From: Nitrospira defluvii
GTDB lineage: Bacteria > Nitrospirota > Nitrospiria > Nitrospirales > Nitrospiraceae
Assembly (NCBI GenBank): GCA_000196815.1
Contig: FP929003.1
Span: 1,759,501-1,823,500, forward strand
Direction: 5' to 3'
DNA: 64,000 nucleotides
The notes under the pieces are model-generated. The model searched no databases, was not told the DNA's origin, and was given only the letters and a program-made list of their open reading frames with translations. The position numbers were made by a program, and so were the translations under genes. How positions within the stretch are numbered: position 1 is the stretch's first letter; each line of letters begins with the position of its first letter. Shown here piece by piece: positions 1 through 64,000 of this stretch.

Positions 1-506
1 TGGGGGCATTCGTGGTCACGGCCGGCATCGGCGTGCCGGCGCTCTGCGCGAAGTATGAGAAGGATCATGACGACTACAATTCCATCATGGTCAAGGCCTT
101 GGCGGATCGGCTGGCGGAGGCCTTTGCCGAATGGCTGCACCAGCAGGTGCGGCTGGAATGGGGATATGGGAAGACGGAGAACCTCACGAACGAAGACATG
201 ATTCGCGAGCGGTATCGGGGGATCCGGCCGGCTCCCGGTTATCCGGCCTGTCCGGATCACACGGAAAAGCGGACGCTCTTCGATTTATTGAATGCCGAGG
301 CTCAAGCGGGGGTGACGCTGACCGAATCCTACGCCATGCTGCCGGCGGCTGCGGTCAGCGGCTTGTATTTCGCGCATCCGGAGGCCAAGTATTTTGCCGT
401 GGGCAAGATCAATCGCGATCAAGTGGAGGATTACGCGACCCGCAAGAAACTACCGGTCAGCGAAGTAGAGCGGTGGCTGGCTCCCAATCTGAACTACGAT
501 GCGTAA
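1..506 (+). CDS. metH: Methionine synthase MetH, C-terminal activation domain (partial)
   Basis: This is the 3' end of cobalamin-dependent methionine synthase; the reading frame is open from base 3 and the gene starts before the window. The visible ~168 residues match the S-adenosylmethionine activation domain, which binds AdoMet so that oxidised cob(II)alamin can be reductively remethylated. Recognisable segments are [35 protein letters not shown] with the AdoMet-binding RxRPAPGYP signature, and the family-typical ending [11 protein letters not shown] followed by an acidic, Trp-containing tail. The homocysteine, folate and B12 modules must lie upstream, outside the window. The gene is convergent with the next one, separated by about 107 bases that carry an inverted repeat. 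Confidence 0.95.
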
Positions 507-535
507 TGGTGAAGAGCCGATGGCAGGTAGCAGAT

Positions 536-601
536 AGCGTATGGCTGACAGAAAGAACGAGAAGGGCTCCGGGCCCGGCTATCAGCCATTGGCCATACGC
601 T
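536..601. repeat. Inverted repeat between convergent genes
   Basis: Arms AGCGTATGGC (536-545) and GCCATACGCT (592-601) are exact reverse complements, 46 bases apart. They sit between the convergent metH and hypothetical-gene ends and could form a bidirectional terminator-like hairpin, although there is no clear T-tract. The same arm sequence recurs at 18001-18010 and, with flanks, at 26928 and 61707, so it belongs to a dispersed intergenic repeat family. Confidence 0.6.
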
Positions 602-613
602 CTTACCTTCCAA

Positions 614-1111
614 TTAGTTCTTGACGGCTTCGAGGGGCGAGGGAATGGCAGGGGAGACGGATACGCCGGCGATGACACTCGTGAGCGATGTCTTGATCCA
701 ATGATATCGTTCCTCCGCCCAGGCATTGAAGTCTTCTGAATTCTCAAACACCAGTTCCCAGGCTTTGGCGGCATCCAAGAGCAAGAGCTGGTGCGGCTGA
801 TTCTGCCCCGGGAAATACACCACCAGCACCGCCGATTTTCCGGTGAGACTGATATCCGTGAAGACGTGGATCATGGCTGCTGCGGGAATCGGGATATCGC
901 GCGTGGCGGCTTCGACCAGCGGTTGGTACAACCGGTGCAGCAGGTGCGTCGTATCCTCATAGGGGCAGGTAGTTCGCAAGAGCCGGGGGTTGGGCTTGTC
1001 GCCGAACAGGTTGTCGGTCAGGTAGGTGGCGGCTTCCCAGGTCGGCATCATGCCGGAGGAGGCGAGGTTCTCGCACAGATACGCGATCCAATTGCGTGAT
1101 GCGCGGGTCAT
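614..1111 (-). CDS. Hypothetical protein, co-translated with HD-GYP regulator
   Basis: A 165-residue soluble-looking protein without signal peptide or membrane segment; I do not recognise a family. The start chosen is the ATG at 1111 (MTRASRNWIAYLCENL), because it overlaps the upstream response-regulator stop as ATGA, the usual mark of translational coupling. A longer frame to 1165 would run into that gene and begins with low-complexity proline and histidine codons. Visible features are a helical N-terminus, a central stretch resembling an alpha/beta fold (VFTDISLTGKSAVLVVYFPG) and a mixed C-terminus ending in EAVKN. Coupling suggests a role tied to the HD-GYP regulator, but that is inference. 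Confidence 0.75.
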   Translation of the reverse strand: MTRASRNWIAYLCENLASSGMMPTWEAATYLTDNLFGDKPNPRLLRTTCPYEDTTHLLHRLYQPLVEAATRDIPIPAAAMIHVFTDISLTGKSAVLVVYFPGQNQPHQLLLLDAAKAWELVFENSEDFNAWAEERYHWIKTSLTSVIAGVSVSPAIPSPLEAVKN

Positions 1112-2286
1112 GCGACTTCCCCCTGGTCCTGCGTGATGGTGCGGTGGCGGGAGGAGGATAACCACGTCGGATCGGCAAATTGATCGTAAATGCGTGTGAT
1201 CTCCTCCATCGAGTCGAAGAAGATATCCAGCAGTTCCGGATCGAAGTGCTTGCCCCGCTCCTTGAGCATCAGTTCCTTCGCGTGATCGAAATCATAGGCC
1301 GGCTTGTAGACGCGCTGCGTCGTCAGGGCGTCGAAGTTATCGGCGATGGCGGTGATCCGGCCTTCGAGTGGAATCGTCTCGCCTTTAAGTCCGCGCGGGT
1401 AGCCGGTCCCGTCGAAGCGCTCGTGGTGCGTCCAGGCGATGAGCGCGGCGACTTTTAAGAGTTCAGAATCGGACCCGGCCAGAATCCGGTACCCGATTTC
1501 CGTATGCTGGGTGATCACCTTGAATTCTTCGGGAGTGAACTTGCCGGGTTTGAGCAGCACATGGTCCGGAGTGCCGATCTTGCCGATGTCGTGCATCGGA
1601 CTAGCGGTGCGGATGAGATCGCATCGCTCGGGTGAGAGCCCGTAGCGACGGGCCAGCAGTTCGCAGTAGTGGCTCATCCGTTGAATGTGCTGCGCGGTCG
1701 AACTGTCGCGGTATTCGGCCGCGATCGCGAGCCGTTGAATGGTTTCTTCGCGGGAGAGGCGAAGTTCCTTCTCGCTCCGCTCCAGCCACTCAAGGGCCTG
1801 CTGAAGGGCAATCGTCCTGGTCCGGACGACTTCTTCCAGATTCTCCCGGTGCATGGCGTTTTCAATTTCCAACTTGCGTCGTCGCAACGCGTTGGCCACG
1901 TTGATCAGGACCTCGTTCGCTTCGAACGGCTTGATGACGTACCCGAAGGCGCCCATATCCAAGGCCGCATTCGCAAGGACGGGGCTGTCGAGGCCCGTAA
2001 TCATGATCACGGCGGTGCTGGGGTATTGCGTCAGGATGTGGCGAATGAGGTCCATGCCGGATTCGCCCGGCATGTTCACGTCACACAGCACCAACGCATA
2101 GGAGCCGCTCTCCATTCGTTGACGGGCCTCACGTGCTTCTCCCGCCAGCGCCACCTTGTAGCCGTGGGGTTCGAGAAGGTAGCCCAATAATCGACGGATC
2201 GGTTCTTCATCGTCCACAATCAAGATGTTGCGGTTTTCGAGGATCGCTTGCTGGGTGGTAACTTCGGTGACGCTCGGAATGCTCAT
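1108..2286 (-). CDS. Response regulator with HD-GYP output domain
   Basis: A 392-residue two-domain regulator. Residues ~20-135 form a receiver with the acidic pair DD (25-26), phospho-acceptor Asp69 in LVLCDVNMPG, the TG switch (ITGLD) and Lys119 in KPF. A coiled-coil linker (~135-180) leads to an HD-GYP domain with intact HDIGKIG (232-238), HH (287-288) and the FDGTGYP motif (291-297), so cyclic-di-GMP phosphodiesterase activity is expected. The protein is probably cytoplasmic and activated by an unlinked histidine kinase. It overlaps the downstream hypothetical gene by four bases. The start ATG at 2286 gives the expected short N-terminal extension before the receiver. Confidence 0.93.
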   Translation of the reverse strand: MSIPSVTEVTTQQAILENRNILIVDDEEPIRRLLGYLLEPHGYKVALAGEAREARQRMESGSYALVLCDVNMPGESGMDLIRHILTQYPSTAVIMITGLDSPVLANAALDMGAFGYVIKPFEANEVLINVANALRRRKLEIENAMHRENLEEVVRTRTIALQQALEWLERSEKELRLSREETIQRLAIAAEYRDSSTAQHIQRMSHYCELLARRYGLSPERCDLIRTASPMHDIGKIGTPDHVLLKPGKFTPEEFKVITQHTEIGYRILAGSDSELLKVAALIAWTHHERFDGTGYPRGLKGETIPLEGRITAIADNFDALTTQRVYKPAYDFDHAKELMLKERGKHFDPELLDIFFDSMEEITRIYDQFADPTWLSSSRHRTITQDQGEVA

Positions 2287-2757
2287 ATGGTTCGCCGGAC
2301 TAGGTTAATCGTGGTGGTCGATCAGCAATAGAGTCAGTATCGGTCGTTGGTCGTAAACTCTGAAGCGCGTAATGGATTGAGGAGAAGCACCTTTTATGCC
2401 ACCCAAGCCGCGGTGCGACCAACTGTCCCGTGCCGCCCGCGCGTTGCTGTGTCAATGCAGGGAACTCTGTTCACTCGGGACCGGAGCAGACGGGTGACGG
2501 TTTCCGGCCACTCTGTCCGGCTCGGGGCGGTGGTCGTCAACTCTGACGCTCGTTCGTTGGCTTTTGAGCAGGCGACGTTCCCGGGAAAGCAGCATCCTGC
2601 ACCATCACGCTGGATTATACAGGGGGCTTTCCCGATTGCCAGCCGAAACGAAGTTTGAGAAACCGGGCACCGACCGCGCGGCTGGATTTGCTCTTTGAAG
2701 CCCCGTTCACTATAATCCGCTCCTTTAGATTTGCTGTGCAGGAAGGAGTGCGACTCA
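2287..2757. other. 471-base intergenic region with an imperfect direct repeat
   Basis: This divergent intergenic region separates the regulator from rph. It holds two near-identical 18-mers, GGTCGTAAACTCTGAAGC at 2349 and GGTCGTCAACTCTGACGC at 2532 (16 of 18 identical), which could be protein-binding sites. An AAGGAG ribosome-binding site at 2743-2748 serves rph. No convincing gene was seen; short open frames here have no recognisable motif. Confidence 0.4.
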
Positions 2758-3501
2758 ATGGCGAGCGGAGCAGGGCTAGGTCGAATCGATGGTCGTCGGC
2801 GGGATCAAATCCGCCCGGTCAAGGTGACGCGCAATTTTACGAAACATGCCGAAGGCTCCGTCTTGATCGAAATGGGGGACACCAAGGTCATTTGCACGGC
2901 TTCGATTGAAGAAAAAGTTCCGCCGTTTTTGAAGGGGAAGGGTGCCGGTTGGGTGACAGCCGAATATGCCATGCTGCCTCGGGCCACGCACGATCGTTCG
3001 CCCCGGGAATCGGTCAAGGGTAAGCAGGGCGGCCGCACGTTGGAGATTCAGCGGTTGGTCGGACGTGCGCTCCGTGCCGTGATCGATACGGGCCGTTTGG
3101 GCGAACGGACCATCTGGATCGATTGTGATGTGATTCAAGCAGATGGTGGAACTCGCACGGCTTCCATTACCGGCTCCTTTATCGCCCTCGCGGACGCCGT
3201 GGGTGTGCTGAGGAAAAAGGATTTGATCAAGGTTAATCCGTTGACCGATTACCTGGCGGCCATCAGTATCGGCAAGGTCGGGGGACAGGTCATGGTGGAC
3301 CTGGCCTACGAAGAAGACTCGCATGCCGAGGTGGATTTGAATCTGGTGATGACCGGCGCCGGGCAGTACGTCGAGGTACAGGGGACGGCTGAAAAGACGC
3401 CGTTCAATAAGAAAGATATGGATGAGTTTCTCGATCTCGGCTGGGGCGCGATCCGTGAATTGGTCGATCTGCAAAAGTCGTTGATCGGCTCGCTGAGTTA
3501 A
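2758..3501 (+). CDS. rph: Ribonuclease PH
   Basis: A 247-residue phosphorolytic 3'-5' exoribonuclease that trims tRNA precursors. Family signatures are visible: [12 protein letters not shown] near the N-terminus, [53 protein letters not shown], the catalytic-site strand [20 protein letters not shown] and the C-terminal [11 protein letters not shown]. Length matches the usual ~240 residues. The ATG at 2758 was chosen because AAGGAG lies nine bases upstream and because upstream codons are not part of the family. It is followed after two bases by rdgB, a common pairing in this type of genome. Confidence 0.97.
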
Positions 3502-3503
3502 CC

Positions 3504-4108
3504 ATGCAGATCGTACTGGCGACCAGGAATCAGCATAAGAAGCAGGAACTGGTTGCCCTGTTGGGCGGTATGGACATCACGATCCGGACACTGGACGAGT
3601 TTCCCGATGCGCCGGACGTGGTGGAAGACGGCGAGACCTGTGAAGCGAATGCGATGAAAAAGGCGGTGGAAATTGCCCGGTACACGGGGTTACCGGCGGT
3701 CGCAGATGATACCGGCCTCGAAGTCGATGCCCTTGGCGGGCGTCCCGGTGCCTTTGCCGCACGGTATGCCGGAGAACAAGCCAGCTATGAAGACAATTGC
3801 CGGAAGTTATTGAACGAGCTTCAGGGGGTACCGACAGAAAAGCGCGGTGCCCGCTTTGTGACCGTTGCGGCCATTGCGTTTCCTGCCGGCCAGACGCTTT
3901 CTGCCAAAGGAATATTAGAGGGAGTCATTGCCGAAGAGGCGGTGGGCTCCCGTGGATTCGGGTATGATCCGGTCTTTTTCCTGCCGGAGTATCGTCAGAC
4001 TCTGGCGCAGCTGTCGCCGGATGTGAAGAATCGAATCAGCCATCGGGCCCGAGCCTTTACCCAGGCCAGGACTTTGCTCGAGCAGATGATGGCGGAACGG
4101 AACTCAGT

Positions 4109-4118
<10 letters not shown>
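3504..4118 (+). CDS. rdgB: XTP/dITP pyrophosphatase (RdgB/HAM1 family)
   Basis: A 204-residue nucleotide-pool sanitiser that hydrolyses XTP, dITP and ITP to monophosphates. Diagnostic motifs are the N-terminal IVLATRNQHKKQEL, EDGETCEANAMKKA, ADDTGLEVDALGGRPGAFAA (catalytic Asp region), GSRGFGYDPVFFLPE and the SHRARA C-terminal signature. It starts two bases after rph and is presumably co-transcribed. The last codons and the TAG stop (4116-4118) lie inside the 5' end of the tRNA-Pro gene, so processing of the tRNA by RNase P would cut the mRNA within the coding end. Confidence 0.97.
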
Positions 4119-4187
<69 letters not shown>

Positions 4188-4383
4188 TATAGGTTGTTCG
4201 ACCCCGCACTTCAAAGGTGTGCGAGGATACTCAATACCACCAGTGGCATCAATGCGGGTTTGTTCGATCCATGTAAGGTAGGGGGGCGGCGACCTCACCA
4301 CAACACAGTCGGACAAGATGCTCGCAAACTCGACCCCGGTCCAATACGATCATTCTTGGCGAACCGGATACACCACCAGCAAC

Positions 4384-4460
<77 letters not shown>

Positions 4461-4481
4461 CCTCCTCGACGCGTTCCTGAC

Positions 4482-7430
4482 ATGACGCTCTTGTCACGGT
4501 ATCGAACAGCCCTGATTGTGCTCTGTGGCATCGTCGTACTCTATGCGCTGCTCGGTTTTGTCGTCGCTCCCTATGCCGTCAAGACCTACGCGATTCCTGC
4601 CTTGGCCGAACGACTTCGGCACCCTGTCGTGCTCGGTGACGTCCGGATCAATCCGTTTACCTTTGCGGTGACGCTGACGGCCTTCGAGGTTCGAGAGCCG
4701 GATCAGACGCCCATGCTGGGGTTCGAGGAACTCTTCGTGGATTTCGAAGGGACCTCGTTGGTGCGGTCGGCCTATCTGTTCGACGAAATCCGATTGACCC
4801 TCCCCTTTGGCCTTGTCCACATGCAGGCCGACGGCACGTTGAATCTGCTTGGGCTGGTGCCACCGGCTTCTGACTCACCGGCCGATCCTGCCCCGCCAGC
4901 CGATGTTAAGGCGGAGAAGGCCCCTGTGCCGCCGGTCGAAATCCGCCTTCTGAGCATCCGGCAGGGGGTCATTGAGTACCGGGACGATTCGAAGCGCAAG
5001 CCGGTGACGATCGATGTGGTGCCGATTGAGATCACGCTGCGCAATTTCGGCACCCGGCGCGGGGGTGAAAACGCCTATGCCTTCTCGGCCGAGTTCGGTG
5101 AGGGTGAAACGCTGGCCTGGGAAGGAACGGTCCACCTCGATCCGCTGGAATCCGACGGCCATGTCTCTTTGTCAAACGTCAAACTCAACACGTTCTGGCC
5201 GAGCCTGCGCGATCGATTTCGATTCGACATTCTAAGCGGGGCCGTCCTCGTCGATGCCCGGTATCACTTTGATACATCGGTTGCTCCCGTCAATCTGCAG
5301 GTGAACGAGGGAAAATTCGTCCTGTCCGATTTCCGGCTGTCTGCGGCGGGGGATCGTGATCCGGTCATTTCGGTGCCGGCGCTGGCGTTCGAGGGCATTC
5401 GCATGGACCTTCATAAGCGGGAGGCGGGTGTCGAGACGATTGCGCTGAGCGGTACGGAGATCCGTGCCTGGCTTGCCGAGGACGGCGTCGTGAATTTGAA
5501 ACCACTCTTTACTCCGGTGGCGTCTTCCCCGGAGGTCCCGGTTGAGCCGCAGCGGCCTGCGGCGGATCCCGGGCAGCCCTGGTCGGTGGATGTGCAGGCG
5601 ATTGAGGTGAGCAAGGCGCAGGTGGCGTTCGAAGATCGGAGTCTGAAGACGCCGGCGCAGGTGGCACTCGATGACCTGCATGTGACGGTGAAGGGGCTCC
5701 ATGTGCCGTTGAAGGGCTCGTGGCCGGTGGTAGCCGGTTTTCGGCTCAATCAACAGGGCACCGTTGAGAGCAACGGCACTCTGCAAGTGGATCCCCTGCA
5801 CGCTGCGCTCACCCTCAAATTGGCGCATATCGGTCTGCGGCCCTTTCAGCCCTATCTCGACCGCAGCATGCAGGTAGAAATCAGAGACGGCGAATTGGAG
5901 TTGGACGGGGAGCTGGTGTATCGCAGTCAGCATGACCCGGAACCGATGATCCGGTATACGGGACGGCTGGGGGTGAATAATCTGCATGTGGCCGACGGAG
6001 TGTCTGCCCAGGAGTTCCTTGGCTGGACGGCACTGGGGCTGAACAAGGTCTCGCTGGAGGTGGCCCCGACAAAAGTGAAGATCGGGGAGATTGCATGGCG
6101 CGATCCGGCGATCCGGTTTGTGACGGCCAAAGACGGAACCACGAATCTTTCGCGCGTCATGAAGGCTCCTGCTGGAGGTGCTGCACAGCCGCCGGTATCG
6201 AAGCCGGTTGAGGCGACGGCCCCCAAGAAGGCGACGCCCCCGATCCCCATCGATGTGAATGTCGTCCAATTGTCAAAATTGTCGGCCATGTTCATCGACG
6301 AGTCGATCGAACCGGTTGTCACAACCGGAATTCAAGACCTGAGCGGCACGATCAAGGGCCTGTCTTCGAAGCAGATTGCAAAGGCGGAGGTAGCGTTGAC
6401 CGGGACCGTCGACGAAGTGGCACCGCTCAAGATTCAAGGGCAGATCAATCCCCTCAGCGAGGATACGTATACGCACCTGACGTTCCTGTTCAAGGGCGTC
6501 GATCTGACGGCCGTGTCGCCCTACGCGGGAAAGTATGTCGGCTATCCGATCACCAAGGGCAAGCTCTCTCTCGATCTTATGTATCAGGTGTCGAAGCAGC
6601 AACTGGTAGGGGAGAACAAGGTCCTGCTCGATCAGCTGACCTTCGGGGAGAAAACCAACAGTCCGGATGCCACGAGCCTGCCGGTTCGGCTGGCCGTGGG
6701 ATTGTTGAAGGACCGCCGGGGGCGGATTGATATCGATATGCCGGTACGCGGTGATTTGAACGAACCGGATTTTCGCTACGGCCGGGTGGTGTTGAATGCG
6801 TTGGTCAATCTGATCACCAAAGTGGCGACCTCGCCATTTTCGGCACTGGGAGGCCTTGCCGGCGGCGGCGGTGAAGACTTGCAGTTCATCGACTTCATGG
6901 CCGGCAGCGAGGTGTTGGAGAGTGCAGAACAGCGAAAGATCGAGTCGATTGCCAAGGCACTCCAGGAACGACCGGCGTTGCGGGTGGATGTGGCGGGTGC
7001 GGCCGATCCTGCGCGAGATCGCGAAGCCCTGGCCTTGCAGAAAATTGGGGCTGAGGTGCAGCGACGGTTTACTCAGGGGGGAACCAAAAATCTGCAGGCT
7101 GTGCCCTCGTCCTCGCGGGAGTTTGAACTTCTGAGCGATCTCTATGCGGAAAAGTTGGGAAAGCAACCAATGAAGCGTGAAGAGCTCCCGGGGGGCAAAT
7201 TCGTCGAACGGGTGTTGACGGCCGACGAACTGCGACAGCAGCTTTCTCCGGCGATGACGGTTGAGGAATCAGAATTGCGCCAGTTGGGGCAGGGACGCGC
7301 CAGGGCCATTCGTGAACATCTGATTGAGCAGGGCGGGTTGCCCGAAGATCGCGTCTTCCTGATGGACGCAGAGCTGGCGCCTTCAGAGGGAAAACAGGTC
7401 AGGGTCAGGCTGAATTTGACGGGAGGTTGA
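4482..7430 (+). CDS. DUF748 / AsmA-like envelope protein
   Basis: A very large (982-residue) protein with one N-terminal membrane helix (~9-30, LIVLCGIVVLYALLGFVVA) and a long periplasmic part rich in beta strands. The repeated pattern of VRINPFTFAVTLTAFEVREPD, FDEIRLTLPFG and later strand blocks matches DUF748 proteins related to AsmA/TamB-type lipid-transfer or envelope-biogenesis bridges. Two Pro/Ala-rich spacers (~130-150 and ~560-590) separate blocks. The C-terminal ~150 residues are charged and helical, with an OmpA-like trend (ADELRQQLSPAM, REHLIEQGGLPEDRVFL). The start ATG at 4482 lies 21 bases after tRNA-Arg. The exact substrate is unknown. Confidence 0.88.
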   Translation: MTLLSRYRTALIVLCGIVVLYALLGFVVAPYAVKTYAIPALAERLRHPVVLGDVRINPFTFAVTLTAFEVREPDQTPMLGFEELFVDFEGTSLVRSAYLFDEIRLTLPFGLVHMQADGTLNLLGLVPPASDSPADPAPPADVKAEKAPVPPVEIRLLSIRQGVIEYRDDSKRKPVTIDVVPIEITLRNFGTRRGGENAYAFSAEFGEGETLAWEGTVHLDPLESDGHVSLSNVKLNTFWPSLRDRFRFDILSGAVLVDARYHFDTSVAPVNLQVNEGKFVLSDFRLSAAGDRDPVISVPALAFEGIRMDLHKREAGVETIALSGTEIRAWLAEDGVVNLKPLFTPVASSPEVPVEPQRPAADPGQPWSVDVQAIEVSKAQVAFEDRSLKTPAQVALDDLHVTVKGLHVPLKGSWPVVAGFRLNQQGTVESNGTLQVDPLHAALTLKLAHIGLRPFQPYLDRSMQVEIRDGELELDGELVYRSQHDPEPMIRYTGRLGVNNLHVADGVSAQEFLGWTALGLNKVSLEVAPTKVKIGEIAWRDPAIRFVTAKDGTTNLSRVMKAPAGGAAQPPVSKPVEATAPKKATPPIPIDVNVVQLSKLSAMFIDESIEPVVTTGIQDLSGTIKGLSSKQIAKAEVALTGTVDEVAPLKIQGQINPLSEDTYTHLTFLFKGVDLTAVSPYAGKYVGYPITKGKLSLDLMYQVSKQQLVGENKVLLDQLTFGEKTNSPDATSLPVRLAVGLLKDRRGRIDIDMPVRGDLNEPDFRYGRVVLNALVNLITKVATSPFSALGGLAGGGGEDLQFIDFMAGSEVLESAEQRKIESIAKALQERPALRVDVAGAADPARDREALALQKIGAEVQRRFTQGGTKNLQAVPSSSREFELLSDLYAEKLGKQPMKREELPGGKFVERVLTADELRQQLSPAMTVEESELRQLGQGRARAIREHLIEQGGLPEDRVFLMDAELAPSEGKQVRVRLNLTGG

Positions 7431-7445
7431 GCGGTCCGGGCAGGG

Positions 7446-7814
7446 TCAGGGCTTGGGCTGATAGCGCATTCGCGTCCCGTGCAGCAGTGAGAGCTCGATT
7501 TCACTCGCGCTCAATTCAATCGGGAAATAGGCCCCGGAAATCTTGGCCGCATTGATGCTGGCTCCTTCGAGCTTTGCGTTGCGGAAGTCGATGCCTCGAA
7601 GATCGGCTTGCCGAAAGTAACACTCGCTGAAGTCCAATCCATCCGTCTCCAGCCCACGCAAGTCGAGGCCCCGCAAATCGCAGCGGGTCAGATCGACCGC
7701 CTCGCCTCCCGCCCGTTTGACGTTGAACTCCTTGATGCATCCCTCGCGAAGCAAACGGTACATGGGATCATTGGAGATCCGGAGTCCGATGGCGGGTGGT
7801 TTGGTGTTCTCCAT
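7446..7814 (-). CDS. Pentapeptide repeat protein
   Basis: A 122-residue protein with a central run of A(D/N)LXX pentapeptides: VDLTRCDLRGLDLRGLETD, LDFSECYFRQADLRGIDFR and NAKLEGASINAAKISGAYF. Such runs fold into a right-handed quadrilateral beta helix. The function is not predictable; some relatives mimic DNA, but this one is short. The ATG at 7814 was preferred to the one 18 bases upstream because AGGAGG sits just before it. The C-terminus carries a conserved-looking tail (LSASEIELSLLHGTRMRY). Convergent with the DUF748 gene, leaving only 15 bases between stops. Confidence 0.85.
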   Translation of the reverse strand: MENTKPPAIGLRISNDPMYRLLREGCIKEFNVKRAGGEAVDLTRCDLRGLDLRGLETDGLDFSECYFRQADLRGIDFRNAKLEGASINAAKISGAYFPIELSASEIELSLLHGTRMRYQPKP

Positions 7815-8025
7815 GCGCTCCTCCTGTGGCACCTGAAGTTCTTATCGGATACATGAGTGAAAACTTGAGAGGAGGCAGGCGGTTTCTGCCGGCACCGGTG
7901 GTGCAGCATTCTTCGCAAGCTTCCGCTTGCGCCGGACTGACGAGAAACGGTACTCTAACCCTGGTCTTTCTGCTCTCTTACGCAGTGCCATCACCAGGTC
8001 GGACCTGACATCGAAGGAGGAAATT

Positions 8026-8661
8026 ATGGGACTACGATTGGGCGACGATGCCCCAAACTTTACAGCTGAGACGACGGAAGGAACGATCAACTTTCATGAG
8101 TGGCTGGGCGGCGGGTGGGGGATTCTGTTTTCACATCCCAAGGATTATACCCCCGTCTGCACGACGGAATTGGGATATATGGCGAGGATCAAAGGGGAGT
8201 TTGATAAGCGTGGCGTGAAGATTCTCGCTATCAGCGTGGACCCCTTGGATTCGCATCGCGGCTGGACCAAGGACATCAACGAAACCCAGAATTGTACGGT
8301 CAGTTACCCGATCATTGCCGACCCGGAGAAGAAGGTCGCCGATCTGTATGATATGATCCACCCGAACTCGCTGGATAGCATGACCGTGCGATCGGTCTTC
8401 GTGATCGGGCCGGACAAGAAGATCAAGTTGATGCTGACCTACCCGGCTTCCTGCGGGAGAAATTTCGACGAATTGCTGCGCGTGGTGGATTCTCTGCAGC
8501 TGACGGCGAAATACAAGGTGGCGACCCCGGTGAACTGGAAGGACGGGCAGGATTGCATCATCACGCCGGCGGTGAACGATGCCGAAGCCAAGACGCTGTT
8601 TCCGAAGGGATTCAAAGCGATCAAGCCCTATCTTCGGCTGACTCCGCAGCCCAACAAGTAG
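8026..8661 (+). CDS. 1-Cys peroxiredoxin (Prx6 type)
   Basis: A 211-residue thiol peroxidase that reduces H2O2 and organic hydroperoxides. The active-site block HPKDYTPVCTTELG contains Thr42 and peroxidatic Cys45, and the C-terminal dimerisation extension (TPVNWKDGQDCII, then FPKGFKAIKPYLR) is typical of the Prx6 group, which usually has no resolving cysteine in the Prx1 position. AAGGAGG at 8013-8019 fixes the ATG at 8026. It is a single-gene unit followed by a strong hairpin terminator. The family usually depends on glutathione or another small thiol for recycling; the reductant here is unknown. Confidence 0.95.
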   Translation: MGLRLGDDAPNFTAETTEGTINFHEWLGGGWGILFSHPKDYTPVCTTELGYMARIKGEFDKRGVKILAISVDPLDSHRGWTKDINETQNCTVSYPIIADPEKKVADLYDMIHPNSLDSMTVRSVFVIGPDKKIKLMLTYPASCGRNFDELLRVVDSLQLTAKYKVATPVNWKDGQDCIITPAVNDAEAKTLFPKGFKAIKPYLRLTPQPNK

Positions 8662-8687
8662 CGCGAGATTCGACGGCGGTCGAGATG

Positions 8688-8720
8688 AGAGGAGCCGGCC
8701 AAGAGGTCGGCTCCTCTTTT
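8688..8720 (+). terminator. Intrinsic terminator of the peroxiredoxin gene
   Basis: A hairpin with arms GAGGAGCCGGC and GTCGGCTCCTC around an AAGAG-type loop, followed by TTTT, located 26 bases after the stop codon. Confidence 0.85.
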
Positions 8721-8955
8721 CGTTTGAGTAAGAGCCGTCATCTGCGGGACATTCATCCACCGATTGAGTAGTTCACTCCTTGCCGCCTGGTTCTCTATCC
8801 GGTCCCCGTCAATCCACAACGCGTGGATCTGTGGACATCGTCTGCGTTGTAAGGGTGTCGAGCGCGATGCGGAATAGCGCAGCCGGGTCGCGCAGCCTGA
8901 CGCGGGATACCGGTGGCGGGGCAAGAGAGCCATTGCCTGAGGAATCGATGTGTGG

Positions 8956-9000
8956 AAGGACAAGGGGGAGTCAGCTTCAGGCTGACTCCCCCTTGTCCTT
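8956..9000. terminator. Perfect 20-bp stem-loop, likely bidirectional terminator
   Basis: Bases 8956-8975 are exactly complementary to 8981-9000 with the five-base loop TTCAG. It lies 21 bases beyond the stop of the reverse-strand PEP-CTERM gene and probably terminates it, though the T-tract is weak on both strands. The rest of 8662-9021 holds only the peroxiredoxin terminator; no gene was seen. Confidence 0.75.
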
Positions 9001-9021
9001 TACAAAGTTGCTCACATGCGG

Positions 9022-9852
9022 CTATTCAGGAAGGAGAGACTTTCGTCGCGCCCATACCAAGACAGCCAAGCCACTTCCGAGGAGAAGGACGGCAGCCGGG
9101 GCCGGTACCGCTTGCGGCTCGCCGTAGATGAAATCATCCATGGCGACAAAGTCGAATCCATCCAACGCCGAGAGGGCGGCGTTTCCGGCCGTGATCCTGA
9201 CGCGGTTAATGATGGCCTGTTCCAAAGAGACGCCTAAAAAGGACAGGCTGGTCACGCCAGGTGTATTGAGAACAGTTTGTTTGCCCAGGCTGTTGTTGTG
9301 AAAATCAAAAAACTCAATCGTGGTAGGACCAGCCAAATCGACGTCGGTGAAGACCGAGCCGAACCCGCGGACGGCTCCGGGTTGATTGGTGCCGGGTACA
9401 AAAAACCTTACATCGACGATGTTGCTGTCGATGGCCGTGAAGAGTTTCTGGGAACTGAACACGGAAAAGCTGGTTGGAAAAGAGGGATTGATGTTGCCGA
9501 AGCGAACCGGCGTGGCCGAACCAGAGTTTGCACTGACCCTGAATGCGGATCCAGGCGTTTCGAATACGGCGCCACGAGCCGAATTGGAATTGAAGAAGTT
9601 TCCCGGCAGATTGTTCGGGTCGGAGAATCCGGCAGGTACCCCGTCCCAATTGATTTCCCGGCGACCGCTTGTGAACGAGCCGCCCACACCGTTGTTCGCT
9701 CCCAGGTCGTTTCTGAAGCCATCGACGGAACCTTGAATCGAAGCGGCGTTAGGGCCGGAGGACGAATAGACGGCGATAGCTAAGGCCGAAAGCGGCGCCG
9801 ACAAGCGAATGCCGATGGCCAGCAATGGGGTTAGCAATCGTGTGATGAGCAT
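9022..9852 (-). CDS. PEP-CTERM sorting-domain exported protein
   Basis: A 276-residue secreted protein. The N-terminus has a hydrophobic signal segment (~5-27), the middle is beta-rich and Ser/Gly/Asn-rich (jelly-roll-like strands such as TTIEFFDFHNNSLGKQT), and the C-terminus is a VPAPAAVLLLGSG hydrophobic helix ending in ARRK. That is the tripartite VPEP/PEP-CTERM signal read by an exosortase, which processes proteins bound for the cell surface or exopolysaccharide layer. GAGGAG eight bases upstream supports the ATG at 9852. The exosortase itself is not in this window. A substrate or ligand cannot be read from the sequence. Confidence 0.88.
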   Translation of the reverse strand: MLITRLLTPLLAIGIRLSAPLSALAIAVYSSSGPNAASIQGSVDGFRNDLGANNGVGGSFTSGRREINWDGVPAGFSDPNNLPGNFFNSNSARGAVFETPGSAFRVSANSGSATPVRFGNINPSFPTSFSVFSSQKLFTAIDSNIVDVRFFVPGTNQPGAVRGFGSVFTDVDLAGPTTIEFFDFHNNSLGKQTVLNTPGVTSLSFLGVSLEQAIINRVRITAGNAALSALDGFDFVAMDDFIYGEPQAVPAPAAVLLLGSGLAVLVWARRKSLLPE

Positions 9853-10113
9853 AGTGCATCTCCTCTGTAAGGTGAGCTCATAAGTAGGCCCAACATGTAG
9901 TGCAAGTACGCAATGATGCCAACACGTTGCGTGCGATTTTTTTGGTATTTACAGCAAAATACTAATAAGTGCTACAAGTCACGGTTGTGCATGCTTCACG
10001 AATGCACACGTGTCGCCCATCGATCCATGTGATGTGCGAAAAGCCATGCAGTCGTATGTGGTGGAGACGCGTAACTATTTGGGAGGTACGGATGGGTGGA
10101 GGCGCGTGAAGTC

Positions 10114-12306
10114 TTACACGAGGAGGAGGCCTGCTTGGCGGATCGACTGCCAGGCGGCGCTTCTGCTGAATCGGTCGAATCCGCGTGCGCCGGCGGCCGG
10201 AAAGCGATCACGGACTTCGGCCAGGCGCGGGTAGTCGTAGTTCGTCCGGCGGGGCGAAGGAGTCGATGCGTGCAGGAAGCGGAGCAACCATTCGGTGTGC
10301 GGAGACGCCAGGCTGATCGTAAAATCTTCTGTGCGTGTCGGGAGAATGACCCTGGTGCGCGTACGTCCGGTTGCCGCGATTACAGGCCGGCCGCCGGTCC
10401 AGACGCAACGCCGTTCGGCGGTCAGTGGCACGTCGGAGGAAGCCTCCAGCGCCTGCGTGAGCCAGGTCTTCGTCACCCGTGGCGGTTTCACCCGATGTGA
10501 GAACCAGCGTTGTGCCGGAATATCGAATCCGGCCTGTTCCATGTAGTTGAGCAAGGCGGCGCGCAGGCCTTCGCCGAGCCAGGCCGGGCAGGTGGCGTTG
10601 GGATCAGAATGACGGAGATCATTTTCGGCAAATCCTGCGAATCTCGGACCGAGGATCGTGAGGCCTTCCGCGGCCGGGTTGAGCCCGATGGGACTGTGGG
10701 CGGTGGCCGTAAATTTGTGCCAGAAGGCGGACTGCAGGAGATGGTTCGCAAACAGTTGTCGCACACGTTCCAGTGAATCCACCGTGTCGGCAATGGTCTC
10801 ACCGGGACACCCGTACATGAGATAGGCATGGACCAGGATGCCGGCCTGGCGAAATGCCGCCGCAACCCGCGCTGTTTGGTCTACCGTAATTCCTTTTTTC
10901 ATCCGCTCCAGCAAGCGATCCGATGCCGCTTCGAGCCCGGCGGTGAGGGCGATGCAGCCGGATGCCGCCAGCAGCCTTGCCAAATCGGGGGAGAACGCCT
11001 CTTCGAATCGAATGTTCCCCCACCAGGAAATGGTCAGGCCGGTTTCCAGCAGGCGAAGGGCCAGGGCTTTGAGCGCGGCCGGCGGTGCGGCCTCATCGAC
11101 AAAATGGAAGCCCCGTTGCCCGGTTTCTTGTATCAACGCCTCGATCTGGTCGATCAGGACGTCCGTCGGCGTCATCTCATAACGCGAAATATAGTTCAGC
11201 CCGACATCGCAAAACGTGCACTGCTTCCAATAACAGCCGTGCGCAACGGTCAACTTGTTCCAATGGCCTTCCGACCAGAGCCGATGCATGGGGTTCAGGC
11301 TGTCGAGGATCGAGAGGTAGTCGGTCAGCGGGAGTCCGGCATAGGTCGGTCGGCCGAGCTCATGCATTGGAATGTCCGCTTCGTTACTGCCGTCTCGAAA
11401 TATGACGCGCCCGTCTTTGCAGAGAAATGTCCGCCGGAGCAGGGGCTCCGGTCGATTGCCTGCCAGGTGCTCCAGGAGGCAGAGGAACGGGCGTTCCCCG
11501 TCGTCGAGCGTCACATAATCCACGTACTGGAACAGTCGTGGGTCTTCGAGTCGTCTCAGTTCGGTGTTCACATATCCGCCGCCCAGGACAATGACGATCT
11601 GTGGTGATTGTGCCTTGATCGCCTGCGCAATCCTCAACGCGCCGAACAGATTGCCGGGAAAGGGAATCGTGAGGCCTACGACATCGGGTACGGTTCGGTG
11701 GAGATGTGGCCGGAGCGCCTCGAGCAGCAATTCGTCCGTGAGGCTGAGAGGTCGAGTCAGGGCGTCTTCGATCCGGTCGAACGACGAGGTGGCCTGCATG
11801 ATCTGCTCGGCGTAACGATTGAGAAACAGGTGGGGAGCCACGGTACTCTGGAGGAGGTCCGTCAGGTCCTCAATGTACAGCGTGGCGCGGTGCCGGGCGG
11901 TGTCCGTCGGCGAGGCTGCGAGCGATCCTTCTCCGGGCCGACGATCAGCGGCAAAACGGGGGCCCTCCGGAAGAAATCCCGGGCGTGCGAGGTGGGGAGC
12001 CAACATCGGGTCCTTCCCTTGGAGAAACGCGATCACCGGCTCGATAGTTTCGAGATACGCGTCTTCAAGCGCCAGGATCTGTTGGATTTCCCCTCGCCAC
12101 GGCCGATCCGTCTGCTTGATGCGGGTAAACGCCTGCTCCAGCCCTGATCGAGAGAAGAGGCGCAACACCATTTCGAGGCCGAGGTCGGCTTGCGCGGTCT
12201 CATATCCCCGTGAGCGCAGGAAGCCCGTCAGGTAGGCGGTCGCAGGATAGGGCGTATTCAGTTGGGTCAACGGAGGAATAACAAGGAGGACGCGTGGCTT
12301 GGCCAT
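10114..12306 (-). CDS. B12-binding-type radical SAM protein
   Basis: A 730-residue enzyme. Residues 1-300 include a Rossmann-like cobalamin-binding region (VLLVIPPLTQLNTPYPATAY at the start; DVVGLTIPFPGN and IVIVLGGGYVNTEL later). The radical SAM core begins near 350 with GCYWKQCTFCDVG: Cys358, Cys363 and Cys366 are spaced CX4CX2C rather than the usual CX3CX2C. Downstream core motifs are FVDEAAPP, ISWWGNIRFEEAF and LMYGCPGET. The DNA-distal part (~500-730) is a family-specific C-terminal domain. It starts 68 bases after the HD-GYP gene ends and may share its transcript. No ribosome-binding site is obvious at this ATG, but the protein start matches the family. Substrate unknown. Confidence 0.85.
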   Translation of the reverse strand: MAKPRVLLVIPPLTQLNTPYPATAYLTGFLRSRGYETAQADLGLEMVLRLFSRSGLEQAFTRIKQTDRPWRGEIQQILALEDAYLETIEPVIAFLQGKDPMLAPHLARPGFLPEGPRFAADRRPGEGSLAASPTDTARHRATLYIEDLTDLLQSTVAPHLFLNRYAEQIMQATSSFDRIEDALTRPLSLTDELLLEALRPHLHRTVPDVVGLTIPFPGNLFGALRIAQAIKAQSPQIVIVLGGGYVNTELRRLEDPRLFQYVDYVTLDDGERPFLCLLEHLAGNRPEPLLRRTFLCKDGRVIFRDGSNEADIPMHELGRPTYAGLPLTDYLSILDSLNPMHRLWSEGHWNKLTVAHGCYWKQCTFCDVGLNYISRYEMTPTDVLIDQIEALIQETGQRGFHFVDEAAPPAALKALALRLLETGLTISWWGNIRFEEAFSPDLARLLAASGCIALTAGLEAASDRLLERMKKGITVDQTARVAAAFRQAGILVHAYLMYGCPGETIADTVDSLERVRQLFANHLLQSAFWHKFTATAHSPIGLNPAAEGLTILGPRFAGFAENDLRHSDPNATCPAWLGEGLRAALLNYMEQAGFDIPAQRWFSHRVKPPRVTKTWLTQALEASSDVPLTAERRCVWTGGRPVIAATGRTRTRVILPTRTEDFTISLASPHTEWLLRFLHASTPSPRRTNYDYPRLAEVRDRFPAAGARGFDRFSRSAAWQSIRQAGLLLV

Positions 12307-12374
12307 GCGAGGGAGATACCATACTGCAGGGCAGCGCTGCCAGCTGTCTGCCAGGGGCGAGGCGCCCGGTTCGG

Positions 12375-13721
12375 CTAGGCGGCGCGCATGGACGATTGGA
12401 CGAAGTAGCCGGTCCATCGCTTGATGCGAAAGTACTCGACCACATTCGCCGGTAACTCGCCCCTCGGGATGGCCCGAAGAATGCTGAGTTCCGACTCTGT
12501 CTGGAGATCGACGGTGTGGGGCTGGTCGGCGGGGGCAGCCTGGTCGCACAGCAGCACGAGGGGCTTGAGACGGTGTTTGAAATTGATATTGAGTACCTGT
12601 CCGAACGAGCCGTCGGTCAACGTGACGACGGTTCCGGGCGGAAACACGCCCAGTGTTTGGATCATCGCGATCAGGACTTCCGGCGAAAAGAGTCGCTGTT
12701 GATGCTTGTACATCGTTGCCAACGCTTCCGCCGGCGAAAGGGCGTCTTCAGGATGAAAACTATTGACGAGTGCGTCGTAGTGGTCCACGGCGCTCACGAT
12801 CCTGGTGGGGAGCGAGATTTGATCTCCCTTGAGTCTCTCGGGGTAGCCGGACCCGTCTAACCGTTCATGGTGGCTGCGGATGACATCCAGCACTTCCTCG
12901 GGAAACCCGGGGAATCGTCTGAGCATCTCGACCCCAAGGTAGGGATGCAGCTGATATTTCACATTCTCGACTTCGGAACGACGGGCACGGTTCTGCAGGA
13001 TGTGCCGCGGGATGCGTTGCTCACCCACGTCGAGGAGCAATCCGGCCATGCCGATGAGCTGGAGCGCGTCCTGGTCGATGTCGAATTGCTGCGCCACGAT
13101 CATGGATAGCGTCGCCACATTGAGGGCATGCAGCAGATTGGCGTTGGCGATGTCTTCCGAGTCGAAGGCGCTTGCGACCGTGCCGGCGGCTTCCGTGTTG
13201 GTCAAGAGCGTGCTGAGCCCGCCGATCATGGACTGCGCGTGCCGCAGTCCCTCCTCTGATCCGCTCACGAGGTTCTTCATCATCTGCGAACTCTGATCCA
13301 GCATTTGCCGATAGGCGGTGGAGGCGAGTTCGACCGCCTGATGGTAGTCACCATGGGTGGGCTGCTCTTCTTCGGCCGGAGTCGGAGCCTCCGGTTCGGC
13401 GTCGGCCTCGGTTCCGCTGGTCTGCGCAGTCGTTTCCGAAACGCCGCTCGAAGACGGAGTCGGCTGGATTGCGTTGCCCTCTTCGTCCGTTTCCGGGTCC
13501 GATTCCCGCGGGTAGACCAGCACGGTGGCCAATCCAAGCCCTTTGATTGTCGTGATCTGATTTTGGGAGGTGAGTTTGAACGACCGGCGCGGGAAGGGAT
13601 GCTTGAACCAGGAGCAATTCAGGTCGACATACATGCCCAGGCGGAGATGCTCCGGACGGAGCACCAAGGTGTCGGACGTGTCGAGTTTGGATGTTTCGTC
13701 TGAGGTTCGAAGCAGCGCCAT
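12375..13721 (-). CDS. HD-GYP-type protein with DUF3391 N-terminus and altered HD motif
   Basis: A 448-residue protein. Residues ~18-70 resemble the DUF3391 module (LRPEHLRLGMYVDLNCSWFKHPFP) often found before HD-GYP domains. An acidic Pro/Ala/Glu-rich linker (~75-125) follows, then the HD-GYP fold at ~190-350. His198 and the HHERLDGSGYPERLKGD block are intact, but the HD dyad reads LLLDVGEQ (228-235), so the metal-binding His is Leu. Metal binding and phosphodiesterase activity are therefore doubtful; a cyclic-di-GMP-sensing or scaffold role is possible. A C-terminal beta region (~365-440) resembles the tail of other DUF3391 proteins. Upstream of and probably co-transcribed with the radical SAM gene. 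Confidence 0.9.
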   Translation of the reverse strand: MALLRTSDETSKLDTSDTLVLRPEHLRLGMYVDLNCSWFKHPFPRRSFKLTSQNQITTIKGLGLATVLVYPRESDPETDEEGNAIQPTPSSSGVSETTAQTSGTEADAEPEAPTPAEEEQPTHGDYHQAVELASTAYRQMLDQSSQMMKNLVSGSEEGLRHAQSMIGGLSTLLTNTEAAGTVASAFDSEDIANANLLHALNVATLSMIVAQQFDIDQDALQLIGMAGLLLDVGEQRIPRHILQNRARRSEVENVKYQLHPYLGVEMLRRFPGFPEEVLDVIRSHHERLDGSGYPERLKGDQISLPTRIVSAVDHYDALVNSFHPEDALSPAEALATMYKHQQRLFSPEVLIAMIQTLGVFPPGTVVTLTDGSFGQVLNINFKHRLKPLVLLCDQAAPADQPHTVDLQTESELSILRAIPRGELPANVVEYFRIKRWTGYFVQSSMRAA

Positions 13722-13976
13722 GGGTGTTTCTTTTGCACGTGAACCGTCGGTCGATACGTAAGCACTTCAGGCTATGGGCTATATCGGACCCGGGCAGAAG
13801 AAACTTGATAAACAAAGGGGCCGGCCGATGTATCTGCACATAGTACGAGTGGCCCTGTTTTCGGCGAAGGTCGAATCAGGCTCCTGGATCTGCATCAGAT
13901 GCACGCTGGGCATGATTCAGCTATGTGCGTTATATCAATAGCATAGGAGGTATCGCCTTCAGTGTGCGAAGCCGTA

Positions 13977-15146
13977 TCAGGGGGATGAGCATGTCTCCGC
14001 TTCGACAAGGCGACGAAAATCCAGACAGGCAGAGCGGATCGGTGTCGGCCCTCGTCGTAGGTCGCTGCCAAGAATAAAGACGATGTCCGAACCGTAGAGG
14101 GTGACCATCTCGCGAATACGCGACGCGGTCATTCTTCCTGCGGCGGTCGGGAGAATGGGGGGGCAGCCGCCGAGTGCTCGCCGGCATGCCGCGGCAATCT
14201 GCCGACAGTCCTCTTCCGATATCGGATAGTTCAGGCCATAGGTCGGGTAGATGGTGACATCGGCGCCGGCCAGCCTCGGGAGAAGACCGAAGAGCATCGC
14301 GGGAGCGATGCCGCTGTCCGGCGTCACATAGTGGCTCCCGAGAAAGTCCGGATGGGCGAGGAGGGGCAGCGACAACGATGACAGCTGAGCCAGGGAAGCT
14401 ACGGCGTCAAAACCGATCAGCCCGGGGCAGAGCAGGAGCGCACGCGCGCCTGCCTGCATTGCCTTGGCGGCCTGTTCCACGAGAGAGGGCCAGGGGCCGG
14501 AGATATGCGGCGCATAGAGACACCGTTTGCCGGTCTGGCGCGAAGCCTTGGCGATGGCTTCGGCGCAGCGGGCGATCCGCTCATCAAACCGGCAAAAAGG
14601 GTGATCGCGCAGACTCTGGTCGTCTTTGATCAGATCAACCTCACCCAGGGCAAACTCGTGAGCCAGGTCAGCCAGCTGCTGTGGAGAATACCCGAGCGGC
14701 TTCAATACCGCGCAGATCAGTGGACGTCGGGGGACTCGCAGCAGGTCGCGGAGACCGCGCGAGCCGTATCGAGGTCGCGTCCACCGGGAGGCGACCGCAT
14801 CGGGCAATGACAGGTCCGTGACGCGAATCTGTCCTTGCAGGCCGGCCATGCCGATGATCATGTGAAGGAGAGCGCTCATGGTCCCGTCGAGCAGTTCGAC
14901 GGGGAAACTGAGCACTGCGCGGTGAGAGTCGGGGGTGATTACCTCAAGCTGAATCACCCGGCCCAGAAGCTGATCCCGAATTGCTCCGGAGGGAATGACA
15001 TGATCGGCCGCTTCGACGGTCTGGTCGATGCAGAGCAGGTCTGCCCGCCTGCGTGCATCGGCGGCCGATCCGTGCAGACGATACTCCACGGAAAAGCGCT
15101 CTCCTGAAAATTGCAGATCGGTATTCCGGCTTGAACGGTTCGGCAT
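13977..15146 (-). CDS. RuBisCO-like protein (form IV)
   Basis: A 389-residue homologue of the RuBisCO large subunit. Visible catalytic-region motifs are AVLKPLGYSP (Lys149, equivalent to Lys175) and GEVDLIKDDQSL (Lys174, the carbamylated lysine, followed by D-D-Q where RuBisCO has D-D-E). The later loop-6 and SGG phosphate-binding signatures are not recognisable (PTAAGRMTASR instead), so CO2 fixation is not expected. Related proteins enolise or isomerise methylthio-sugar phosphates in sulfur salvage, but no other salvage genes are nearby. The frame is open upstream to 15809; the ATG at 15146 is chosen because the family begins there and a longer version would cover the divergent cyclase gene. 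Confidence 0.88.
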   Translation of the reverse strand: MPNRSSRNTDLQFSGERFSVEYRLHGSAADARRRADLLCIDQTVEAADHVIPSGAIRDQLLGRVIQLEVITPDSHRAVLSFPVELLDGTMSALLHMIIGMAGLQGQIRVTDLSLPDAVASRWTRPRYGSRGLRDLLRVPRRPLICAVLKPLGYSPQQLADLAHEFALGEVDLIKDDQSLRDHPFCRFDERIARCAEAIAKASRQTGKRCLYAPHISGPWPSLVEQAAKAMQAGARALLLCPGLIGFDAVASLAQLSSLSLPLLAHPDFLGSHYVTPDSGIAPAMLFGLLPRLAGADVTIYPTYGLNYPISEEDCRQIAAACRRALGGCPPILPTAAGRMTASRIREMVTLYGSDIVFILGSDLRRGPTPIRSACLDFRRLVEAETCSSP

Positions 15147-15266
15147 GTCCCGTCTCTTCTTAGTTGCGCTGCGCGAGGAGGAGAGGGTACCGTATTTTCG
15201 CCTGATTCGATAGGTGGGGCGTTCTAAGCAGGTTATGGTACGAGTCCGGTGATTGGAGCGTGGATC

Positions 15267-16076
15267 ATGGTGTCGAAGCAACAAGTCCGGCAGTGGATGA
15301 TGCGAGTTCCGGTCGCGGGTCGATGGGTCCTGGTGATGGTGCTGAGTTGCTGGAGTGCCGCCGACGCAGCGCAACGATTCGTGGACCTGACCTACACGTT
15401 CGATGAGACCACTCAAGTCTGGCCCGCCAATCCTCCCTTTCATCGTGACTCGACCGAACGGGGAGGTACGCCGACGGAAAAATGGTATGCCACAGGGCAG
15501 GTGGCGTTGTCCGAGCATGCCGGAACGCACATGGATGCGCCCGTTCATTTCGCGCAGGGGCAAACGGGGATCGATGGCATTCCGGTCGACCGCCTCATCG
15601 GCCCTGCCGTGGTCATCGATGTTCGCGCTGCGGTGGCGGCAGATCGCGACTATCGCGTCTCCTTGTCGGATATTCATCGATGGGAGTCTGCGCACAGTAC
15701 GATTCCGACGGGGGCCATTGTCATGGTGCTCACGGGATGGGGCGTGTACTGGAAGGATCGTGAACGATATTTCGGCAGCACCACGCCGGATGTGCCGGCG
15801 ACGCTGCATTTCCCTGGTTTCTCACAAGAAGTCGCGGAGTTTCTGGTGGCGGAGCGACACATCTCGGGAATTGGAATCGATACAGCCAGCATCGATTATG
15901 GCCCCTCGCAGGATTTTGTGGTGCACCGGATTGTCAACGGAGCCGGCCTCTATGGGATCGAGAATGTGGCGCGACTGGATGAAGTCCCTGCGTCGGGTGC
16001 GACGGTCATGGCGCTCCCGATGAAAATTGCCGGGGGGACAGGGGCGCCGGCTCGTATCATCGCGATTCTGCCTTAG
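15267..16076 (+). CDS. Exported cyclase-family (kynurenine-formamidase-like) hydrolase
   Basis: A 269-residue protein of the metal-dependent cyclase/arylformamidase family. After a signal peptide (~12-35, ending near SAADA) come FVDLTYTFDETTQVWP, the metal-binding signature SEHAGTHMDAPVHF, GIGIDTASIDYG and the terminal GTGAPARIIAI. The family hydrolyses amide or lactone-like substrates with divalent metal; export implies periplasmic action. The ATG at 15267 with TGGAG upstream is preferred to the GTG at 15249. It is divergent from the RuBisCO-like gene, with a ~120-base shared promoter region. Confidence 0.88.
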   Translation: MVSKQQVRQWMMRVPVAGRWVLVMVLSCWSAADAAQRFVDLTYTFDETTQVWPANPPFHRDSTERGGTPTEKWYATGQVALSEHAGTHMDAPVHFAQGQTGIDGIPVDRLIGPAVVIDVRAAVAADRDYRVSLSDIHRWESAHSTIPTGAIVMVLTGWGVYWKDRERYFGSTTPDVPATLHFPGFSQEVAEFLVAERHISGIGIDTASIDYGPSQDFVVHRIVNGAGLYGIENVARLDEVPASGATVMALPMKIAGGTGAPARIIAILP

Positions 16077-16378
16077 CCCGGACTAGTCATGGATACCTGC
16101 TCCGGCGTTCGGTCCCATCGCCCGGCGAGGCTGTTCTCGTTCGGCCTCCTCGACGGACTGCCGGTACGCCTGCGTCGGCCTTACGTGCGAGCAGCCTCGG
16201 CGTCCTTCCGTCTCGAACGCCTCGCGACGGCATTCATCAATAATCCGGGCTTGCAGGATGGTGAAAACGACCGCCAGTTTTGAGGGGACGCGTGAAGCGT
16301 GATTTGTAAAACGTCTCGTGCCAGGGTCTGGAGGTTCCGATCCCCGGTCTTGTTCTTCAATATTCTACTGGTGATGTC
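16077..16378. other. 302-base intergenic region, repeat-like
   Basis: No supported gene. The stretch around 16235-16260 (CATTCATCAATAATCCGGGC) resembles segments at 18136-18156 and 28802-28815, and 16290-16315 holds GTGAAGCGTGATTTG, similar to other intergenic copies. It therefore looks like degenerate dispersed-repeat sequence. An open frame at 16089-16283 has no family resemblance and was not called. Confidence 0.35.
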
Positions 16379-16951
16379 ATGAACCTGTCCCGGCTCTACA
16401 GCGACTTCAACTGTCCGTTCTGTTATGCGATGCATGAACGCCTCCATTCACTTGGCGTGATGGATCGAATCTCCTGGCATGGGGTTCAGCATGCACCGCA
16501 TCTGCCGGTTCCGATGGCTGGGTGGGCAGGGCACCTGGCAGCTGAATTGAAACAGGAGGTGCAGATGGTCCGCCGGCTCGCGCCCGTGTTGCCGGTCGCT
16601 GTGCCGCCGGGAAAACCACATACCGGACGGGCGATTGCCGCGTCTGCGCGCGCGCTTCACATTGACCCGCTTCGGGGCGGGGAGTTTGTGCGATCGTTGT
16701 ATCGGTTGTTCTGGGTGGACGGGCAGGATCTCTCCGATGAGACGGTGCTGCAGCGAGAGGCCGAACGTCAGGGATTCGCCTCCGCGCAGATTGTCGGCAC
16801 AGAGGCCACCACAGTAGATGCGATTCTTCGGGCCTGGAATGATCAATGGGCCGAGGCGGATCATCAAGGCGTGCCGCTCCTGCAACGCCCGGACGGCACG
16901 TTGCTCGTCGGCCTGATGCCGGCGGATGTCATCGAGGAATTTCTCTCCTGA
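16379..16951 (+). CDS. DsbA-family thioredoxin-fold protein
   Basis: A 190-residue protein with the N-terminal motif YSDFNCPFCYAMHERL, containing a CPFC redox pair (Cys12 and Cys15), then the helical insertion and the C-terminal GVPLLQRPDG cis-Pro region followed by LVGLMPADVIEEFL. This is the FrnE/2-hydroxychromene-2-carboxylate-isomerase-like DSBA family. There is no signal peptide, so it is probably cytoplasmic. Substrate unknown. The short intergenic gaps on both sides show no partner gene. Confidence 0.85.
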   Translation: MNLSRLYSDFNCPFCYAMHERLHSLGVMDRISWHGVQHAPHLPVPMAGWAGHLAAELKQEVQMVRRLAPVLPVAVPPGKPHTGRAIAASARALHIDPLRGGEFVRSLYRLFWVDGQDLSDETVLQREAERQGFASAQIVGTEATTVDAILRAWNDQWAEADHQGVPLLQRPDGTLLVGLMPADVIEEFLS

Positions 16952-17142
16952 AAATAGCCCCTGCTCCGATCTGCCTTTCGCTGATCATCGAGCGTATCCC
17001 GGTATGTGACCGGTCGGCTCACGCGGTCCCACCTTACTGCAGAAACTGCCGAATCAGTTTGTCGTCACGAGTCCCCGTGGTATGAGTGCCTATTGCAGAG
17101 CTGAGTAGTTCTGCTAGGCCGTTTAGCCCACAGGAGTAATCC

Positions 17143-17892
17143 ATGAAATCAGCGCAATGGTTCCTCGCCGCGTTCATAGTGAGCTGTTCGTTGTTTGTGA
17201 CAGGTCATGCCGTTGCGTCGGCAGCGGAACCGGCTCCCAGCGCAGCCAAGGCTCCCTCAACATCTCCCGAGGCCAAACAGGAAGGGGAGAAAACCGAGTT
17301 CTATGTCGGTGTCTATCTCCAGGGAAGCCGGCCCCTGAATCGTCCGGTGAGGCTGCAGGAAGATCCCTTCACGAATACCGACGTGCAGGGCGGGTTGGGA
17401 GGCGGGTTGAAGATCGGGATTTTTCCGGCGTTCGCCGGCCGGTTCGTCGGATTGGAGGCGGACCTGTCCGGACTCGATGGCAAGGTCAATGCGCCTTCGG
17501 CCACGACAGGCGGTGTGACGAGGAGCGCGAATTTCCGTCTCCAGTCCGTCAACGTCATGGCGAATGTATTGCTGCGCTACCCCGGCGAGACGATTCAACC
17601 GTATATCGGCATCGGTGCAGGGGTGTCCGGAGGGTTTGCGCGGGATTTAAATCTCCAGCACAGCACCATCGGCACGGTGCATGAGAATGCCGCCGACGGC
17701 GCTTTCGCCTATCAGTTTCTCGGCGGGGTACGCGCCAACGTCACGGAGCGCATGTTCCTCTTTACGGAATACAAATATTTTGTGGCGAATTATCAGTGGG
17801 AGAGTGAAGTCGCGAACGGTGCACGCGGTCCGTCATTCACCATGAACTATCGAGCCCATATTGTCTCCGGCGGCATCGGCTTCACCTTCTAG
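17143..17892 (+). CDS. Outer-membrane beta-barrel protein
   Basis: A 249-residue exported protein: signal peptide (~1-28, ending ASA-AEP), a low-complexity Ala/Pro/Ser linker (~28-50), then alternating amphipathic strands starting at TEFYVGVYLQGSRP and ending in HIVSGGIGFTF with the C-terminal Phe that marks barrel proteins. Strand-turn units such as IQPYIGIGAGVSGGFA and FLGGVRANVTERMFLFTEYKY are typical of the small OmpA/OmpW-like barrel superfamily. AGGAG precedes the ATG. The role is unknown; nothing suggests a channel substrate. Confidence 0.85.
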   Translation: MKSAQWFLAAFIVSCSLFVTGHAVASAAEPAPSAAKAPSTSPEAKQEGEKTEFYVGVYLQGSRPLNRPVRLQEDPFTNTDVQGGLGGGLKIGIFPAFAGRFVGLEADLSGLDGKVNAPSATTGGVTRSANFRLQSVNVMANVLLRYPGETIQPYIGIGAGVSGGFARDLNLQHSTIGTVHENAADGAFAYQFLGGVRANVTERMFLFTEYKYFVANYQWESEVANGARGPSFTMNYRAHIVSGGIGFTF

Positions 17893-18202
17893 CAGACGGT
17901 GGACCTGGTCTGCCGTCTGCATGCTCGACATCCGTGAAGCGTGCATCGTGGGGCGTATCTCATCGGGCATCTGAGCCGATGGCTGATGGCGGGAAAGAAG
18001 AGCGTATGGCTTCTGGATGGAAGCAGAAGGCCGCGGGTTGCTGTCGTTCTCAACCAGCGTCAAGCGAGACGAGCGGCGAGCCCGCCCGCCGTCAGGCCTG
18101 CCGGAGCGGCGTATCGGCGGTTGCAGTAGAAGCCTTCGTGAATCATGCGGGTTAGGTCCACCGATTTTGCCATACAGCGGAGTGGGTACCTGTTCGATGC
18201 GG
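17893..18202. repeat. 310-base intergenic region of dispersed repeats
   Basis: It contains GTGAAGCGTGCATCG and GGGCGTATCTCATCG (~17935-17965), GAGCCGATGGCTGATGGC (17973-17990), AGCGTATGGC (18001-18010) and CGTGAATCATGCGGGTTAG (~18138-18156). Each matches a repeat family seen in other intergenic regions of the window. No gene was seen. Confidence 0.5.
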
Positions 18203-18589
18203 CTAAATGATGTCGCCGCTTGGCTGAGGCGCCGGCGGGCGTTTGGAAGATTTGAAACGAAGGGAGAACTCCTGTTGTCCGGGATCGGGCGAGAGGCGGA
18301 ACGATCCCTCGGCGCTCAGATATTCCTGCGAACGGGATTTCCCCTGAGGAAAGACTTTGAGTCGAAACTCTCCGCCTTGTGCCTGTGTCTCAGCATCTTG
18401 CGGTAGGCTTCCATCAATCTCGATATATTCCTGTAAGGCGGCGAGGGCCTGGTTGTAGAGGCTGCGGAGACCGTCTGAGGTCGGCAGATCGAATGATTCG
18501 ATCGAGTCCGGAGCGTGTGCTGTGTCGCCGGGCGCTGCCTGGCTCTGCACGGCCGAGAGCAGCGGCGCAGTACAGAGCAGCGTCACCAT
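18203..18589 (-). CDS. Small exported hypothetical protein
   Basis: A 128-residue protein with a short hydrophobic N-terminus (VTLLCTAPLLSAVQS) that could be a signal peptide cut near QAAPG, followed by a helical segment (LRSLYNQALAALQEYIEI) and a beta-rich basic tail. I do not recognise a family. There is no good ribosome-binding site and the codons before the ATG meet a stop at once, so the start is uncertain. It follows the lipoprotein gene on the same strand. Confidence 0.55.
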   Translation of the reverse strand: MVTLLCTAPLLSAVQSQAAPGDTAHAPDSIESFDLPTSDGLRSLYNQALAALQEYIEIDGSLPQDAETQAQGGEFRLKVFPQGKSRSQEYLSAEGSFRLSPDPGQQEFSLRFKSSKRPPAPQPSGDII

Positions 18590-18684
18590 GAGTCAACGCA
18601 TCATGCTGACAGTCTACCGAGCAGAAAAAAACAGGTCAAGCCGAGGGGAGTGAGCGAGCGTCGCTAGTGAGGTCAATCGGAGGA

Positions 18685-19851
18685 TCAACAACGCGGGAGC
18701 AGTTTCTCATTCCGGTTCCATTGCGAAACCGTACCGCTGTTGTCGGTCAGTTCAAGCCTGTCCTGCGCCAACACCCGTACGAACATGGGCGGAGTTTTGC
18801 TTTGGGGGACGGTCAAGCGGAAGCGGTCCTGCTCCTTCTCGATGCGACCCGACTGCGAAGTTGCCTTGTAGAACTCCGAAACGTTGGCGGAGGTGATCGT
18901 CCAGACGAATTCCTCCTGCCGATCGACGAACTTGGCGGAACCTTCCCACGTGCCCACGAGGGAGGGCTCAACCGGCGGCAACCGCTTGACGGCGACCTTG
19001 CGCGGGACGGCCGCAAATGATTGCCAGAGCAGCGGGTCGAACTTGTTCGGCCCCTGATTCTTGGCGAGTTTGTCCCACGTGACACTCAAAATGCCGGTGG
19101 TTGAGAAGCGGTCGTTCCCGGCCACTTGATAGGTTCCGTGCAGGATCTCTTGATAGGATTCCGCCTGCCAGCGTCCCCGGTCTGCGGTCACGGTGCCCGG
19201 CATCAATACGGCAGTCGTGAGGGACCAGGTGCCACCCTCGCTCAGTGCAAGATGGCCTTTCCCATACATCAATCCGACGGGCGGGCACCCATACCAATCA
19301 CCGGCCCATTGGGAAGGAGTGGCGGTTAGCCCTGGCTCGGTTGACGCCGCCGGACCGGTGCGAAGGGGGCCGCCGAGTCTGGTCGCGGCGACCTTGGCGA
19401 GGTTGGTCACGGCCGCTTGCGCGTTGGGTTGTTTCGAGGACGAGAGCGATAGCGTGACGAGGGCATCGGCCTTCAGAAAGGTCAGCTGAATGCCTCCGAT
19501 CGGCGACCGCAGGGTGAAGGCGCCGTCGCCGACTCCTGGAACCGGTTGGTGACCGGCCTTTGAACGCTGATCGTGAAACAGACTTTTTGTGTCCCCGTCA
19601 GGACCGGGGTTCAGTTCCACCGTTACGGTTTCCTGGGGATTACGCTTCGCCTGGTACAGGCATTGGCGGTCATTCTGGCGCAGGCCCGGCGTCACGGGGG
19701 TGCCGATGGCCAATTCGACATCGGCCTCTGTGACGATCAAGCAGGCGTTGAGATTGGATGAGATTACGTCGGAGGATTGTGAACAACCGAGCACTGCAGC
19801 CCCGGCCACGAGGAGGCCCAGGAGCGGTCGTATCAGGGAGCAGTACGCCAT
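18685..19851 (-). CDS. Hypothetical lipoprotein
   Basis: A 388-residue protein with a lipoprotein signal: basic-hydrophobic N-terminus and lipobox AAVLGC, placing the lipidated Cys at ~23. Residues ~35-155 resemble the DUF3558-type ligand-free fold (CLIVTEADVELAIGTPV and the QCLYQ strand). The rest consists of two similar beta-rich blocks: WAGDWYGCPPVGLMYGKGHL at ~182, and LVGTWEGSAKFVDRQEEFVW at ~300, the latter like lipocalin-style G-x-W strands. Probably anchored in the envelope; function unknown. Confidence 0.75.
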   Translation of the reverse strand: MAYCSLIRPLLGLLVAGAAVLGCSQSSDVISSNLNACLIVTEADVELAIGTPVTPGLRQNDRQCLYQAKRNPQETVTVELNPGPDGDTKSLFHDQRSKAGHQPVPGVGDGAFTLRSPIGGIQLTFLKADALVTLSLSSSKQPNAQAAVTNLAKVAATRLGGPLRTGPAASTEPGLTATPSQWAGDWYGCPPVGLMYGKGHLALSEGGTWSLTTAVLMPGTVTADRGRWQAESYQEILHGTYQVAGNDRFSTTGILSVTWDKLAKNQGPNKFDPLLWQSFAAVPRKVAVKRLPPVEPSLVGTWEGSAKFVDRQEEFVWTITSANVSEFYKATSQSGRIEKEQDRFRLTVPQSKTPPMFVRVLAQDRLELTDNSGTVSQWNRNEKLLPRC

Positions 19852-19979
19852 GGCATGCGCAGTCTAGGAGGGTTCAGCGACAAATTGCAAGGTGCGCGGC
19901 CACGCTCCGGCGGGGAAGCGGTGGCCGTCGCAATGATCGGCCTGCGTCCTGCGCCGGGCCGGCAGAGGTCATCGCGCAA

Positions 19980-20399
19980 TCAGGCCGGAACGAACTTCAG
20001 GGAAACGCCGTTGATGCAGTAGCGGAGGCCGGTAGGTCTGGGGCCGTCATCGAAGACATGTCCTTGATGGCCGCCGCATCGAGCACAGTGGACTTCCACC
20101 CGGGTCATGAAAAATCTGGAGTCCGTCCGTTTTTCCACCACCTTGGGATCGATCGGTTGCCAGAAGCTTGGCCAGCCGGTGCCGCTGTCGAACTTGTGCT
20201 CGGATGAATAGGCAGGCAGGTCGCAGCCGGCGCAGTAGTAGAGGCCGGCCTGGTGATTCTCATGGAGCGGACTCGTAAAGGCGCGCTCGGTATCTTCGTG
20301 CCGCAACACCTGGTAAGCGGCGAGCGAGAGCAGCTTTTTCCACTCTTCGTCGGTCCTGGTCACTTTGACGATCGGTCCGATCTCTATTTTCGAGGGCAT
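19980..20399 (-). CDS. msrB: Peptide methionine-(R)-S-oxide reductase
   Basis: A 139-residue MsrB that repairs methionine-R-sulfoxide. Four zinc cysteines form two CxxC pairs (Cys56/59 in YYCAGCDLP and Cys105/108 in HCARCGGHQGHVF), and the catalytic Cys128 lies in GLRYCINGVSLKF. The SGTGWPSFWQPI block is also diagnostic. AAAGGAG eight bases before the ATG supports the start. No signal peptide, so cytoplasmic. It lies downstream of lon, beyond the lon terminator. Confidence 0.97.
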   Translation of the reverse strand: MPSKIEIGPIVKVTRTDEEWKKLLSLAAYQVLRHEDTERAFTSPLHENHQAGLYYCAGCDLPAYSSEHKFDSGTGWPSFWQPIDPKVVEKRTDSRFFMTRVEVHCARCGGHQGHVFDDGPRPTGLRYCINGVSLKFVPA

Positions 20400-20508
20400 G
20401 GATCAACTCCTTTGCCGGTGCGCGGGATACGCGCATCAATTGAACAGGCGTCTTCATCCTGACATAGGTCTTTACGGAAGGGCAAGGCGATCGGATGGGC
20501 GACTCGCG

Positions 20509-20548
20509 CCTGTGGTAAGGCCCCGGCTTTTCAGCCGGGGCCTTACAG
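20509..20548 (-). terminator. Stem-loop terminator downstream of lon
   Basis: Arms TAAGGCCCCGGCT (20516-20528) and AGCCGGGGCCTTA (20533-20545) are perfectly complementary with loop TTTC. Outer bases CCTGT/ACAGG extend the stem with a small bulge. It starts one base after the lon stop codon. Confidence 0.85.
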
Positions 20549-20549
20549 G

Positions 20550-22946
20550 TTACGATGCAGTGGAAGTCGTCAGCGATTCGTGTTTCTCCGGCTGCGAGGC
20601 CGCGTCCTGGTTGAAGGCCGCCGGCAGGACCTCTTCGATCCGATCGACCGGAATGACCGTGAGTTCATCGCGCACTTCCTGCGGCACTTCCTTCAGGTCC
20701 TTTTCGTTCGCCTTCGGCAGAATAATCCGCCGAATGCCGGCCCGATGGGCGGCCAGGACTTTCTCCTTGATGCCGCCGACCGGTAGCACCAGCCCCGTCA
20801 GGCTGATCTCGCCGGTCATCGCCGTATCGCTCCGGACCGGCTTGCCGACGTAGGCCGAGGCCAGCGCGGTGGCCATCGTAATACCGGCCGAAGGGCCGTC
20901 TTTGGGAATGGCACCGGACGGGACGTGGATGTGCACCCCGTTGCGTTTGAAGCGCGAGATGTCCAGCCCCATGCTTTCGGCATGTGACCAGAGGTAGCTG
21001 CGCGCGGCACGAGCCGATTCCTGCATCACATCCCCCAGTTGTCCCGTGAGCGTCAACTCGTGACTGCCGGGCAACAGGGTGGTTTCGATGTAGAGCACAT
21101 CTCCGCCCGTCGGCGTCCATGCCAGACCGGTGGCGACTCCGGCCGGCAGATTCTTTCGCGCCTCTTCCGGTTGGAACCGTTCCTGACCGAGCCATTCGTC
21201 CAGAAGCGATTGCGTGATGTCCACGGGCGCGGCCGGAGAGTTCTCAGGCCGATCCGCAAAGGTCACGGCAACCTTTCTCGTGATGCGGCCCAACATCTGT
21301 TCCAGCTGCCGTACCCCCGATTCCCTGGTATAGCGACCGATGATCTGGTCCAATACCGCTTCGGGAAGATTCACTTCCTCGGCTCGCAGACCGGCTTCCT
21401 TCAACCGTCTCGGCCAGAGGTACCGCAAGGCGATTTCACGTTTTTCCCGCTCGCTGTACCCATTCAACCGAATGATCTCCATACGGTCGAGCAGGGGCTG
21501 CGAGAGCGTCTCCAACGTGTTTGCCGTGGTGATGAAAAACACCTTCGACAAATCGAACGGCAAATCGAGATAGTGATCCCTGAACGTATGGTTCTGCGCC
21601 GGGTCAAGAATCTCCAGTAACGCCGCCGCGGGATCGCCTCGGAAATCGCGTCCGAGCTTATCCACTTCGTCCAGCATGATGACCGGATTGTTCACGCCGG
21701 CTCGTCGTACCGCCTGGATAATCCGGCCGGGGAGGGCCCCGACATAGGTGCGGCGGTGGCCGCGCAATTCGCCTTCGTCATGCAATCCGCCGAGGCTGAA
21801 GCGCTCGAACGTGCGCCCCATGGCCTTCGCGATAGATTGCCCCAGGCTGGTTTTTCCCACTCCTGGAGGGCCGACGAGACAGAGAATCGGCGCCTTGGCA
21901 GACGGATTCAGCTTCAAAACCGCCAGGTGTTCCACGATCCGTTCTTTCACTTCCTTGATGCCGTAGTGATCCTCGTTCAACACCTTGCGGACGTGCGCGA
22001 GATCGAGTCCTTCTTCCGAGGACTTCTTCCACGGCAGCTCGAGCACCAGTTCCAAATAACTCCGGATGACCTGATGCTCAGGCGACGCGCTCGGGGTTTT
22101 GGCGAGACGCGCCAGTTCACGGTCCGTCTCTTTCCGGACATGTTCGGGGAGATCGGCTTCCTGAATCTTGGTTCTCAGCGCGCCGACTTCATCTTCTTCC
22201 CCGTTCCCTTCGCCCAGCTCCTGTTGAATCGTCTTGAGCTGCTCGCGGAGGAGATATTCCCGTTGCGTCTTGCCCAGTTTTTCCCTGGCTTCGCTGGTGA
22301 TCTTGTCGCGCAACTGGAGAATCTGGACTTCCCGCGACAGCGCCGCATAGAGCCCGCGTAGCAGATCGGCCCGGGTAGGCGCCGCCAGCAACTGCTGTTC
22401 GCCGTCCAAGGTGAGATTCAACAAGGACGCAATGCGATAGGCCAGGACCACGGGATCTTCTTCCGTGCCCAGGGCGGCGACCGCTTCATGCACGCCGGGA
22501 GTCTGGATCAGTTTCGGCAGTTCGGTGATGATGTCCAGAATGGCCCGATGCAGCGCCTCGACTTCCGTGCTCTGCTCACTCGGAGGCGCAAGCTGTTTCA
22601 CCCGGGCCTGGAGATAGGGATCCATCTGGTCGAGCTTGAGCAGCACGAACCGCTCCAGCCCCTGGATCAAAATGTTGTAATGCCCTTCCGGCGTTCGAGC
22701 CGTCTGTTTGATCACGGCCTTGGTCCCGATAGGATAGAGATCTTCCAACGTGGGCTGATCGGTTTGCGCATCCCGCTGGGCCACGACGAGGAGCGTTTTA
22801 TCTTCGGTCTTGAGCGCCGCCTCGACCGCGGCGATGGAACGGTCCCGGCCGACGGTCAGGGGCATCATCGTGCCGGGAAACAACACCGTCCGCTTTAAGG
22901 GCAATACGGGCAAATGCGTGAGTGTCGGGGCATTCGATTCGTTCAT
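20550..22946 (-). CDS. lon: ATP-dependent protease Lon
   Basis: A 798-residue cytoplasmic AAA+ serine protease. The N-terminal substrate-binding domain begins LPVLPLKRTVLFPGTMMPLT, the ATPase carries Walker A GPPGVGKTS and Walker B IMLDEVDK, and the protease domain has the KDGPSAG catalytic serine and the Ser-Lys dyad lysine in KPVRSDTAMTGE-LTG context. GGAGG six bases upstream selects the ATG at 22946; the open frame upstream to 23042 is not conserved-looking. Length is typical (about 800). Stand-alone unit ending at a hairpin terminator. Confidence 0.97.
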   Translation of the reverse strand: MNESNAPTLTHLPVLPLKRTVLFPGTMMPLTVGRDRSIAAVEAALKTEDKTLLVVAQRDAQTDQPTLEDLYPIGTKAVIKQTARTPEGHYNILIQGLERFVLLKLDQMDPYLQARVKQLAPPSEQSTEVEALHRAILDIITELPKLIQTPGVHEAVAALGTEEDPVVLAYRIASLLNLTLDGEQQLLAAPTRADLLRGLYAALSREVQILQLRDKITSEAREKLGKTQREYLLREQLKTIQQELGEGNGEEDEVGALRTKIQEADLPEHVRKETDRELARLAKTPSASPEHQVIRSYLELVLELPWKKSSEEGLDLAHVRKVLNEDHYGIKEVKERIVEHLAVLKLNPSAKAPILCLVGPPGVGKTSLGQSIAKAMGRTFERFSLGGLHDEGELRGHRRTYVGALPGRIIQAVRRAGVNNPVIMLDEVDKLGRDFRGDPAAALLEILDPAQNHTFRDHYLDLPFDLSKVFFITTANTLETLSQPLLDRMEIIRLNGYSEREKREIALRYLWPRRLKEAGLRAEEVNLPEAVLDQIIGRYTRESGVRQLEQMLGRITRKVAVTFADRPENSPAAPVDITQSLLDEWLGQERFQPEEARKNLPAGVATGLAWTPTGGDVLYIETTLLPGSHELTLTGQLGDVMQESARAARSYLWSHAESMGLDISRFKRNGVHIHVPSGAIPKDGPSAGITMATALASAYVGKPVRSDTAMTGEISLTGLVLPVGGIKEKVLAAHRAGIRRIILPKANEKDLKEVPQEVRDELTVIPVDRIEEVLPAAFNQDAASQPEKHESLTTSTAS

Positions 22947-23117
22947 TGTATCCTCCGCTGTGCTCGGATGGTCATCGGGTAGAGCGACGTGTCGGGTACA
23001 GAAGGCACGGTCACGCTCGTTCTTACCGATTAAGATAGCCACAAGAGAGGGGGAGTCAAGCCAGGCTTTGAGAGGAGAGCAAATGGCTCATAGCGCAGAG
23101 CCAAGCGGGGACGCGGC

Positions 23118-23149
23118 GACCGGAATGAGAGACTCTCTATGATCCGGTC
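23118..23149 (-). terminator. Possible hairpin after the repeat lipoprotein gene
   Basis: GACCGGA (23118-23124) pairs with TCCGGTC (23143-23149), and the interior GAGAGA/TCTC can extend the stem. It lies 46 bases past the lipoprotein stop on the reverse strand. There is no T-tract, so termination is uncertain. Confidence 0.35.
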
Positions 23150-23194
23150 TCTTAGTTGAGTATTCGCGATAAGTTCCTGCAACCCACCATTCTG

Positions 23195-25327
23195 CTATCG
23201 GTCGATGAAGAGGCTGCCCTCGTTTTCAATGAAGGTTTTCCGATTAAGCCGCTCCGGGCGTACCCCTGTGGCGGGCGGGGGGACGGAGGAATAATCGTCT
23301 CTTCCCTCCAGGTCGAAAAATGCGCCGATGCTGTGTTCAGCCCCTTGTCCGAGCCCCCGACTCACCGCATATTGATCCGCGCCGCCTTCTTCGATGAACA
23401 GCCCCCATCCCCCGAGGTCGCCCATTCCCAAACCGGTCGAGGCGGGGAGATCGTAAAAATCGCTGTCCGTGCCGCCGTCTACGGCGAGGCCGACACAGCC
23501 GTCCCAGGCCGCGCCGCCGTTATAGAAGGGACCTTTGGATCCGTACCGGTCCTTGCCCTGGTAATCGATGTTCAGGCCCACGCCGAAGTGCGCGGCGGTG
23601 CCGTGACCATACCGTGCGGCCTGGTGTTCATCGTCACCGTTCAGATCCAGCTTCACGCCGAGACCGAAAAAATACCCGTGCCCTTGGGAAAAGTTCGCAC
23701 TCCGATAACGGTCGCGACCGTCGAGATCGATGAAGAGTCCCCACCCCCCGGCCAGACTGAGCGCGCGGTGGGCCGGTTGTTTACTGAAGACCCGAAGCCC
23801 CGATCCGGTTCCAAGCCCAAAACAATCGTATTGAAACGCAGGGTCCTGCGGGTGCGCATTCGGCGCGTCGGTCTCGTTGTACGCGCTGGGATACCGTCCG
23901 CCGCATTCGTAGGAATCGTTTCCCGATACGTCGATCAACGCGCCGACACCCAATGGCGCTCCGAAGCCCAGCGCGTAACCGAAGCTGGAATACCGGTCGT
24001 CTCCGGCGCGATCCACCAGTAAGCCGAACCCGCCGAAGGCCGCCCCCTGGGTGAACCGGTTTCCTTCGTAGATATCCTGTCCTTCTCCATCATACAGGAT
24101 ACCGAGGCCTGCGAGGCCGACCCCTCCGGAGCCGGGTGCCAGCCGATAGGTATCGTTGCCGCTGTGATCGATGACGATGCCGATTCCTGCGCGCCCGGTG
24201 GCCAGACCCAGCGGGGCCGGCTGATAGGTATCGTTGCCGCTCAGGTCGAGGACGACACTGTTGCCCAGATCGCTGTTCGGGCTCGCCCCGATCGTTCCAC
24301 GATACGTGTCGTTGCCGCCCAGGTCGATGATCAGCGCAGCGCCCTTTTCGAGGTCATAGGTGTTCGGACCATGGCCTCCCACCACCACCAGCCCGTACGA
24401 CGTCTGTTGAGCTAGGAGGAGATCTCCGGTGATGCCGGGCACGGTCTGGCCGATCGGTTTGCGGTTGTGCAACGCAATATCGAGTTGCTGCAGGAATTTC
24501 CGGTTGCCGAGCCGCGCCAGCCGTTGTGCGGCGCTGATGAGCGAGGCATAGTCCACCTGCTGCATGAGCAGGGTCGCGTATCTGGCTGCGGCTTCGGCCT
24601 CCGACAGTTGCGCGGGAGGGGCGACCTGAGGAATGAAATGTTCCACCAGCGGGCGAGCCTGTGTGAACAAGAACTCCCGGTCCTGTGGCGAGAGATGGCG
24701 GAGCGCCTGTTCGCGGTCCTGATAGGCCTGTTCGAGTACGTCGGTGAGAAAGGTCAGGAGATCATCTGTGGCGAGCGTGACCGGAAAGGTCAGCGGCGCA
24801 AAGGAGGCGCCGGTACGATCCATACCGCCTTCGAGAATATCGATCACGGCCGGCAGTCCTTCGACGCCCGATTCGGCCGCCGTCGCCGCCAGTAGCCCGG
24901 CCTGTTCGGCGGCTGCCAGGCCGTCCCAGGGATCGGCCAGCGTCCGCAGGACCAGGTTCCGTTTGAACTTCGCAATCTTGTGTGTCTGATCGGCCAGGCT
25001 CTTCCGAACCGCCGGGAGCGCCGTCGTGAGATTATCCTGCAGATCCGGCTCGACCAGGGCTTTCAGTCGCGTGACGATTGCCTGTTGTTGTCGATCCACC
25101 GGTTGGTCTGAGGGGTGGGTGACGGCAAACAACTGCGAGAATTTGGCACAGCCTCCGAAGGCCAGGCAGAGGCCCATGGTGAGCAGCAGGTTCAGTAGTC
25201 GGCTCGGGGTGCGGAATCGGTCGGTGTCTGCCCGGTACCGGTTCGGGCGCCGCGGGTGGCCGGGGGACGATGCGCTGTCCTGTGGAACTGAGGCAGTGTC
25301 GATCACGGGCCGGCTCCACAGGCGCAT
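23195..25327 (-). CDS. Large lipoprotein with twelve D..GNDTY-type repeats
   Basis: A 710-residue protein, probably lipidated at the Cys of LCLAFGGC (~60). Residues ~70-290 are helical. From ~315 to the end a ~30-residue unit repeats twelve times, each with a hydrophobic strand ending in D, then GNDTY or a variant: IDLGGNDTY, LDLSGNDTY, IDHSGNDTY, YDGEGQDIY, VDRAGDDRY, IDVSGNDSY, IDLDGRDRY, LDLNGDDEH, IDYQGKDRY, VDGGTDSDFY, IEEGGADQY and FDLEGRDDY. Gly-rich FG(F/V)G(L/V) segments lie between. The pattern recalls Ca-binding RTX nonapeptides but at threefold spacing, and suggests a regular beta solenoid. The start is uncertain: the first ATG gives a ~45-residue leader before the hydrophobic segment, with only the internal ATG at 25177 as alternative. 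It follows otsA by 15 bases. Confidence 0.8.
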   Translation of the reverse strand: MRLWSRPVIDTASVPQDSASSPGHPRRPNRYRADTDRFRTPSRLLNLLLTMGLCLAFGGCAKFSQLFAVTHPSDQPVDRQQQAIVTRLKALVEPDLQDNLTTALPAVRKSLADQTHKIAKFKRNLVLRTLADPWDGLAAAEQAGLLAATAAESGVEGLPAVIDILEGGMDRTGASFAPLTFPVTLATDDLLTFLTDVLEQAYQDREQALRHLSPQDREFLFTQARPLVEHFIPQVAPPAQLSEAEAAARYATLLMQQVDYASLISAAQRLARLGNRKFLQQLDIALHNRKPIGQTVPGITGDLLLAQQTSYGLVVVGGHGPNTYDLEKGAALIIDLGGNDTYRGTIGASPNSDLGNSVVLDLSGNDTYQPAPLGLATGRAGIGIVIDHSGNDTYRLAPGSGGVGLAGLGILYDGEGQDIYEGNRFTQGAAFGGFGLLVDRAGDDRYSSFGYALGFGAPLGVGALIDVSGNDSYECGGRYPSAYNETDAPNAHPQDPAFQYDCFGLGTGSGLRVFSKQPAHRALSLAGGWGLFIDLDGRDRYRSANFSQGHGYFFGLGVKLDLNGDDEHQAARYGHGTAAHFGVGLNIDYQGKDRYGSKGPFYNGGAAWDGCVGLAVDGGTDSDFYDLPASTGLGMGDLGGWGLFIEEGGADQYAVSRGLGQGAEHSIGAFFDLEGRDDYSSVPPPATGVRPERLNRKTFIENEGSLFIDR

Positions 25328-25342
25328 GGGTGTCGGCGCCGG

Positions 25343-26869
25343 TTATTCATGCGTGGGGCGATCATCGGGTGGGAGAATTCCTGCATCGCGCAAGCACTCG
25401 TCCGACCAGGCCCGGATGTCATGGGTTTCGAGGTAAGTCCGCATGCGATGCATACGCTCCCGGCGTTCCTCCAAGGGCATTTCGATGGCCTGGCGGATGG
25501 CATCGGCCACACCCTCAAGGTCGTACGGATTAATCACCAGGGCATCGGTCAATTCCTCGGCTGCGCCGGCCATGTGGCTCACCAGCAGCACGCCCTTCTC
25601 GTCGACCTGGCTGGCGACATACTCTTTGGCGACCAGGTTCATGCCGTCGTAGACGGAACTCACCAACGCCAGGTCCGCCATCCGGTAGTAGGCCGCGAGG
25701 GTGTCCACGCCGATGCGGCCTTCCCGGAACTCGATCGGTCGCCAGCGAGAGGCCTGGGGACTGCCCGAGTTGGAGATGCTGCCATACCGCATATTGATGT
25801 CATTCACGGTTTCGCGGATGAGTTCCCGATAACTGCGATAGGCCTCGACATCGCCCCTGGTCGGCACGGCCACCTGCACAAAGGTGAACCGGCCCCGATA
25901 CTGAGGGTACTGCTCGAAGAAGGCATCGATGGCCCAGAAGCGTTTGAGAAGCCCTTTGGTGTAGTCGAGCCGGTCAACGCCGAGGCCGATGCGGACCTCG
26001 GGCTGAAAGACATGCAGGTTACGTAACACGTCCATGGCGCGTGTGACCTGCGTTGTGCGGGCGCGTTCCGACCAGGCTTGGAAACTCACACTGATCGGGC
26101 GGGCCACGAGTCGCGTCGTGTGGCCGTTATAGTCGATCTGAAGGTCATCGCTCCGGACGTCGACGCCCAGGAACTCCTTGGCGCATTCGACAAAACAATG
26201 CAGAAAGTTGTGGGTCTGGAACATCAGCAGATCGCTCGCCAGCAGGGATTCGAGCAGCTCTCGACGTTCCGGGAGAATGCGAAATGCATCAGGACCGGGC
26301 CAGGGCGTGTGCCAGAAGACTGCCACCGGCTGGGCCGGCAACGCGGCCTTGACGAGGCCGGGTACCAGAGCCAGGTGAAAGTCGTGCACCCACACAAAAC
26401 CGGACTTCCCGCGCAATTCACCGAGGACAGCTGCCGCGAAGCGCGCATTCATGGCTTGGTACGCATGCCAATAGGCTTTGCGATAAGCCACGCGATCCAG
26501 CGTGAGGTGACACAGGGGCCAGAGCACCTGATTGGCATAGCCTTGATATCCGCCCTTGATCTCAGTCGGGTCAAGCCACACGCGGCGCAAATGGTAGGTC
26601 GGGGCGTCAGGAGGCACTTCGACGATCATGTCCTGGTCCACCACATTCCGATCCGCCTTGCCGCTGCCCCAGGCAATCCAGGTGCCGCCGAGCCGCCGCA
26701 TGACCGGATCGAGCGCCGAGATGAGACCGCCGGACGTGCGTTCCCAGATCAGATGGTTCTTGACCAGCCGGTGTTCGTATGGCTCACGATTCGAGACGAC
26801 GATCAGGCGCGAAAGGGATAGATCCTGCTCCGGCTGCAGCTCTTCGACGGGCGCGTGAGATGCGTTCAT
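25343..26869 (-). CDS. otsA: Trehalose-6-phosphate synthase (GT20)
   Basis: A 508-residue retaining glycosyltransferase that joins UDP-glucose and glucose-6-phosphate. Family motifs are LIVVSNREPYEH at the N-terminus, WVHDFHLALVPG, the nucleotide-sugar site LGVDRLDYTKGLLKRFWAID, and the C-terminal SVYDGMNLVAKEYVASQ and GAAEEL. The ATG at 26869 gives the expected N-terminus; the open frame extends to 27046 without family similarity and no strong ribosome-binding site is visible. No otsB phosphatase is adjacent. The gene ends 15 bases before the repeat lipoprotein, so the two may share a transcript. The product supports osmotic and desiccation tolerance. Confidence 0.93.
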   Translation of the reverse strand: MNASHAPVEELQPEQDLSLSRLIVVSNREPYEHRLVKNHLIWERTSGGLISALDPVMRRLGGTWIAWGSGKADRNVVDQDMIVEVPPDAPTYHLRRVWLDPTEIKGGYQGYANQVLWPLCHLTLDRVAYRKAYWHAYQAMNARFAAAVLGELRGKSGFVWVHDFHLALVPGLVKAALPAQPVAVFWHTPWPGPDAFRILPERRELLESLLASDLLMFQTHNFLHCFVECAKEFLGVDVRSDDLQIDYNGHTTRLVARPISVSFQAWSERARTTQVTRAMDVLRNLHVFQPEVRIGLGVDRLDYTKGLLKRFWAIDAFFEQYPQYRGRFTFVQVAVPTRGDVEAYRSYRELIRETVNDINMRYGSISNSGSPQASRWRPIEFREGRIGVDTLAAYYRMADLALVSSVYDGMNLVAKEYVASQVDEKGVLLVSHMAGAAEELTDALVINPYDLEGVADAIRQAIEMPLEERRERMHRMRTYLETHDIRAWSDECLRDAGILPPDDRPTHE

Positions 26870-26925
26870 AGGCTGAAAATAGGAGTCTTTCGCGACGCTG
26901 TCAAGCCTGGACGCGTGGGGCACAC

Positions 26926-27058
26926 GAGCGTATGGCTGATGGCCGATAGCGAGAAGGGCACGATGCCAGGGCCGATCGCTCGGGGCAGAAATGAAATATT
27001 GAGAAGGTGTCTGGCCCCGGTCTGCGGGACTCGGATTCCGAGCCATGAGCTATCGGCT
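26926..27058. repeat. Dispersed intergenic inverted repeat
   Basis: The left part GAGCGTATGGCTGATGGC followed by GCCGATAGC-type sequence (26926-26969) is answered at 27041-27057 by AGCCATGAGCTATCGGC. The arms GCCGATAGC and GCTATCGGC are exact reverse complements. The segment is related to the repeats at 536-601, 17973-18010 and 61707-61754, including the shared GAGAAGGGC motif. Confidence 0.5.
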
Positions 27059-28226
27059 AGACGCCACCAGCTCTTGTCTTCCGGAGGCTGCCGGCGACCA
27101 TGCGAAACTCGAAGAGGCGGCATTCGATCGCTCCGTTGAAGAGAGGGACCCGGCGGGAAGGGGCCAGCCGCAACTGGCCGGGCAGTTTTAAGTCGGCGGT
27201 GAAGATCTGCACGGTCCAGCCGCAAAAATGTTTCTTCAGGTGATCGCCGAATTGCGGATAAAACGTGCGCAGGCTTTCCGCCTCTCCCATGCGGTGCCCG
27301 TAGGGCGGGTTCGTGACAAGCAGGCCGGATTCGGCCGGGGCGGGGAGTTGCAGGACATCGCCCTGTTGAAGGGTGACCGCATCGCCGCTCCCGGCGATGG
27401 TGAGGTTGGCCTTGATCGATGTAATCGCGTGCGCATTGTCATCGGCCGCATGGATCAGGCCCGGCTTGATGGGGATTTCCATCGCCTTGAGTTCTGTGCG
27501 CAGCTCGTTCAATCGGCGGGTATCGAATGACAGCAGTTTTTCGAAGGCGAAATGCCGGCCGATTCCCGGCGCGACACGGCTGGCCATTAAGGCGGCCTCG
27601 ATGACGAATGTGCCGCTTCCGCACATGGGATCGTAGAGCACCGTATCCGCAGTCCATTTCGAGAGCCGCAGGATGCCGGCTGCGAGATTTTCCCTGATCG
27701 GCGCTTCACCCGCCGACTTCCTCCAACCCCGTTTGAACAGTGGCTCGCCCGAGGTGTCCAGATAGAAGGTGCAGGTCGACGCATCCAGATACACGGCGAT
27801 CAGGATATCCGGCGCATGGGTATCCACCGTCGGGCGCTTGCCTCTCGCAAATTGAAAGCGATCGCAGACGGCATCCTTCACCCGCAGGGTGACGAAATCC
27901 AGGCTCTTCAGCGGACAGTGGTGCGCGCTCACCTTTACCTTGATGCGCTGTTGCGGCGTGAACCAATCCTGCCAGCGGATGGCGTTCGCCGCGTCGTACA
28001 CATCGTGTTCGTCGCGATAGGACCCGTCGGCAATCCGCAAGAGAATGCGGCTGGCGATGCGGCTTTGGAGATTCACCCGGTAACCAAAGGCAAGAGTGCC
28101 GCGAAAGGCGACTCCTCCGGCCGTCGCTTTGACGTCCGCGGCTCCCAGGTCCGTGAGTTCTTCAGCGAGGACGGCTTCGAGTCCGCGAGGGCAGGGTGCA
28201 AAGAAGGCGTGGTTTGTGCTATCCAT
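27057..28226 (-). CDS. THUMP-domain class I RNA methyltransferase (RlmL-like)
   Basis: A 389-residue SAM-dependent methyltransferase related to the N-terminal half of RlmL, which modifies 23S rRNA guanine. The N-terminal ferredoxin-like/THUMP part (FAPCPRGLEAVLAEELTDLG, then GVAFRGTL and ASRILLRI) precedes the catalytic domain with YDPMCGSGTFVIEAALMA (SAM motif I) and the target-site LLVTNPPYGHRMGE. The ATG at 28226 matches the family start; the longer frame to 28319 overlaps the divergent NUDIX gene. Exact target base is inferred. Divergent from the NUDIX gene with only 34 bases between starts. Confidence 0.9.
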   Translation of the reverse strand: MDSTNHAFFAPCPRGLEAVLAEELTDLGAADVKATAGGVAFRGTLAFGYRVNLQSRIASRILLRIADGSYRDEHDVYDAANAIRWQDWFTPQQRIKVKVSAHHCPLKSLDFVTLRVKDAVCDRFQFARGKRPTVDTHAPDILIAVYLDASTCTFYLDTSGEPLFKRGWRKSAGEAPIRENLAAGILRLSKWTADTVLYDPMCGSGTFVIEAALMASRVAPGIGRHFAFEKLLSFDTRRLNELRTELKAMEIPIKPGLIHAADDNAHAITSIKANLTIAGSGDAVTLQQGDVLQLPAPAESGLLVTNPPYGHRMGEAESLRTFYPQFGDHLKKHFCGWTVQIFTADLKLPGQLRLAPSRRVPLFNGAIECRLFEFRMVAGSLRKTRAGGV

Positions 28227-28260
28227 TTCTGTCTTTCTGTTGTCGTGATCGGGGGCCGCA

Positions 28261-28803
28261 ATGAAGTTCTGCAGCGAGTGCGGGGCCGGGCTGTCGAAAA
28301 AAATTCCTCCCGGCGACAACCTGCCGCGGTTTGTGTGCGAGACCTGTCAGGTCGTCCATTACATCAATCCGAAAATCGTCGCGGGCTGCATTCCCGAGTG
28401 GGAGGATAAGATTCTGCTGTGCCGCCGGGCCATCGAACCGCGCACCGGCCATTGGACGTTTCCAGCCGGCTTCATGGAGATCGGGGAGAGCACTGAGCAG
28501 GCCGCGATCCGCGAAACGTTTGAAGAGGCGCATGCCGACGTCGAGATTACCTCCCTGTATGCCGTCTTGAGTTTGCCCCGTATCAGCCAGGTCCACATGA
28601 TCTTTCGCGGCTCTATGCGCACCCGGGAGTTCAAACCCGGCACGGAGAGTCTCGATGTGCAACTGTTCTCGCTGGAGGACATCCCCTGGGATGATCTGGC
28701 CTTTCCCGTGATCACCGAAGCCCTCGAACGCTACGTCGCCGATGTGGCCCGCGGCGCCTTCTCCATGCATTTCGGCAGCGTCTTCCCCCGGATGAAATCC
28801 TAA
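28261..28803 (+). CDS. NUDIX hydrolase with N-terminal zinc ribbon
   Basis: A 180-residue protein: a CxxC-x~17-CxxC zinc ribbon ([10 protein letters not shown] and [11 protein letters not shown]) followed by a Nudix fold with the box [20 protein letters not shown] and AHADV, where Ala replaces the usual last-helix Gly. The ribbon plus Nudix organisation is that of the NudC/ADP-ribose-pyrophosphatase-like groups. The protein ends [14 protein letters not shown]. The substrate (dinucleotide, ADP-ribose or other) cannot be read. It shares a short divergent promoter region with the methyltransferase gene. Confidence 0.92.
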
Positions 28804-28878
28804 CCCGCATTCGTGAAGCGTATCTCGCAAATTAGGAATAGTCTTTCACGAACGACGAGATACCAGCGACGCTTCACA
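28802..28878. repeat. Dispersed intergenic repeat (GTGAAGCGTATCTCG type)
   Basis: Contains CGTGAAGCGTATCTCGC, GTCTTTCACGAACGACGAG and GCTTCAC elements in both orientations. It resembles the segments at 17930-17969, 53141-53230 and 16288-16315. It separates the convergent NUDIX and A-type-like genes. Confidence 0.45.
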
Positions 28879-28882
28879 GGTC

Positions 28883-29191
28883 TTAGTTGCTGCTGGGCAT
28901 GATCAGCCCTAAGTCGTCCGTCGGGGGATGCACGAAGGTGAATCCCTTGTCCGTCTGAAAGTCCACCGTCATTCCGTTCGTACGGTGCACGCTCGTTCGC
29001 TCCAACGCCACCGTCAACCCTTCAATGTGCTGCACTTCATCTTCTTCCTGCGCTGCAGGTTCCAGCGTAATCGAGAGGGACAGGCGTTGCGTATCCACGT
29101 CGCGCAGCGTGATCCGCACGACCGGATCTTCCGGATGTTCTTCGATCAGCTTGCGCAACCGTTCGAGGGCGGTCCAGGTGAGATTCAGCAT
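28883..29191 (-). CDS. A-type (IscA/HesB-fold) protein lacking all cysteines
   Basis: A 102-residue protein whose strand pattern follows the HesB/IscA A-type Fe-S carrier fold: LTWTALERLRKLIEEHPED, VVRITLRD, LSLSITLE, GLTVALE, MTVDFQTDKGFTFVHP. None of the three conserved cysteines is present; there is no cysteine at all. Cluster binding is therefore unlikely and the fold may be used for something else. It begins two bases after the toxin stop and is the third gene of a tight operon with the toxin-antitoxin pair. Confidence 0.75.
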   Translation of the reverse strand: MLNLTWTALERLRKLIEEHPEDPVVRITLRDVDTQRLSLSITLEPAAQEEDEVQHIEGLTVALERTSVHRTNGMTVDFQTDKGFTFVHPPTDDLGLIMPSSN

Positions 29192-29193
29192 AG

Positions 29194-29469
29194 TCAGGCT
29201 GGTCTGGCGCCTTGCGTCGGCGCTGCGTGATGGATGTGATGAATGTCCACGAGTTGTTCGGTCCGGTCGATCGAATAAAAAATCCGCCAGTCGCCCACGG
29301 CATATTTATGGATACCGGGCAGGTCGGCGGAGACCGGCTCATGGCGCAAGTTATCGACGTTGGAGGCCAGCCACTTCGTCTTGTCGAACAGGCGTTGGGC
29401 CATGGCTGGATCTGCCACGCGCAGGTCGGCAACCACATCGGGCCGGAAGGCTAAACGAAACCAGGGCAT
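29194..29469 (-). CDS. RelE/ParE-family toxin
   Basis: A 91-residue protein with the small RelE/ParE fold: FRLAFRPDVVADLR, helix AQRLFDKTKWLASN, and the C-terminal strands KYAVGDWRIFYSIDRTEQLVDIHHIHH. This is the beta-sheet face where RelE/ParE toxins carry their functional residues. The start is at the ATG 29469, four bases after the antitoxin stop. The target (ribosome-bound mRNA or gyrase) is not readable. Confidence 0.88.
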   Translation of the reverse strand: MPWFRLAFRPDVVADLRVADPAMAQRLFDKTKWLASNVDNLRHEPVSADLPGIHKYAVGDWRIFYSIDRTEQLVDIHHIHHAAPTQGARPA

Positions 29470-29473
29470 TGCT

Positions 29474-29692
29474 CTACCACCGCAGGCCGAGTTTGTCGGC
29501 CACTTCGTCACCGGTGATGCGTTCCGTCGATGCCAGGGATTGCTTCAGGCGGTCGCGGACCGATTCGCCGAGGGGCGCGCCGAGATCCGGGTCGCCCAGA
29601 AGCACGCGCAACCGGTCGTCCACGAGGCCTTCGACCAGGTTCTTGAGTTCGGCCAGGCTTAAGTTGGAGATGGTCATGGTCGGTTCGGTCAT
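29474..29692 (-). CDS. Antitoxin of the RelE/ParE module
   Basis: A 72-residue helical, acidic protein (ISNLSLAELKNLVEGLVDDR, then GDEVADKLGLRW) placed directly before the toxin on the same strand, as in type II modules. The N-terminal start is uncertain: ATG at 29692 or 29677; upstream ATGs at 29731 and 29722 are also open. The DNA-binding fold is not recognised. Antitoxins of this class usually repress their own promoter. Confidence 0.75.
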   Translation of the reverse strand: MTEPTMTISNLSLAELKNLVEGLVDDRLRVLLGDPDLGAPLGESVRDRLKQSLASTERITGDEVADKLGLRW

Positions 29693-29901
29693 AGTGATTC
29701 GAGCATACGGGGCTGGTTGCATTAAATGCAAGAATAGCGTCGCGGTCGGATGAGAAAATCGCCTGCACTGTGACCCTGGATGTCACGGTGGGATGGTAGG
29801 CTCGGGCAGCAGCAATCGTGGATTCGGCGATTGTTGTCTTGTCGGCGAACAGGTATGCTGCGGGCGCGAAATCACGTTCGAACTAGAGAAGTGAAAAGAA
29901 A

Positions 29902-32046
29902 ATGAGCAACGGCGACCTCAATTGGATAGCGAACTTCATTTGGGGCATCGCGGACGACGTTCTCCGCGATCTCTATGTGCGGGGCAAGTATCGGGATGTC
30001 ATCCTGCCGATGACGGTCTTGCGCCGCCTGGATGCCGTGCTGGAGCCGACGAAGCAGGCCGTGCTCGACATGAAGGTCTCGTTGGACAAGGCCAAGATCG
30101 TTCATCAGGATCAAGCGCTCAGGCAGGCAGCAGGCCAAGCCTTCTACAACACGTCTAAGTTCACGCTGAAAGATCTCAAGGCGCGATCGAGCCAGCAGCA
30201 GCTCAGAGCTGACTTTGAAGCTTACCTGGATGGCTTTTCACCCAATGTGCAGGACATTCTCGAAAAGTTCGAGTTCCGCAATCAGATCCCTCGCCTCTCC
30301 AAGGCCGATGCGCTCGGCACGCTGATCAATAAGTTCCTGTCGCCGGATATCAATCTCAGTCCCAATCCCGTGAAGAACAACGACGGATCGATGAAGCATC
30401 CGGGCCTCGACAATCATGCGATGGGTACGGTCTTCGAAGAACTGGTCCGGCGGTTCAACGAAGAAAACAACGAAGAAGCCGGAGAACACTGGACGCCACG
30501 CGATGCCGTCAAACTCATGGCCAGGCTCATCTTTCTTCCCATCGCCGATCAGATCCAGTCGGGCACGTACTTGCTGTATGACGGGGCCTGTGGAACCGGC
30601 GGCATGCTCACGGTGGCGGAAGAAACGCTGCAACAACTAGCGGCGGAACATAGGAAGAAAGTCGCCACCCATCTCTATGGCCAAGAGATCAACGCAGAAA
30701 CCTATGCGATCGCTAAGGCCGATCTGTTGCTGAAAGGCGAAGGAGACGCAGCGGATAACATCGTCGGCGGGCCGGAGTATTCCACCCTGGCGAACGATGC
30801 CTTCCGGTCCCGTGAGTTCGACTTCATGCTGTCGAATCCGCCCTACGGAAAGAGCTGGAAAAGCGATCTCGAACGATTAGGAGGCAAAGAGGGCATTAAA
30901 GATCCGCGCTTTATGATTCAGCACGCGGGGGAGGCGGAATATTCGCTGATCACCAGATCCAGCGACGGCCAGATGCTGTTCCTGGCCAACATGCTCTCGA
31001 AGATGAAGCACAAGACGAAGCTCGGCAGCCGGATTGCCGAGGTGCACAACGGTTCCTCGCTCTTTACGGGGGATGCAGGCCAAGGCGAGAGCAACATCCG
31101 CCGGTGGATCATCGAGAACGATTGGCTCGAAGCCATCGTCGCCTTGCCGTTGAACATGTTCTACAACACCGGCATCGCGACCTATATCTGGGTGCTCACC
31201 AATAGAAAGCCCGCGCATCGCCAGGGGAAGGTGCAACTCATCGATGCCACACAATGGTTCAAGCCGTTGCGCAAGAACCTCGGTAAGAAGAACTGCGAAC
31301 TGTCGGACGAGGACATCCGGCGTATCTGCGACACCTTCATCGACTTCAAAGAATCTGAACAGTCGAAGATATTTCCCAACGAGGCGTTCGGCTATTGGAA
31401 AGTGACGGTCGAACGGCCGCTGCGTCTGCGTGTGGACTTGGACCCGAAATCTCTCAGTGCATTCCGCGCTGCCTGTGTGGATGAAGACGAAGAGCCGTTG
31501 GCCAATGTTGTGGAGCGTGTTGCTGCTTCACTCGGTCCCGGCCCACACCTCAGTTTCAACACCTTCATGGAAGCAGTGGAGGCAGACGCGAACGAGCACG
31601 GCGTCAAGTTAACCGCCGCACGGAAGAAACTCCTCAAGGACCGACTTGCGAAGCGGGATGAAAAAGCAGCCGAAATTATCGGCAAGACTTACAAGCCAGG
31701 CAAAGTCAAGCCGGACCCACTACGCGGGCTCTTCGAGGCTACCGTCGACGGCAAACCGTGTGTGGTGGAATATGAGCCCGATACCGAGCTTCGCGATACG
31801 GAACAGATTCCGCTGCTGGAAGAAGGCGGCATCGCAGCCTTCATCCGGAGAGAAGTCCTGCCGCATGTGCCGGATGCCTGGTATGTGCCCGAAAGCGTCA
31901 AGACCGGCTATGAGATCAGTTTCACTCGATACTTCTACAAGCCGCAGCCGCTGCGGTCCCTTGAAGCAATCAGAGCCGACATCCTGGCGTTGGAGAAGGA
32001 AACCGAGGGGCTGCTGGGTGAAATTATTGGTGGAAGCGGGCGATGA
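29902..32046 (+). CDS. hsdM: Type I restriction-modification methyltransferase subunit HsdM
   Basis: A 714-residue N6-adenine DNA methyltransferase. The N-terminal helical domain (~1-150) begins NWIANFIWGIADDVLRDLY, then EHWTPRDAVKLMARLI leads into SAM-binding YDGACGTGGML (226-236) and the catalytic motif NPPYGKSW (312-319). The C-terminal helical tail is used to dock HsdS. It starts the operon hsdM-DUF1016-hsdS-hsdR and overlaps the next gene by four bases (ATGA). The catalytic motif is intact, so modification is expected to be functional. Confidence 0.96.
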   Translation: MSNGDLNWIANFIWGIADDVLRDLYVRGKYRDVILPMTVLRRLDAVLEPTKQAVLDMKVSLDKAKIVHQDQALRQAAGQAFYNTSKFTLKDLKARSSQQQLRADFEAYLDGFSPNVQDILEKFEFRNQIPRLSKADALGTLINKFLSPDINLSPNPVKNNDGSMKHPGLDNHAMGTVFEELVRRFNEENNEEAGEHWTPRDAVKLMARLIFLPIADQIQSGTYLLYDGACGTGGMLTVAEETLQQLAAEHRKKVATHLYGQEINAETYAIAKADLLLKGEGDAADNIVGGPEYSTLANDAFRSREFDFMLSNPPYGKSWKSDLERLGGKEGIKDPRFMIQHAGEAEYSLITRSSDGQMLFLANMLSKMKHKTKLGSRIAEVHNGSSLFTGDAGQGESNIRRWIIENDWLEAIVALPLNMFYNTGIATYIWVLTNRKPAHRQGKVQLIDATQWFKPLRKNLGKKNCELSDEDIRRICDTFIDFKESEQSKIFPNEAFGYWKVTVERPLRLRVDLDPKSLSAFRAACVDEDEEPLANVVERVAASLGPGPHLSFNTFMEAVEADANEHGVKLTAARKKLLKDRLAKRDEKAAEIIGKTYKPGKVKPDPLRGLFEATVDGKPCVVEYEPDTELRDTEQIPLLEEGGIAAFIRREVLPHVPDAWYVPESVKTGYEISFTRYFYKPQPLRSLEAIRADILALEKETEGLLGEIIGGSGR

Positions 32047-33164
32047 GCAAGGGGAGAAGCCTCTCAACATCCAAGCCCCCGACCAGGGCAGCTCCGGCGA
32101 AAACGCTGTTGGCCGAGGTGCGGCAGTTCGTTCTGGAAGCGCGGCGGCAGACTGCTCGGTTGGTCGATGCGGGTCTCACGCTCTTGTACTGGCAGATCGG
32201 CGACCGCATACGTCGGGAAATCCTCAGCGAGAAACGGGCCGGGTATGGTGAACGGATCGTGTCCGCGCTGGGGGAGCAGTTGGAGTCTGAGTTCGGCCGT
32301 GGCTTCTCCGAGAAATCTCTGCGCCATATGATCCGATTCGCTGAAACTTTCCCCGATATGCCAATTGTCTCGACGCTGTCGAGACAATTGGCCTGGAGTC
32401 ACTTCATGGAGATCATCTATCTCAAGAACGATCTTCAACGGAGCTTCTATGCCGAATTGTGTCGCATGGAGCGCTGGAGTGTGCGGTTGCTGCGGTCTCG
32501 TATCCAGTCCATGCTCTATGAGCGGACAGCCCTCTCGAAGAAACCCGAACACCTCATCGAGAAGGAGCTGAAGGCGCTCCGGGATGAAGACCGGTTGACC
32601 CCGGATCTCGTGTTCCGCGACCCCTACGTGCTCGACTTCCTGGGACTCAGGGATACCTACAGCGAGAAGGATCTGGAGAGTGCGCTGCTGCGGGAGATCG
32701 AATCGTTCCTGCTCGAACTCGGTCATGGGTTCGCGTTCGTCGAACGACAGAAGCGCATTACCCTCGACGGAGACGATTACTATATCGATCTGCTTTTCTA
32801 CCATCGGCGGCTCAGGCGATTGGTGGTCATCGAGCTCAAGATCGGCGACTTCAAACCGGCCGATGCCGGACAGATTGAACTCTACCTGCGCTGGCTCGAC
32901 CGCCATGAACGACAGGAAGGGGAAGAGAAGCCTCTCGGCCTTATTCTCTGCGCCGGCAAGAAGCGCGAGACGGTCGAGGTGCTCGAACTTGAACCGCGCG
33001 GCATCCACGTTGCCGAGTACCTGACCGAACTCCCCCCGCGGGAATTGCTCGAAAAGCGGCTCCACGACGCCGTCGCACGCGCCCGACTACGGATCGAGGA
33101 GCGGGTGGCGCAGGAGGCCACGGCAAAGTCGGGTCCCGATCGCGGGAAGAGGAGCGGCAAGTGA
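32043..33164 (+). CDS. DUF1016/YhcG-family PDDEXK nuclease
   Basis: A 373-residue protein with the DUF1016 N-terminal domain (TLLYWQIGDRIRREIL, YGERIVSALGEQLESEFG, FSEKSLRHMIRFAETFPD) and a C-terminal PDDEXK nuclease domain: FAFVERQKRITLDGDDYYIDLLFYHR, then LVVIELKIGDFKP, giving the D-(E)xK core. A highly basic tail ends at 373. It overlaps hsdM and hsdS by four bases each, so it is translated as part of the type I system. The role there is unknown; it is an extra nuclease alongside HsdR. Confidence 0.92.
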   Translation: MSKGRSLSTSKPPTRAAPAKTLLAEVRQFVLEARRQTARLVDAGLTLLYWQIGDRIRREILSEKRAGYGERIVSALGEQLESEFGRGFSEKSLRHMIRFAETFPDMPIVSTLSRQLAWSHFMEIIYLKNDLQRSFYAELCRMERWSVRLLRSRIQSMLYERTALSKKPEHLIEKELKALRDEDRLTPDLVFRDPYVLDFLGLRDTYSEKDLESALLREIESFLLELGHGFAFVERQKRITLDGDDYYIDLLFYHRRLRRLVVIELKIGDFKPADAGQIELYLRWLDRHERQEGEEKPLGLILCAGKKRETVEVLELEPRGIHVAEYLTELPPRELLEKRLHDAVARARLRIEERVAQEATAKSGPDRGKRSGK

Positions 33165-34519
33165 TCGACACACTTACGCCCTATCCGGCCTACAAGGACT
33201 CCGGCGTGCCGTGGTTGGGAGAGGTGCCTTTGACGTGGAGCATCTCTCGCAACGGTGGCCTGTTCATCCAACGAAACGAGACGGGATTTGCACATCTTCC
33301 GATCTTGGAGGTTTCACTCAAGACCGGCGTCCGGGTTCGAAACCTCGATGGAAGCGGCCGTAAGCAGATAATGTCTGATCGCGACAAGTATAAGCGAGCT
33401 CGCAAGGACGATCTTGCCTACAACATGATGCGGATGTGGCAGGGTGCGATAGGAATCGCACCGACCGACGGGCTTGTGAGTCCCGCATACGTCGTCGCTC
33501 GGCCGCTGAAGGGGGTCGAACCGAGGTTCTTCCTGAATCTGTTCCGGACCGATGCCTACATGGGTGAGGTCGACAAGTTCTCTCATGGGATCGTAAAGGA
33601 CAGGAACAGGCTCTACTGGGAAGGGTTTAAGCAGATGCCTTCACCGGTTCCTCCGCCAGACGAACAAGCCGCCATTGTCCGCTTTATCGACCACGCGGAT
33701 CGGCGGATCAAATGCTACATCCGCGCCAAGCAGAAGCTGATTAAGCTGCTGGAGGAGCAGAAGCAGGCCATCATCCACCGCGCCGTTACCCGTGGCCTCG
33801 ATCCCAATGTGCGCCTCAAACCATCCGGCGTCGAGTGGTTGGGCGATGTGCCGGAGCATTGGGAGATGCGGCGGCTTAAGACTCTCTGCAGAATGAGAAG
33901 CGGGGATGGCATCACAGCAATGGCAATCGAGCCTGTGGGTGACTACCCGGTCTACGGTGGGAATGGCGTGAGAGGCTATACATCGAACTTCACTCACGAC
34001 GGTGACTTCGTCCTGATCGGACGACAGGGTGCGCTCTGCGGAAATGTGCATCTTGCGCGCGGTCGCTTTTGGGCTTCGGAACACGCCGTTGTTGCTTCTC
34101 TTAGCTCTGGTTACATCCTTGAGTGGTTCGCTGCGATCTTGATGGTGATGAATCTGAATCAGTATTCGATTGCCGCCGCCCAGCCTGGGCTCGCGGTCGA
34201 GCGTGTTCTGAACCTCTGGTTACCAGTACCTCCCGCGGACGACCAAAAGCGCATTGCAACTCAAATCGAGGATGAGACATCCGATATCAACCAGGTAGTC
34301 GGCCGCGCACGACGCGAAATCGAATTTCTCATCGAATACCGCACCCGCCTGATCGCCGACGTGGTGACCGGCAAGCGCGATGTGCGAGAGGCAGCGGGCA
34401 AATTACCGGATGAGACCGACGAGTCTGAAATGCTCGATGAGGCAGATGTGCCTGTGGAGGCTGACGACAGTGAAGGGGGTGCCAACCTCGATGCGGTTAC
34501 CGATGAGGTCGAGGCGTGA
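33161..34519 (+). CDS. hsdS: Type I restriction-modification specificity subunit HsdS
   Basis: A 452-residue protein with two target-recognition domains separated by conserved helical regions. The first starts YKDSGVPWLGEVPLTW, the second at ~220 with LKPSGVEWLGDVPEHW, a tandem duplication of the same motif. Each TRD is followed by a long helix (EQAAIVRFIDHADRRIKCYI and DQKRIATQIEDETSDINQVV). The C-terminal ~55 residues are very acidic. GTG start at 33161 overlaps the upstream stop. The two TRDs set a bipartite recognition site that cannot be read here. Confidence 0.95.
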   Translation: MIDTLTPYPAYKDSGVPWLGEVPLTWSISRNGGLFIQRNETGFAHLPILEVSLKTGVRVRNLDGSGRKQIMSDRDKYKRARKDDLAYNMMRMWQGAIGIAPTDGLVSPAYVVARPLKGVEPRFFLNLFRTDAYMGEVDKFSHGIVKDRNRLYWEGFKQMPSPVPPPDEQAAIVRFIDHADRRIKCYIRAKQKLIKLLEEQKQAIIHRAVTRGLDPNVRLKPSGVEWLGDVPEHWEMRRLKTLCRMRSGDGITAMAIEPVGDYPVYGGNGVRGYTSNFTHDGDFVLIGRQGALCGNVHLARGRFWASEHAVVASLSSGYILEWFAAILMVMNLNQYSIAAAQPGLAVERVLNLWLPVPPADDQKRIATQIEDETSDINQVVGRARREIEFLIEYRTRLIADVVTGKRDVREAAGKLPDETDESEMLDEADVPVEADDSEGGANLDAVTDEVEA

Positions 34520-34723
34520 GCACTGATTGCCCGGCCGACTATCTCGTGGGCCTCGTTCGTGAGCTCTGTAGGGATTGAGCCACAGAACCTGGCTGTAGCC
34601 TCACGGCTTATTCGGGAGGCGGTCGACGCTGGCCTGATAGTGCCCTACGATCCCGATGCTGCTCCTAAACTCATGCGATATGTGCCGATTTGGGCTGCTC
34701 CAGACCGGAATCGCGGTACTTGA
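34516..34723 (+). pseudogene. Remnant of an AlbA_2/Schlafen-domain ATP-binding protein (COG2865-like)
   Basis: A 69-codon scar in two frames. The first part, GTG at 34516 overlapping the hsdS stop, encodes MSTDCPADYLVGLVRELCR, which resembles the N-terminus of AlbA_2-type ATP-binding proteins. After an internal join near 34571 the other frame gives GIEPQNLAVASRLIREAVDA and then GLIVPYDPDAAPKLMRYVPIWA in two stretches, the typical C-terminal end of such proteins. The large middle (more than 350 codons in family members) is missing. A nearly intact start-to-stop hybrid with a frameshift points to an internal deletion between hsdS and hsdR. Confidence 0.8.
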
Positions 34724-34825
34724 TGGATGTTTGATTAGAATGAGGTTTGAGGAGCAAATGGGAGTGGCCGACCTCTTTAAAATCAATTGGTAAGAAGGTG
34801 CCTGGTACTTGATTAGAGGCTTCTT

Positions 34826-37800
34826 GTGAAGACCGATACCAGCGAGAAGGGCCTGGAGAGTCTTATTGTCGAGGCCATGGTGGGTCGTGCCTCGGGCGAA
34901 GCGCCGCCGACAGGCGAGGGCATTAGCCTCATTCGGGAGCGATACGGCGGCACCGGATGGATTCTCGGCCGAGCTGAAGATTACGACCGTGAGTTCTGTG
35001 TCGACCTTCCCCAGCTCCGTATCTTTCTTCAGGCTACCCAGCCGAAAATAGCCGAGGCGCTGGATCTCGACAACGACAGCCCGACTCGACGCAGGTTCCT
35101 GGCCCGGCTCCAAGGAGAGATCTCGAAGCGCGGCGTGGTCGATGTGCTCCGGCATGGGCTCAAGGATGGGCAGCACCATGTCGAGGTGTTCTATGAGACA
35201 CCTTCGCCCGGCAATGAGAAAGCCGCTGAGCTTCATGCCGAGAACCGCTTCACGGTCACGCGTCAGCTTCGCTACAGCCGCGACGAGACCCAACGAGCCC
35301 TCGATCTCGCCCTCTTCATCAACGGCCTTCCGATCTCGACGTTCGAGCTGAAGAACAGTCTGACCAAGCAGACGGTCGAGGATGCGGTCGAGCAGTATAA
35401 GCGCGACCGCGATCCGCGCGAAAAGCTCTTTGAGTTCGGCCGATGCATGGTGCATTTCGCCTTAGACGACCACGAAGTACGGTTCTGCACGCATCTGAAG
35501 GGGAAAGGGTCGTGGTTTCTTCCGTTCAATCAGGGATGGAACGATGGGGCGGGGAATCCCCCGAACCCGCACGGCCTCAAGACGGATTATCTGTGGCGGC
35601 GGATTCTCACCCGCTCGGGACTGACCGACATTCTGGAAAACTACGCGCAAATCGTCGAAGAGAAGCATGAGAAAACGGGCCGAAAGAAATCGGTGCAGAT
35701 TTGGCCGCGCTTTCATCAGCTTGACGTGGTTCGCAAGCTCCTTGCTGATGCCCGAGAACATGGGGTGGGGCGACGCTATTTGATCCAGCACTCGGCCGGC
35801 AGCGGCAAGTCCAATTCGATCGCCTGGCTGGGGCATCAACTCATCGGATTACGTCAGCAGGACGCATCCCTGTTCGATTCCATCATCGTGGTCACCGACC
35901 GGCGTATCCTCGACAAGCAAATCCGGGACACGATCAAACAGTTTGCCCAGGTAGGGGCGACGGTCGGCCATGCGGAGCACTCCGGGGATTTGCGCAAGTT
36001 CATCTCCGAGGGAAAGAAGATCATCATCTCTACGGTCCAGAAGTTCCCGTTCATTCTGGAGGAAATCGGCAGCGAGCAGCGCGGTAGAGCGTTCGCCATC
36101 ATCATCGACGAAGCCCATTCGAGCCAGGGCGGCAAGACCTCGGCGGCGCTCAGTATGGCCCTTTCCACGGCCGGCGCCGAAGAGGAGGAGGAAACCCTCG
36201 AAGATACGATCAACCGGATCATGGAGGCCAAGAAGCTGCTGCCCAACGCGAGCTACTTCGCCTTCACTGCCACGCCCAAAAACAAGACGTTGGAGATCTT
36301 CGGCGAGCCACTGTCTCCTGATGCCGAAGGGAAGGTCCGCCATCGCCCCTTCCACAGCTACACAATGAAGCAGGCCATTCAGGAGGGCTTCATCCTGGAC
36401 GTGCTGAAGCACTATACACCGGTCGAGAGCTATTACAAGCTCGTCAAAACGGTGGAGGGCGATCCGGAGTTCGATACGAAGCGGGCCAAGAAGAAACTCC
36501 GTCGGTATGTAGAAAGTCACGACCATGCGATCCGGTTGAAAGCCGAAATCATGGTGGATCACTTCCACGAGCAGGTTCTTGCACTGAACAAGATCGGTGG
36601 ACAGGCACGCGCCATGGTGGTCACTAATGGAATCGATCGTGCCGTCCAGTACCTCCATTCCTTCCGCGATTATCTGACGGAGCGGAAGAGCCCCCATAAG
36701 CCCATTGTGGCCTTCTCGGGCGAACATGAGTACAGCGGGGCAAAAGTCACCGAGGCTTCGCTCAACGGTTTTCCTTCGAGCCAGATTGCCGACAAGATTC
36801 AGGAGGACCCCTACCGCTTTCTGATCTGTGCCGACAAGTTTCAGACGGGCTATGACGAGCCGCTCCTGCACACGATGTACGTGGACAAGATCCTCTCCGG
36901 GATCAAGGCGGTGCAGGCGCTCTCGCGCCTCAACCGCGCCCATCCGCAAAAGCATGATGTCTTTGTCCTCGATTTCATGAATGACAGTGGCACTATTCAA
37001 GAGGCATTCGCCGATTACTACCGGACCACCATTCTCTCGGAGGAAACCGACCCCAACAAGCTTCATGACCTCAAGGCCGCACTCGACGGGTACCAGCTGT
37101 ATGCTCAGACCCAGATCGATCAGCTTGTGGCCCTGTATCTTGGTGGCGCCGATCGGGACAAGCTCGATCCGATTTTGGACGCATGTGTTGCTGTGTACAA
37201 AGACCAGCTCAACGAGGACGGACAGGTGGACTTCAAAGGAAAGGCCAAGGCGTTTCTCCGGGCCTATGGATTTCTGTCAGCGATCCTGCCCTATACGAAC
37301 AAAGATTGGGAAACGCTCTCGATCTTTCTCAACTTCCTTGTGCCCAAGCTGCCGGCACCCAAGGAAGAAGATTTGTCTAAGGGCATTCTGGACGCGATCG
37401 ACATGGACAGTTATCGCGTTGAGAAGAAGGCGGCGATGAAGATTCAGTTGCCCGACGAGAATGCGGCGATCGAGCCGGTTCCCATGACCGGCGGAGGGAG
37501 CAAGGCTGAACCGGAGTTGGATCGGCTTTCCAACATCCTGAGGACGTTTAACGACCTGTTCGGCAACATTCCCTGGACCGATGCCGACCGCGTGCACAAG
37601 CTGATCACGGAAGACATTCCCAGCCGTGTGGCGGCTGACACGGCGTACCAAAATGCGAAGCAGAACTCGGACAAGCAAAATGCCCGTATCGAGCATGACA
37701 AGGCGCTTGCACGTGTGATGGCGGCTGTTTTGAAAGACGACACGGAGCTGTTTAAGCAGTTCATGGACAATGACTCGTTCAAACGTTGGCTGACCGACAC

Positions 37801-37849
37801 GGTATTTCGGATCACGTATACAGATGTCCCCCGCGTGCCGCCGCTATAG
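34826..37849 (+). CDS. hsdR: Type I restriction endonuclease subunit HsdR
   Basis: A 1007-residue motor-nuclease. The N-terminal nuclease has the (D)-ExK-type motif FELKN (173-177) in INGLPISTFELKNSLTKQ; the SF2 translocase has Walker A HSAGSGKSNS (~322-331), the DEAH-like IIIDEAHSSQGGK, FTATPKNKT, and the later helicase motifs DKFQTGYDEP and ALSRLNR. AGAGG six bases upstream supports GTG at 34826. It is the last gene of the hsd operon but is separated from hsdS by ~306 bases that hold the gene scar. All key motifs are intact. Confidence 0.95.
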   Translation: MKTDTSEKGLESLIVEAMVGRASGEAPPTGEGISLIRERYGGTGWILGRAEDYDREFCVDLPQLRIFLQATQPKIAEALDLDNDSPTRRRFLARLQGEISKRGVVDVLRHGLKDGQHHVEVFYETPSPGNEKAAELHAENRFTVTRQLRYSRDETQRALDLALFINGLPISTFELKNSLTKQTVEDAVEQYKRDRDPREKLFEFGRCMVHFALDDHEVRFCTHLKGKGSWFLPFNQGWNDGAGNPPNPHGLKTDYLWRRILTRSGLTDILENYAQIVEEKHEKTGRKKSVQIWPRFHQLDVVRKLLADAREHGVGRRYLIQHSAGSGKSNSIAWLGHQLIGLRQQDASLFDSIIVVTDRRILDKQIRDTIKQFAQVGATVGHAEHSGDLRKFISEGKKIIISTVQKFPFILEEIGSEQRGRAFAIIIDEAHSSQGGKTSAALSMALSTAGAEEEEETLEDTINRIMEAKKLLPNASYFAFTATPKNKTLEIFGEPLSPDAEGKVRHRPFHSYTMKQAIQEGFILDVLKHYTPVESYYKLVKTVEGDPEFDTKRAKKKLRRYVESHDHAIRLKAEIMVDHFHEQVLALNKIGGQARAMVVTNGIDRAVQYLHSFRDYLTERKSPHKPIVAFSGEHEYSGAKVTEASLNGFPSSQIADKIQEDPYRFLICADKFQTGYDEPLLHTMYVDKILSGIKAVQALSRLNRAHPQKHDVFVLDFMNDSGTIQEAFADYYRTTILSEETDPNKLHDLKAALDGYQLYAQTQIDQLVALYLGGADRDKLDPILDACVAVYKDQLNEDGQVDFKGKAKAFLRAYGFLSAILPYTNKDWETLSIFLNFLVPKLPAPKEEDLSKGILDAIDMDSYRVEKKAAMKIQLPDENAAIEPVPMTGGGSKAEPELDRLSNILRTFNDLFGNIPWTDADRVHKLITEDIPSRVAADTAYQNAKQNSDKQNARIEHDKALARVMAAVLKDDTELFKQFMDNDSFKRWLTDTVFRITYTDVPRVPPL

Positions 37850-38020
37850 AGGCTGGGATGTCAGGAAATGCTTGGGAGGTCTTGACGATATGACGGAAAC
37901 GCAAGGAGCCAGGATCGAGGACTGGTTGGTCTGGCAACGGAGCAAGGCGGGTCATTGGGGCCCGGCTCGTCATGATAGCAGTCGCTAGCACACCGCAATG
38001 CTAGGTGGAGGTTCTCTCCC

Positions 38021-38608
38021 TCACGTCCCGCACTTCTCCCCGCTAGAAGCCTCGCACGAACAATCCAGACAACCATGGACGGAGCAGGTGCCGCAGGCCT
38101 GTTCGATCCGGCGACGAAGCGCGGCCCTGGCTCGATGCACGCGGACGGCCGCATTCTCGGCGGTGATGCCTGACTGTTGCGCCAGGTCTTTCAGTTTGCC
38201 TTCTTCCAGATCCACGATCTGCAGGGCTTCGCGATATTCGGGCTTGAGCGTCTCCAGCAGGCCCGATACACATTGGCAGATCTCCTGCCGTAGTTCCGCG
38301 TCTGGCTCCTGAACATCCGGAAATTCTCGTCCCCAGGCTTCCATCGCTCGCGCGGCGGTGGAACGTTGCCGGTAATGATCGATCACGGCATTGCGGAGCA
38401 CTCGATAGAACCAGGCGACGACCTTTTCGTCCTGCACGTCGCCCCCGCGCTCCAGTCCACGGGTAAAGGCCGCTTGCAGAATGTCTTCCGCCACGGCTCT
38501 CGATTCCACTCGCCGTTCAAGGAATGCCAGGAACTCCCGGTGTCCGTTCACCAGCTGCGCAATGGCCTCCGGCGAGAGAGCTGTCGAGGGCTTCGATTCG
38601 AGGTTCAT
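38021..38608 (-). CDS. CorE-like ECF sigma factor with C-terminal Cys-rich domain
   Basis: A 195-residue ECF sigma factor. Region 2 (VAEDILQAAFTRGLERG, VVAWFYRVLRNAVIDHYRQR) and region 4 (LKPEYREALQIVDLEEGKLK and the HTH IT-AENAAVRVHRARAALRRRI) are clear. Two features match CorE-type metal-sensing sigmas: a CxC motif in the inter-region linker (EICQCV, Cys111 and Cys113) and a C-terminal Cys cluster (ACGTCSVHGCLDCSCEA, then EKC) with six cysteines. CorE proteins sense copper directly, without an anti-sigma factor, and none is encoded next to this gene. It is divergent from the metallothionein-like gene. Confidence 0.88.
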   Translation of the reverse strand: MNLESKPSTALSPEAIAQLVNGHREFLAFLERRVESRAVAEDILQAAFTRGLERGGDVQDEKVVAWFYRVLRNAVIDHYRQRSTAARAMEAWGREFPDVQEPDAELRQEICQCVSGLLETLKPEYREALQIVDLEEGKLKDLAQQSGITAENAAVRVHRARAALRRRIEQACGTCSVHGCLDCSCEASSGEKCGT

Positions 38609-38714
38609 GGAAGCAGCTTACCAAACTGTGTGCAGAACTGTAAGGTTTCCGGTGCCCCTCCGTCAGCCTCTGTGACGACGCAATGACGCGCCGGCATGAC
38701 AAAGGAGACCGACC

Positions 38715-38876
38715 ATGGCTGACATCAAAAAAAACACCGCGCAGAAGATTGTCAAGACAGGCTGTTGCGGAACCTGCGATTGCGCTTCCTGCTCCTGCGG
38801 GTGCCAGGCAAACGCCTGTCGCTGCGCGCCTATCAATTGCCAATGTGGTTGTCGCAAGCGAACCGCCGGTCGATAG
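38715..38876 (+). CDS. Metallothionein-like small Cys-rich protein (53 residues)
   Basis: This short gene was found by reading the sequence. The ATG at 38715 is preceded by AAAGGAG at seven bases, and the product has 12 cysteines in 53 residues: basic N-terminus MADIKKNTAQKIVK, then TGCCGTCDCASCSCGC, and CRC and NCQCGC, ending in a basic tail. The clustered CxC pattern is that of metal-thiolate proteins. The motif CGTC-DC-SC also appears in the divergent sigma factor's C-terminus, so both may bind the same metal. A hairpin follows the stop. Confidence 0.8.
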   Translation: MADIKKNTAQKIVKTGCCGTCDCASCSCGCQANACRCAPINCQCGCRKRTAGR

Positions 38877-38885
38877 GTCGGTGTG

Positions 38886-38914
38886 CCCCGCCCGCTGGAG
38901 TGTGGCGGGCGGGG
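38886..38914 (+). terminator. GC-rich hairpin after the Cys-rich gene
   Basis: CCCCGCCCGC (38886-38895) pairs perfectly with GCGGGCGGGG (38905-38914), loop nine bases. It is nine bases past the stop codon. No T-tract, so termination is likely but not certain. Confidence 0.5.
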
Positions 38915-39211
38915 TCACGGATTTCAAGATTCGAGTATGTGCGCGGCATTGTGAGGACCTCGCCGCTTGCGTATCATGCGTCTCACGCTACTCTCGTTCC
39001 GCCTGCCGGGGAGTCATGTAGTGCATGGCGCGGGCAGTGATCATGAACCATCGGAAACTGTTTCTTCATGTGCTTCATCCACGTCGCAGATCTGCATGGC
39101 GAGAGTCGTTCATGCAGGCTAGATCGTTTCGTGGTGCGCCTGAGAGAGTTTTCCCTCCGTCTTGTCTTGGATTCTCATTGACCATGCGATGAAACTGTTG
39201 CACCGATTAGC

Positions 39212-39248
39212 TATGCACTCTATTATGCATAACTTCCATAGTATGGAA
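39212..39248. promoter_or_regulatory. Palindromic operator candidates upstream of abiE
   Basis: Three inverted elements lie 24-60 bases before the AbiEi start: TATGCA-N8-TGCATA (39212-39231), the nested palindrome TTATGCATAA (39223-39232), and TTCCATA-G-TATGGAA (39234-39248, perfect 15-mer). AbiEi antitoxins repress their own operon by binding inverted repeats, so these are plausible sites. No Shine-Dalgarno sequence was seen before the ATG at 39272. The rest of 38877-39271 shows nothing but the hairpin. Confidence 0.6.
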
Positions 39249-39271
39249 TTTGGCATGAATAGCGTACCATC

Positions 39272-40072
39272 ATGAAGCGGACGCTGGGCAATCTTGAACG
39301 TGCCTTGTTTGCCTATGCGCAGATGCGCGGCCTGAGGACTCTGAGAACCGGGGACCTCACGGTGGCGCTTGGCATTTCGTGTACACAGGAAAGCAAGTTA
39401 TTCACTCGCCTCTCGAAGGGCCGCATGATCGCGCAGGTTCGGAGAGGCCTCTACCTCATTCCACAGCGTCTGCCCTTGGGTGGCACCTGGTCGCCGAGTG
39501 AAATCCTCGCACTGAATACGCTCATCGGTGAGCAGAAGGGGCGTTATCAAATCTGCGGACCGAATGCCTTCAATCGTTATGGGTATGACGAACAGGTTCC
39601 CAACCGCGTCTATGCCTATAACAATCGAATGTTTGGGGAGCGAATGGTCGGACCCATTCAACTCACGCTTATTAAAGTTGCCGACAAACGGCTGGGCGCG
39701 ACGGAAGAGAGCGTGACGCCGGACGGCGAACAGGGAGTATATTCCTCCAGAGCGCGCACCTTGCTCGATGGTGTCTATGATTGGTCTCGCTTCGGCTCAC
39801 TGCCGCGGGCCTATGAATGGATTCGAACCGATCTGAAGAAGAACCGGGTGTCTGAGCGAGAGCTTGTGCGGGTGACCCTGAGGTACGGAGATGTCGGCAC
39901 GATCAGACGCATGGGGTATTTGCTTGAACGAGAATCCGCCGATGCGATGTTGTTAAGAAAGCTTGAACGAACGTTGAAGCCGACGCGCAGCCTCATTCCG
40001 TGGATCCCGTCGAAACCCAAGCGGGGCGTCATCAACCGGCGCTGGGGGGTTGTAGACAATGAATGTCCCTGA
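39272..40072 (+). CDS. AbiEi-type antitoxin / transcriptional regulator
   Basis: A 266-residue protein with an N-terminal winged-helix region (MRGLRTLRTGDLTVALGI, VRRGLYLIPQRLP) and the AbiEi C-terminal domain (YQICGPNAFNRYGYDEQVPN, then SRARTLLDGVYDWSRFGSLP). In type IV AbiE systems this protein neutralises the toxin and represses the promoter. The start ATG at 39272 follows the palindromic region. It overlaps the toxin gene by 14 bases, implying coupled translation. Confidence 0.88.
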   Translation: MKRTLGNLERALFAYAQMRGLRTLRTGDLTVALGISCTQESKLFTRLSKGRMIAQVRRGLYLIPQRLPLGGTWSPSEILALNTLIGEQKGRYQICGPNAFNRYGYDEQVPNRVYAYNNRMFGERMVGPIQLTLIKVADKRLGATEESVTPDGEQGVYSSRARTLLDGVYDWSRFGSLPRAYEWIRTDLKKNRVSERELVRVTLRYGDVGTIRRMGYLLERESADAMLLRKLERTLKPTRSLIPWIPSKPKRGVINRRWGVVDNECP

Positions 40073-40958
40073 CGGGCGGCCCCTCCAGCATCATCGAGAT
40101 GCTGCGTTCTTTACCGAAGCAATTGCGTATACGGCCGCACGGTTCGGATTCGTTCCGGCTCTGGTCGAGAAGGACTATTTTTGTAGCGTCGTCCTGGCTC
40201 ATCTTTCCAAGGTCTCACAGCAGAGCCTCGTGTTCAAAGGAGGCACGTGTCTCACGAAAGTGCATGCGGGGTTCTACCGGCTCAGCGAAGATCTCGACTT
40301 CGTCATCCCAATCGCCAGGGATGCACGACGGGTCGAACGAAGCCGTGAGATCGTTCCGGTGAGACAGGCCCTGAATAACCTGTTCCAGACCATACCAGAA
40401 ATTCAACAACAAGATGCGCTCACCGGGGCGAACAGTTCGATGCAATATATCGGCACGCTGAGCTATGAGTCTCTGGTTTTGAAGCGACGAGAAACAATCA
40501 AGATTGAAATCAGTCTGCGCGAACCACTTTTGGAACCAGCCGTCATCCATGAGGCCGCGACTATGGTGGTGAATCCACTGTCCCAGCAGCCATTGGTGCC
40601 CTTTGTCCGGTTCCCATGCCTCTCCAGGCAAGAAGCGTTTGCTGAAAAATTTCGAGCTGCTATGACCCGCCGTGAGCCGGCCATCCGAGATTATTTCGAT
40701 ATCGACTATGCGGTGAAGAATGGGGTGATTGATCCGTATGACGCATCCTGGGTTCAGATGGTGCGGGAGAAAATTCAGGTGCAGGGTCATAATGCGATCG
40801 ATCTTTCTTTCCAACGGCTGAGCGTTTTACGGAATCAAGTGGAGCCGCTTTTGAAACCAGTTCTTCGGATCAAGGAGTTTCAAGCATTCGATCTCGATCG
40901 CGCCTTCACAGTTGTCGCCGATGTTGCAGCGAAGGTGGCGTGTCCACAATTAGGATAA
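40059..40958 (+). CDS. AbiEii nucleotidyltransferase toxin
   Basis: A 299-residue nucleotidyltransferase of the AbiEii/AbiGii family. The catalytic region reads LVFKGGTCLTKVHAGFYRLSEDLDFVIP, matching the KGG...SxDxD signature of the polymerase-beta-like fold. Downstream motifs are YESLVLKRRETIKIEISLREP and REPAIRDYFDIDYAVKNG. Family toxins transfer nucleotides to RNA and inhibit translation or growth, giving abortive infection. It is encoded directly after and overlapping the antitoxin. Confidence 0.9.
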   Translation: MNVPDGRPLQHHRDAAFFTEAIAYTAARFGFVPALVEKDYFCSVVLAHLSKVSQQSLVFKGGTCLTKVHAGFYRLSEDLDFVIPIARDARRVERSREIVPVRQALNNLFQTIPEIQQQDALTGANSSMQYIGTLSYESLVLKRRETIKIEISLREPLLEPAVIHEAATMVVNPLSQQPLVPFVRFPCLSRQEAFAEKFRAAMTRREPAIRDYFDIDYAVKNGVIDPYDASWVQMVREKIQVQGHNAIDLSFQRLSVLRNQVEPLLKPVLRIKEFQAFDLDRAFTVVADVAAKVACPQLG

Positions 40959-41025
40959 TCGACCCAATCGCGGATCCTCACTGTGCGCTGGGCGTCGGTA
41001 CATAAGAATCGAAAGCGAATTAGCC

Positions 41026-42285
41026 ATGCGCTTCATCCACGCTTCAGACCTTCACATCGATAGTCCCTTGCGCGGCCTGGACCGGTACGACGGTGCGCCG
41101 GTTGAGCGGTTGCGTACCGCCACCCGCAGTGCATGCGAGCGTTTGGTAGACCGGGCGCTGGCCGAGCGAGTGGATTTCCTCCTGCTCGCAGGCGACATCT
41201 ACGACCGGGACTGGCAGGATTTTCACACCGGCCTCTTCTTTCGCGGGCAGCTGGTGCGATTGGAGCGCGCGGGCATCCGCTGCTTTATCGTGCAGGGAAA
41301 CCACGACGCGCAGGGGGTGATCTCGCGTCAGTTGACCCTGCCGTCGAACGTGACGGTCTTTTCGAGCCGCGCAGCCCAGACGATCCGGCTGGAGGATCTC
41401 TCCGTGGCGATCCATGGCCGCAGCTTTCCTGAGCGCGAGGTGAATGAAGACCTGGTTCCGTCTTACCCTCCGCCGGTGCCCGGGTTTTTTAATATCGGTC
41501 TGTTGCACACGAGTCTGACGGGGCGCGCCGGCCACGATACCTATGCGCCCACCGATCTGCCGACGCTGGTTGCCAAGGGATACGACTACTGGGCGCTCGG
41601 CCATGTCCATGCGCGTGAGGTGCTGAACGAGCGGCCGCGCATCGTCTTTTGCGGTAACCTGCAGGGCCGCCATGCGAAGGAAACGGGTGCGAAGGGTTGC
41701 GAATTGGTCACGGTGGATGCGGGACGGATCGAGGCCGAGTGTATCGCGCTTGATGTGGTGCGTTGGAGTCAGCTCTCCGTGCCGCTCGACGGCGTGGACC
41801 GGTTGGAATCGCTCAACGAGGCCTTCGCCCGCGCATTGGAGCCGGTGCTAACCGGGACTATGGATCGGCTTCATGCGGTGCGCGTGACGCTGACGGGATC
41901 GACTGAGTTGCACCGGCTGGAGGCAGCGCAGCCGGGCACCCTTGCGGCGGCGATGCACGCGGCGGCGCAGGACATCGGCGCGGCCGAGATCTGGATCGAG
42001 CAGGTGCGGCTGGATCTTTCCACCCCGCTGGATCGTACTCAGGCTGCGCAGCGCCAGGATGCGGTGGGAGAGTTGGTCCGTCTGGTCGATACGATTGCGG
42101 GCGACGACACGGAACTGCTGCGCCGGGCGCAGGCCGAACTGGGAGATCTGCTTGGCGCCATGCCCGCAGAAGTGACCGCCGGTGATGTGCCGCGCCTCGA
42201 CGATCCTGCCGAACTGCGCAGTTTGCTGATGGATGCGGAAGGTACAGTTCTGGCGCGCCTGTCCGCTTCCGGAGAAGACGCATGA
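41026..42285 (+). CDS. SbcD-like DNA exonuclease (YhaO family)
   Basis: A 419-residue calcineurin-type metallophosphatase. Motifs are FIHASDLHIDSPLRGLDRYD (9-11), GDIYDRDWQ (~56) and GNHD (91-94), with YWALGHVHARE later (~186). The N-terminal catalytic domain is followed by helical C-terminal segments. It belongs to the YhaO/SbcD group; these act with a partner ATPase to open DNA ends. It overlaps the next gene by four bases, making a two-gene unit. Confidence 0.93.
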   Translation: MRFIHASDLHIDSPLRGLDRYDGAPVERLRTATRSACERLVDRALAERVDFLLLAGDIYDRDWQDFHTGLFFRGQLVRLERAGIRCFIVQGNHDAQGVISRQLTLPSNVTVFSSRAAQTIRLEDLSVAIHGRSFPEREVNEDLVPSYPPPVPGFFNIGLLHTSLTGRAGHDTYAPTDLPTLVAKGYDYWALGHVHAREVLNERPRIVFCGNLQGRHAKETGAKGCELVTVDAGRIEAECIALDVVRWSQLSVPLDGVDRLESLNEAFARALEPVLTGTMDRLHAVRVTLTGSTELHRLEAAQPGTLAAAMHAAAQDIGAAEIWIEQVRLDLSTPLDRTQAAQRQDAVGELVRLVDTIAGDDTELLRRAQAELGDLLGAMPAEVTAGDVPRLDDPAELRSLLMDAEGTVLARLSASGEDA

Positions 42286-45200
42286 AACTCGCGCGCCTGT
42301 TGCTGTTCGCCTTCGGTCCCTTTACCAACAAGACGTTGGACTTTTCCGTCGGCTCAAGCAGTTTACATGTGATTTATGGACCCAACGAAGCAGGTAAATC
42401 GTCGGCCTTGCGGGCCATGACGGATTTGCGGTTCGGCATTCCGCTACGCAGCCCGGACGATTTCGTCCACCCGGCCGGCGACTTGCGGATCGGCGGTGTG
42501 TTCATCGACCAGACGGGCCGACCGGTTGGACTTATCAGGCGTAAGGGCAGGGGGACGACGCTTTCAGGCCTCGATGTCCGCACGGAACAGACGGATCCTG
42601 GCTTCACGGTGGACAGCGGGCTGGAACGGGAATTGACCGGTGGATTGGATCGTCAGGAATTCGAAGCCATGTTCGGGTTGAATCATGCCCGGCTTCGCGA
42701 GGGCGGCGCAGTGTTGCTGAACGGCGAAGGCGATCTGGGCTCGGCGCTGTTTGAGGCGAGCGCCGGCACAAGCGGTATTGCAGCGTTGCTGGCGGCTCTG
42801 GATACGGATGCCAAAAAGCTCTATAGCCAGCACGGTCGGGCGCAGAATGCGGTGATCAACGAGGCGCGCCGTCAGCTCGACGAGCAGCGGAAGGCCTGGC
42901 GTGAGGCGCAGACCAAACCGGCTGAGTGGCAGGAGCTAAATCGCGCGCATGACACCGCCAAGACGGCTCTCGACGACCTCACCAAGGCCTTGGAAGCGTT
43001 GCGTCGGCGCGAGAACGAATTGACCGAACTCCGCACGGTCGAACCATTGCTGCGTGAGCATGACCGCCTGGCAAGCGCGCTCCAATCCTATGCAACGGTT
43101 CCCGATCTGTCCGCGCAGCAACGCGAAGAACGGCTGGCCGCAGAGCAGGCGTTGCAGCGCGCGCAGATAGATCTTCGTGAATCTGAAGAGGAACTCGCGC
43201 GTTGTGCCGCCGCGCTGGATGGACTCGTCATCGAACCGTTGCTGCTCGACCATGCCGACGCGATTGAGCGCCTGGTCTCAGGCGTGGAAGCTGCGGCCAG
43301 AAATCGCCATGACGTTCATCAGCAGAATGGCCTCATCGCAAAGATCGAGGGTGAGTTGGATCTGGATGTGGCGAGGCTTGCGCCCGGGGTGAATCGTCGG
43401 ACCATTCTCGAGGCCGTGCCTTCCTCCGCCGACCGGGTGGCGTTGGAGGGGCACCTGGCCGAGGTGAGTCGATTGGGCGAACGGCTTGAAGGCTATCGTG
43501 AGCGCGCCGAAGCGTTGGATGCCGCCTTGCAACCGGCCAGCGTGTTGCCCGATACAGTACCGGATCCACTGCACAGACAGGCGTTCACGGCGGCCATACG
43601 AGCAGGGCAGGCACAGGGTGATGTGGTCAGGCAGAAGAGCGAAGCGGATCGCCGGCTTCGCGAACTGGAGGGCCAGCTTGCCCTGGCGCTCTCCGAGCTC
43701 GGTCTCGAATCGGAGCAGGCGTTGCGTCGCAGCCAACCGGTTTTAGAGGCTCAGATTGCGCAGGCGAAACAGGATCTGACGGAAATCGAGGCGCAGCTTA
43801 CCAAGTGGCGTGACGAATCCGAACGGGTCGGGCGCGACCTCGACGGACAACAGCTGCGGCAACGGCAGCTCGCTGCGGAAGGTGAGGTGGTGACGGCGGA
43901 GACTCTGCGTCAGGCCCGCGCCAAACGTTCCGAGGAGTGGACGGCGATTCGTCGTACCTACATCGATGAGACAAGCGGAACGGATCAACTGGCGCTGGGG
44001 TTCGACGCCGCCAAGGCCTTGCCGGAGACGTTTGAATCGGCAGTGGGCGAAGCCGACCGTCAGGCGGACTTGCTTCGTGCCGACACCAAACGCGCGGCTG
44101 GATTGGAAGAGTGCTCGGCGCGCATCGAGCAGATGGAATTGCGCCGCAAGGAACTGGCGGGCGAGATGGCCGCGCGCCGCGCCGATAGGGACGGCGTGCA
44201 AGCGGCCTGGAGACAGCGCCTTGTCCAAGCCGGGTTGCCTGACTTGGATCCCGAGACGTTGCGTGAATGGCAGGGACGCCGGCATGAGGCGCTGCAGCTG
44301 GTTGAGCGGGTGACGGCCCTGCGTGTCGACCGCGACCGGGTGCTGGCCGATGCGGGCAGAGCGGCAGCCGCCATTGCCGGGGAGTTGCGTGCCGTCGGCC
44401 ATGCTCTCGCCACGACTCCGGCCGAAGAGGCGGAACAACTCTCCGCGCTGATCGACCAAGCCGTGCGTTGGGAACAATCGGCGACCGCAGCGGAGGCTGA
44501 GCAGCAGGCGCGTCTCAAGACGGCTCACAATCAACGGATCGAGCGGGAGAAGGTCGGCCGGCAGGTCAGCGAGACCGAGGCCGAACATCGCCGTCACCTG
44601 GACGCGCTGCAGGCCTGGCACACCAGACTGTTCCTCGCGGGTGACGCGCCGCCGGAAGCCCTCAAGTCGCGTCTCGACGAACTCGACGGATTGGCTCGGC
44701 AGGCGTCGGCCTTAGCGGACGCGCAACAACGAAAGGCGCAATTGCAGGCCGTGGTCGATGACCTCCTGACACAGGCTGCGCAGGTGGCGGAGTTACTCGG
44801 CGAGGCGGTTCCTACGATGTTGGATGATTGTGCGGATCGCCTGCGCAAGCGGTTGGGTGTTTCTAGGCAACATCAGCAGGAAGGGCATGCGCTCATTCGC
44901 GACCGCACGAAGGCCCAAGAGAAGAAGCGACAGGCCGCGGCCGTACAGGTCACGGAGGCCGCCGTGCTGGCAGGCCTCTGCACACGAGCCGGGGGTGCGA
45001 CGATCGAGCAGTTGCCGGAATTGGAAGAACAGGCGGCGAAAAAACGTGAGCTGCGGAAATCACTCGCGCTTCTGCGCCAGCAACTGGCTCATGCTTCGCC
45101 TCAGTCGGAAGCAGAGTTACGGGCGCGCCTCACGGGGCTGGATGTGCCGGCCCTCGAGAGCGAGCGTGAACGTTGCCGTACGGAGAGGGTGCGGCTAGAG

Positions 45201-45812
45201 CAGGAACAGACCTCGGTGCAACGGACGGAAGAGCAGGCCAGACGCGCGCTGGAGGTCATCGACGCGTCGGATCGCGCGGCGCTGGCGCGTGAGGCGATGG
45301 AATCTGCGGCGGCGCGATACCGTTCGGCCATCAGGCCCTGGGCCAGGCTGAAACTTGCGCGGGCGCTCCTGCAGGAGGCGTTGAACCGGTTTCGTGAACG
45401 GGCCCAGGCACCCATGGTGTCTGCCGCATCTGCCTACTTTTCGCTGATGACGGGGGGCGCCTACGAACGGCTAGTGACGGACGAGCGTGAGGACAGGCCG
45501 GTGCTGTGCGCGCAACGGGCCGGCGGTGTGACGATCGGCATCGAGGCGATGAGCGAAGGCACCGCCGATCAATTGTACCTGGCGCTACGGCTGGCAGCGC
45601 TGGAGTTACGGCGTCCCTCTCATCCGCCGATGCCGCTGGTGCTCGATGATACCCTCATTACATCCGATGACGCGCGTGCGGCCAATATTCTACGGGCACT
45701 GGCGCGCTTCGCCGAGGGCAGCCAGGTCATGTTGTTCACACACCATCGGCATCTGCTCGATGTCGCTCGCAGCACACTGGGAGACACCGCTGTTATGACT
45801 CACAGACTCTGA
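42282..45812 (+). CDS. SbcC-like coiled-coil ATPase (YhaN family)
   Basis: A 1176-residue SMC/Rad50-like ATPase. The N-terminal Walker A is YGPNEAGKSSAL (32-43), the centre is dominated by very long coiled coils (Ala/Glu/Leu/Arg-rich, ~180-1000), and the C-terminus carries the signature SEGTADQLYLALRLAAL and Walker B LVLDDTLITSDD. No Rad50 zinc hook (CxxC) is evident. It overlaps the nuclease gene by four bases, as in the yhaON pair. The predicted complex acts on broken or foreign DNA. Confidence 0.93.
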   Translation: MKLARLLLFAFGPFTNKTLDFSVGSSSLHVIYGPNEAGKSSALRAMTDLRFGIPLRSPDDFVHPAGDLRIGGVFIDQTGRPVGLIRRKGRGTTLSGLDVRTEQTDPGFTVDSGLERELTGGLDRQEFEAMFGLNHARLREGGAVLLNGEGDLGSALFEASAGTSGIAALLAALDTDAKKLYSQHGRAQNAVINEARRQLDEQRKAWREAQTKPAEWQELNRAHDTAKTALDDLTKALEALRRRENELTELRTVEPLLREHDRLASALQSYATVPDLSAQQREERLAAEQALQRAQIDLRESEEELARCAAALDGLVIEPLLLDHADAIERLVSGVEAAARNRHDVHQQNGLIAKIEGELDLDVARLAPGVNRRTILEAVPSSADRVALEGHLAEVSRLGERLEGYRERAEALDAALQPASVLPDTVPDPLHRQAFTAAIRAGQAQGDVVRQKSEADRRLRELEGQLALALSELGLESEQALRRSQPVLEAQIAQAKQDLTEIEAQLTKWRDESERVGRDLDGQQLRQRQLAAEGEVVTAETLRQARAKRSEEWTAIRRTYIDETSGTDQLALGFDAAKALPETFESAVGEADRQADLLRADTKRAAGLEECSARIEQMELRRKELAGEMAARRADRDGVQAAWRQRLVQAGLPDLDPETLREWQGRRHEALQLVERVTALRVDRDRVLADAGRAAAAIAGELRAVGHALATTPAEEAEQLSALIDQAVRWEQSATAAEAEQQARLKTAHNQRIEREKVGRQVSETEAEHRRHLDALQAWHTRLFLAGDAPPEALKSRLDELDGLARQASALADAQQRKAQLQAVVDDLLTQAAQVAELLGEAVPTMLDDCADRLRKRLGVSRQHQQEGHALIRDRTKAQEKKRQAAAVQVTEAAVLAGLCTRAGGATIEQLPELEEQAAKKRELRKSLALLRQQLAHASPQSEAELRARLTGLDVPALESERERCRTERVRLEQEQTSVQRTEEQARRALEVIDASDRAALAREAMESAAARYRSAIRPWARLKLARALLQEALNRFRERAQAPMVSAASAYFSLMTGGAYERLVTDEREDRPVLCAQRAGGVTIGIEAMSEGTADQLYLALRLAALELRRPSHPPMPLVLDDTLITSDDARAANILRALARFAEGSQVMLFTHHRHLLDVARSTLGDTAVMTHRL

Positions 45813-46045
45813 GCGAAAAACCGCGGCCGTCCGGTTCCCGTCAGGCGATGCGCCCATCCGCCGGTCGTCCGCGAGAGAAAATTTGAAACGCGCCGTCAGG
45901 CCTGCTATTCTCCCCGCCGCATCGTACCACCGGCATTTCCTGTAGGGATTTGCCAGGAGTCTCACCACGCGGTTGCCGGTGGTCTCAGCCGAGTCCTGAA
46001 TATCTTCGTGAGGCGGGGGCTGCGCATGAAGGATTGCGGGTAGGT

Positions 46046-49000
46046 ATGGCGTCATTACTGGCGTGGTTCGCTCACGGACGCCTCTGGCATTTCGTGTGGG
46101 GCTCCGTTGTTCTTTCCTGTCTCTTGAGTCTCCTCTTCAGTCGGATCATTCACGGACATATTGCCTGGGATTATCCCTTTACCGCGGGCCTCATTTCCCT
46201 CCTGGTGTCATCGGTTGTCGTGCTGTTGATCTCGCGCATGCGGGCGCTGGAGCAGACGTTGGCGGACACGAGGCGCGATCGTGCGCTGGACCTTGCGGCA
46301 CGGACTCAGGCGGAAGAGTCGTTGCGGGAGAGTGAAGAACGCTTCAGGAGCTTTATGGACCATAGCCCGGCGATCGCCTGGATGAAGGACGATCAGGGGC
46401 GGCACGTCTATGTCAATCGTGTGTTTGAACATCGATTCCAGATGGTGTCGGGACAGTGGTTGGGACGAACCAACTTCGAGTTGTTTCCGGAGGAAGTCGC
46501 ACGGCGATTTCAGACGCACGATCAGATGATTCTGGCTGACGGGCTGCCGAAAGAATTTGTCGAGGTGGCGCCGGATCCGGACGGCACCCAGCGTGACTGG
46601 TGGACGTTCAAGTTTCCCTTCCGGGGTCCCGCCGGGCGACGGTATGTCGGCGGAGTCGCGATCGACATCACGGATCGTAAGCGCATGGAAGCGGCGTTGC
46701 TCGTGAGTGAGGAGCGGCTGCGTCTTGCCCTTGGCGCGGCACAGGCGGGAATTTGGGATTGGGATATTCGCACGAACGCCGTGCAGTGGTCGGACAATGT
46801 GTCGACGATCTTCGGCCTGTCTCGCGAAACGTTTGTCGGAACCTACGAAGCCTATCTGGCTTTGGTTGATCCCCAGGACCTCGATCGCCTGTTGCAGGCC
46901 ATCCGTCAATCCATTCAGGCCAATGTGGAGTATCAGATCGAACACCGGATTCTCTGGCCGGACGGGACCGTGCATTGGCTGGCCTGCCGCGGTGATGTGT
47001 TGCGCGATGCCGACGGCACACCTGTCCGCATGGTGGGGACCGTGTTGGATGTGACGGCCCGTAAAGAGATGGATTTGAAACTCGCGAACAGCGAGGCGCA
47101 GTTGCGGGCCATTCTCGATCACAGTCCCGCCCTGATTTTTCTCAAGGACCGGGAGGGACGATACCTCGACGTCAATCGGCAGTTTGAGCGGGCATTCAAC
47201 CTGTCTCGCGAGGCGATCCTGGGGAAGACGGATACGGAGTTATTTTCGCCTAAGCAGGCGGCGGTGTTTCAGACGAACGACCGTCTAGTGCTGGAGGCCA
47301 AACGGCCGCTCCGGTTCGAAGAAACGGCCGACTATCACGATGGTCCGCGCACGAGTATCGTGTTCAAGTTTCCCCTGTTGGATCGCGACCGGATGCTCTA
47401 CGCGGTCGGCGGGGTGGCGACCGATATCACCGACCGGAAGCGGGCCGAAGAGGCCTTAGCCCTGGCGCGAGATCAGGCCATGGAAGCGGCCAGACTCAAG
47501 TCGGAGTTTCTGGCGACGATGAGTCATGAAATCAGAACGCCGATGAACGGTGTGATCGGAATGACGAATCTTCTTCTGGAGAGCGCCTTGACTCCGGAAC
47601 AGCGGGAATGTGCGGAGGTGGTTCGTAATTCGGGCGATCACTTGCTCATGATCATCAACGATATTCTCGACTTTTCAAAGATCGAGGCCGGACGGCTGAC
47701 GCTGGAGACAATCGACTTCGATTTCCGGGGCATGATCGACGACACGCTGGATCTGATTGCGGAGCAGGCCCGACAGAAGGGCCTTGATCTGGTGGGCCTC
47801 ATCGATGCGTCGGTACCTTCGGCTGTGCGCGGAGACCCGGGCCGGTTGCGGCAGGTGCTCATCAACCTGCTCGGCAACGCAATCAAGTTTACGGATCGGG
47901 GCGAAGTGGTGTTGCGGATGACCGTTGCCCAGGATGCGCAGAGCCATGTGGTCCTGCGAGGCGACGTGACGGATACAGGGATCGGAATCAGTCCGGAAGG
48001 CCGGAACAAACTGTTTCAGACCTTCAGTCAAGTGGACGCCTCGACGACGCGACGGTATGGCGGTACGGGATTGGGGCTGGCGATCTGCAAGCGCCTCACG
48101 GAACTCATGCAGGGAGAAATCGGGATGGAGAGTGCTCCCGGCAAGGGGAGCCGATTCTGGTTCACGGTTCGATTGGAGAAGGGGGCTGCGGCAAGGGCGA
48201 CCGAGCCGGAATCGCTCCCGACACTCGACGGGCAACGGGTCTGTCTGGCGGGAAAGCCGGGATCGAGCCACACGTTCCTGGAACAGGCCGTCGCCTCCCG
48301 GGGAATGCAGGGGGTTGCGGCCAACGACGGGACCGAAGCGGCGATCCTCATGCGCAAAGCCGCGGCGGATGGACACCCCTTTGATCTGGTCATTTTTGAA
48401 GAGCAGTTGTCGGGCGGTGAGGGCGCTGCCTTTGCGCAGACCATGAAGGCTGATCCCGCGTTGCGGATGATACCGGTGATCGTCGTGACCTCGTTCGGGC
48501 AACGCGGGGATGCCGGCGCGGCTCGGGATGCCGGGGTGGCGGCGTATCTCACCCGGCCGATCCATCAAGCCGCGCTCTGGCGTTGCCTGGCGACCGTGCT
48601 CGCTCCGGTCTCGGACCCGTCGGGTCAGACGGCGGCTGAGGAGGGCCCCATGCGTCCGCTCATTACCCGCCATAGTATGCAGGAGCAGACCGATCGTGGG
48701 CGCCCGCACGTGCTGGTTGTGGATGATCAAAAACTCAACCAGGTTGTCGCGGTTTCGTTGCTGGAGCGGTTAGGATGTCTGGTCGATGTGGCCGAAAGCG
48801 GACAGGCTGCTGCTGAGGCTGTAGCGGCGACTTCGTACGATCTGCTCTTCATGGACTGCCAGATGTTCGGCATGGATGGGTATCAGGCCGCTGCCCTGAT
48901 TCGCAAGCGGGAGGGGGGAGGACCACGAGTACCCATCATCGCCCTGACCGGGCATATGCAGCAGAGTGATCGGGCACAATGTCTGGCGGCCGGGATGGAT

Positions 49001-49087
49001 GACTGCTTGACCAAGCCTCTGCAATTTACCCTGTTGGAGGCGATGCTTCGACGGTGGCTCAAGAAGGACGTCGATCCTGGCCGTTGA
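46046..49087 (+). CDS. Hybrid sensor histidine kinase with three PAS domains and two receivers
   Basis: A 1013-residue protein: two N-terminal membrane helices ([17 protein letters not shown] and [20 protein letters not shown]), a coiled coil, then three PAS/PAC units beginning [32 protein letters not shown] and [17 protein letters not shown]. HisKA has the phospho-His in [10 protein letters not shown], and the ATPase carries [20 protein letters not shown] and [11 protein letters not shown]. The first receiver (~730-850) is degenerate, with IFEEQL where the phospho-acceptor Asp should be; the second keeps VVDDQK, MDCQM and TKP. The ATG at 46046 is chosen over an upstream TTG frame. Signal and target unknown. 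Confidence 0.92.
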
Positions 49088-49098
49088 GAAGGGGAGTG

Positions 49099-49818
49099 AT
49101 GAAACGCTTGAAAGACAGAATTGCGATCGTCACCGGCAGCAGCAGCGGGATCGGCAAGGCCATCGCGCTGCGGTTCGCGCAGGAAGGGGCGACTGTCGTC
49201 GTCGCGGCCAGGCGATTGTACAAATGCGAAGAAACCGTCGCGCAGATCGAGGCGGCCGGTGGAACCGCCGTTCCCTTGCAAGTCGACGTGGCAGACGAGT
49301 CGCAGGTGGAGCGACTGATCGGTGAAACGGTTCGGCGCTTCCAGCGCCTGGATATCCTGGTGAACAACGCCGGGATTTTCGGTGGACGCCGGCTGGCCGA
49401 AACCAGCACCGAAGCCTTCGACGAAGTCATGAATACGAATGTGCGCGGGACGTTCTTCTGCTGCCGGGCCGCCTTTGCGCAGATGAAGAAGCAGGGCGGC
49501 GGTACGATTCTCAATATGTCGAGCGTGGCGGGCGTGCAGGCCTGGAGCGGCACGGGGACCTACAGCGCATCGAAACATGCCATCATGGCATTGAGTAAGG
49601 CACTCGCGGACGAGGGGCGCGCGCGCCGCATCAAAGTGAGCGCGATCTGTCCCGGCGGCGTCGCAGACGATCTGGTCGATGCCTCGGCGGAAGAGCGGGC
49701 AGACAGCGAAAAAATCGACCCGTTCGACATCGCCGAGACCGCGCTGTACCTGGCCTGCCTGGGGCCCCGGGCCGTCGTGCATCAGATCGTGGTGGACCGG
49801 ATCGGCGCCGACTGGTAG
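49099..49818 (+). CDS. Short-chain dehydrogenase/reductase (SDR)
   Basis: A 239-residue classical SDR: Rossmann TGSSSGIGKAIALRF (GxxxGxG), DILVNNAGIFGG, the catalytic Tyr-Lys in YSASKH, and Ser in NMSSVAG. It lacks the usual C-terminal substrate loop length and is shorter than average after ADEGRARRIKV. GGGGAG precedes the ATG at 49099. It begins 11 bases after the kinase stop, so may share its transcript. Substrate unknown. Confidence 0.93.
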   Translation: MKRLKDRIAIVTGSSSGIGKAIALRFAQEGATVVVAARRLYKCEETVAQIEAAGGTAVPLQVDVADESQVERLIGETVRRFQRLDILVNNAGIFGGRRLAETSTEAFDEVMNTNVRGTFFCCRAAFAQMKKQGGGTILNMSSVAGVQAWSGTGTYSASKHAIMALSKALADEGRARRIKVSAICPGGVADDLVDASAEERADSEKIDPFDIAETALYLACLGPRAVVHQIVVDRIGADW

Positions 49819-49941
49819 TAGGCTGTTGAGAAAGTCTGCCGGCGTCGCGCCTGCTTTGATCAGAGGCGTACCGTACGAGCATGGGACAAGAGCCTGTCTT
49901 GGCAGGCTTGGGGCGGGCGGGTAAGAAGGAACCGTTTGCCT

Positions 49942-50148
49942 CTAGCAGGATGCGGAAAAAGTCCGCCAGCGGCGTTCTCGCATCGCTCAGCGGCTCACCG
50001 TACCGCAAGAGTACGATTCGCCCCTGTGCTCGCTGCGGCCTTGCTGGACGGCCTTTTTGCGCATCCTGCGAGGCTGTTCAACGTCGTCCCACACCGCGTA
50101 TCTGTGGTGGCTTTGGGACTCAAAATGAGTTTTTCCGCAGCCTGCTAG
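49942..50148 (+). mobile_element. MITE-like repeat element, copy 1
   Basis: A 207-base element bounded by inverted ends, CTAGCAGGATGCGGAAAAA at the left and TTTTTCCGCAGCCTGCTAG at the right. The same element occurs in opposite orientation at 61426-61697, and a degenerate copy at 59361-59571. It has no coding capacity. The rest of the region 49819-50312 carries partial copies (start of the same family at 49822, GCTGTTGAGAAAGTC; and ~50220-50262). Confidence 0.75.
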
Positions 50149-50312
50149 GACACTGGGCGCTCACGGGCTCGCGCCAGCCCGCAGACGTGACGCTCATTCT
50201 TTTTCGCGTCGCGAACCTCGCTGCGGCCTTGCCGGACAGCTTTTTTGATCAGCCTACGAATAACGCGCGCCGAAATACGTCATTGCTGGCGGTTGCTTGT
50301 CGTCACCCAGCG

Positions 50313-50930
50313 CTAGACCACTTTGGCGATCGAGTGCACGTGCTTCTGTGTGTGAAACAGGAGCGGCGGGCCAAGCGGGAGAATGGATCTCCCCGTGAAG
50401 GCCTGAGTCAAACTGCCGACGGCATGATAAAAGGCCATCAGGCCGACGATGATGTGGCCCCATCCCGGTAACAGCTCACTGATGAAGTCCAGCCGGGCGA
50501 AGGTGGTGGCCAGAAACGTGACAGTAATCACCACATGCAGGGCACTGAGGGTTAGGTTGCGGTAGGCCGTGAGAAAGATCATCACGGCGGAAAAGACCGC
50601 GTAGACCAGATTGATGGGTGCGTAGAGTACTGCATCGAACTGGAACGTACTGCTCGTGCTGACGAGTTTAACGGTGCAGAGCGTGATCCAAAGGAAACCG
50701 TACATTGTCAGCGCGGTTCCGCCCAGTTGCTCGTTGTAGCGAATATCGGTAATGCCCGCCAGCAGTTGCACGATCCCGCCGAAGATCAGGGCAATCACCA
50801 GGGCTCCCACCATGTTCTTATGCTGAATCCATCCGAGTTGGGCCACCCCCAGGGTGAGCGCGCCCACTGCCAGACCGAATAGGCCGATTGCCAGCACGTC
50901 TATGCGCCGAGTTTGATTCTCTTCGTTCAT
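50313..50930 (-). CDS. Acetate-uptake (GPR1/FUN34/YaaH, SatP-like) family protein
   Basis: A 205-residue membrane protein with about six hydrophobic helices. Family motifs are GGIVQLLAGITDIRYNEQLG and TALTMYGFLW, while the family's NPAPLGL motif near the first helix is replaced (DVLAIGLFGLAVGALTLG). Members carry acetate or succinate, or act as ammonia-linked transporters. The ATG at 50930 has AAGGAA upstream; the open frame to 51026 includes sequence unlike the family. A single-gene unit. Confidence 0.82.
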   Translation of the reverse strand: MNEENQTRRIDVLAIGLFGLAVGALTLGVAQLGWIQHKNMVGALVIALIFGGIVQLLAGITDIRYNEQLGGTALTMYGFLWITLCTVKLVSTSSTFQFDAVLYAPINLVYAVFSAVMIFLTAYRNLTLSALHVVITVTFLATTFARLDFISELLPGWGHIIVGLMAFYHAVGSLTQAFTGRSILPLGPPLLFHTQKHVHSIAKVV

Positions 50931-51071
50931 GACATCGTTCCTTTTGGGTAGTCGATGGGGCTTCGATTGACCTAGGGTTATCTCTAGGGGCGGCCCAAGG
51001 ATGCAAGAGTGGCGCAAAAAAGGCAAGGGAAAATCCTAGGGGGTACGAGAAGAATAAAGGGTGCCGGTGAC

Positions 51072-51395
51072 TTACTCTTTGTCGGGTGTGTTCGGTGGAT
51101 TTTGCGGCGCGGCGCCGGCGAGAAGTGTTTTCAGCCGAGCGGTCTGTAACGGTTGGAGGGAGAGAAAGTGTATGCCGCAGACTGTTCCACGGGTCCATCG
51201 CACGGCGGCCAGATCCACGAGGACCGGCATCTCCTTCGGTGAAATGATCAGTCGTAGGGAAAGGTAGGTATTGACGGGCAACGGCTGGGTAGATTCGATC
51301 CGGCAGCCTTCCAGCGAGAGATCCACCAGTCGTCCTTCCCCGGTCGTCGCCGAATTTGAAGAGAGAGACACTCGATAGTGAACGGTCATGGACAT
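51072..51395 (-). CDS. PilZ-domain protein
   Basis: A 107-residue cytoplasmic protein with the PilZ core: YRVSLSS (the RxxxR region, partial), then RLVDLSLEGCRIES (the D/NxSxxG motif) and strands YLSLRLII and VDLAAVRWTRG. PilZ domains bind cyclic-di-GMP, which fits the HD-GYP proteins in the window. The first basic motif is incomplete, so binding is uncertain. ATG at 51395 is preferred to a long upstream frame that would cover poor coding sequence. Confidence 0.78.
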   Translation of the reverse strand: MSMTVHYRVSLSSNSATTGEGRLVDLSLEGCRIESTQPLPVNTYLSLRLIISPKEMPVLVDLAAVRWTRGTVCGIHFLSLQPLQTARLKTLLAGAAPQNPPNTPDKE

Positions 51396-51828
51396 GTGGT
51401 GGTGTGTATCCTTGCATGTAGTGAGTAATGGCGTTGCCCTGGTGCACCTATGAACTCCTGGAAGCCCGACACGAGCCGTACAAAGCTGAATCAGTGAGAA
51501 AAATTTGTCTTCCCGGTGCTTAACGCGAGATCGGGAACGAGTGCAGCCGACGCGTGTTTCGGCAGAATGACATATCATGTTGTCACCGTAGGCGCGATCA
51601 GGATAATGTCTCCGACCATTTGGAGTTGGGAAAAGCCCTAGGGTCCTGGAGGGCCTGCGCCGGGACTTTTCCCGAAGTCGTGGATGTGTTGCGAGGGTGG
51701 GTGGGCTTGATTGTCGGGTTCAACGAGTGCAAGCTCACCATCATAGTCTTGGAGGTGACCATGAAGCCGGGGTGACCTCGTTCCAGCGATACCTGTTCGC
51801 GCCATCTTCTTCCATAGATGTCTTCTTG
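51396..51828 (+). other. Noncoding region before a terminator; possible RNA leader
   Basis: About 430 bases with no supported gene. On the + strand GTGGGCTTG (51698-51706) can pair with CAAGCTCAC (51732-51740), and a minimal frame ATG-AAG-CCG-GGG-TGA sits behind a GGAGG at ~51752. The terminator at 51829 then follows, 28 bases before the start of a small exported-protein gene. It may be a small RNA or an attenuated leader. Confidence 0.4.
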
Positions 51829-51863
51829 CGCCCTCCTGATCGTTCGGACAGGAGGGCGTTTTT
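51829..51863 (+). terminator. Strong intrinsic terminator upstream of the small exported protein
   Basis: CGCCCTCCTG (51829-51838) pairs perfectly with CAGGAGGGCG (51849-51858), followed by TTTTT. There is no + strand protein gene ending just upstream, so it must stop an RNA-only or leader transcript. Confidence 0.85.
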
Positions 51864-51891
51864 ATCTCACCCGCTTAAGAGGAGGTTTGGT

Positions 51892-52257
51892 ATGAACGCC
51901 TCATTATTCATATATCCCCTTGCGGTGAGTGGAGTCCTGGTTGCTGCCATGGCATTCAGCAATCCAGCGTTGTTGCCGCAGCATCCGGGGTATCCGATGG
52001 GTAAGGCGACTGATCCGGTCAACGGGCAACCTCTCGCCAACGATCCGGGCCGTGCCAATGCGGTCGGGGAATCTGCGCTCAGCAAAGCGGCGGCCTTCGA
52101 CAATGGTCATGTGTCCCAACAGCTTTCGATCAATGACCAGAACCAACGACTCCTGGAAAAACCGGGCGCCGGGATTCTGCCGAAGGTGCAAGGCCCTCAG
52201 ATTGTGATCGATCCGCCGGTAAAGGAAGGGACCAAGGTGCAGGCCTCGCCGCAGTAG
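51892..52257 (+). CDS. Small exported hypothetical protein
   Basis: A 121-residue protein with an N-terminal hydrophobic segment (FIYPLAVSGVLVAAMAF), then a hydrophilic Pro/Asn/Gln-rich part (NGQPLANDPGRANAVGESAL and QQLSINDQNQRLLEKPGAG). GGAGG six bases before the ATG gives good support. No family recognised. Transcription may be controlled by the preceding terminator hairpin. Confidence 0.7.
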   Translation: MNASLFIYPLAVSGVLVAAMAFSNPALLPQHPGYPMGKATDPVNGQPLANDPGRANAVGESALSKAAAFDNGHVSQQLSINDQNQRLLEKPGAGILPKVQGPQIVIDPPVKEGTKVQASPQ

Positions 52258-52286
52258 TGAGCGATATCACAAGCGCTGCCGCGGAC

Positions 52287-52332
52287 CGCAGGGCGCGACA
52301 CAAGGGTTCGTTCTTGTGGGTCGCGCTCTGCG
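52287..52332. terminator. Imperfect hairpin after the small exported protein
   Basis: CGCAGGGCGCGAC-ACAAG is complementary to CTTGT-GGGTCGCGCTCTGCG with a GGTTCGTT loop and a 2-base bulge. No T-tract. It lies 29 bases past the stop. Confidence 0.5.
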
Positions 52333-52410
52333 GCTCCGCCCGTCGAGGTGACATCGTTTGATTTTCAGCCCGCCCGCCTCTTAGAATGCCGCCACTCATC
52401 ACGAACTGGT

Positions 52411-53133
52411 ATGTCTACAAAGTCTCGCGTTCACAAATCCCCGCGCCGTAAGAAGAAGTCGCCTCAGTCCTCGGTCCCGCTTGCTCGCGGGCAGAAGCAA
52501 CGTTTTCAGAACCGGTTGTTGAAGTGGTACAAGGAGCATGGGCGTGATCTGCCCTGGCGCAAGACTTCCGATCCCTATCACATCCTGGTGTCGGAGGTGA
52601 TGCTCCAGCAGACGCAGGTCGATCGCGTGATTCCCAAGTACCATGAATTTCTCGAGCGGTATCCGTCGTTTGAACAGTTGGCCGATGCGCCGGTTGCGGA
52701 GGTTAAGCAGACCTGGTATCCGCTGGGGTACAACATCCGGCCGGAACGGCTGCACAGCATCGCCTGTGAAACCGTGGCCCGCTACGGCGGGCAGTTGCCG
52801 AACGATGCGGAGGAGTTGTTGTCCTTCAAGGGCATCGGGCGGTACACCGCGGGGGCGATTCGTTCGTTTGCGTTCAATGAAGATGCTCCGATTCTGGACA
52901 CGAACGTGATCCGCGTGTTGCACCGTGTGTTCATCGCCCAGGGCGAGCCGAAGTCGCAAAAGGCCGCCCTCTGGGAGTTGTCTGAAACCTTGATCCCGCG
53001 CGGCAAGGGGTATGACTTCAATCAGGCCCTCATGGATTTCGGCGCTACGGTCTGTACGGCGCGCGACCCCTACTGCCTCCTGTGCCCGATGAAACCATTC
53101 TGCAAGACCTATCCGTTCGATGCGGGGAAATAA
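52411..53133 (+). CDS. A/G-specific adenine glycosylase (MutY-like, catalytic domain only)
   Basis: A 240-residue base-excision glycosylase of the HhH superfamily. Catalytic residues Glu62 (SEVMLQQTQ) and Asp163 (ILDTNVIRV) are present, the HhH is FKGIGRYTAGAI, with Tyr at the position that is Lys in Nth, and the [4Fe-4S] cysteines are 215, 222, 225, 231 (CTARDPYCLLCPMKPFC). The C-terminal NUDIX-like 8-oxo-G-reading domain of full MutY (~350 residues) is missing. A MutT-like NUDIX gene lies 99 bases downstream. The ATG at 52411 matches a Lys/Arg-rich N-terminus. Confidence 0.88.
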   Translation: MSTKSRVHKSPRRKKKSPQSSVPLARGQKQRFQNRLLKWYKEHGRDLPWRKTSDPYHILVSEVMLQQTQVDRVIPKYHEFLERYPSFEQLADAPVAEVKQTWYPLGYNIRPERLHSIACETVARYGGQLPNDAEELLSFKGIGRYTAGAIRSFAFNEDAPILDTNVIRVLHRVFIAQGEPKSQKAALWELSETLIPRGKGYDFNQALMDFGATVCTARDPYCLLCPMKPFCKTYPFDAGK

Positions 53134-53140
53134 CAAGGGT

Positions 53141-53230
53141 GGTATTTCGTCACTCGTATCTCGTCGCTCGGCAACGAGCTGCTCCGAAACAGAGCTTTCG
53201 AGGTACGTTTCACGAAATACGCTTCACGGT
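53141..53230. repeat. Dispersed intergenic repeat (GTATCTCGTCGCTCG type)
   Basis: GTATCTCGTCGCTCG near 53156 and TTTCACGAAATACGCTTCACG at its end match the reverse complement of segments at 28802-28878. It fills the gap between mutY-like and mutT-like genes. Confidence 0.45.
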
Positions 53231-53232
53231 TC

Positions 53233-53628
53233 ATGATGAAGGTGATCGAGGTTGCGGCAGGGATCATTGTTCTCGAGGGCCGGTATCTGATTGCACGGCG
53301 GAAGGCCGGGGTGCATCTGGGCGGCTTATGGGAGTTTCCGGGCGGGAAACGCGAACCGGGCGAAACGTTGGAGGAGTGTCTGCAGCGGGAGTTATGGGAA
53401 GAGCTGAATGTGCGTATCGGCCATCCCACCCCCTTTCAGATCGTACGACATGAATATCCCGAGAAGATTGTGGAATTGCATTTCTTTCGCTGCCGGATCG
53501 AGGCCGGTGTTGCGATCGCGCTGGACTGCGCGGAACTTCGATGGGTCTATCCTCATGAGATGGCCGCGTTCGAGTTTCCTCCGGCCGATCAGCCCGTTAT
53601 CGCGGCGCTTCAGCAGGGGAAAGTGTAG
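53233..53628 (+). CDS. 8-oxo-dGTP diphosphatase-like NUDIX protein (MutT-like)
   Basis: A 131-residue NUDIX hydrolase with box GGKREPGETLEECLQRELWEEL, starting VIEVAAGIIVLEGRYLIARR and with WVYPHEMAAFEFPPAD near the end, as in MutT. It sanitises oxidised guanine nucleotides. It is close to the mutY-like gene, which removes adenine opposite 8-oxo-G. Two ATGs (53233, 53236) are possible; only one codon differs. Followed six bases later by an exonuclease gene. Confidence 0.88.
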   Translation: MMKVIEVAAGIIVLEGRYLIARRKAGVHLGGLWEFPGGKREPGETLEECLQRELWEELNVRIGHPTPFQIVRHEYPEKIVELHFFRCRIEAGVAIALDCAELRWVYPHEMAAFEFPPADQPVIAALQQGKV

Positions 53629-53634
53629 GGGCGT

Positions 53635-54351
53635 ATGAAAGTGGTCCTCGACATCGAAACGGTGCAAGCTCCCCGGGAAGAATGGGCCCGGCTGGCCGGT
53701 CGTCAACTGGCCTCGGGCGAGGCGGCTTTTTCCGAGACCGGAGGCGACCTGTTCGCGGTCGGGGAGGCGCAGGCGCAGCATCGGCTCGATGAAGAACTCT
53801 ATGAAAAATCCTCCTTCGACGGGACCTTCAGCCGCATCGTGTGCATCGGGTTGCTGGAGTTCTCCGACAACCTCGAACCGCGTGGCGCCACCTCTTGGTA
53901 CGGGGCGAACGAGCAGGAACTATTGCGTCGTTTCTGGAGTCACCTCGGGCAGCTCCGGCCCTCGTTGTTCATTACCCATAACGGTCTGAATTTCGACCTG
54001 CCCTTCATCAAAAAACGGTCGATCATTCAGCAGGTGAAGCCGACCATGGAGATCAACCTGGCCAAGTTTCGGGCGGAGCCGGTGTATGACACCATGGCGA
54101 TCTGGAGCAACTGGGACAATCGCGGGTGGGTCAAACTGGACGTGCTCGCGCGGGCGTTGAATGTGGAAAGTAAATCGGGCAGCGGGTCGCAGGTGGCGCA
54201 GATGTGGGCGGACGGGCAGGGCAAGGAAATCGCCCTCTATTGCCTGCAGGATACCTATGTCACGTATGGCTGCTATTGCCGCATGAATTTCCGGCAGCCG
54301 ATCTCGCGGGAGATCGTGCTTCTGAGGCCGGAACTCGTCGATGTGGGCTGA
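53635..54351 (+). CDS. DnaQ-fold 3'-5' exonuclease-like protein
   Basis: A 238-residue protein of the ribonuclease H-like fold. DIETVQ gives the DxE pair (Asp6, Glu8), SFDGTFSRIVCIGLLEFSD and ITHNGLNFDLPFIKKRS follow (the second Asp motif), and the C-terminal YCLQDTYVTY contains the YxxxD-type last acid. This is the predicted PolB-like 3'-5' exonuclease family (PF10108-like). Together with the preceding NUDIX and glycosylase genes it forms a DNA-repair group, though a common operon is only inferred. Confidence 0.85.
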   Translation: MKVVLDIETVQAPREEWARLAGRQLASGEAAFSETGGDLFAVGEAQAQHRLDEELYEKSSFDGTFSRIVCIGLLEFSDNLEPRGATSWYGANEQELLRRFWSHLGQLRPSLFITHNGLNFDLPFIKKRSIIQQVKPTMEINLAKFRAEPVYDTMAIWSNWDNRGWVKLDVLARALNVESKSGSGSQVAQMWADGQGKEIALYCLQDTYVTYGCYCRMNFRQPISREIVLLRPELVDVG

Positions 54352-54367
54352 ATGAAGGGGAAGACGG

Positions 54368-55423
54368 TCAGCGAACGGTGAGTTCGGCCTTGTTCCGGGT
54401 CTCACGTTTGGGTTGAGTCTGCGGGGTGCTCTTCACGGCTCGAAGTTCCTTGTCCTTCGTTTCCAACTGCGTGCGCATCGATTCCAGATCTTTTCGCAGG
54501 GCACTGATCTTGGCGTCCTTCCGGGCCATTGCTTCCCGCGCGTCTTGTAACTCCTGAAGGGTTTCGGTCAATCGTTCATCCTCGGCGGAAGAAGCTTTCG
54601 CCGCAGGGAATGCCGGGACTGCCGGCTGCGCAGGAGGTGCGTTCTTAACCGGCGCCTCTTCCACCACCGAGGCGACGACCATCCGGGGTGCCGCGGCTTG
54701 GACCGGCCGGGGCGCCGGTGCCGCGATCGTTGCCGAGACCGCTGAAGCCGGTTCCGGGTTCTTGGCGAACAGCTTGTAGTCGATGGCGAGGGATTTGAGC
54801 GCGAGCTGTCCCTGGGCAATGGACGGCAACGCCTGCTCGATTTTTCCGGCTGATTCCGGCGTGATGCTCACGATGCGAGCCGGTCGTCCGCTGCTGAACA
54901 GGGAGGACTCGACTTTTTCCAACGTGCCGCGATGCTCGGTCACGGTGAGATACAACCGGTCGTTCTGAACGTAAAGGGTGCCCGCGGTGGGTTCAGAGCC
55001 TGACCCTGCCGATGAGGATAGACGAAAAGCGACCACATATTCGGGTTGCGCTTGAGACAACGCTTGGGCTAGCAGGGGAGCAAGATAGTGCACGTCCTCA
55101 TCGCTGAACACTGTCATCGGCTTGCTGCCATCCACGGGCAGATTCGAGAGATCCGTCTGCGCGTCCGAGATCATCACCCCACGCAACAGGCCATCGAGGG
55201 TGGCGAGATCGATGGTGCTGGGGTGGCTGGCCTCAAATTCCCAATCGGCGACTTCTTCGAGCCGGACGGAACCCTGGGGTTGGGCAGTGGCCTTCTGTTG
55301 AACGGTGGCGGCGGTCGATGAGCAACCGCCAGCCATGGCTCCCAACAGGGTCAACCCGAGGAGTCCGGAGTTCAGGGTCTTGGTGAAAGGAGTGCGGGAG
55401 CCGTGAATTCGCATGGCGGTCAT
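54368..55423 (-). CDS. Lipoprotein with C-terminal coiled coil
   Basis: A 351-residue exported protein with lipobox GAMAGGC (lipidated Cys ~34), a conserved-looking domain (~55-215: EEVADWEFEASHPSTIDLAT, then VHYLAPLLAQALSQAQPEYVVAF and TLYVQNDRLYLTVTEHRGTL), an Ala/Pro-rich linker (~228-280) and a charged coiled coil (~283-335). No family recognised. It is convergent with the exonuclease gene, leaving 16 bases. Confidence 0.78.
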   Translation of the reverse strand: MTAMRIHGSRTPFTKTLNSGLLGLTLLGAMAGGCSSTAATVQQKATAQPQGSVRLEEVADWEFEASHPSTIDLATLDGLLRGVMISDAQTDLSNLPVDGSKPMTVFSDEDVHYLAPLLAQALSQAQPEYVVAFRLSSSAGSGSEPTAGTLYVQNDRLYLTVTEHRGTLEKVESSLFSSGRPARIVSITPESAGKIEQALPSIAQGQLALKSLAIDYKLFAKNPEPASAVSATIAAPAPRPVQAAAPRMVVASVVEEAPVKNAPPAQPAVPAFPAAKASSAEDERLTETLQELQDAREAMARKDAKISALRKDLESMRTQLETKDKELRAVKSTPQTQPKRETRNKAELTVR

Positions 55424-55499
55424 CCTTCTCGGCTGGTCGATGCGGTGCGAACGGAGGCGGCGCGGCTTCAGGACGAAGGCGCGTCGGAACGAATCGGGA

Positions 55500-55631
55500 T
55501 TACCAGATTCCCAGGCCCATCATCACCACGCCGAGGGCCATCCACCCGAAGACCCCGACAGCAATAATGGTTTCCAGGCTCATGCCTCGTGGGGCCTCTT
55601 CTGCATGACTCTGGGCGATGTCTTTCTTCAT
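55500..55631 (-). CDS. 43-residue membrane protein
   Basis: A short gene below usual ORF cut-offs: AGAGGA precedes the ATG at 55631 by nine bases. The product has a charged N-terminus (MKKDIAQSHAEEAPRG) and one membrane helix (LETIIAVGVFGWMALGVVMM-type), ending GIW. Its placement upstream of the lipoprotein gene on the same strand, 76 bases before it, suggests a shared transcript. Function unknown. Confidence 0.65.
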   Translation of the reverse strand: MKKDIAQSHAEEAPRGMSLETIIAVGVFGWMALGVVMMGLGIW

Positions 55632-56106
55632 GATGCGAAATCCTCTGGGGCCGGTCGGTGGTTGATGAACCTGGTTAATTGTGGACGCCAGAATGGACCA
55701 AGCAAGGGCTATGCCCTCTTTCCATGGACTTCGGGGACCCTAGTGGTAACTCCCCGGAGAGTCGATCGTTGTTGTGGATGCGGCTGATGCGACGTGATTG
55801 ATCGCGGCGAAAGATGCCGTCTAAGCTATTGAAGTTTCAAGGCGGTGAAGTCGCTCCCTTGAGAGGCAGGTGATGGTGAGCCGACACGTGAGCCAGGCGC
55901 TGAAGACAGGCGGGAGGCGCCAATGCCTGCTCTTTTGCCGTCAGTCTGACGAGTGCGGCTGTCTAAAAATTGGCAACTGTTGTTCAGGACTGGGCAAGAA
56001 TGTCGCCGTTGGACGGCACTCTGTGGTCTCTCGTAGACCTGTCGCCGGCGGCCCATCGACGGTGGCGGTGAGCCGGGCGATGAGTTGTGCGGAGTGCGGG
56101 GACAAT
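55632..56106. other. 475-base intergenic region, no gene seen
   Basis: Between the small membrane gene and the end of miaB. Open frames here are antisense shadows extending into miaB. I see no RNA gene or repeat. Confidence 0.3.
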
Positions 56107-57465
56107 TCACGCGAGTATCGCAGAGGGCTCGCGCCGTCCCATCAGGACTGCGGCGCTGCCGTCGAGAATAGTGACCGGTTGAATGCTGCCGAGTAAGGCC
56201 GGCGCATCGCTTTTGTTCCAAATGACGTACACGCCGGTATCGGTGCGGCCCATCCATTGATCGGTGGAGCGTTTGGAGTCGCCTTCGACCATCACCGGGA
56301 GAGTCTGTCCGATCAACTCCCGATTGAGGCGGGCGGTGATGGGGCGCTGCAGGTCCACCAGGCGGCTGACCCGTTCGCCCTTCACGGCTTCCGGCACGTC
56401 GTCCGGGAACTTCCGCGCCGCGATGGTATTTTTCCGCTCCGAATACTTGAACACATAGGCGGAGTGGTACTGCACCTCCTCAACAACCCGATAGGTATCC
56501 AGAAACTCCTCCTCGGTTTCCGAGCAAAAGCCACAGATGATATCGGTGGTGAGCGCGATCCCGGGATGGCGGCGTCGAATATGCGCGGCCAGATCGAGAT
56601 ATTCCTTCCGGCTGTAAGTCCGGTTCATGAGTTCCAGGATACGGTCGTTGCCGGATTGCAGGGGCAGGTGGATATGTTTGCAGATGTTCGGATGGCCGGC
56701 GACGGCATCCAGCAACGCAGCAGGAAAGTCCTTCGGGTGCGGAGAGGTAAAGCGGACCCGCCGGACTCCCGGCACCTCCGCGACCGCAAGGATGAGGCGG
56801 GCAAAGTCCCAATCCTCGTACCGGTAGCTGTTCACGTTCTGTCCGAGCAACGTGATCTGCGTATGTCCGGTGGCGACCGACGCTTCGACTTCGCGGAGGA
56901 TTCCCTGAGGATCGCGGGAACGCTCGCGTCCGCGTGTGTAGGGCACCACGCAGAAACTGCAAAAGTTGTCGCAACCGCGCATGATGGCGATCCAGGCATT
57001 GCTGCTGCAGTCGCGCTCGGGAAGGATGTCGTCGTACGTTTCGTATTCGGACAGGTCCACGGCCATGCCGCGTCGCGCGAGGCCCTGTTCTTCCGCATTC
57101 AGCGCATTCGTCAGTAGTCCCGGCAACTGCCGGTATCCGTCCGGGCCCACGAGCACATCCACCAGCGGTTGTTTCTCCGTCAGCTCTTCCTTGAGGTTTT
57201 GGGCCATGCAGCCGAGCACCCCGACGACCAGCGGGCGCTGCTCCTTCACTGCCTTCAACTCGGCGAGATGGCCGTAGACCTTGTTATGCGCATTCTCACG
57301 GATGGCGCAGGTGTTCATGAGCATGACGTCGGCGCGCTCGCGATCTTCGGTAAACTCGAATCCCGCTTTGCGGAGTAACGAGCGAACGAGTTCGGAATCG
57401 TACTCGTTCATCTGGCAGCCGAAGGTTTCGATATGGACGGTATGGGGCTTATTGGGTTGTGTCAT
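56107..57465 (-). CDS. miaB: tRNA-2-methylthio-N6-dimethylallyladenosine synthase
   Basis: A 452-residue radical SAM methylthiotransferase for tRNA A37. The UPF0004 domain starts VHIETFGCQMNEYDS and has NTCAIRENA and GVLGCMAQ (three auxiliary-cluster Cys), the radical SAM motif is CDNFCSFC, and a TRAM domain lies at the C-terminus (GQTLPVMVEGDSKRS). Length is typical. Its ATG overlaps the upstream mtaB stop as ATGA, so both genes are co-translated. Confidence 0.96.
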   Translation of the reverse strand: MTQPNKPHTVHIETFGCQMNEYDSELVRSLLRKAGFEFTEDRERADVMLMNTCAIRENAHNKVYGHLAELKAVKEQRPLVVGVLGCMAQNLKEELTEKQPLVDVLVGPDGYRQLPGLLTNALNAEEQGLARRGMAVDLSEYETYDDILPERDCSSNAWIAIMRGCDNFCSFCVVPYTRGRERSRDPQGILREVEASVATGHTQITLLGQNVNSYRYEDWDFARLILAVAEVPGVRRVRFTSPHPKDFPAALLDAVAGHPNICKHIHLPLQSGNDRILELMNRTYSRKEYLDLAAHIRRRHPGIALTTDIICGFCSETEEEFLDTYRVVEEVQYHSAYVFKYSERKNTIAARKFPDDVPEAVKGERVSRLVDLQRPITARLNRELIGQTLPVMVEGDSKRSTDQWMGRTDTGVYVIWNKSDAPALLGSIQPVTILDGSAAVLMGRREPSAILA

Positions 57466-58805
57466 AAAAGTGGCCTGTGCGAGGGCGCTGAGACTGTGGC
57501 GACCGGCCGGCCATAGGCCAGCCCGTCCATGATGCCGGTGATGGTGACCTGGTGGATCGAGCCGGCCTCGACGGCGTCGGCCGCGACCGCCACCCGGGTG
57601 AAGTTGGCTGTGGTGCCGGTCCGAAATCCATCGCGCTCCCCCTGTTCGAACAAGACGGGCAGGGTGTGGCCGATCTGTTGCTGGTAAAACGCCAGCGCTT
57701 TCGTCCGTGACAGTTCCGACAGGGCTTTGCTGCGCTGCCGGATGACGGCGGGTGAGATCTGGTCTTCCAGGCGAGCGGCTGCCGTACCCGGACGGGACGA
57801 ATAGCTGAAGACATGAAAATAGGAGAATGGGAGTCGCTCGACGGTCATGACCGTATTCGCGAATGCCTGTTCGTCTTCGCCGGGAAATCCGACCATGAGG
57901 TCGGTTCCCAATCCGAGGTCCGGCATCAGCGCCAAGGCCTGCTCGACCAGCTCCTCATACTCGCGGACGGCATACCGCCGGTTCATTGCCTGCAAGATGG
58001 TATTGTCGCCGCTTTGCAGGGGGAGGTGCAGGTAGTGGCACAGTTTCGTGGAGCCGGCCATGTGCTCCAGTAAGGCAGCTGGGACGGTCGTGGGTTCGAT
58101 CGAGGAAATTCTGATCCGGGTGACATCGGGAACCGACTCAAGTTCTCGCAGGAGCTCAACCAGCCCTAGACCCTGATACGAATATCGGCCGATGTTGACG
58201 CCGGTAAGCACGAGTTCCCGATAGCCATGGGCGGCGAGTTCGCGAGCTTCCCGCAACACATCCTCGGCGGTCCGGCTGCGTTCACGCCCGCGCGCGAAGG
58301 GAATCAGGCAAAAGCTGCACATGAAATCGCAGCCGTCCTGAATCTTCAGCAGGGCGCGGGTTGAGTCGGAATAGGCGGTGCCGGGCAGGACGAAGTCTTC
58401 CCGATCGATCGTACGGCTATGGCGAAGTTCCGGCTCCGGCTGTTTCCGGAGTTTGGCCGGCGCCGGGAGATAATCGGGGAGATTCATCTTGAACTGGGTA
58501 CCGACGATCAGGTCGATACCGGGTACCTTCTGCAGCTGCGTGGCGCCGGTCTGCGCATAACAACCGGTTACCGCGACGAAGGCATGCGGCGAGTGACGCA
58601 AAGTCTTGCGGACGGCATAGCGGCAATCTTTTTCGGCATTCTCCGTTACCGAGCAGGTGTTCAAGACGAGCAGGTCCGTCTCCTTGCCGAACTCCACCAG
58701 TTGATACCCCCGGCGCGCCAGGGTATCGGCTAACATGGAGGTTTCGGATTGGCTGAGACGGCAGCCCAATGTATGGAGTGAGGCGCGTGGCATGCTGGTG
58801 GACAT
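57462..58805 (-). CDS. mtaB: tRNA t6A37 methylthiotransferase MtaB
   Basis: A 447-residue methylthiotransferase that converts t6A to ms2t6A. The N-terminal LHTLGCRLSQSETS, NTCSVTENAEKDCR and AVTGCYAQ give the auxiliary-cluster cysteines, and the radical SAM core has CDFMCSFC; GCRLSQxE rather than GCQMNxxD assigns it to the MtaB/YqeV group. The C-terminal part (GHTLPVLFEQGERDG) is TRAM-like. The 5' start could be either of two close Met codons (58805 or 58793). Overlaps miaB by four bases. Confidence 0.95.
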   Translation of the reverse strand: MSTSMPRASLHTLGCRLSQSETSMLADTLARRGYQLVEFGKETDLLVLNTCSVTENAEKDCRYAVRKTLRHSPHAFVAVTGCYAQTGATQLQKVPGIDLIVGTQFKMNLPDYLPAPAKLRKQPEPELRHSRTIDREDFVLPGTAYSDSTRALLKIQDGCDFMCSFCLIPFARGRERSRTAEDVLREARELAAHGYRELVLTGVNIGRYSYQGLGLVELLRELESVPDVTRIRISSIEPTTVPAALLEHMAGSTKLCHYLHLPLQSGDNTILQAMNRRYAVREYEELVEQALALMPDLGLGTDLMVGFPGEDEQAFANTVMTVERLPFSYFHVFSYSSRPGTAAARLEDQISPAVIRQRSKALSELSRTKALAFYQQQIGHTLPVLFEQGERDGFRTGTTANFTRVAVAADAVEAGSIHQVTITGIMDGLAYGRPVATVSAPSHRPLL

Positions 58806-58949
58806 CGTCTGCGATTATAAGAGCGCGCACCTTCGATCGGCAAGGTGATGAGGACTCGAAAAAGTCGGTCGAGCGCTTGAACGGGGTATTACTGGGTGGT
58901 AGCATGAATCAAATTCGCTGCATCATGGCGTCGATCTGCTTTCTGAACC

Positions 58950-59357
58950 ATGACGAACCGTCGCATTGCCGTTAGTCTTCTGCTGGTTGTGCTGCTTGTG
59001 CTTCCAGCTACCTCCGCCTGGTCACAGGATCCGCTTCCCCTCGAGCCTGACCTCAACAGTCGCCTCGATGAACTGTACGACCATGAGTCGCGGTTGTTTA
59101 TCATGCTCTATTCGCTACATGGCGACGGAAAGGTCGACTATATTACGGGTCGTTCTGTGCAGGAGTATACGAGGAGCAATTACGGGAATCCGGTCTATTA
59201 CACCGAGCAGTACCCCCTGTTCTATTGGTGGGACCACACGATGTTCAACGATCCGGATCAGGACGGAGTGAACGGGAACGAGCGCGTCTATCAGGAGAAC
59301 ATCGAGTTCGATATCGCCCGCTATAAGCCCTGCCTCTTCAACGGACAGCCCTGCTAG
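58950..59357 (+). CDS. Small exported hypothetical protein
   Basis: A 135-residue protein with a clear signal peptide (NRRIAVSLLLVVLLVLPATS, cut near AWSQ). The mature part contains LDELYDHESRLFIMLYSLHG, GKVDYITGRSVQEYTR, and a Tyr/Trp-rich NPVYYTEQYPLFYWWDHTMF stretch with an EF-hand-like DPDQDGVNGNE loop. Two cysteines near the end may form a disulfide. I do not recognise a family. Its start is not preceded by a good ribosome-binding site. Confidence 0.75.
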   Translation: MTNRRIAVSLLLVVLLVLPATSAWSQDPLPLEPDLNSRLDELYDHESRLFIMLYSLHGDGKVDYITGRSVQEYTRSNYGNPVYYTEQYPLFYWWDHTMFNDPDQDGVNGNERVYQENIEFDIARYKPCLFNGQPC

Positions 59358-59360
59358 CCC

Positions 59361-59571
59361 AGGCTGTTCGGAAAAGCCGCCAGCGGCGCTCTCGGTCGCA
59401 CGCCTCCTTGCGACGTAGAAGTGATAAAAGTGGACTACTGGTGGGGTTTATCCGTTCGCCAGGAATATCTCGAGCGGCGAACGGGTCAAACGACGTTCGG
59501 TCTGTACCTCCTCAGTCATCGTGCTTCCTGCGACCTTGCTGGACGACCTTTCTGAGCAGCTTGTGGAGGGT
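59361..59571 (+). repeat. Degenerate copy of the MITE-like element
   Basis: AGGCTGTTCGGAAAAGCCGCCAGCGGCG at the left (shown here in two parts, AGGCTGTTCGGAAAAG and CCGCCAGCGGCGCTCTCG) and CTTGCTGGACGACCTTTCTG near the right match the elements at 49942 and 61426, but the middle differs. Confidence 0.5.
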
Positions 59572-59649
59572 GTTCAATTACTTTTCCCCCTTGTCTCTCG
59601 CCTGTTAAGTCTAAACTCGGCTGCCAGATCTCTCGTCGCATCCCTCCGC

Positions 59650-60513
59650 TCACTCGAACACCAGCACCTGACAGGGTGCGCGATGCAGCACCGCGTGGGA
59701 GACGCTGCCCAGGACGAACCGGGTGAGGCCTTGCCTGGCGCGCGAACCCACCATGATCAGGTCTACCCCCAACTTTTCCGCCTCATGGAGAATCATCGTC
59801 ACCGGCGTTCCCAGGACGCTTGCGCTACGGGTGGTATACCCGAGTGTCCGGAGTTCGGCCGCCACCCCGTCCACGAAGTCACGGGCATGTTTGAGGGCCT
59901 GCGTCTCCAGTTTTTCCGCTGCCGAGTCGTCAACGGGCCAGGGCGGACGGGTCGGCGGGAGCACAGCCAGCAGATTGATGTTCACCGGCTCATGGAAGGG
60001 TTGCTTCCGGAGAAATTTCACCGCTGCCTCGGCGTCTGATTGTCCTTCCAGCGGGAGCAAGATCTGTTTCAAGTCGCGGAGCGAGCCCTGTAGGATCAGT
60101 TTGGCGCAGGGAGCGAGGCTCAACACACGATGGGAGACGCTTCCCAACAGGCGTTCCTTCACCGGTCCCAATCCCCTGGCTCCCATGAGAATGAGGTCCA
60201 CCTGGCGTGATTCAGCTGTCGCGACGATCATTGCCGCCGGGGACCCCAAGGCCAATTGTTTGGTGACCGGGCCGCTGTGGGGCGGGAGCAGTGAATGGAT
60301 CCTGGTCAACAACTGCTCGCCATCCTCCTTCATGCTGCGTTCCAGTTGCGAATACAGCTCCTGGGCGACTTCCGGCACCATCATCGGGTAGGCCGGTCGG
60401 GGGGCATCGACGACATGGAGCAGGATCAGCTCATCCGGGCGGCGCAGATATTTCAGCGCACGTACGGCTTCATAGGAGTGATCGGAACCATCGACGGCCA
60501 AGAGCACGTTCAT
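59650..60513 (-). CDS. Universal stress protein, two UspA domains
   Basis: A 287-residue protein made of two UspA domains (~1-140, ~148-287). Each starts with a VLLAVDGS/ILLPLEG-type strand and ends with the ATP-binding-like GSVSHRVL / GSVSHAVLHRAPCQVLV motif. The first domain has the G2xG9xG(S/T) ATP-loop form (GARGLGPVKERLLGSVSHRV). Overlaps the hydrolase gene upstream by four bases, so they form an operon. Confidence 0.92.
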   Translation of the reverse strand: MNVLLAVDGSDHSYEAVRALKYLRRPDELILLHVVDAPRPAYPMMVPEVAQELYSQLERSMKEDGEQLLTRIHSLLPPHSGPVTKQLALGSPAAMIVATAESRQVDLILMGARGLGPVKERLLGSVSHRVLSLAPCAKLILQGSLRDLKQILLPLEGQSDAEAAVKFLRKQPFHEPVNINLLAVLPPTRPPWPVDDSAAEKLETQALKHARDFVDGVAAELRTLGYTTRSASVLGTPVTMILHEAEKLGVDLIMVGSRARQGLTRFVLGSVSHAVLHRAPCQVLVFE

Positions 60514-61184
60514 GATCGAGACTCCTTTGTTGCCTGCGCGTCCGGTTGAAGGTATCGCTGGAACCAGCGAAGCGCTTCCCGGGCGACCTGCTCCAACGTG
60601 CCCGGTTCCTCGAATAAATGGCTGGCTCCCGGGACAATCACCAGCTCTTTCCGGCAGGTCAATTGCGTGAGCGCGTCCTGATTCATCTCGATCACGGGAC
60701 CGTCGTCTCCGCCGACAAGCAGGAGCGTCGGGGCCGTGACCCGGCTCAGATAGGGGCCGGCCAGGTCGGGCCGTCCGCCGCGCGACACGATTGCGCCTAC
60801 CGCGAGGGGTTCACGTGCAGCTGCCTGGAGCGCCGCACCGGCTCCCGTGCTGGCACCGAAATACCCGACCTGCAGTCCGGCAGTCTGGCGATGTGCCTGT
60901 AACCAACGTGCTGCCAGCAGCAGCCGGTCGGCCAGGAGGTCGATGTCGAAGACTTTGCGCCGATCGTCCGCCTCATCCGGGGTGAGGAGGTCCATCAGCA
61001 ATGTCGCGAACCCTCCCGTTTCCAGATGGCGGGCGACGAACTGATTGCGAGGACTGAAACGTCCGCTGCCGCTGCCGTGGGCAAAGGCGATGACGCCTCT
61101 CGGGTGCGCAGGGAGACCCAGGATTCCATCGAGCGTGATGCCATCGTGGGTGATTCTGACCTGGAAAATGCTCTCCGATTCCAT
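60510..61184 (-). CDS. Dienelactone-hydrolase-family alpha/beta hydrolase
   Basis: A 224-residue alpha/beta hydrolase. The oxyanion region is GVIAFAHGSGSGRFSPRNQ, the nucleophile elbow GASTGAGAAL, the acid loop VGGDDGPVIEMN, and the His in GASHLFEEPG. The ATG at 61184 is selected because the family starts there; the open frame extends upstream through the small-gene region. It is followed by a UspA gene at a four-base overlap. Substrate unknown. Confidence 0.88.
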   Translation of the reverse strand: MESESIFQVRITHDGITLDGILGLPAHPRGVIAFAHGSGSGRFSPRNQFVARHLETGGFATLLMDLLTPDEADDRRKVFDIDLLADRLLLAARWLQAHRQTAGLQVGYFGASTGAGAALQAAAREPLAVGAIVSRGGRPDLAGPYLSRVTAPTLLLVGGDDGPVIEMNQDALTQLTCRKELVIVPGASHLFEEPGTLEQVAREALRWFQRYLQPDAQATKESRS

Positions 61185-61249
61185 AGATTGATGTGGATCC
61201 AGTCGGTTTATGACCCTCGGGGGCGCGCAACCTGAAACCTCAGCGACCG

Positions 61250-61345
61250 TTAGTGACAATCGGTCGGACAGAAGAAGATCAGATACAGTGCGACTGCTGC
61301 TCCCACCAGCACCGCTCCGAGCAGGAGCCATTGCGTTCTCGACAT
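61250..61345 (-). CDS. 31-residue membrane protein
   Basis: A very short gene on the hydrolase strand, 65 bases upstream of its start. AAGAGGA lies seven bases before the ATG at 61345. The product is mainly one membrane helix (WLLLGAVLVGAAVALYLIFF), ending in CPTDCH with two cysteines that may bind metal or form a disulfide. Not seen in a longer frame. Function unknown. Confidence 0.55.
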   Translation of the reverse strand: MSRTQWLLLGAVLVGAAVALYLIFFCPTDCH

Positions 61346-61425
61346 GGTTCAGTCCTCTTGGACGTCGATGGAGCAAAAGGAATGCCATCCGAGCATCGTC
61401 ACGAGGGTCGACGGCAAAGGGAGGT

Positions 61426-61697
61426 CTAGCAGGTTGCGGAAAAACTCATTTTGAGTCCCAAAGCCACCACAGATACGCGGTGTGGGACGACGTTGAACAG
61501 CCTCGCAGGATGCGCAAAAAGGCCGTCCAGCAAGGCCGCAGCGAGCACAGGGGCGAATCGTACTCTTGCGGTACGGTGAGCCGCTGAGGTTCACGACGCG
61601 CGGAATAACGCGCGTCACGCTTGTGAACGCCGCCGAGCCGGTGAGGCGGCAGTGTCTCGCGAGAACGCCGCTGGCGGACTTTTTCCGCATCCTGCTA
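61426..61697 (-). mobile_element. MITE-like repeat element, copy 2
   Basis: A 272-base element in opposite orientation to copy 1. Ends read CTAGCAGGTTGCGGAAAAA (left) and TTTTTCCGCATCCTGCTAA (right). It is nearly identical to copy 1 over about 200 bases, with an extra ~65 bases near one end (61590-61655, containing GACGCGCGGAATAACGCGCGTC, a palindrome of its own). Confidence 0.75.
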
Positions 61698-61706
61698 AGA
61701 GCCTGT

Positions 61707-61754
61707 AGCTGATGGCACGATAGGAGAAGTCTCTGTCATCCTGTGCCATAAGCT
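61707..61754. repeat. Inverted repeat of the dispersed family
   Basis: AGCTGATGGCAC (61707-61718) and GTGCCATAAGCT (61743-61754) are complementary at 11 of 12 positions. GAGCCATAAGCCATATG follows at ~61899. The region 61698-61988 otherwise shows no gene. Confidence 0.5.
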
Positions 61755-61988
61755 ATGCGCCGTAAGCTCTTTGCTATTCTGTGGCGTTCCGCTACAGAAC
61801 TTCGGTGCCGGCTGTAGCAGGACACCCCCCCAGACAACCTCCAAGAACAGAGGGTGTATGATCAATCGTCATCATGTCAGCGAAATCCTCCGTTCCGTGA
61901 GCCATAAGCCATATGTCACTCGCTCCCTTCTGCATGGCATCGGCCTTGCTGATGTTGATAGAGAGTAGGAATGTTGACCGGAGGTGTA

Positions 61989-62489
61989 ATGGCCGATCGT
62001 CTGTTTACGAAGATCCTTGTCCCGGTGGATTTTTCTCCCTGCTCCGAAGAAGCTTTCCGGCTTGCACTTTCGTTTGCAAAATCGTATCAAGCGGAGGTGC
62101 TCCTGCTGCATGTCGTCGATACCAAGAGTTTAGACGCGCTGAATCGACTCGGCCTGGCGCCTGCCACTGAAGCCGCGAAACAGAAAAAACAGTTGCATCA
62201 TTTCGCCCGTCTGAATGCCCGGCAACTGTTGGCCAGAGACGACGCGAAGGGGGTGACCATCCGCCGGTTGCTTGCGGACGGCTCCCCCTTCGAGGAAATT
62301 GCGCGCACGGCTCGGGTGGAGGGGGTCGATTTGGTGGTCATGGGAAGTTACGGGGGCGCGATCGGCGGGGTCGATAAGATTTTCTTCGGCAGCACGGCGG
62401 AGAAGGTCGTCCGGACGGCCGGTTGTCCGGTGCTGACAGTGCCGCTTCCCACGAAACGGGCCAAAGTGAAAACGGGCAAGAGTCTATAA
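61989..62489 (+). CDS. Universal stress protein, single UspA domain
   Basis: A 166-residue protein: KILVPVDFSPCSEEAFRLAL at the N-terminus and the ATP-loop GSYGGAIGGVDKIFFGSTAE with CPVLTVPLP at the C-terminus. GGAGG lies just upstream of the ATG at 61989. The following cupredoxin starts 12 bases later, with a third UspA after it, so an operon is likely. Confidence 0.92.
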   Translation: MADRLFTKILVPVDFSPCSEEAFRLALSFAKSYQAEVLLLHVVDTKSLDALNRLGLAPATEAAKQKKQLHHFARLNARQLLARDDAKGVTIRRLLADGSPFEEIARTARVEGVDLVVMGSYGGAIGGVDKIFFGSTAEKVVRTAGCPVLTVPLPTKRAKVKTGKSL

Positions 62490-62501
62490 AGGAGGTCATT
62501 T

Positions 62502-62930
62502 ATGGGTGTGAGGAAAGTGTCGGGCTTGTTGAGCGGAGGACAGGTATGGTTGGCGGCTTGTTTCGTTCTGGCCCTCTGTTCGCAGGGTGGAGCGCAGGCG
62601 GAGCAGCGGATCGAAGTGACGATCAAAGACTCCGTTTTTGTCACCAAACAGGTGCCGCTCCGGTTGGGGGTGGCGACGGTCATTGCCATCGTCAATCAGG
62701 ATCAGGTGCGCCATGATTTCGGCTCGACCATGTTCGAAGGGATTCCGACGCGCGTCGAGTCCGGCGGGATCGTGTCGTACGGCAAGCAGATCGGCGGATT
62801 GTTTTTGGATGCGAAGAAGGAAGCCGTCGTTCGTTTTACCATGGAGCGGCCGGGCCGGCATGAATTCCGCTGTTCCATCCATCCGAACATGAAGGGCGAA
62901 CTGCTCCTGCTGAACGTGGAGGCGGTTTAA
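62502..62930 (+). CDS. Exported cupredoxin-like copper protein
   Basis: A 142-residue exported protein with an N-terminal signal (VWLAACFVLALCSQGGAQA). The mature part has the cupredoxin strands IEVTIKDSVFVTKQVP and NQDQVRHDFGSTMFEG (first His), and the copper-site loop FRCSIHPNMKGEL, giving C-x2-H-x2-M. Such proteins carry electrons or bind copper in the periplasm. Placed between two UspA genes. Confidence 0.85.
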   Translation: MGVRKVSGLLSGGQVWLAACFVLALCSQGGAQAEQRIEVTIKDSVFVTKQVPLRLGVATVIAIVNQDQVRHDFGSTMFEGIPTRVESGGIVSYGKQIGGLFLDAKKEAVVRFTMERPGRHEFRCSIHPNMKGELLLLNVEAV

Positions 62931-62933
62931 GTC

Positions 62934-63869
62934 ATGACCCTGATCAAGCAAGTGCTCGTTGCAACGGATTTTTCGGCCTGTGCGGACCGGGCGATGGGTT
63001 ATGCCTTGGCGATGGCGACGGCCTGGAAGGCGGAGCTCTGTGTGATGACGGTCCTGGAATTCTATCCGGGGATGGATCCGGATTATACCGTCAACAAGAT
63101 GTACCTGGATCACCTGCGCGCCGAGGCCAGTCGTCAGCTGGCGGGGGTGGAGGCACGCGCCAAGGCGGCCGGCCAGCCGGTCACGGTACGTATCGAAACA
63201 GGCATTCCGAGTCAGGCGGTCCAGACCGTCGCTCAAACCATCGGCGCGGATCTGCTGGTAGTTGGTACACATGGGCGCACCGGGTTGGACCATGTCCTGA
63301 TCGGCAGCACGGCGGAGCGGGTCGTCCGTATGGCGCCTTGCCCGGTCCTGGCGGTGAAGGCCGACAAGGGCGGTGTGGCTCTGCCTGCGATGACGAGCAT
63401 CAAGCGGATCGTGGTGCCCATCGATCTGTCGGCCTGTTCGCTGGATGCGTTGGAGTATGCCGTCCAGTTTGCCAAGCCGTTCGGAGCCTCGATCACGATT
63501 CTGCATGCCATGGAGCCGGTGGCCTACGGATTGGATTTCAGTTTGAGCCATGCGAAGGAGTGGAAGGAGCAGCGGGCCTATTTAGAAAAACGCCTCACCG
63601 TGCTGGTCGCTTGTCTGCAGGCGCAGGGTCTGCAGGCCGATCATGTCCTGAAACCGGGACTGCCAGCCGATTCAATCGCGTCCTACGTCACGCAGCAAGG
63701 GTACGACTTGATGATCATGGGGACTCACGGACGGCGTGGCATCTCCCATGTCCTCGTCGGGAGCATTGCCGGCGCGATGCTGCGTCATGCGCCCTGTCCG
63801 GTGCTCACGGTGCGTCAGTTCAATTTCGGCTCGGACTATCATCGTGTCGTGCCTCTCGGGGACACGTAA
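62934..63869 (+). CDS. Universal stress protein, two UspA domains
   Basis: A 311-residue two-domain Usp. Domain 1 starts VLVATDFSACADRAMGYALA and ends GTHGRTGLDHVLIGSTAERV; domain 2 starts IVVPIDLSACSLDALEYAVQ and ends GTHGRRGISHVLVGSIAGAM with CPVLTVRQ. Both ATP-binding loops (G2xG9xGS) are intact. It begins four bases after the cupredoxin stop. Confidence 0.93.
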   Translation: MTLIKQVLVATDFSACADRAMGYALAMATAWKAELCVMTVLEFYPGMDPDYTVNKMYLDHLRAEASRQLAGVEARAKAAGQPVTVRIETGIPSQAVQTVAQTIGADLLVVGTHGRTGLDHVLIGSTAERVVRMAPCPVLAVKADKGGVALPAMTSIKRIVVPIDLSACSLDALEYAVQFAKPFGASITILHAMEPVAYGLDFSLSHAKEWKEQRAYLEKRLTVLVACLQAQGLQADHVLKPGLPADSIASYVTQQGYDLMIMGTHGRRGISHVLVGSIAGAMLRHAPCPVLTVRQFNFGSDYHRVVPLGDT

Positions 63870-63899
63870 TCAGTCGGCATGTCGTAAAGGAGTCTCCCC

Positions 63900-64000
63900 A
63901 TGAAGCCTAAAGTAAAAAAGCCGTCCGCTCCGCAGTCGAAGGCTCGGGTAGTCAGGCCCTCCGTGACGAATCCCATCGAGTTGCCGGAAGGCATGCGGGA
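63900..64000 (+). CDS. Start of an unrecognised protein (partial)
   Basis: The first ~33 codons of a gene that runs off the window. AAAGGAG lies eight bases before the ATG at 63900. The N-terminus is Lys/Pro/Ser-rich (MKPKVKKPSAPQSKARVVRP) and then IELPEGM. Too short to assign. Confidence 0.6.
   Translation, partial: MKPKVKKPSAPQSKARVVRPSVTNPIELPEGMR

Follow-up and report, generated by a model that had tools for sequence, protein, structure and literature searches.

Does the divergent gene pair at positions 38021 to 38876 form a unit in which a metal-sensing sigma factor controls its small cysteine-rich neighbor? The pair lies in a 64,000-nucleotide stretch of Nitrospira defluvii DNA (contig FP929003.1), hereafter called the window. 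A sequence-only reading had proposed that the sigma factor is of the copper-sensing CorE type, and that the adjoining metallothionein-like gene is its target. We examined the family features of both genes, their joint occurrence in other genomes and the region between them.

Organization of the locus

The sigma factor gene (38021–38608, minus strand) and the small open reading frame (ORF; 38715–38876, plus strand) diverge from a gap of 106 bases, and these coordinates, the EICQCV motif of the sigma factor and the 53 codons and 12 cysteines of the small ORF are all present as the sequence-only reading had given them. The features are as follows, with their basis in parentheses.

38021..38608, minus strand: CorE-like ECF sigma factor, 195 aa (Pfam Sigma70_r2 and Sigma70_r4_2 above cut-off; cysteine alignment with nine relatives)
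38270..38278, minus strand: linker CxC, Cys111-x-Cys113 (invariant in a 10-row alignment; CxC in 55 of 55 sigma factors collected by motif)
38030..38095, minus strand: C-terminal cysteine cluster, Cys172, 175, 180, 183, 185 and 193 (172, 175, 183 and 185 invariant in the 10-row alignment)
38639..38664, plus strand: predicted promoter of the small gene, TGTAAG-N16-CGTC, with –35 TGTAA and –10 CGTC (invariance and the loci of relatives)
38672..38697, plus strand: conserved leader hairpin of the small gene (pairing in 21 sequences with two covarying pairs; weak in the window's own sequence)
38702..38707, plus strand: ribosome-binding site AAGGAG of the small gene (alignment conservation)
38715..38876, plus strand: metallothionein-like protein, 53 aa, 12 cysteines (cysteines invariant in 20 distinct sequences; mostly synonymous change)

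Genes for a calcineurin-like phosphoesterase and an AAA ATPase, which we read as SbcD/SbcC-like, lie next to the pair in all 14 loci compared (the window included; one short locus, L015, was left out). On the sigma side of the unit (32043–37849), the window carries a YhcG/DUF1016 nuclease gene and the S and R subunits of a type I restriction system, and on the other side (39272–40958) an AbiEii toxin-like gene whose partner has no Pfam family. Because the locus comparison showed that the sigma-side neighbors vary between genomes, the unit may be located at a hot spot for defense genes. The sigma gene itself has no clear ribosome-binding site (38609–38625), and TTTGGTAAGCTGC, directly 5' of its ATG, is largely conserved and may be the promoter of a leaderless message.

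Family features of the sigma factor

On its sequence features, the sigma factor belongs to a known kind, the CorE-like factors (ECF sigma factors with a cysteine-rich domain, formerly ECF44). Pfam regions 2 and 4_2 and NCBIfam TIGR02937 were all matched above cut-off, the linker between the two regions contains the CxC motif, and the tail cysteines 172, 175, 180, 183 and 185 have a spacing identical to that of residues 181, 184, 189, 192 and 194 in CorE of Myxococcus xanthus. Both hallmarks that had been claimed are present, and the comparison with CorE that the sequence-only reading had called for places the protein, on these features, with CorE. The CorE paper (PMC3107203) gives the tail cysteines as 181, 184, 189, 192, 194 and 206, of which 181, 184, 192 and 194 are kept in all 21 CorE-type sigma factors found there; Cys189, the main residue for copper activation, is kept in 11 of those 21. 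The last tail cysteine differs in position, lying 8 residues past the fifth in the window sigma factor versus 12 in CorE. A review (PMC8999054) terms the linker CxC essential.

We aligned the window sigma factor with nine relatives (five from Nitrospirota genomes and four from plasmids) and found that both linker cysteines and tail cysteines 172, 175, 183 and 185 were invariant. A wider set of 55 sigma factors, gathered by the tail motif, all carried the linker CxC, and 51 of them retained the counterpart of CorE Cys189 (Cys180 here), including all 18 of the clade linked to the small gene (the mt-linked clade). The sixth tail cysteine occurred in 16 of these 18, versus none of the 37 others. 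In a tree of 56 rows, for which the program warned of long branches, the 18 mt-linked sigma factors formed one side of a single branch (100/100).

We also considered membership in SigZ (TIGR02959), which was the best NCBIfam match among the narrow sigma models, and rejected it, as the score of 100 bits was far under the cut-off of 168.65 bits; the SigZ-like sigma factor that this genome does have is encoded elsewhere (L002), and its tail differs. None of the seven neighboring proteins scanned, one of which had no family at all, matched an anti-sigma family. CorE is reported to need no anti-sigma factor (PMC3107203).

Searches of the organism's own genome (a single contig of 4,317,083 bases) yielded four ECF matches, among which the window sigma factor was the sole one with at least four C-terminal cysteines, and a profile search gave a single match at E up to 1e-30. 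The CorE-type sigma factors listed in 2011 (PMC3107203) include NIDE1902 of Ca. N. defluvii. Since no other ECF match has such a cysteine-rich tail and there is one strong profile match only, the window sigma factor is probably NIDE1902 and hence already listed; within the open-access papers searched, the tags NIDE1900–1904 were found in the CorE paper alone.

The small gene and its linkage to the sigma factor

The small ORF encodes a very cysteine-rich protein of 53 aa with CxC and CC motifs, metallothionein-like in sequence. All 12 cysteines were invariant in 20 distinct whole sequences, and 60% of single-base codon differences were synonymous versus 22% expected for random changes (the pairs compared are not independent). 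Because it always stands beside the sigma ortholog, retains 12 invariant cysteines and changes mostly synonymously, the ORF is, on this comparative evidence, a real gene.

No Pfam or NCBIfam family matched the protein at E up to 1. The gene was absent from the plasmid collection (BLAST with the low-complexity filter on), viral contigs gave no confirmed match, and the sole match in the PDB was at chance level (E 4.7). Two further weak matches were found in the organism's own genome (E 0.18 and 0.44).

A sigma factor of at least 85% identity was found in 20 of the 61 genomes searched, all in the organism's own genus, which contributes 29 of the 61. The small ORF diverged from the sigma ortholog in every one of the 20 (19 whole and one cut by a contig end), so that the same divergent pair, which the sequence-only reading had suggested looking for elsewhere, is present wherever this ortholog was found. 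In two of the carriers (G010 and G012, draft genomes of many contigs), the sigma match was in two pieces, as by a frameshift or an assembly error. A collection of named genomes, mostly the same genomes as the 20 carriers, contained 14 close loci with the small ORF whole in 13 and cut in one; 13 were labeled Nitrospira or Nitrospiraceae, and one, labeled Bryobacterales (L012), is perhaps mis-binned. Among 295 Nitrospirota genomes, the small gene occurred in 12 of the 16 from the organism's own genus. Exactly these 12 also carry the sigma ortholog, and the remaining four had neither; outside the genus there was a single weak partial match (G321, 26 residues within a 167-aa frame). When 30 related-sigma loci were searched with 1.5-kb flanks, the 12-cysteine protein was found in seven, i.e. 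the mt-linked ones. Other cysteine-rich frames beside related sigma genes (L078, L093, L097, L102 and L103) look like chance. Because the whole locus is syntenic (14 of 14 loci), the linkage between the two genes is weak evidence when taken alone.

The sequence-only reading had further noted that a thiol pattern in the small protein echoes the C-terminus of the sigma factor, and this part did not hold. The peptide motif CGTC, which was picked post hoc, appeared in 504 of 20,000 shuffles with the cysteines fixed. We likewise rejected a common origin of the small protein and the sigma tail, as their best ungapped identity was reached by 2142 of 5000 shuffles and is not significant.

A predicted promoter shared with the loci of related sigma factors

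We compared 21 distinct intergenic sequences and found TGTAA-N17-CGTC, oriented into the small gene, in all of them. The shared elements were, in order, ACTGTAA, one base (G in all rows but one), GTTT, CGTC at 17 bases past TGTAA and, in most, AAGGAG. The long form of the promoter occurred once in the organism's own genome, at the window locus; with up to three mismatches allowed, three further places appeared, each at three mismatches. In the 61 relatives, GTAAGGTTT-N10..14-CGTC gave 32 matches. Of the 21 with a 12-base spacer, 19 were beside the small gene (the exceptions being G003:C20 and G060:C52), and none of the 11 at other spacings were. G027, which is among the 20 carriers of the unit, has TGTAATGTTT instead and so lacks an exact match to GTAAGGTTT.

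The same core and spacing were present in all 35 loci with related sigma factors outside the mt-linked clade (36 sites in total); these loci were our selection among the related-sigma matches, and four of them are those where TGTAAG-N16-CGTC was first noticed. At 35 other spacers (5–40), the same loci contained 1.1 sites on average and four at most, versus 36 at spacer 17. The sigma gene was located by its tail motif in 33 of the 35 loci (L136 and L137 were not placed by the motif), and in 31 of these 33 the site was –4 to 254 bases past the sigma stop codon and read the same way as the sigma gene. The L135 site was 1459 bases on from the sigma gene and directly after a second related-sigma match, and that of L129 was divergent from the sigma gene, as in the window. 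L129 (G189:C1:453000-464000) has a window-like layout, its sigma gene diverging from what by eye is a YHS-type ATPase-like gene with the promoter between them. Pfam assigned the genes downstream of the sites to ATPases with YHS/HMBD (L120) and HMA (L111) domains, which we label P1B-type and copper-type, to a cupredoxin (L108) and to no family (L134); those at the remaining loci were judged by eye only.

Since an invariant promoter faces the small gene and is shared with related-sigma loci, the small gene is a predicted direct target. The constant linkage of the pair (20 of 20 genomes) and the match in core and spacing (21 of 21 intergenic sequences and 35 of 35 loci) suggest that the sigma factor directly switches it on, which upholds, as a prediction, the target proposed by the sequence-only reading. 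No TGTAA-N17-CGTC site in the window faces the sigma gene, and autoregulation through this promoter is therefore unlikely. The regions upstream of related sigma genes gave no match to the candidate promoter patterns.

We then scored sites in the organism's own genome. The bare core TGTAA-N17-CGTC occurred 13 times there, fewer than the 37 sites of a backward control, and is thus by itself no evidence. With a matrix built from the 36 sites of the related-sigma loci (mt-linked clade excluded), the highest of the 13 scores was 33.8 at L151, followed by the window site at 21.1 and the next at 12.7. Compared with the training sites, whose lowest score was 8.3 and whose median was 35.5, the window site ranks low, and 10.4–18.1 was obtained for four further sites of the mt-linked clade. 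Because its sites score low on this matrix, that clade may have a promoter variant of its own. The L151 site (own genome, C1, 3666979–3667004, minus strand) precedes a DUF4396 gene, which has a DNA counterpart in L113, and adjoins what is left of a CorE-like sigma gene, which is interrupted by an in-frame stop and lacks parts; we read the site as a promoter that outlived its own sigma factor. The window sigma factor may be the only working one of its kind in this genome and could serve both promoters.

Plasmids also carried TGTAA-N17-CGTC sites: one in a Phenylobacterium stretch, 1.7 kb from a related sigma gene, two after a related sigma gene in Ca. Manganitrophus, and three and four near related sigma genes in Sulfitobacter and Roseovarius, respectively. 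Some of these fall inside genes, and the 10 plasmid sites score –4.0 to 25.0, mostly low, on the matrix of Nitrospirota sites. Two Roseobacter-group plasmids (L060:4776 and L061:4824, both minus strand) contain GTAAGGTTT-N12-CGTC, the form found at the window promoter, in the region from which a related sigma gene and an EamA-type transporter gene diverge. Separately, a GTAAGGTTTTGTG-N8-TGCGTC-like site is shared by G010:C733:5183, G019:C5:93705 and G020:C9:384396; other ECF sigma matches lie about 2 kb away, and the site may belong to a different ECF system.

A conserved hairpin in the leader

Between the –10 element and the ribosome-binding site, the leader of the small gene can form a hairpin in which 97.4% of cells were paired across 21 sequences, which are related to one another (one of 500 shuffles was as high). 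The covariation score of 0.306 was reached by none of 500 shuffles, and there were two covarying pairs, one of them G-C in 11, A-U in 8 and G-U in 2 of the sequences; slid versions of the hairpin scored far lower. Neither the pairs that change on both sides (257 of 500 shuffles) nor the pair types (391 of 500) exceeded the shuffles in number. When six leaders were folded singly, z ranged from –4.5 to +0.4, the window's own being the weakest and no better than its shuffles. A covarying leader hairpin is thus moderately supported by the alignment; that it acts as a 5' stabilizing stem is a plain guess.

Proposed mechanism and alternative explanations

We consider it probable that the pair is a compact metal-response unit, in which a self-sensing CorE-like sigma factor drives the divergent metallothionein-like gene, with copper as the most likely metal. 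The interpretation of the sequence-only reading is largely retained in this form, with the CorE-like sigma factor and its predicted target kept and the echo between thiol motifs dropped. We infer that the sigma factor would sense metal itself, through the C-terminal cysteine cluster and the linker CxC, without an anti-sigma factor. Metal binding to tail and linker cysteines as the first step of activation is reported for CorE (PMC3107203). The metal-loaded factor would join RNA polymerase, bind DNA and fire TGTAAG-N16-CGTC, the 53-aa, 12-cysteine gene would be transcribed from a hairpin-bearing leader, and its product would buffer metal in the cytoplasm, which should let the sigma factor fall silent again.

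The same unit might instead answer cadmium or zinc, or thiol or oxidative stress, with the small protein buffering zinc or cadmium or serving as a thiol reserve. CorE2 is described as answering cadmium and zinc (PMC8999054), and no copper gene was found among the seven window neighbors scanned. Copper is nonetheless favored, because the counterpart of CorE Cys189 is present and relatives adjoin copper-type ATPase or cupredoxin genes at the loci tested, and on this evidence we regard a different signal as rather unlikely. The small protein could also be mainly a regulator, i.e. a sigma-controlled feedback inhibitor that strips metal from the sigma factor or binds it and contributes little to total buffering, which would suit the one-to-one linkage of the two genes and the very few credible promoters in the organism's genome. 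However, its cysteine motif shows no significant resemblance to the tail of the sigma factor, no anti-sigma family was matched, and CorE works without an anti-sigma factor (PMC3107203), which makes this role improbable. Finally, the two genes might be mere neighbors, with the sigma factor serving other promoters and something else transcribing the small gene from a conserved intergenic region. The synteny of all 14 loci compared leaves linkage alone as weak evidence, and the DUF4396 site (L151) outscores that of the small gene; yet the promoter core is unchanged although the small gene has diverged at synonymous sites, and all 35 related-sigma loci have sites with this core and spacing, so that we give mere proximity very little credence.

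Relation to known systems

The window sigma factor resembles CorE in having sigma2 and sigma4 regions, the linker CxC and the first five tail spacings, in having no anti-sigma factor found beside it and in that its relatives adjoin copper genes. The targets differ: those of CorE are genes for multicopper oxidases and copper ATPases (PMC3107203), whereas the predicted neighboring target here is metallothionein-like. A small cysteine-rich protein made from a metal-responsive promoter is also known from SmtA/SmtB, NmtA/AzuR, BmtA/BxmR and MymT/RicR. In the literature searched, the controllers named for bacterial metallothioneins are repressors (RicR, which governs MymT, SmtB, BxmR and AzuR), whereas the window unit would have an activating sigma factor. 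SmtA, NmtA, BmtA and MymT moreover share no Pfam match with the window's small protein. Our search of an open-access library found no sigma-controlled metallothionein and no Nitrospira metallothionein with a sigma factor.

We tentatively raise a more specific possibility, about which we are doubtful: a new genus-level metallothionein family with a dedicated metal-sensing sigma factor that serves one or two promoters in all. The metallothionein would, in addition, reset this sigma factor by withdrawing metal from it, and the conserved leader hairpin would stabilize the message or provide further control.

If the metal-response unit is as proposed, a nitrifier group would control a metallothionein with a sigma factor that metal activates, and not with a repressor, and the TGTAA-N17-CGTC rule would allow the regulons of Nitrospirota CorE-like sigma factors to be predicted from sequence. 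With only two genes, the unit could be rebuilt in a laboratory host, where it could reveal how a sigma factor reads metal directly.
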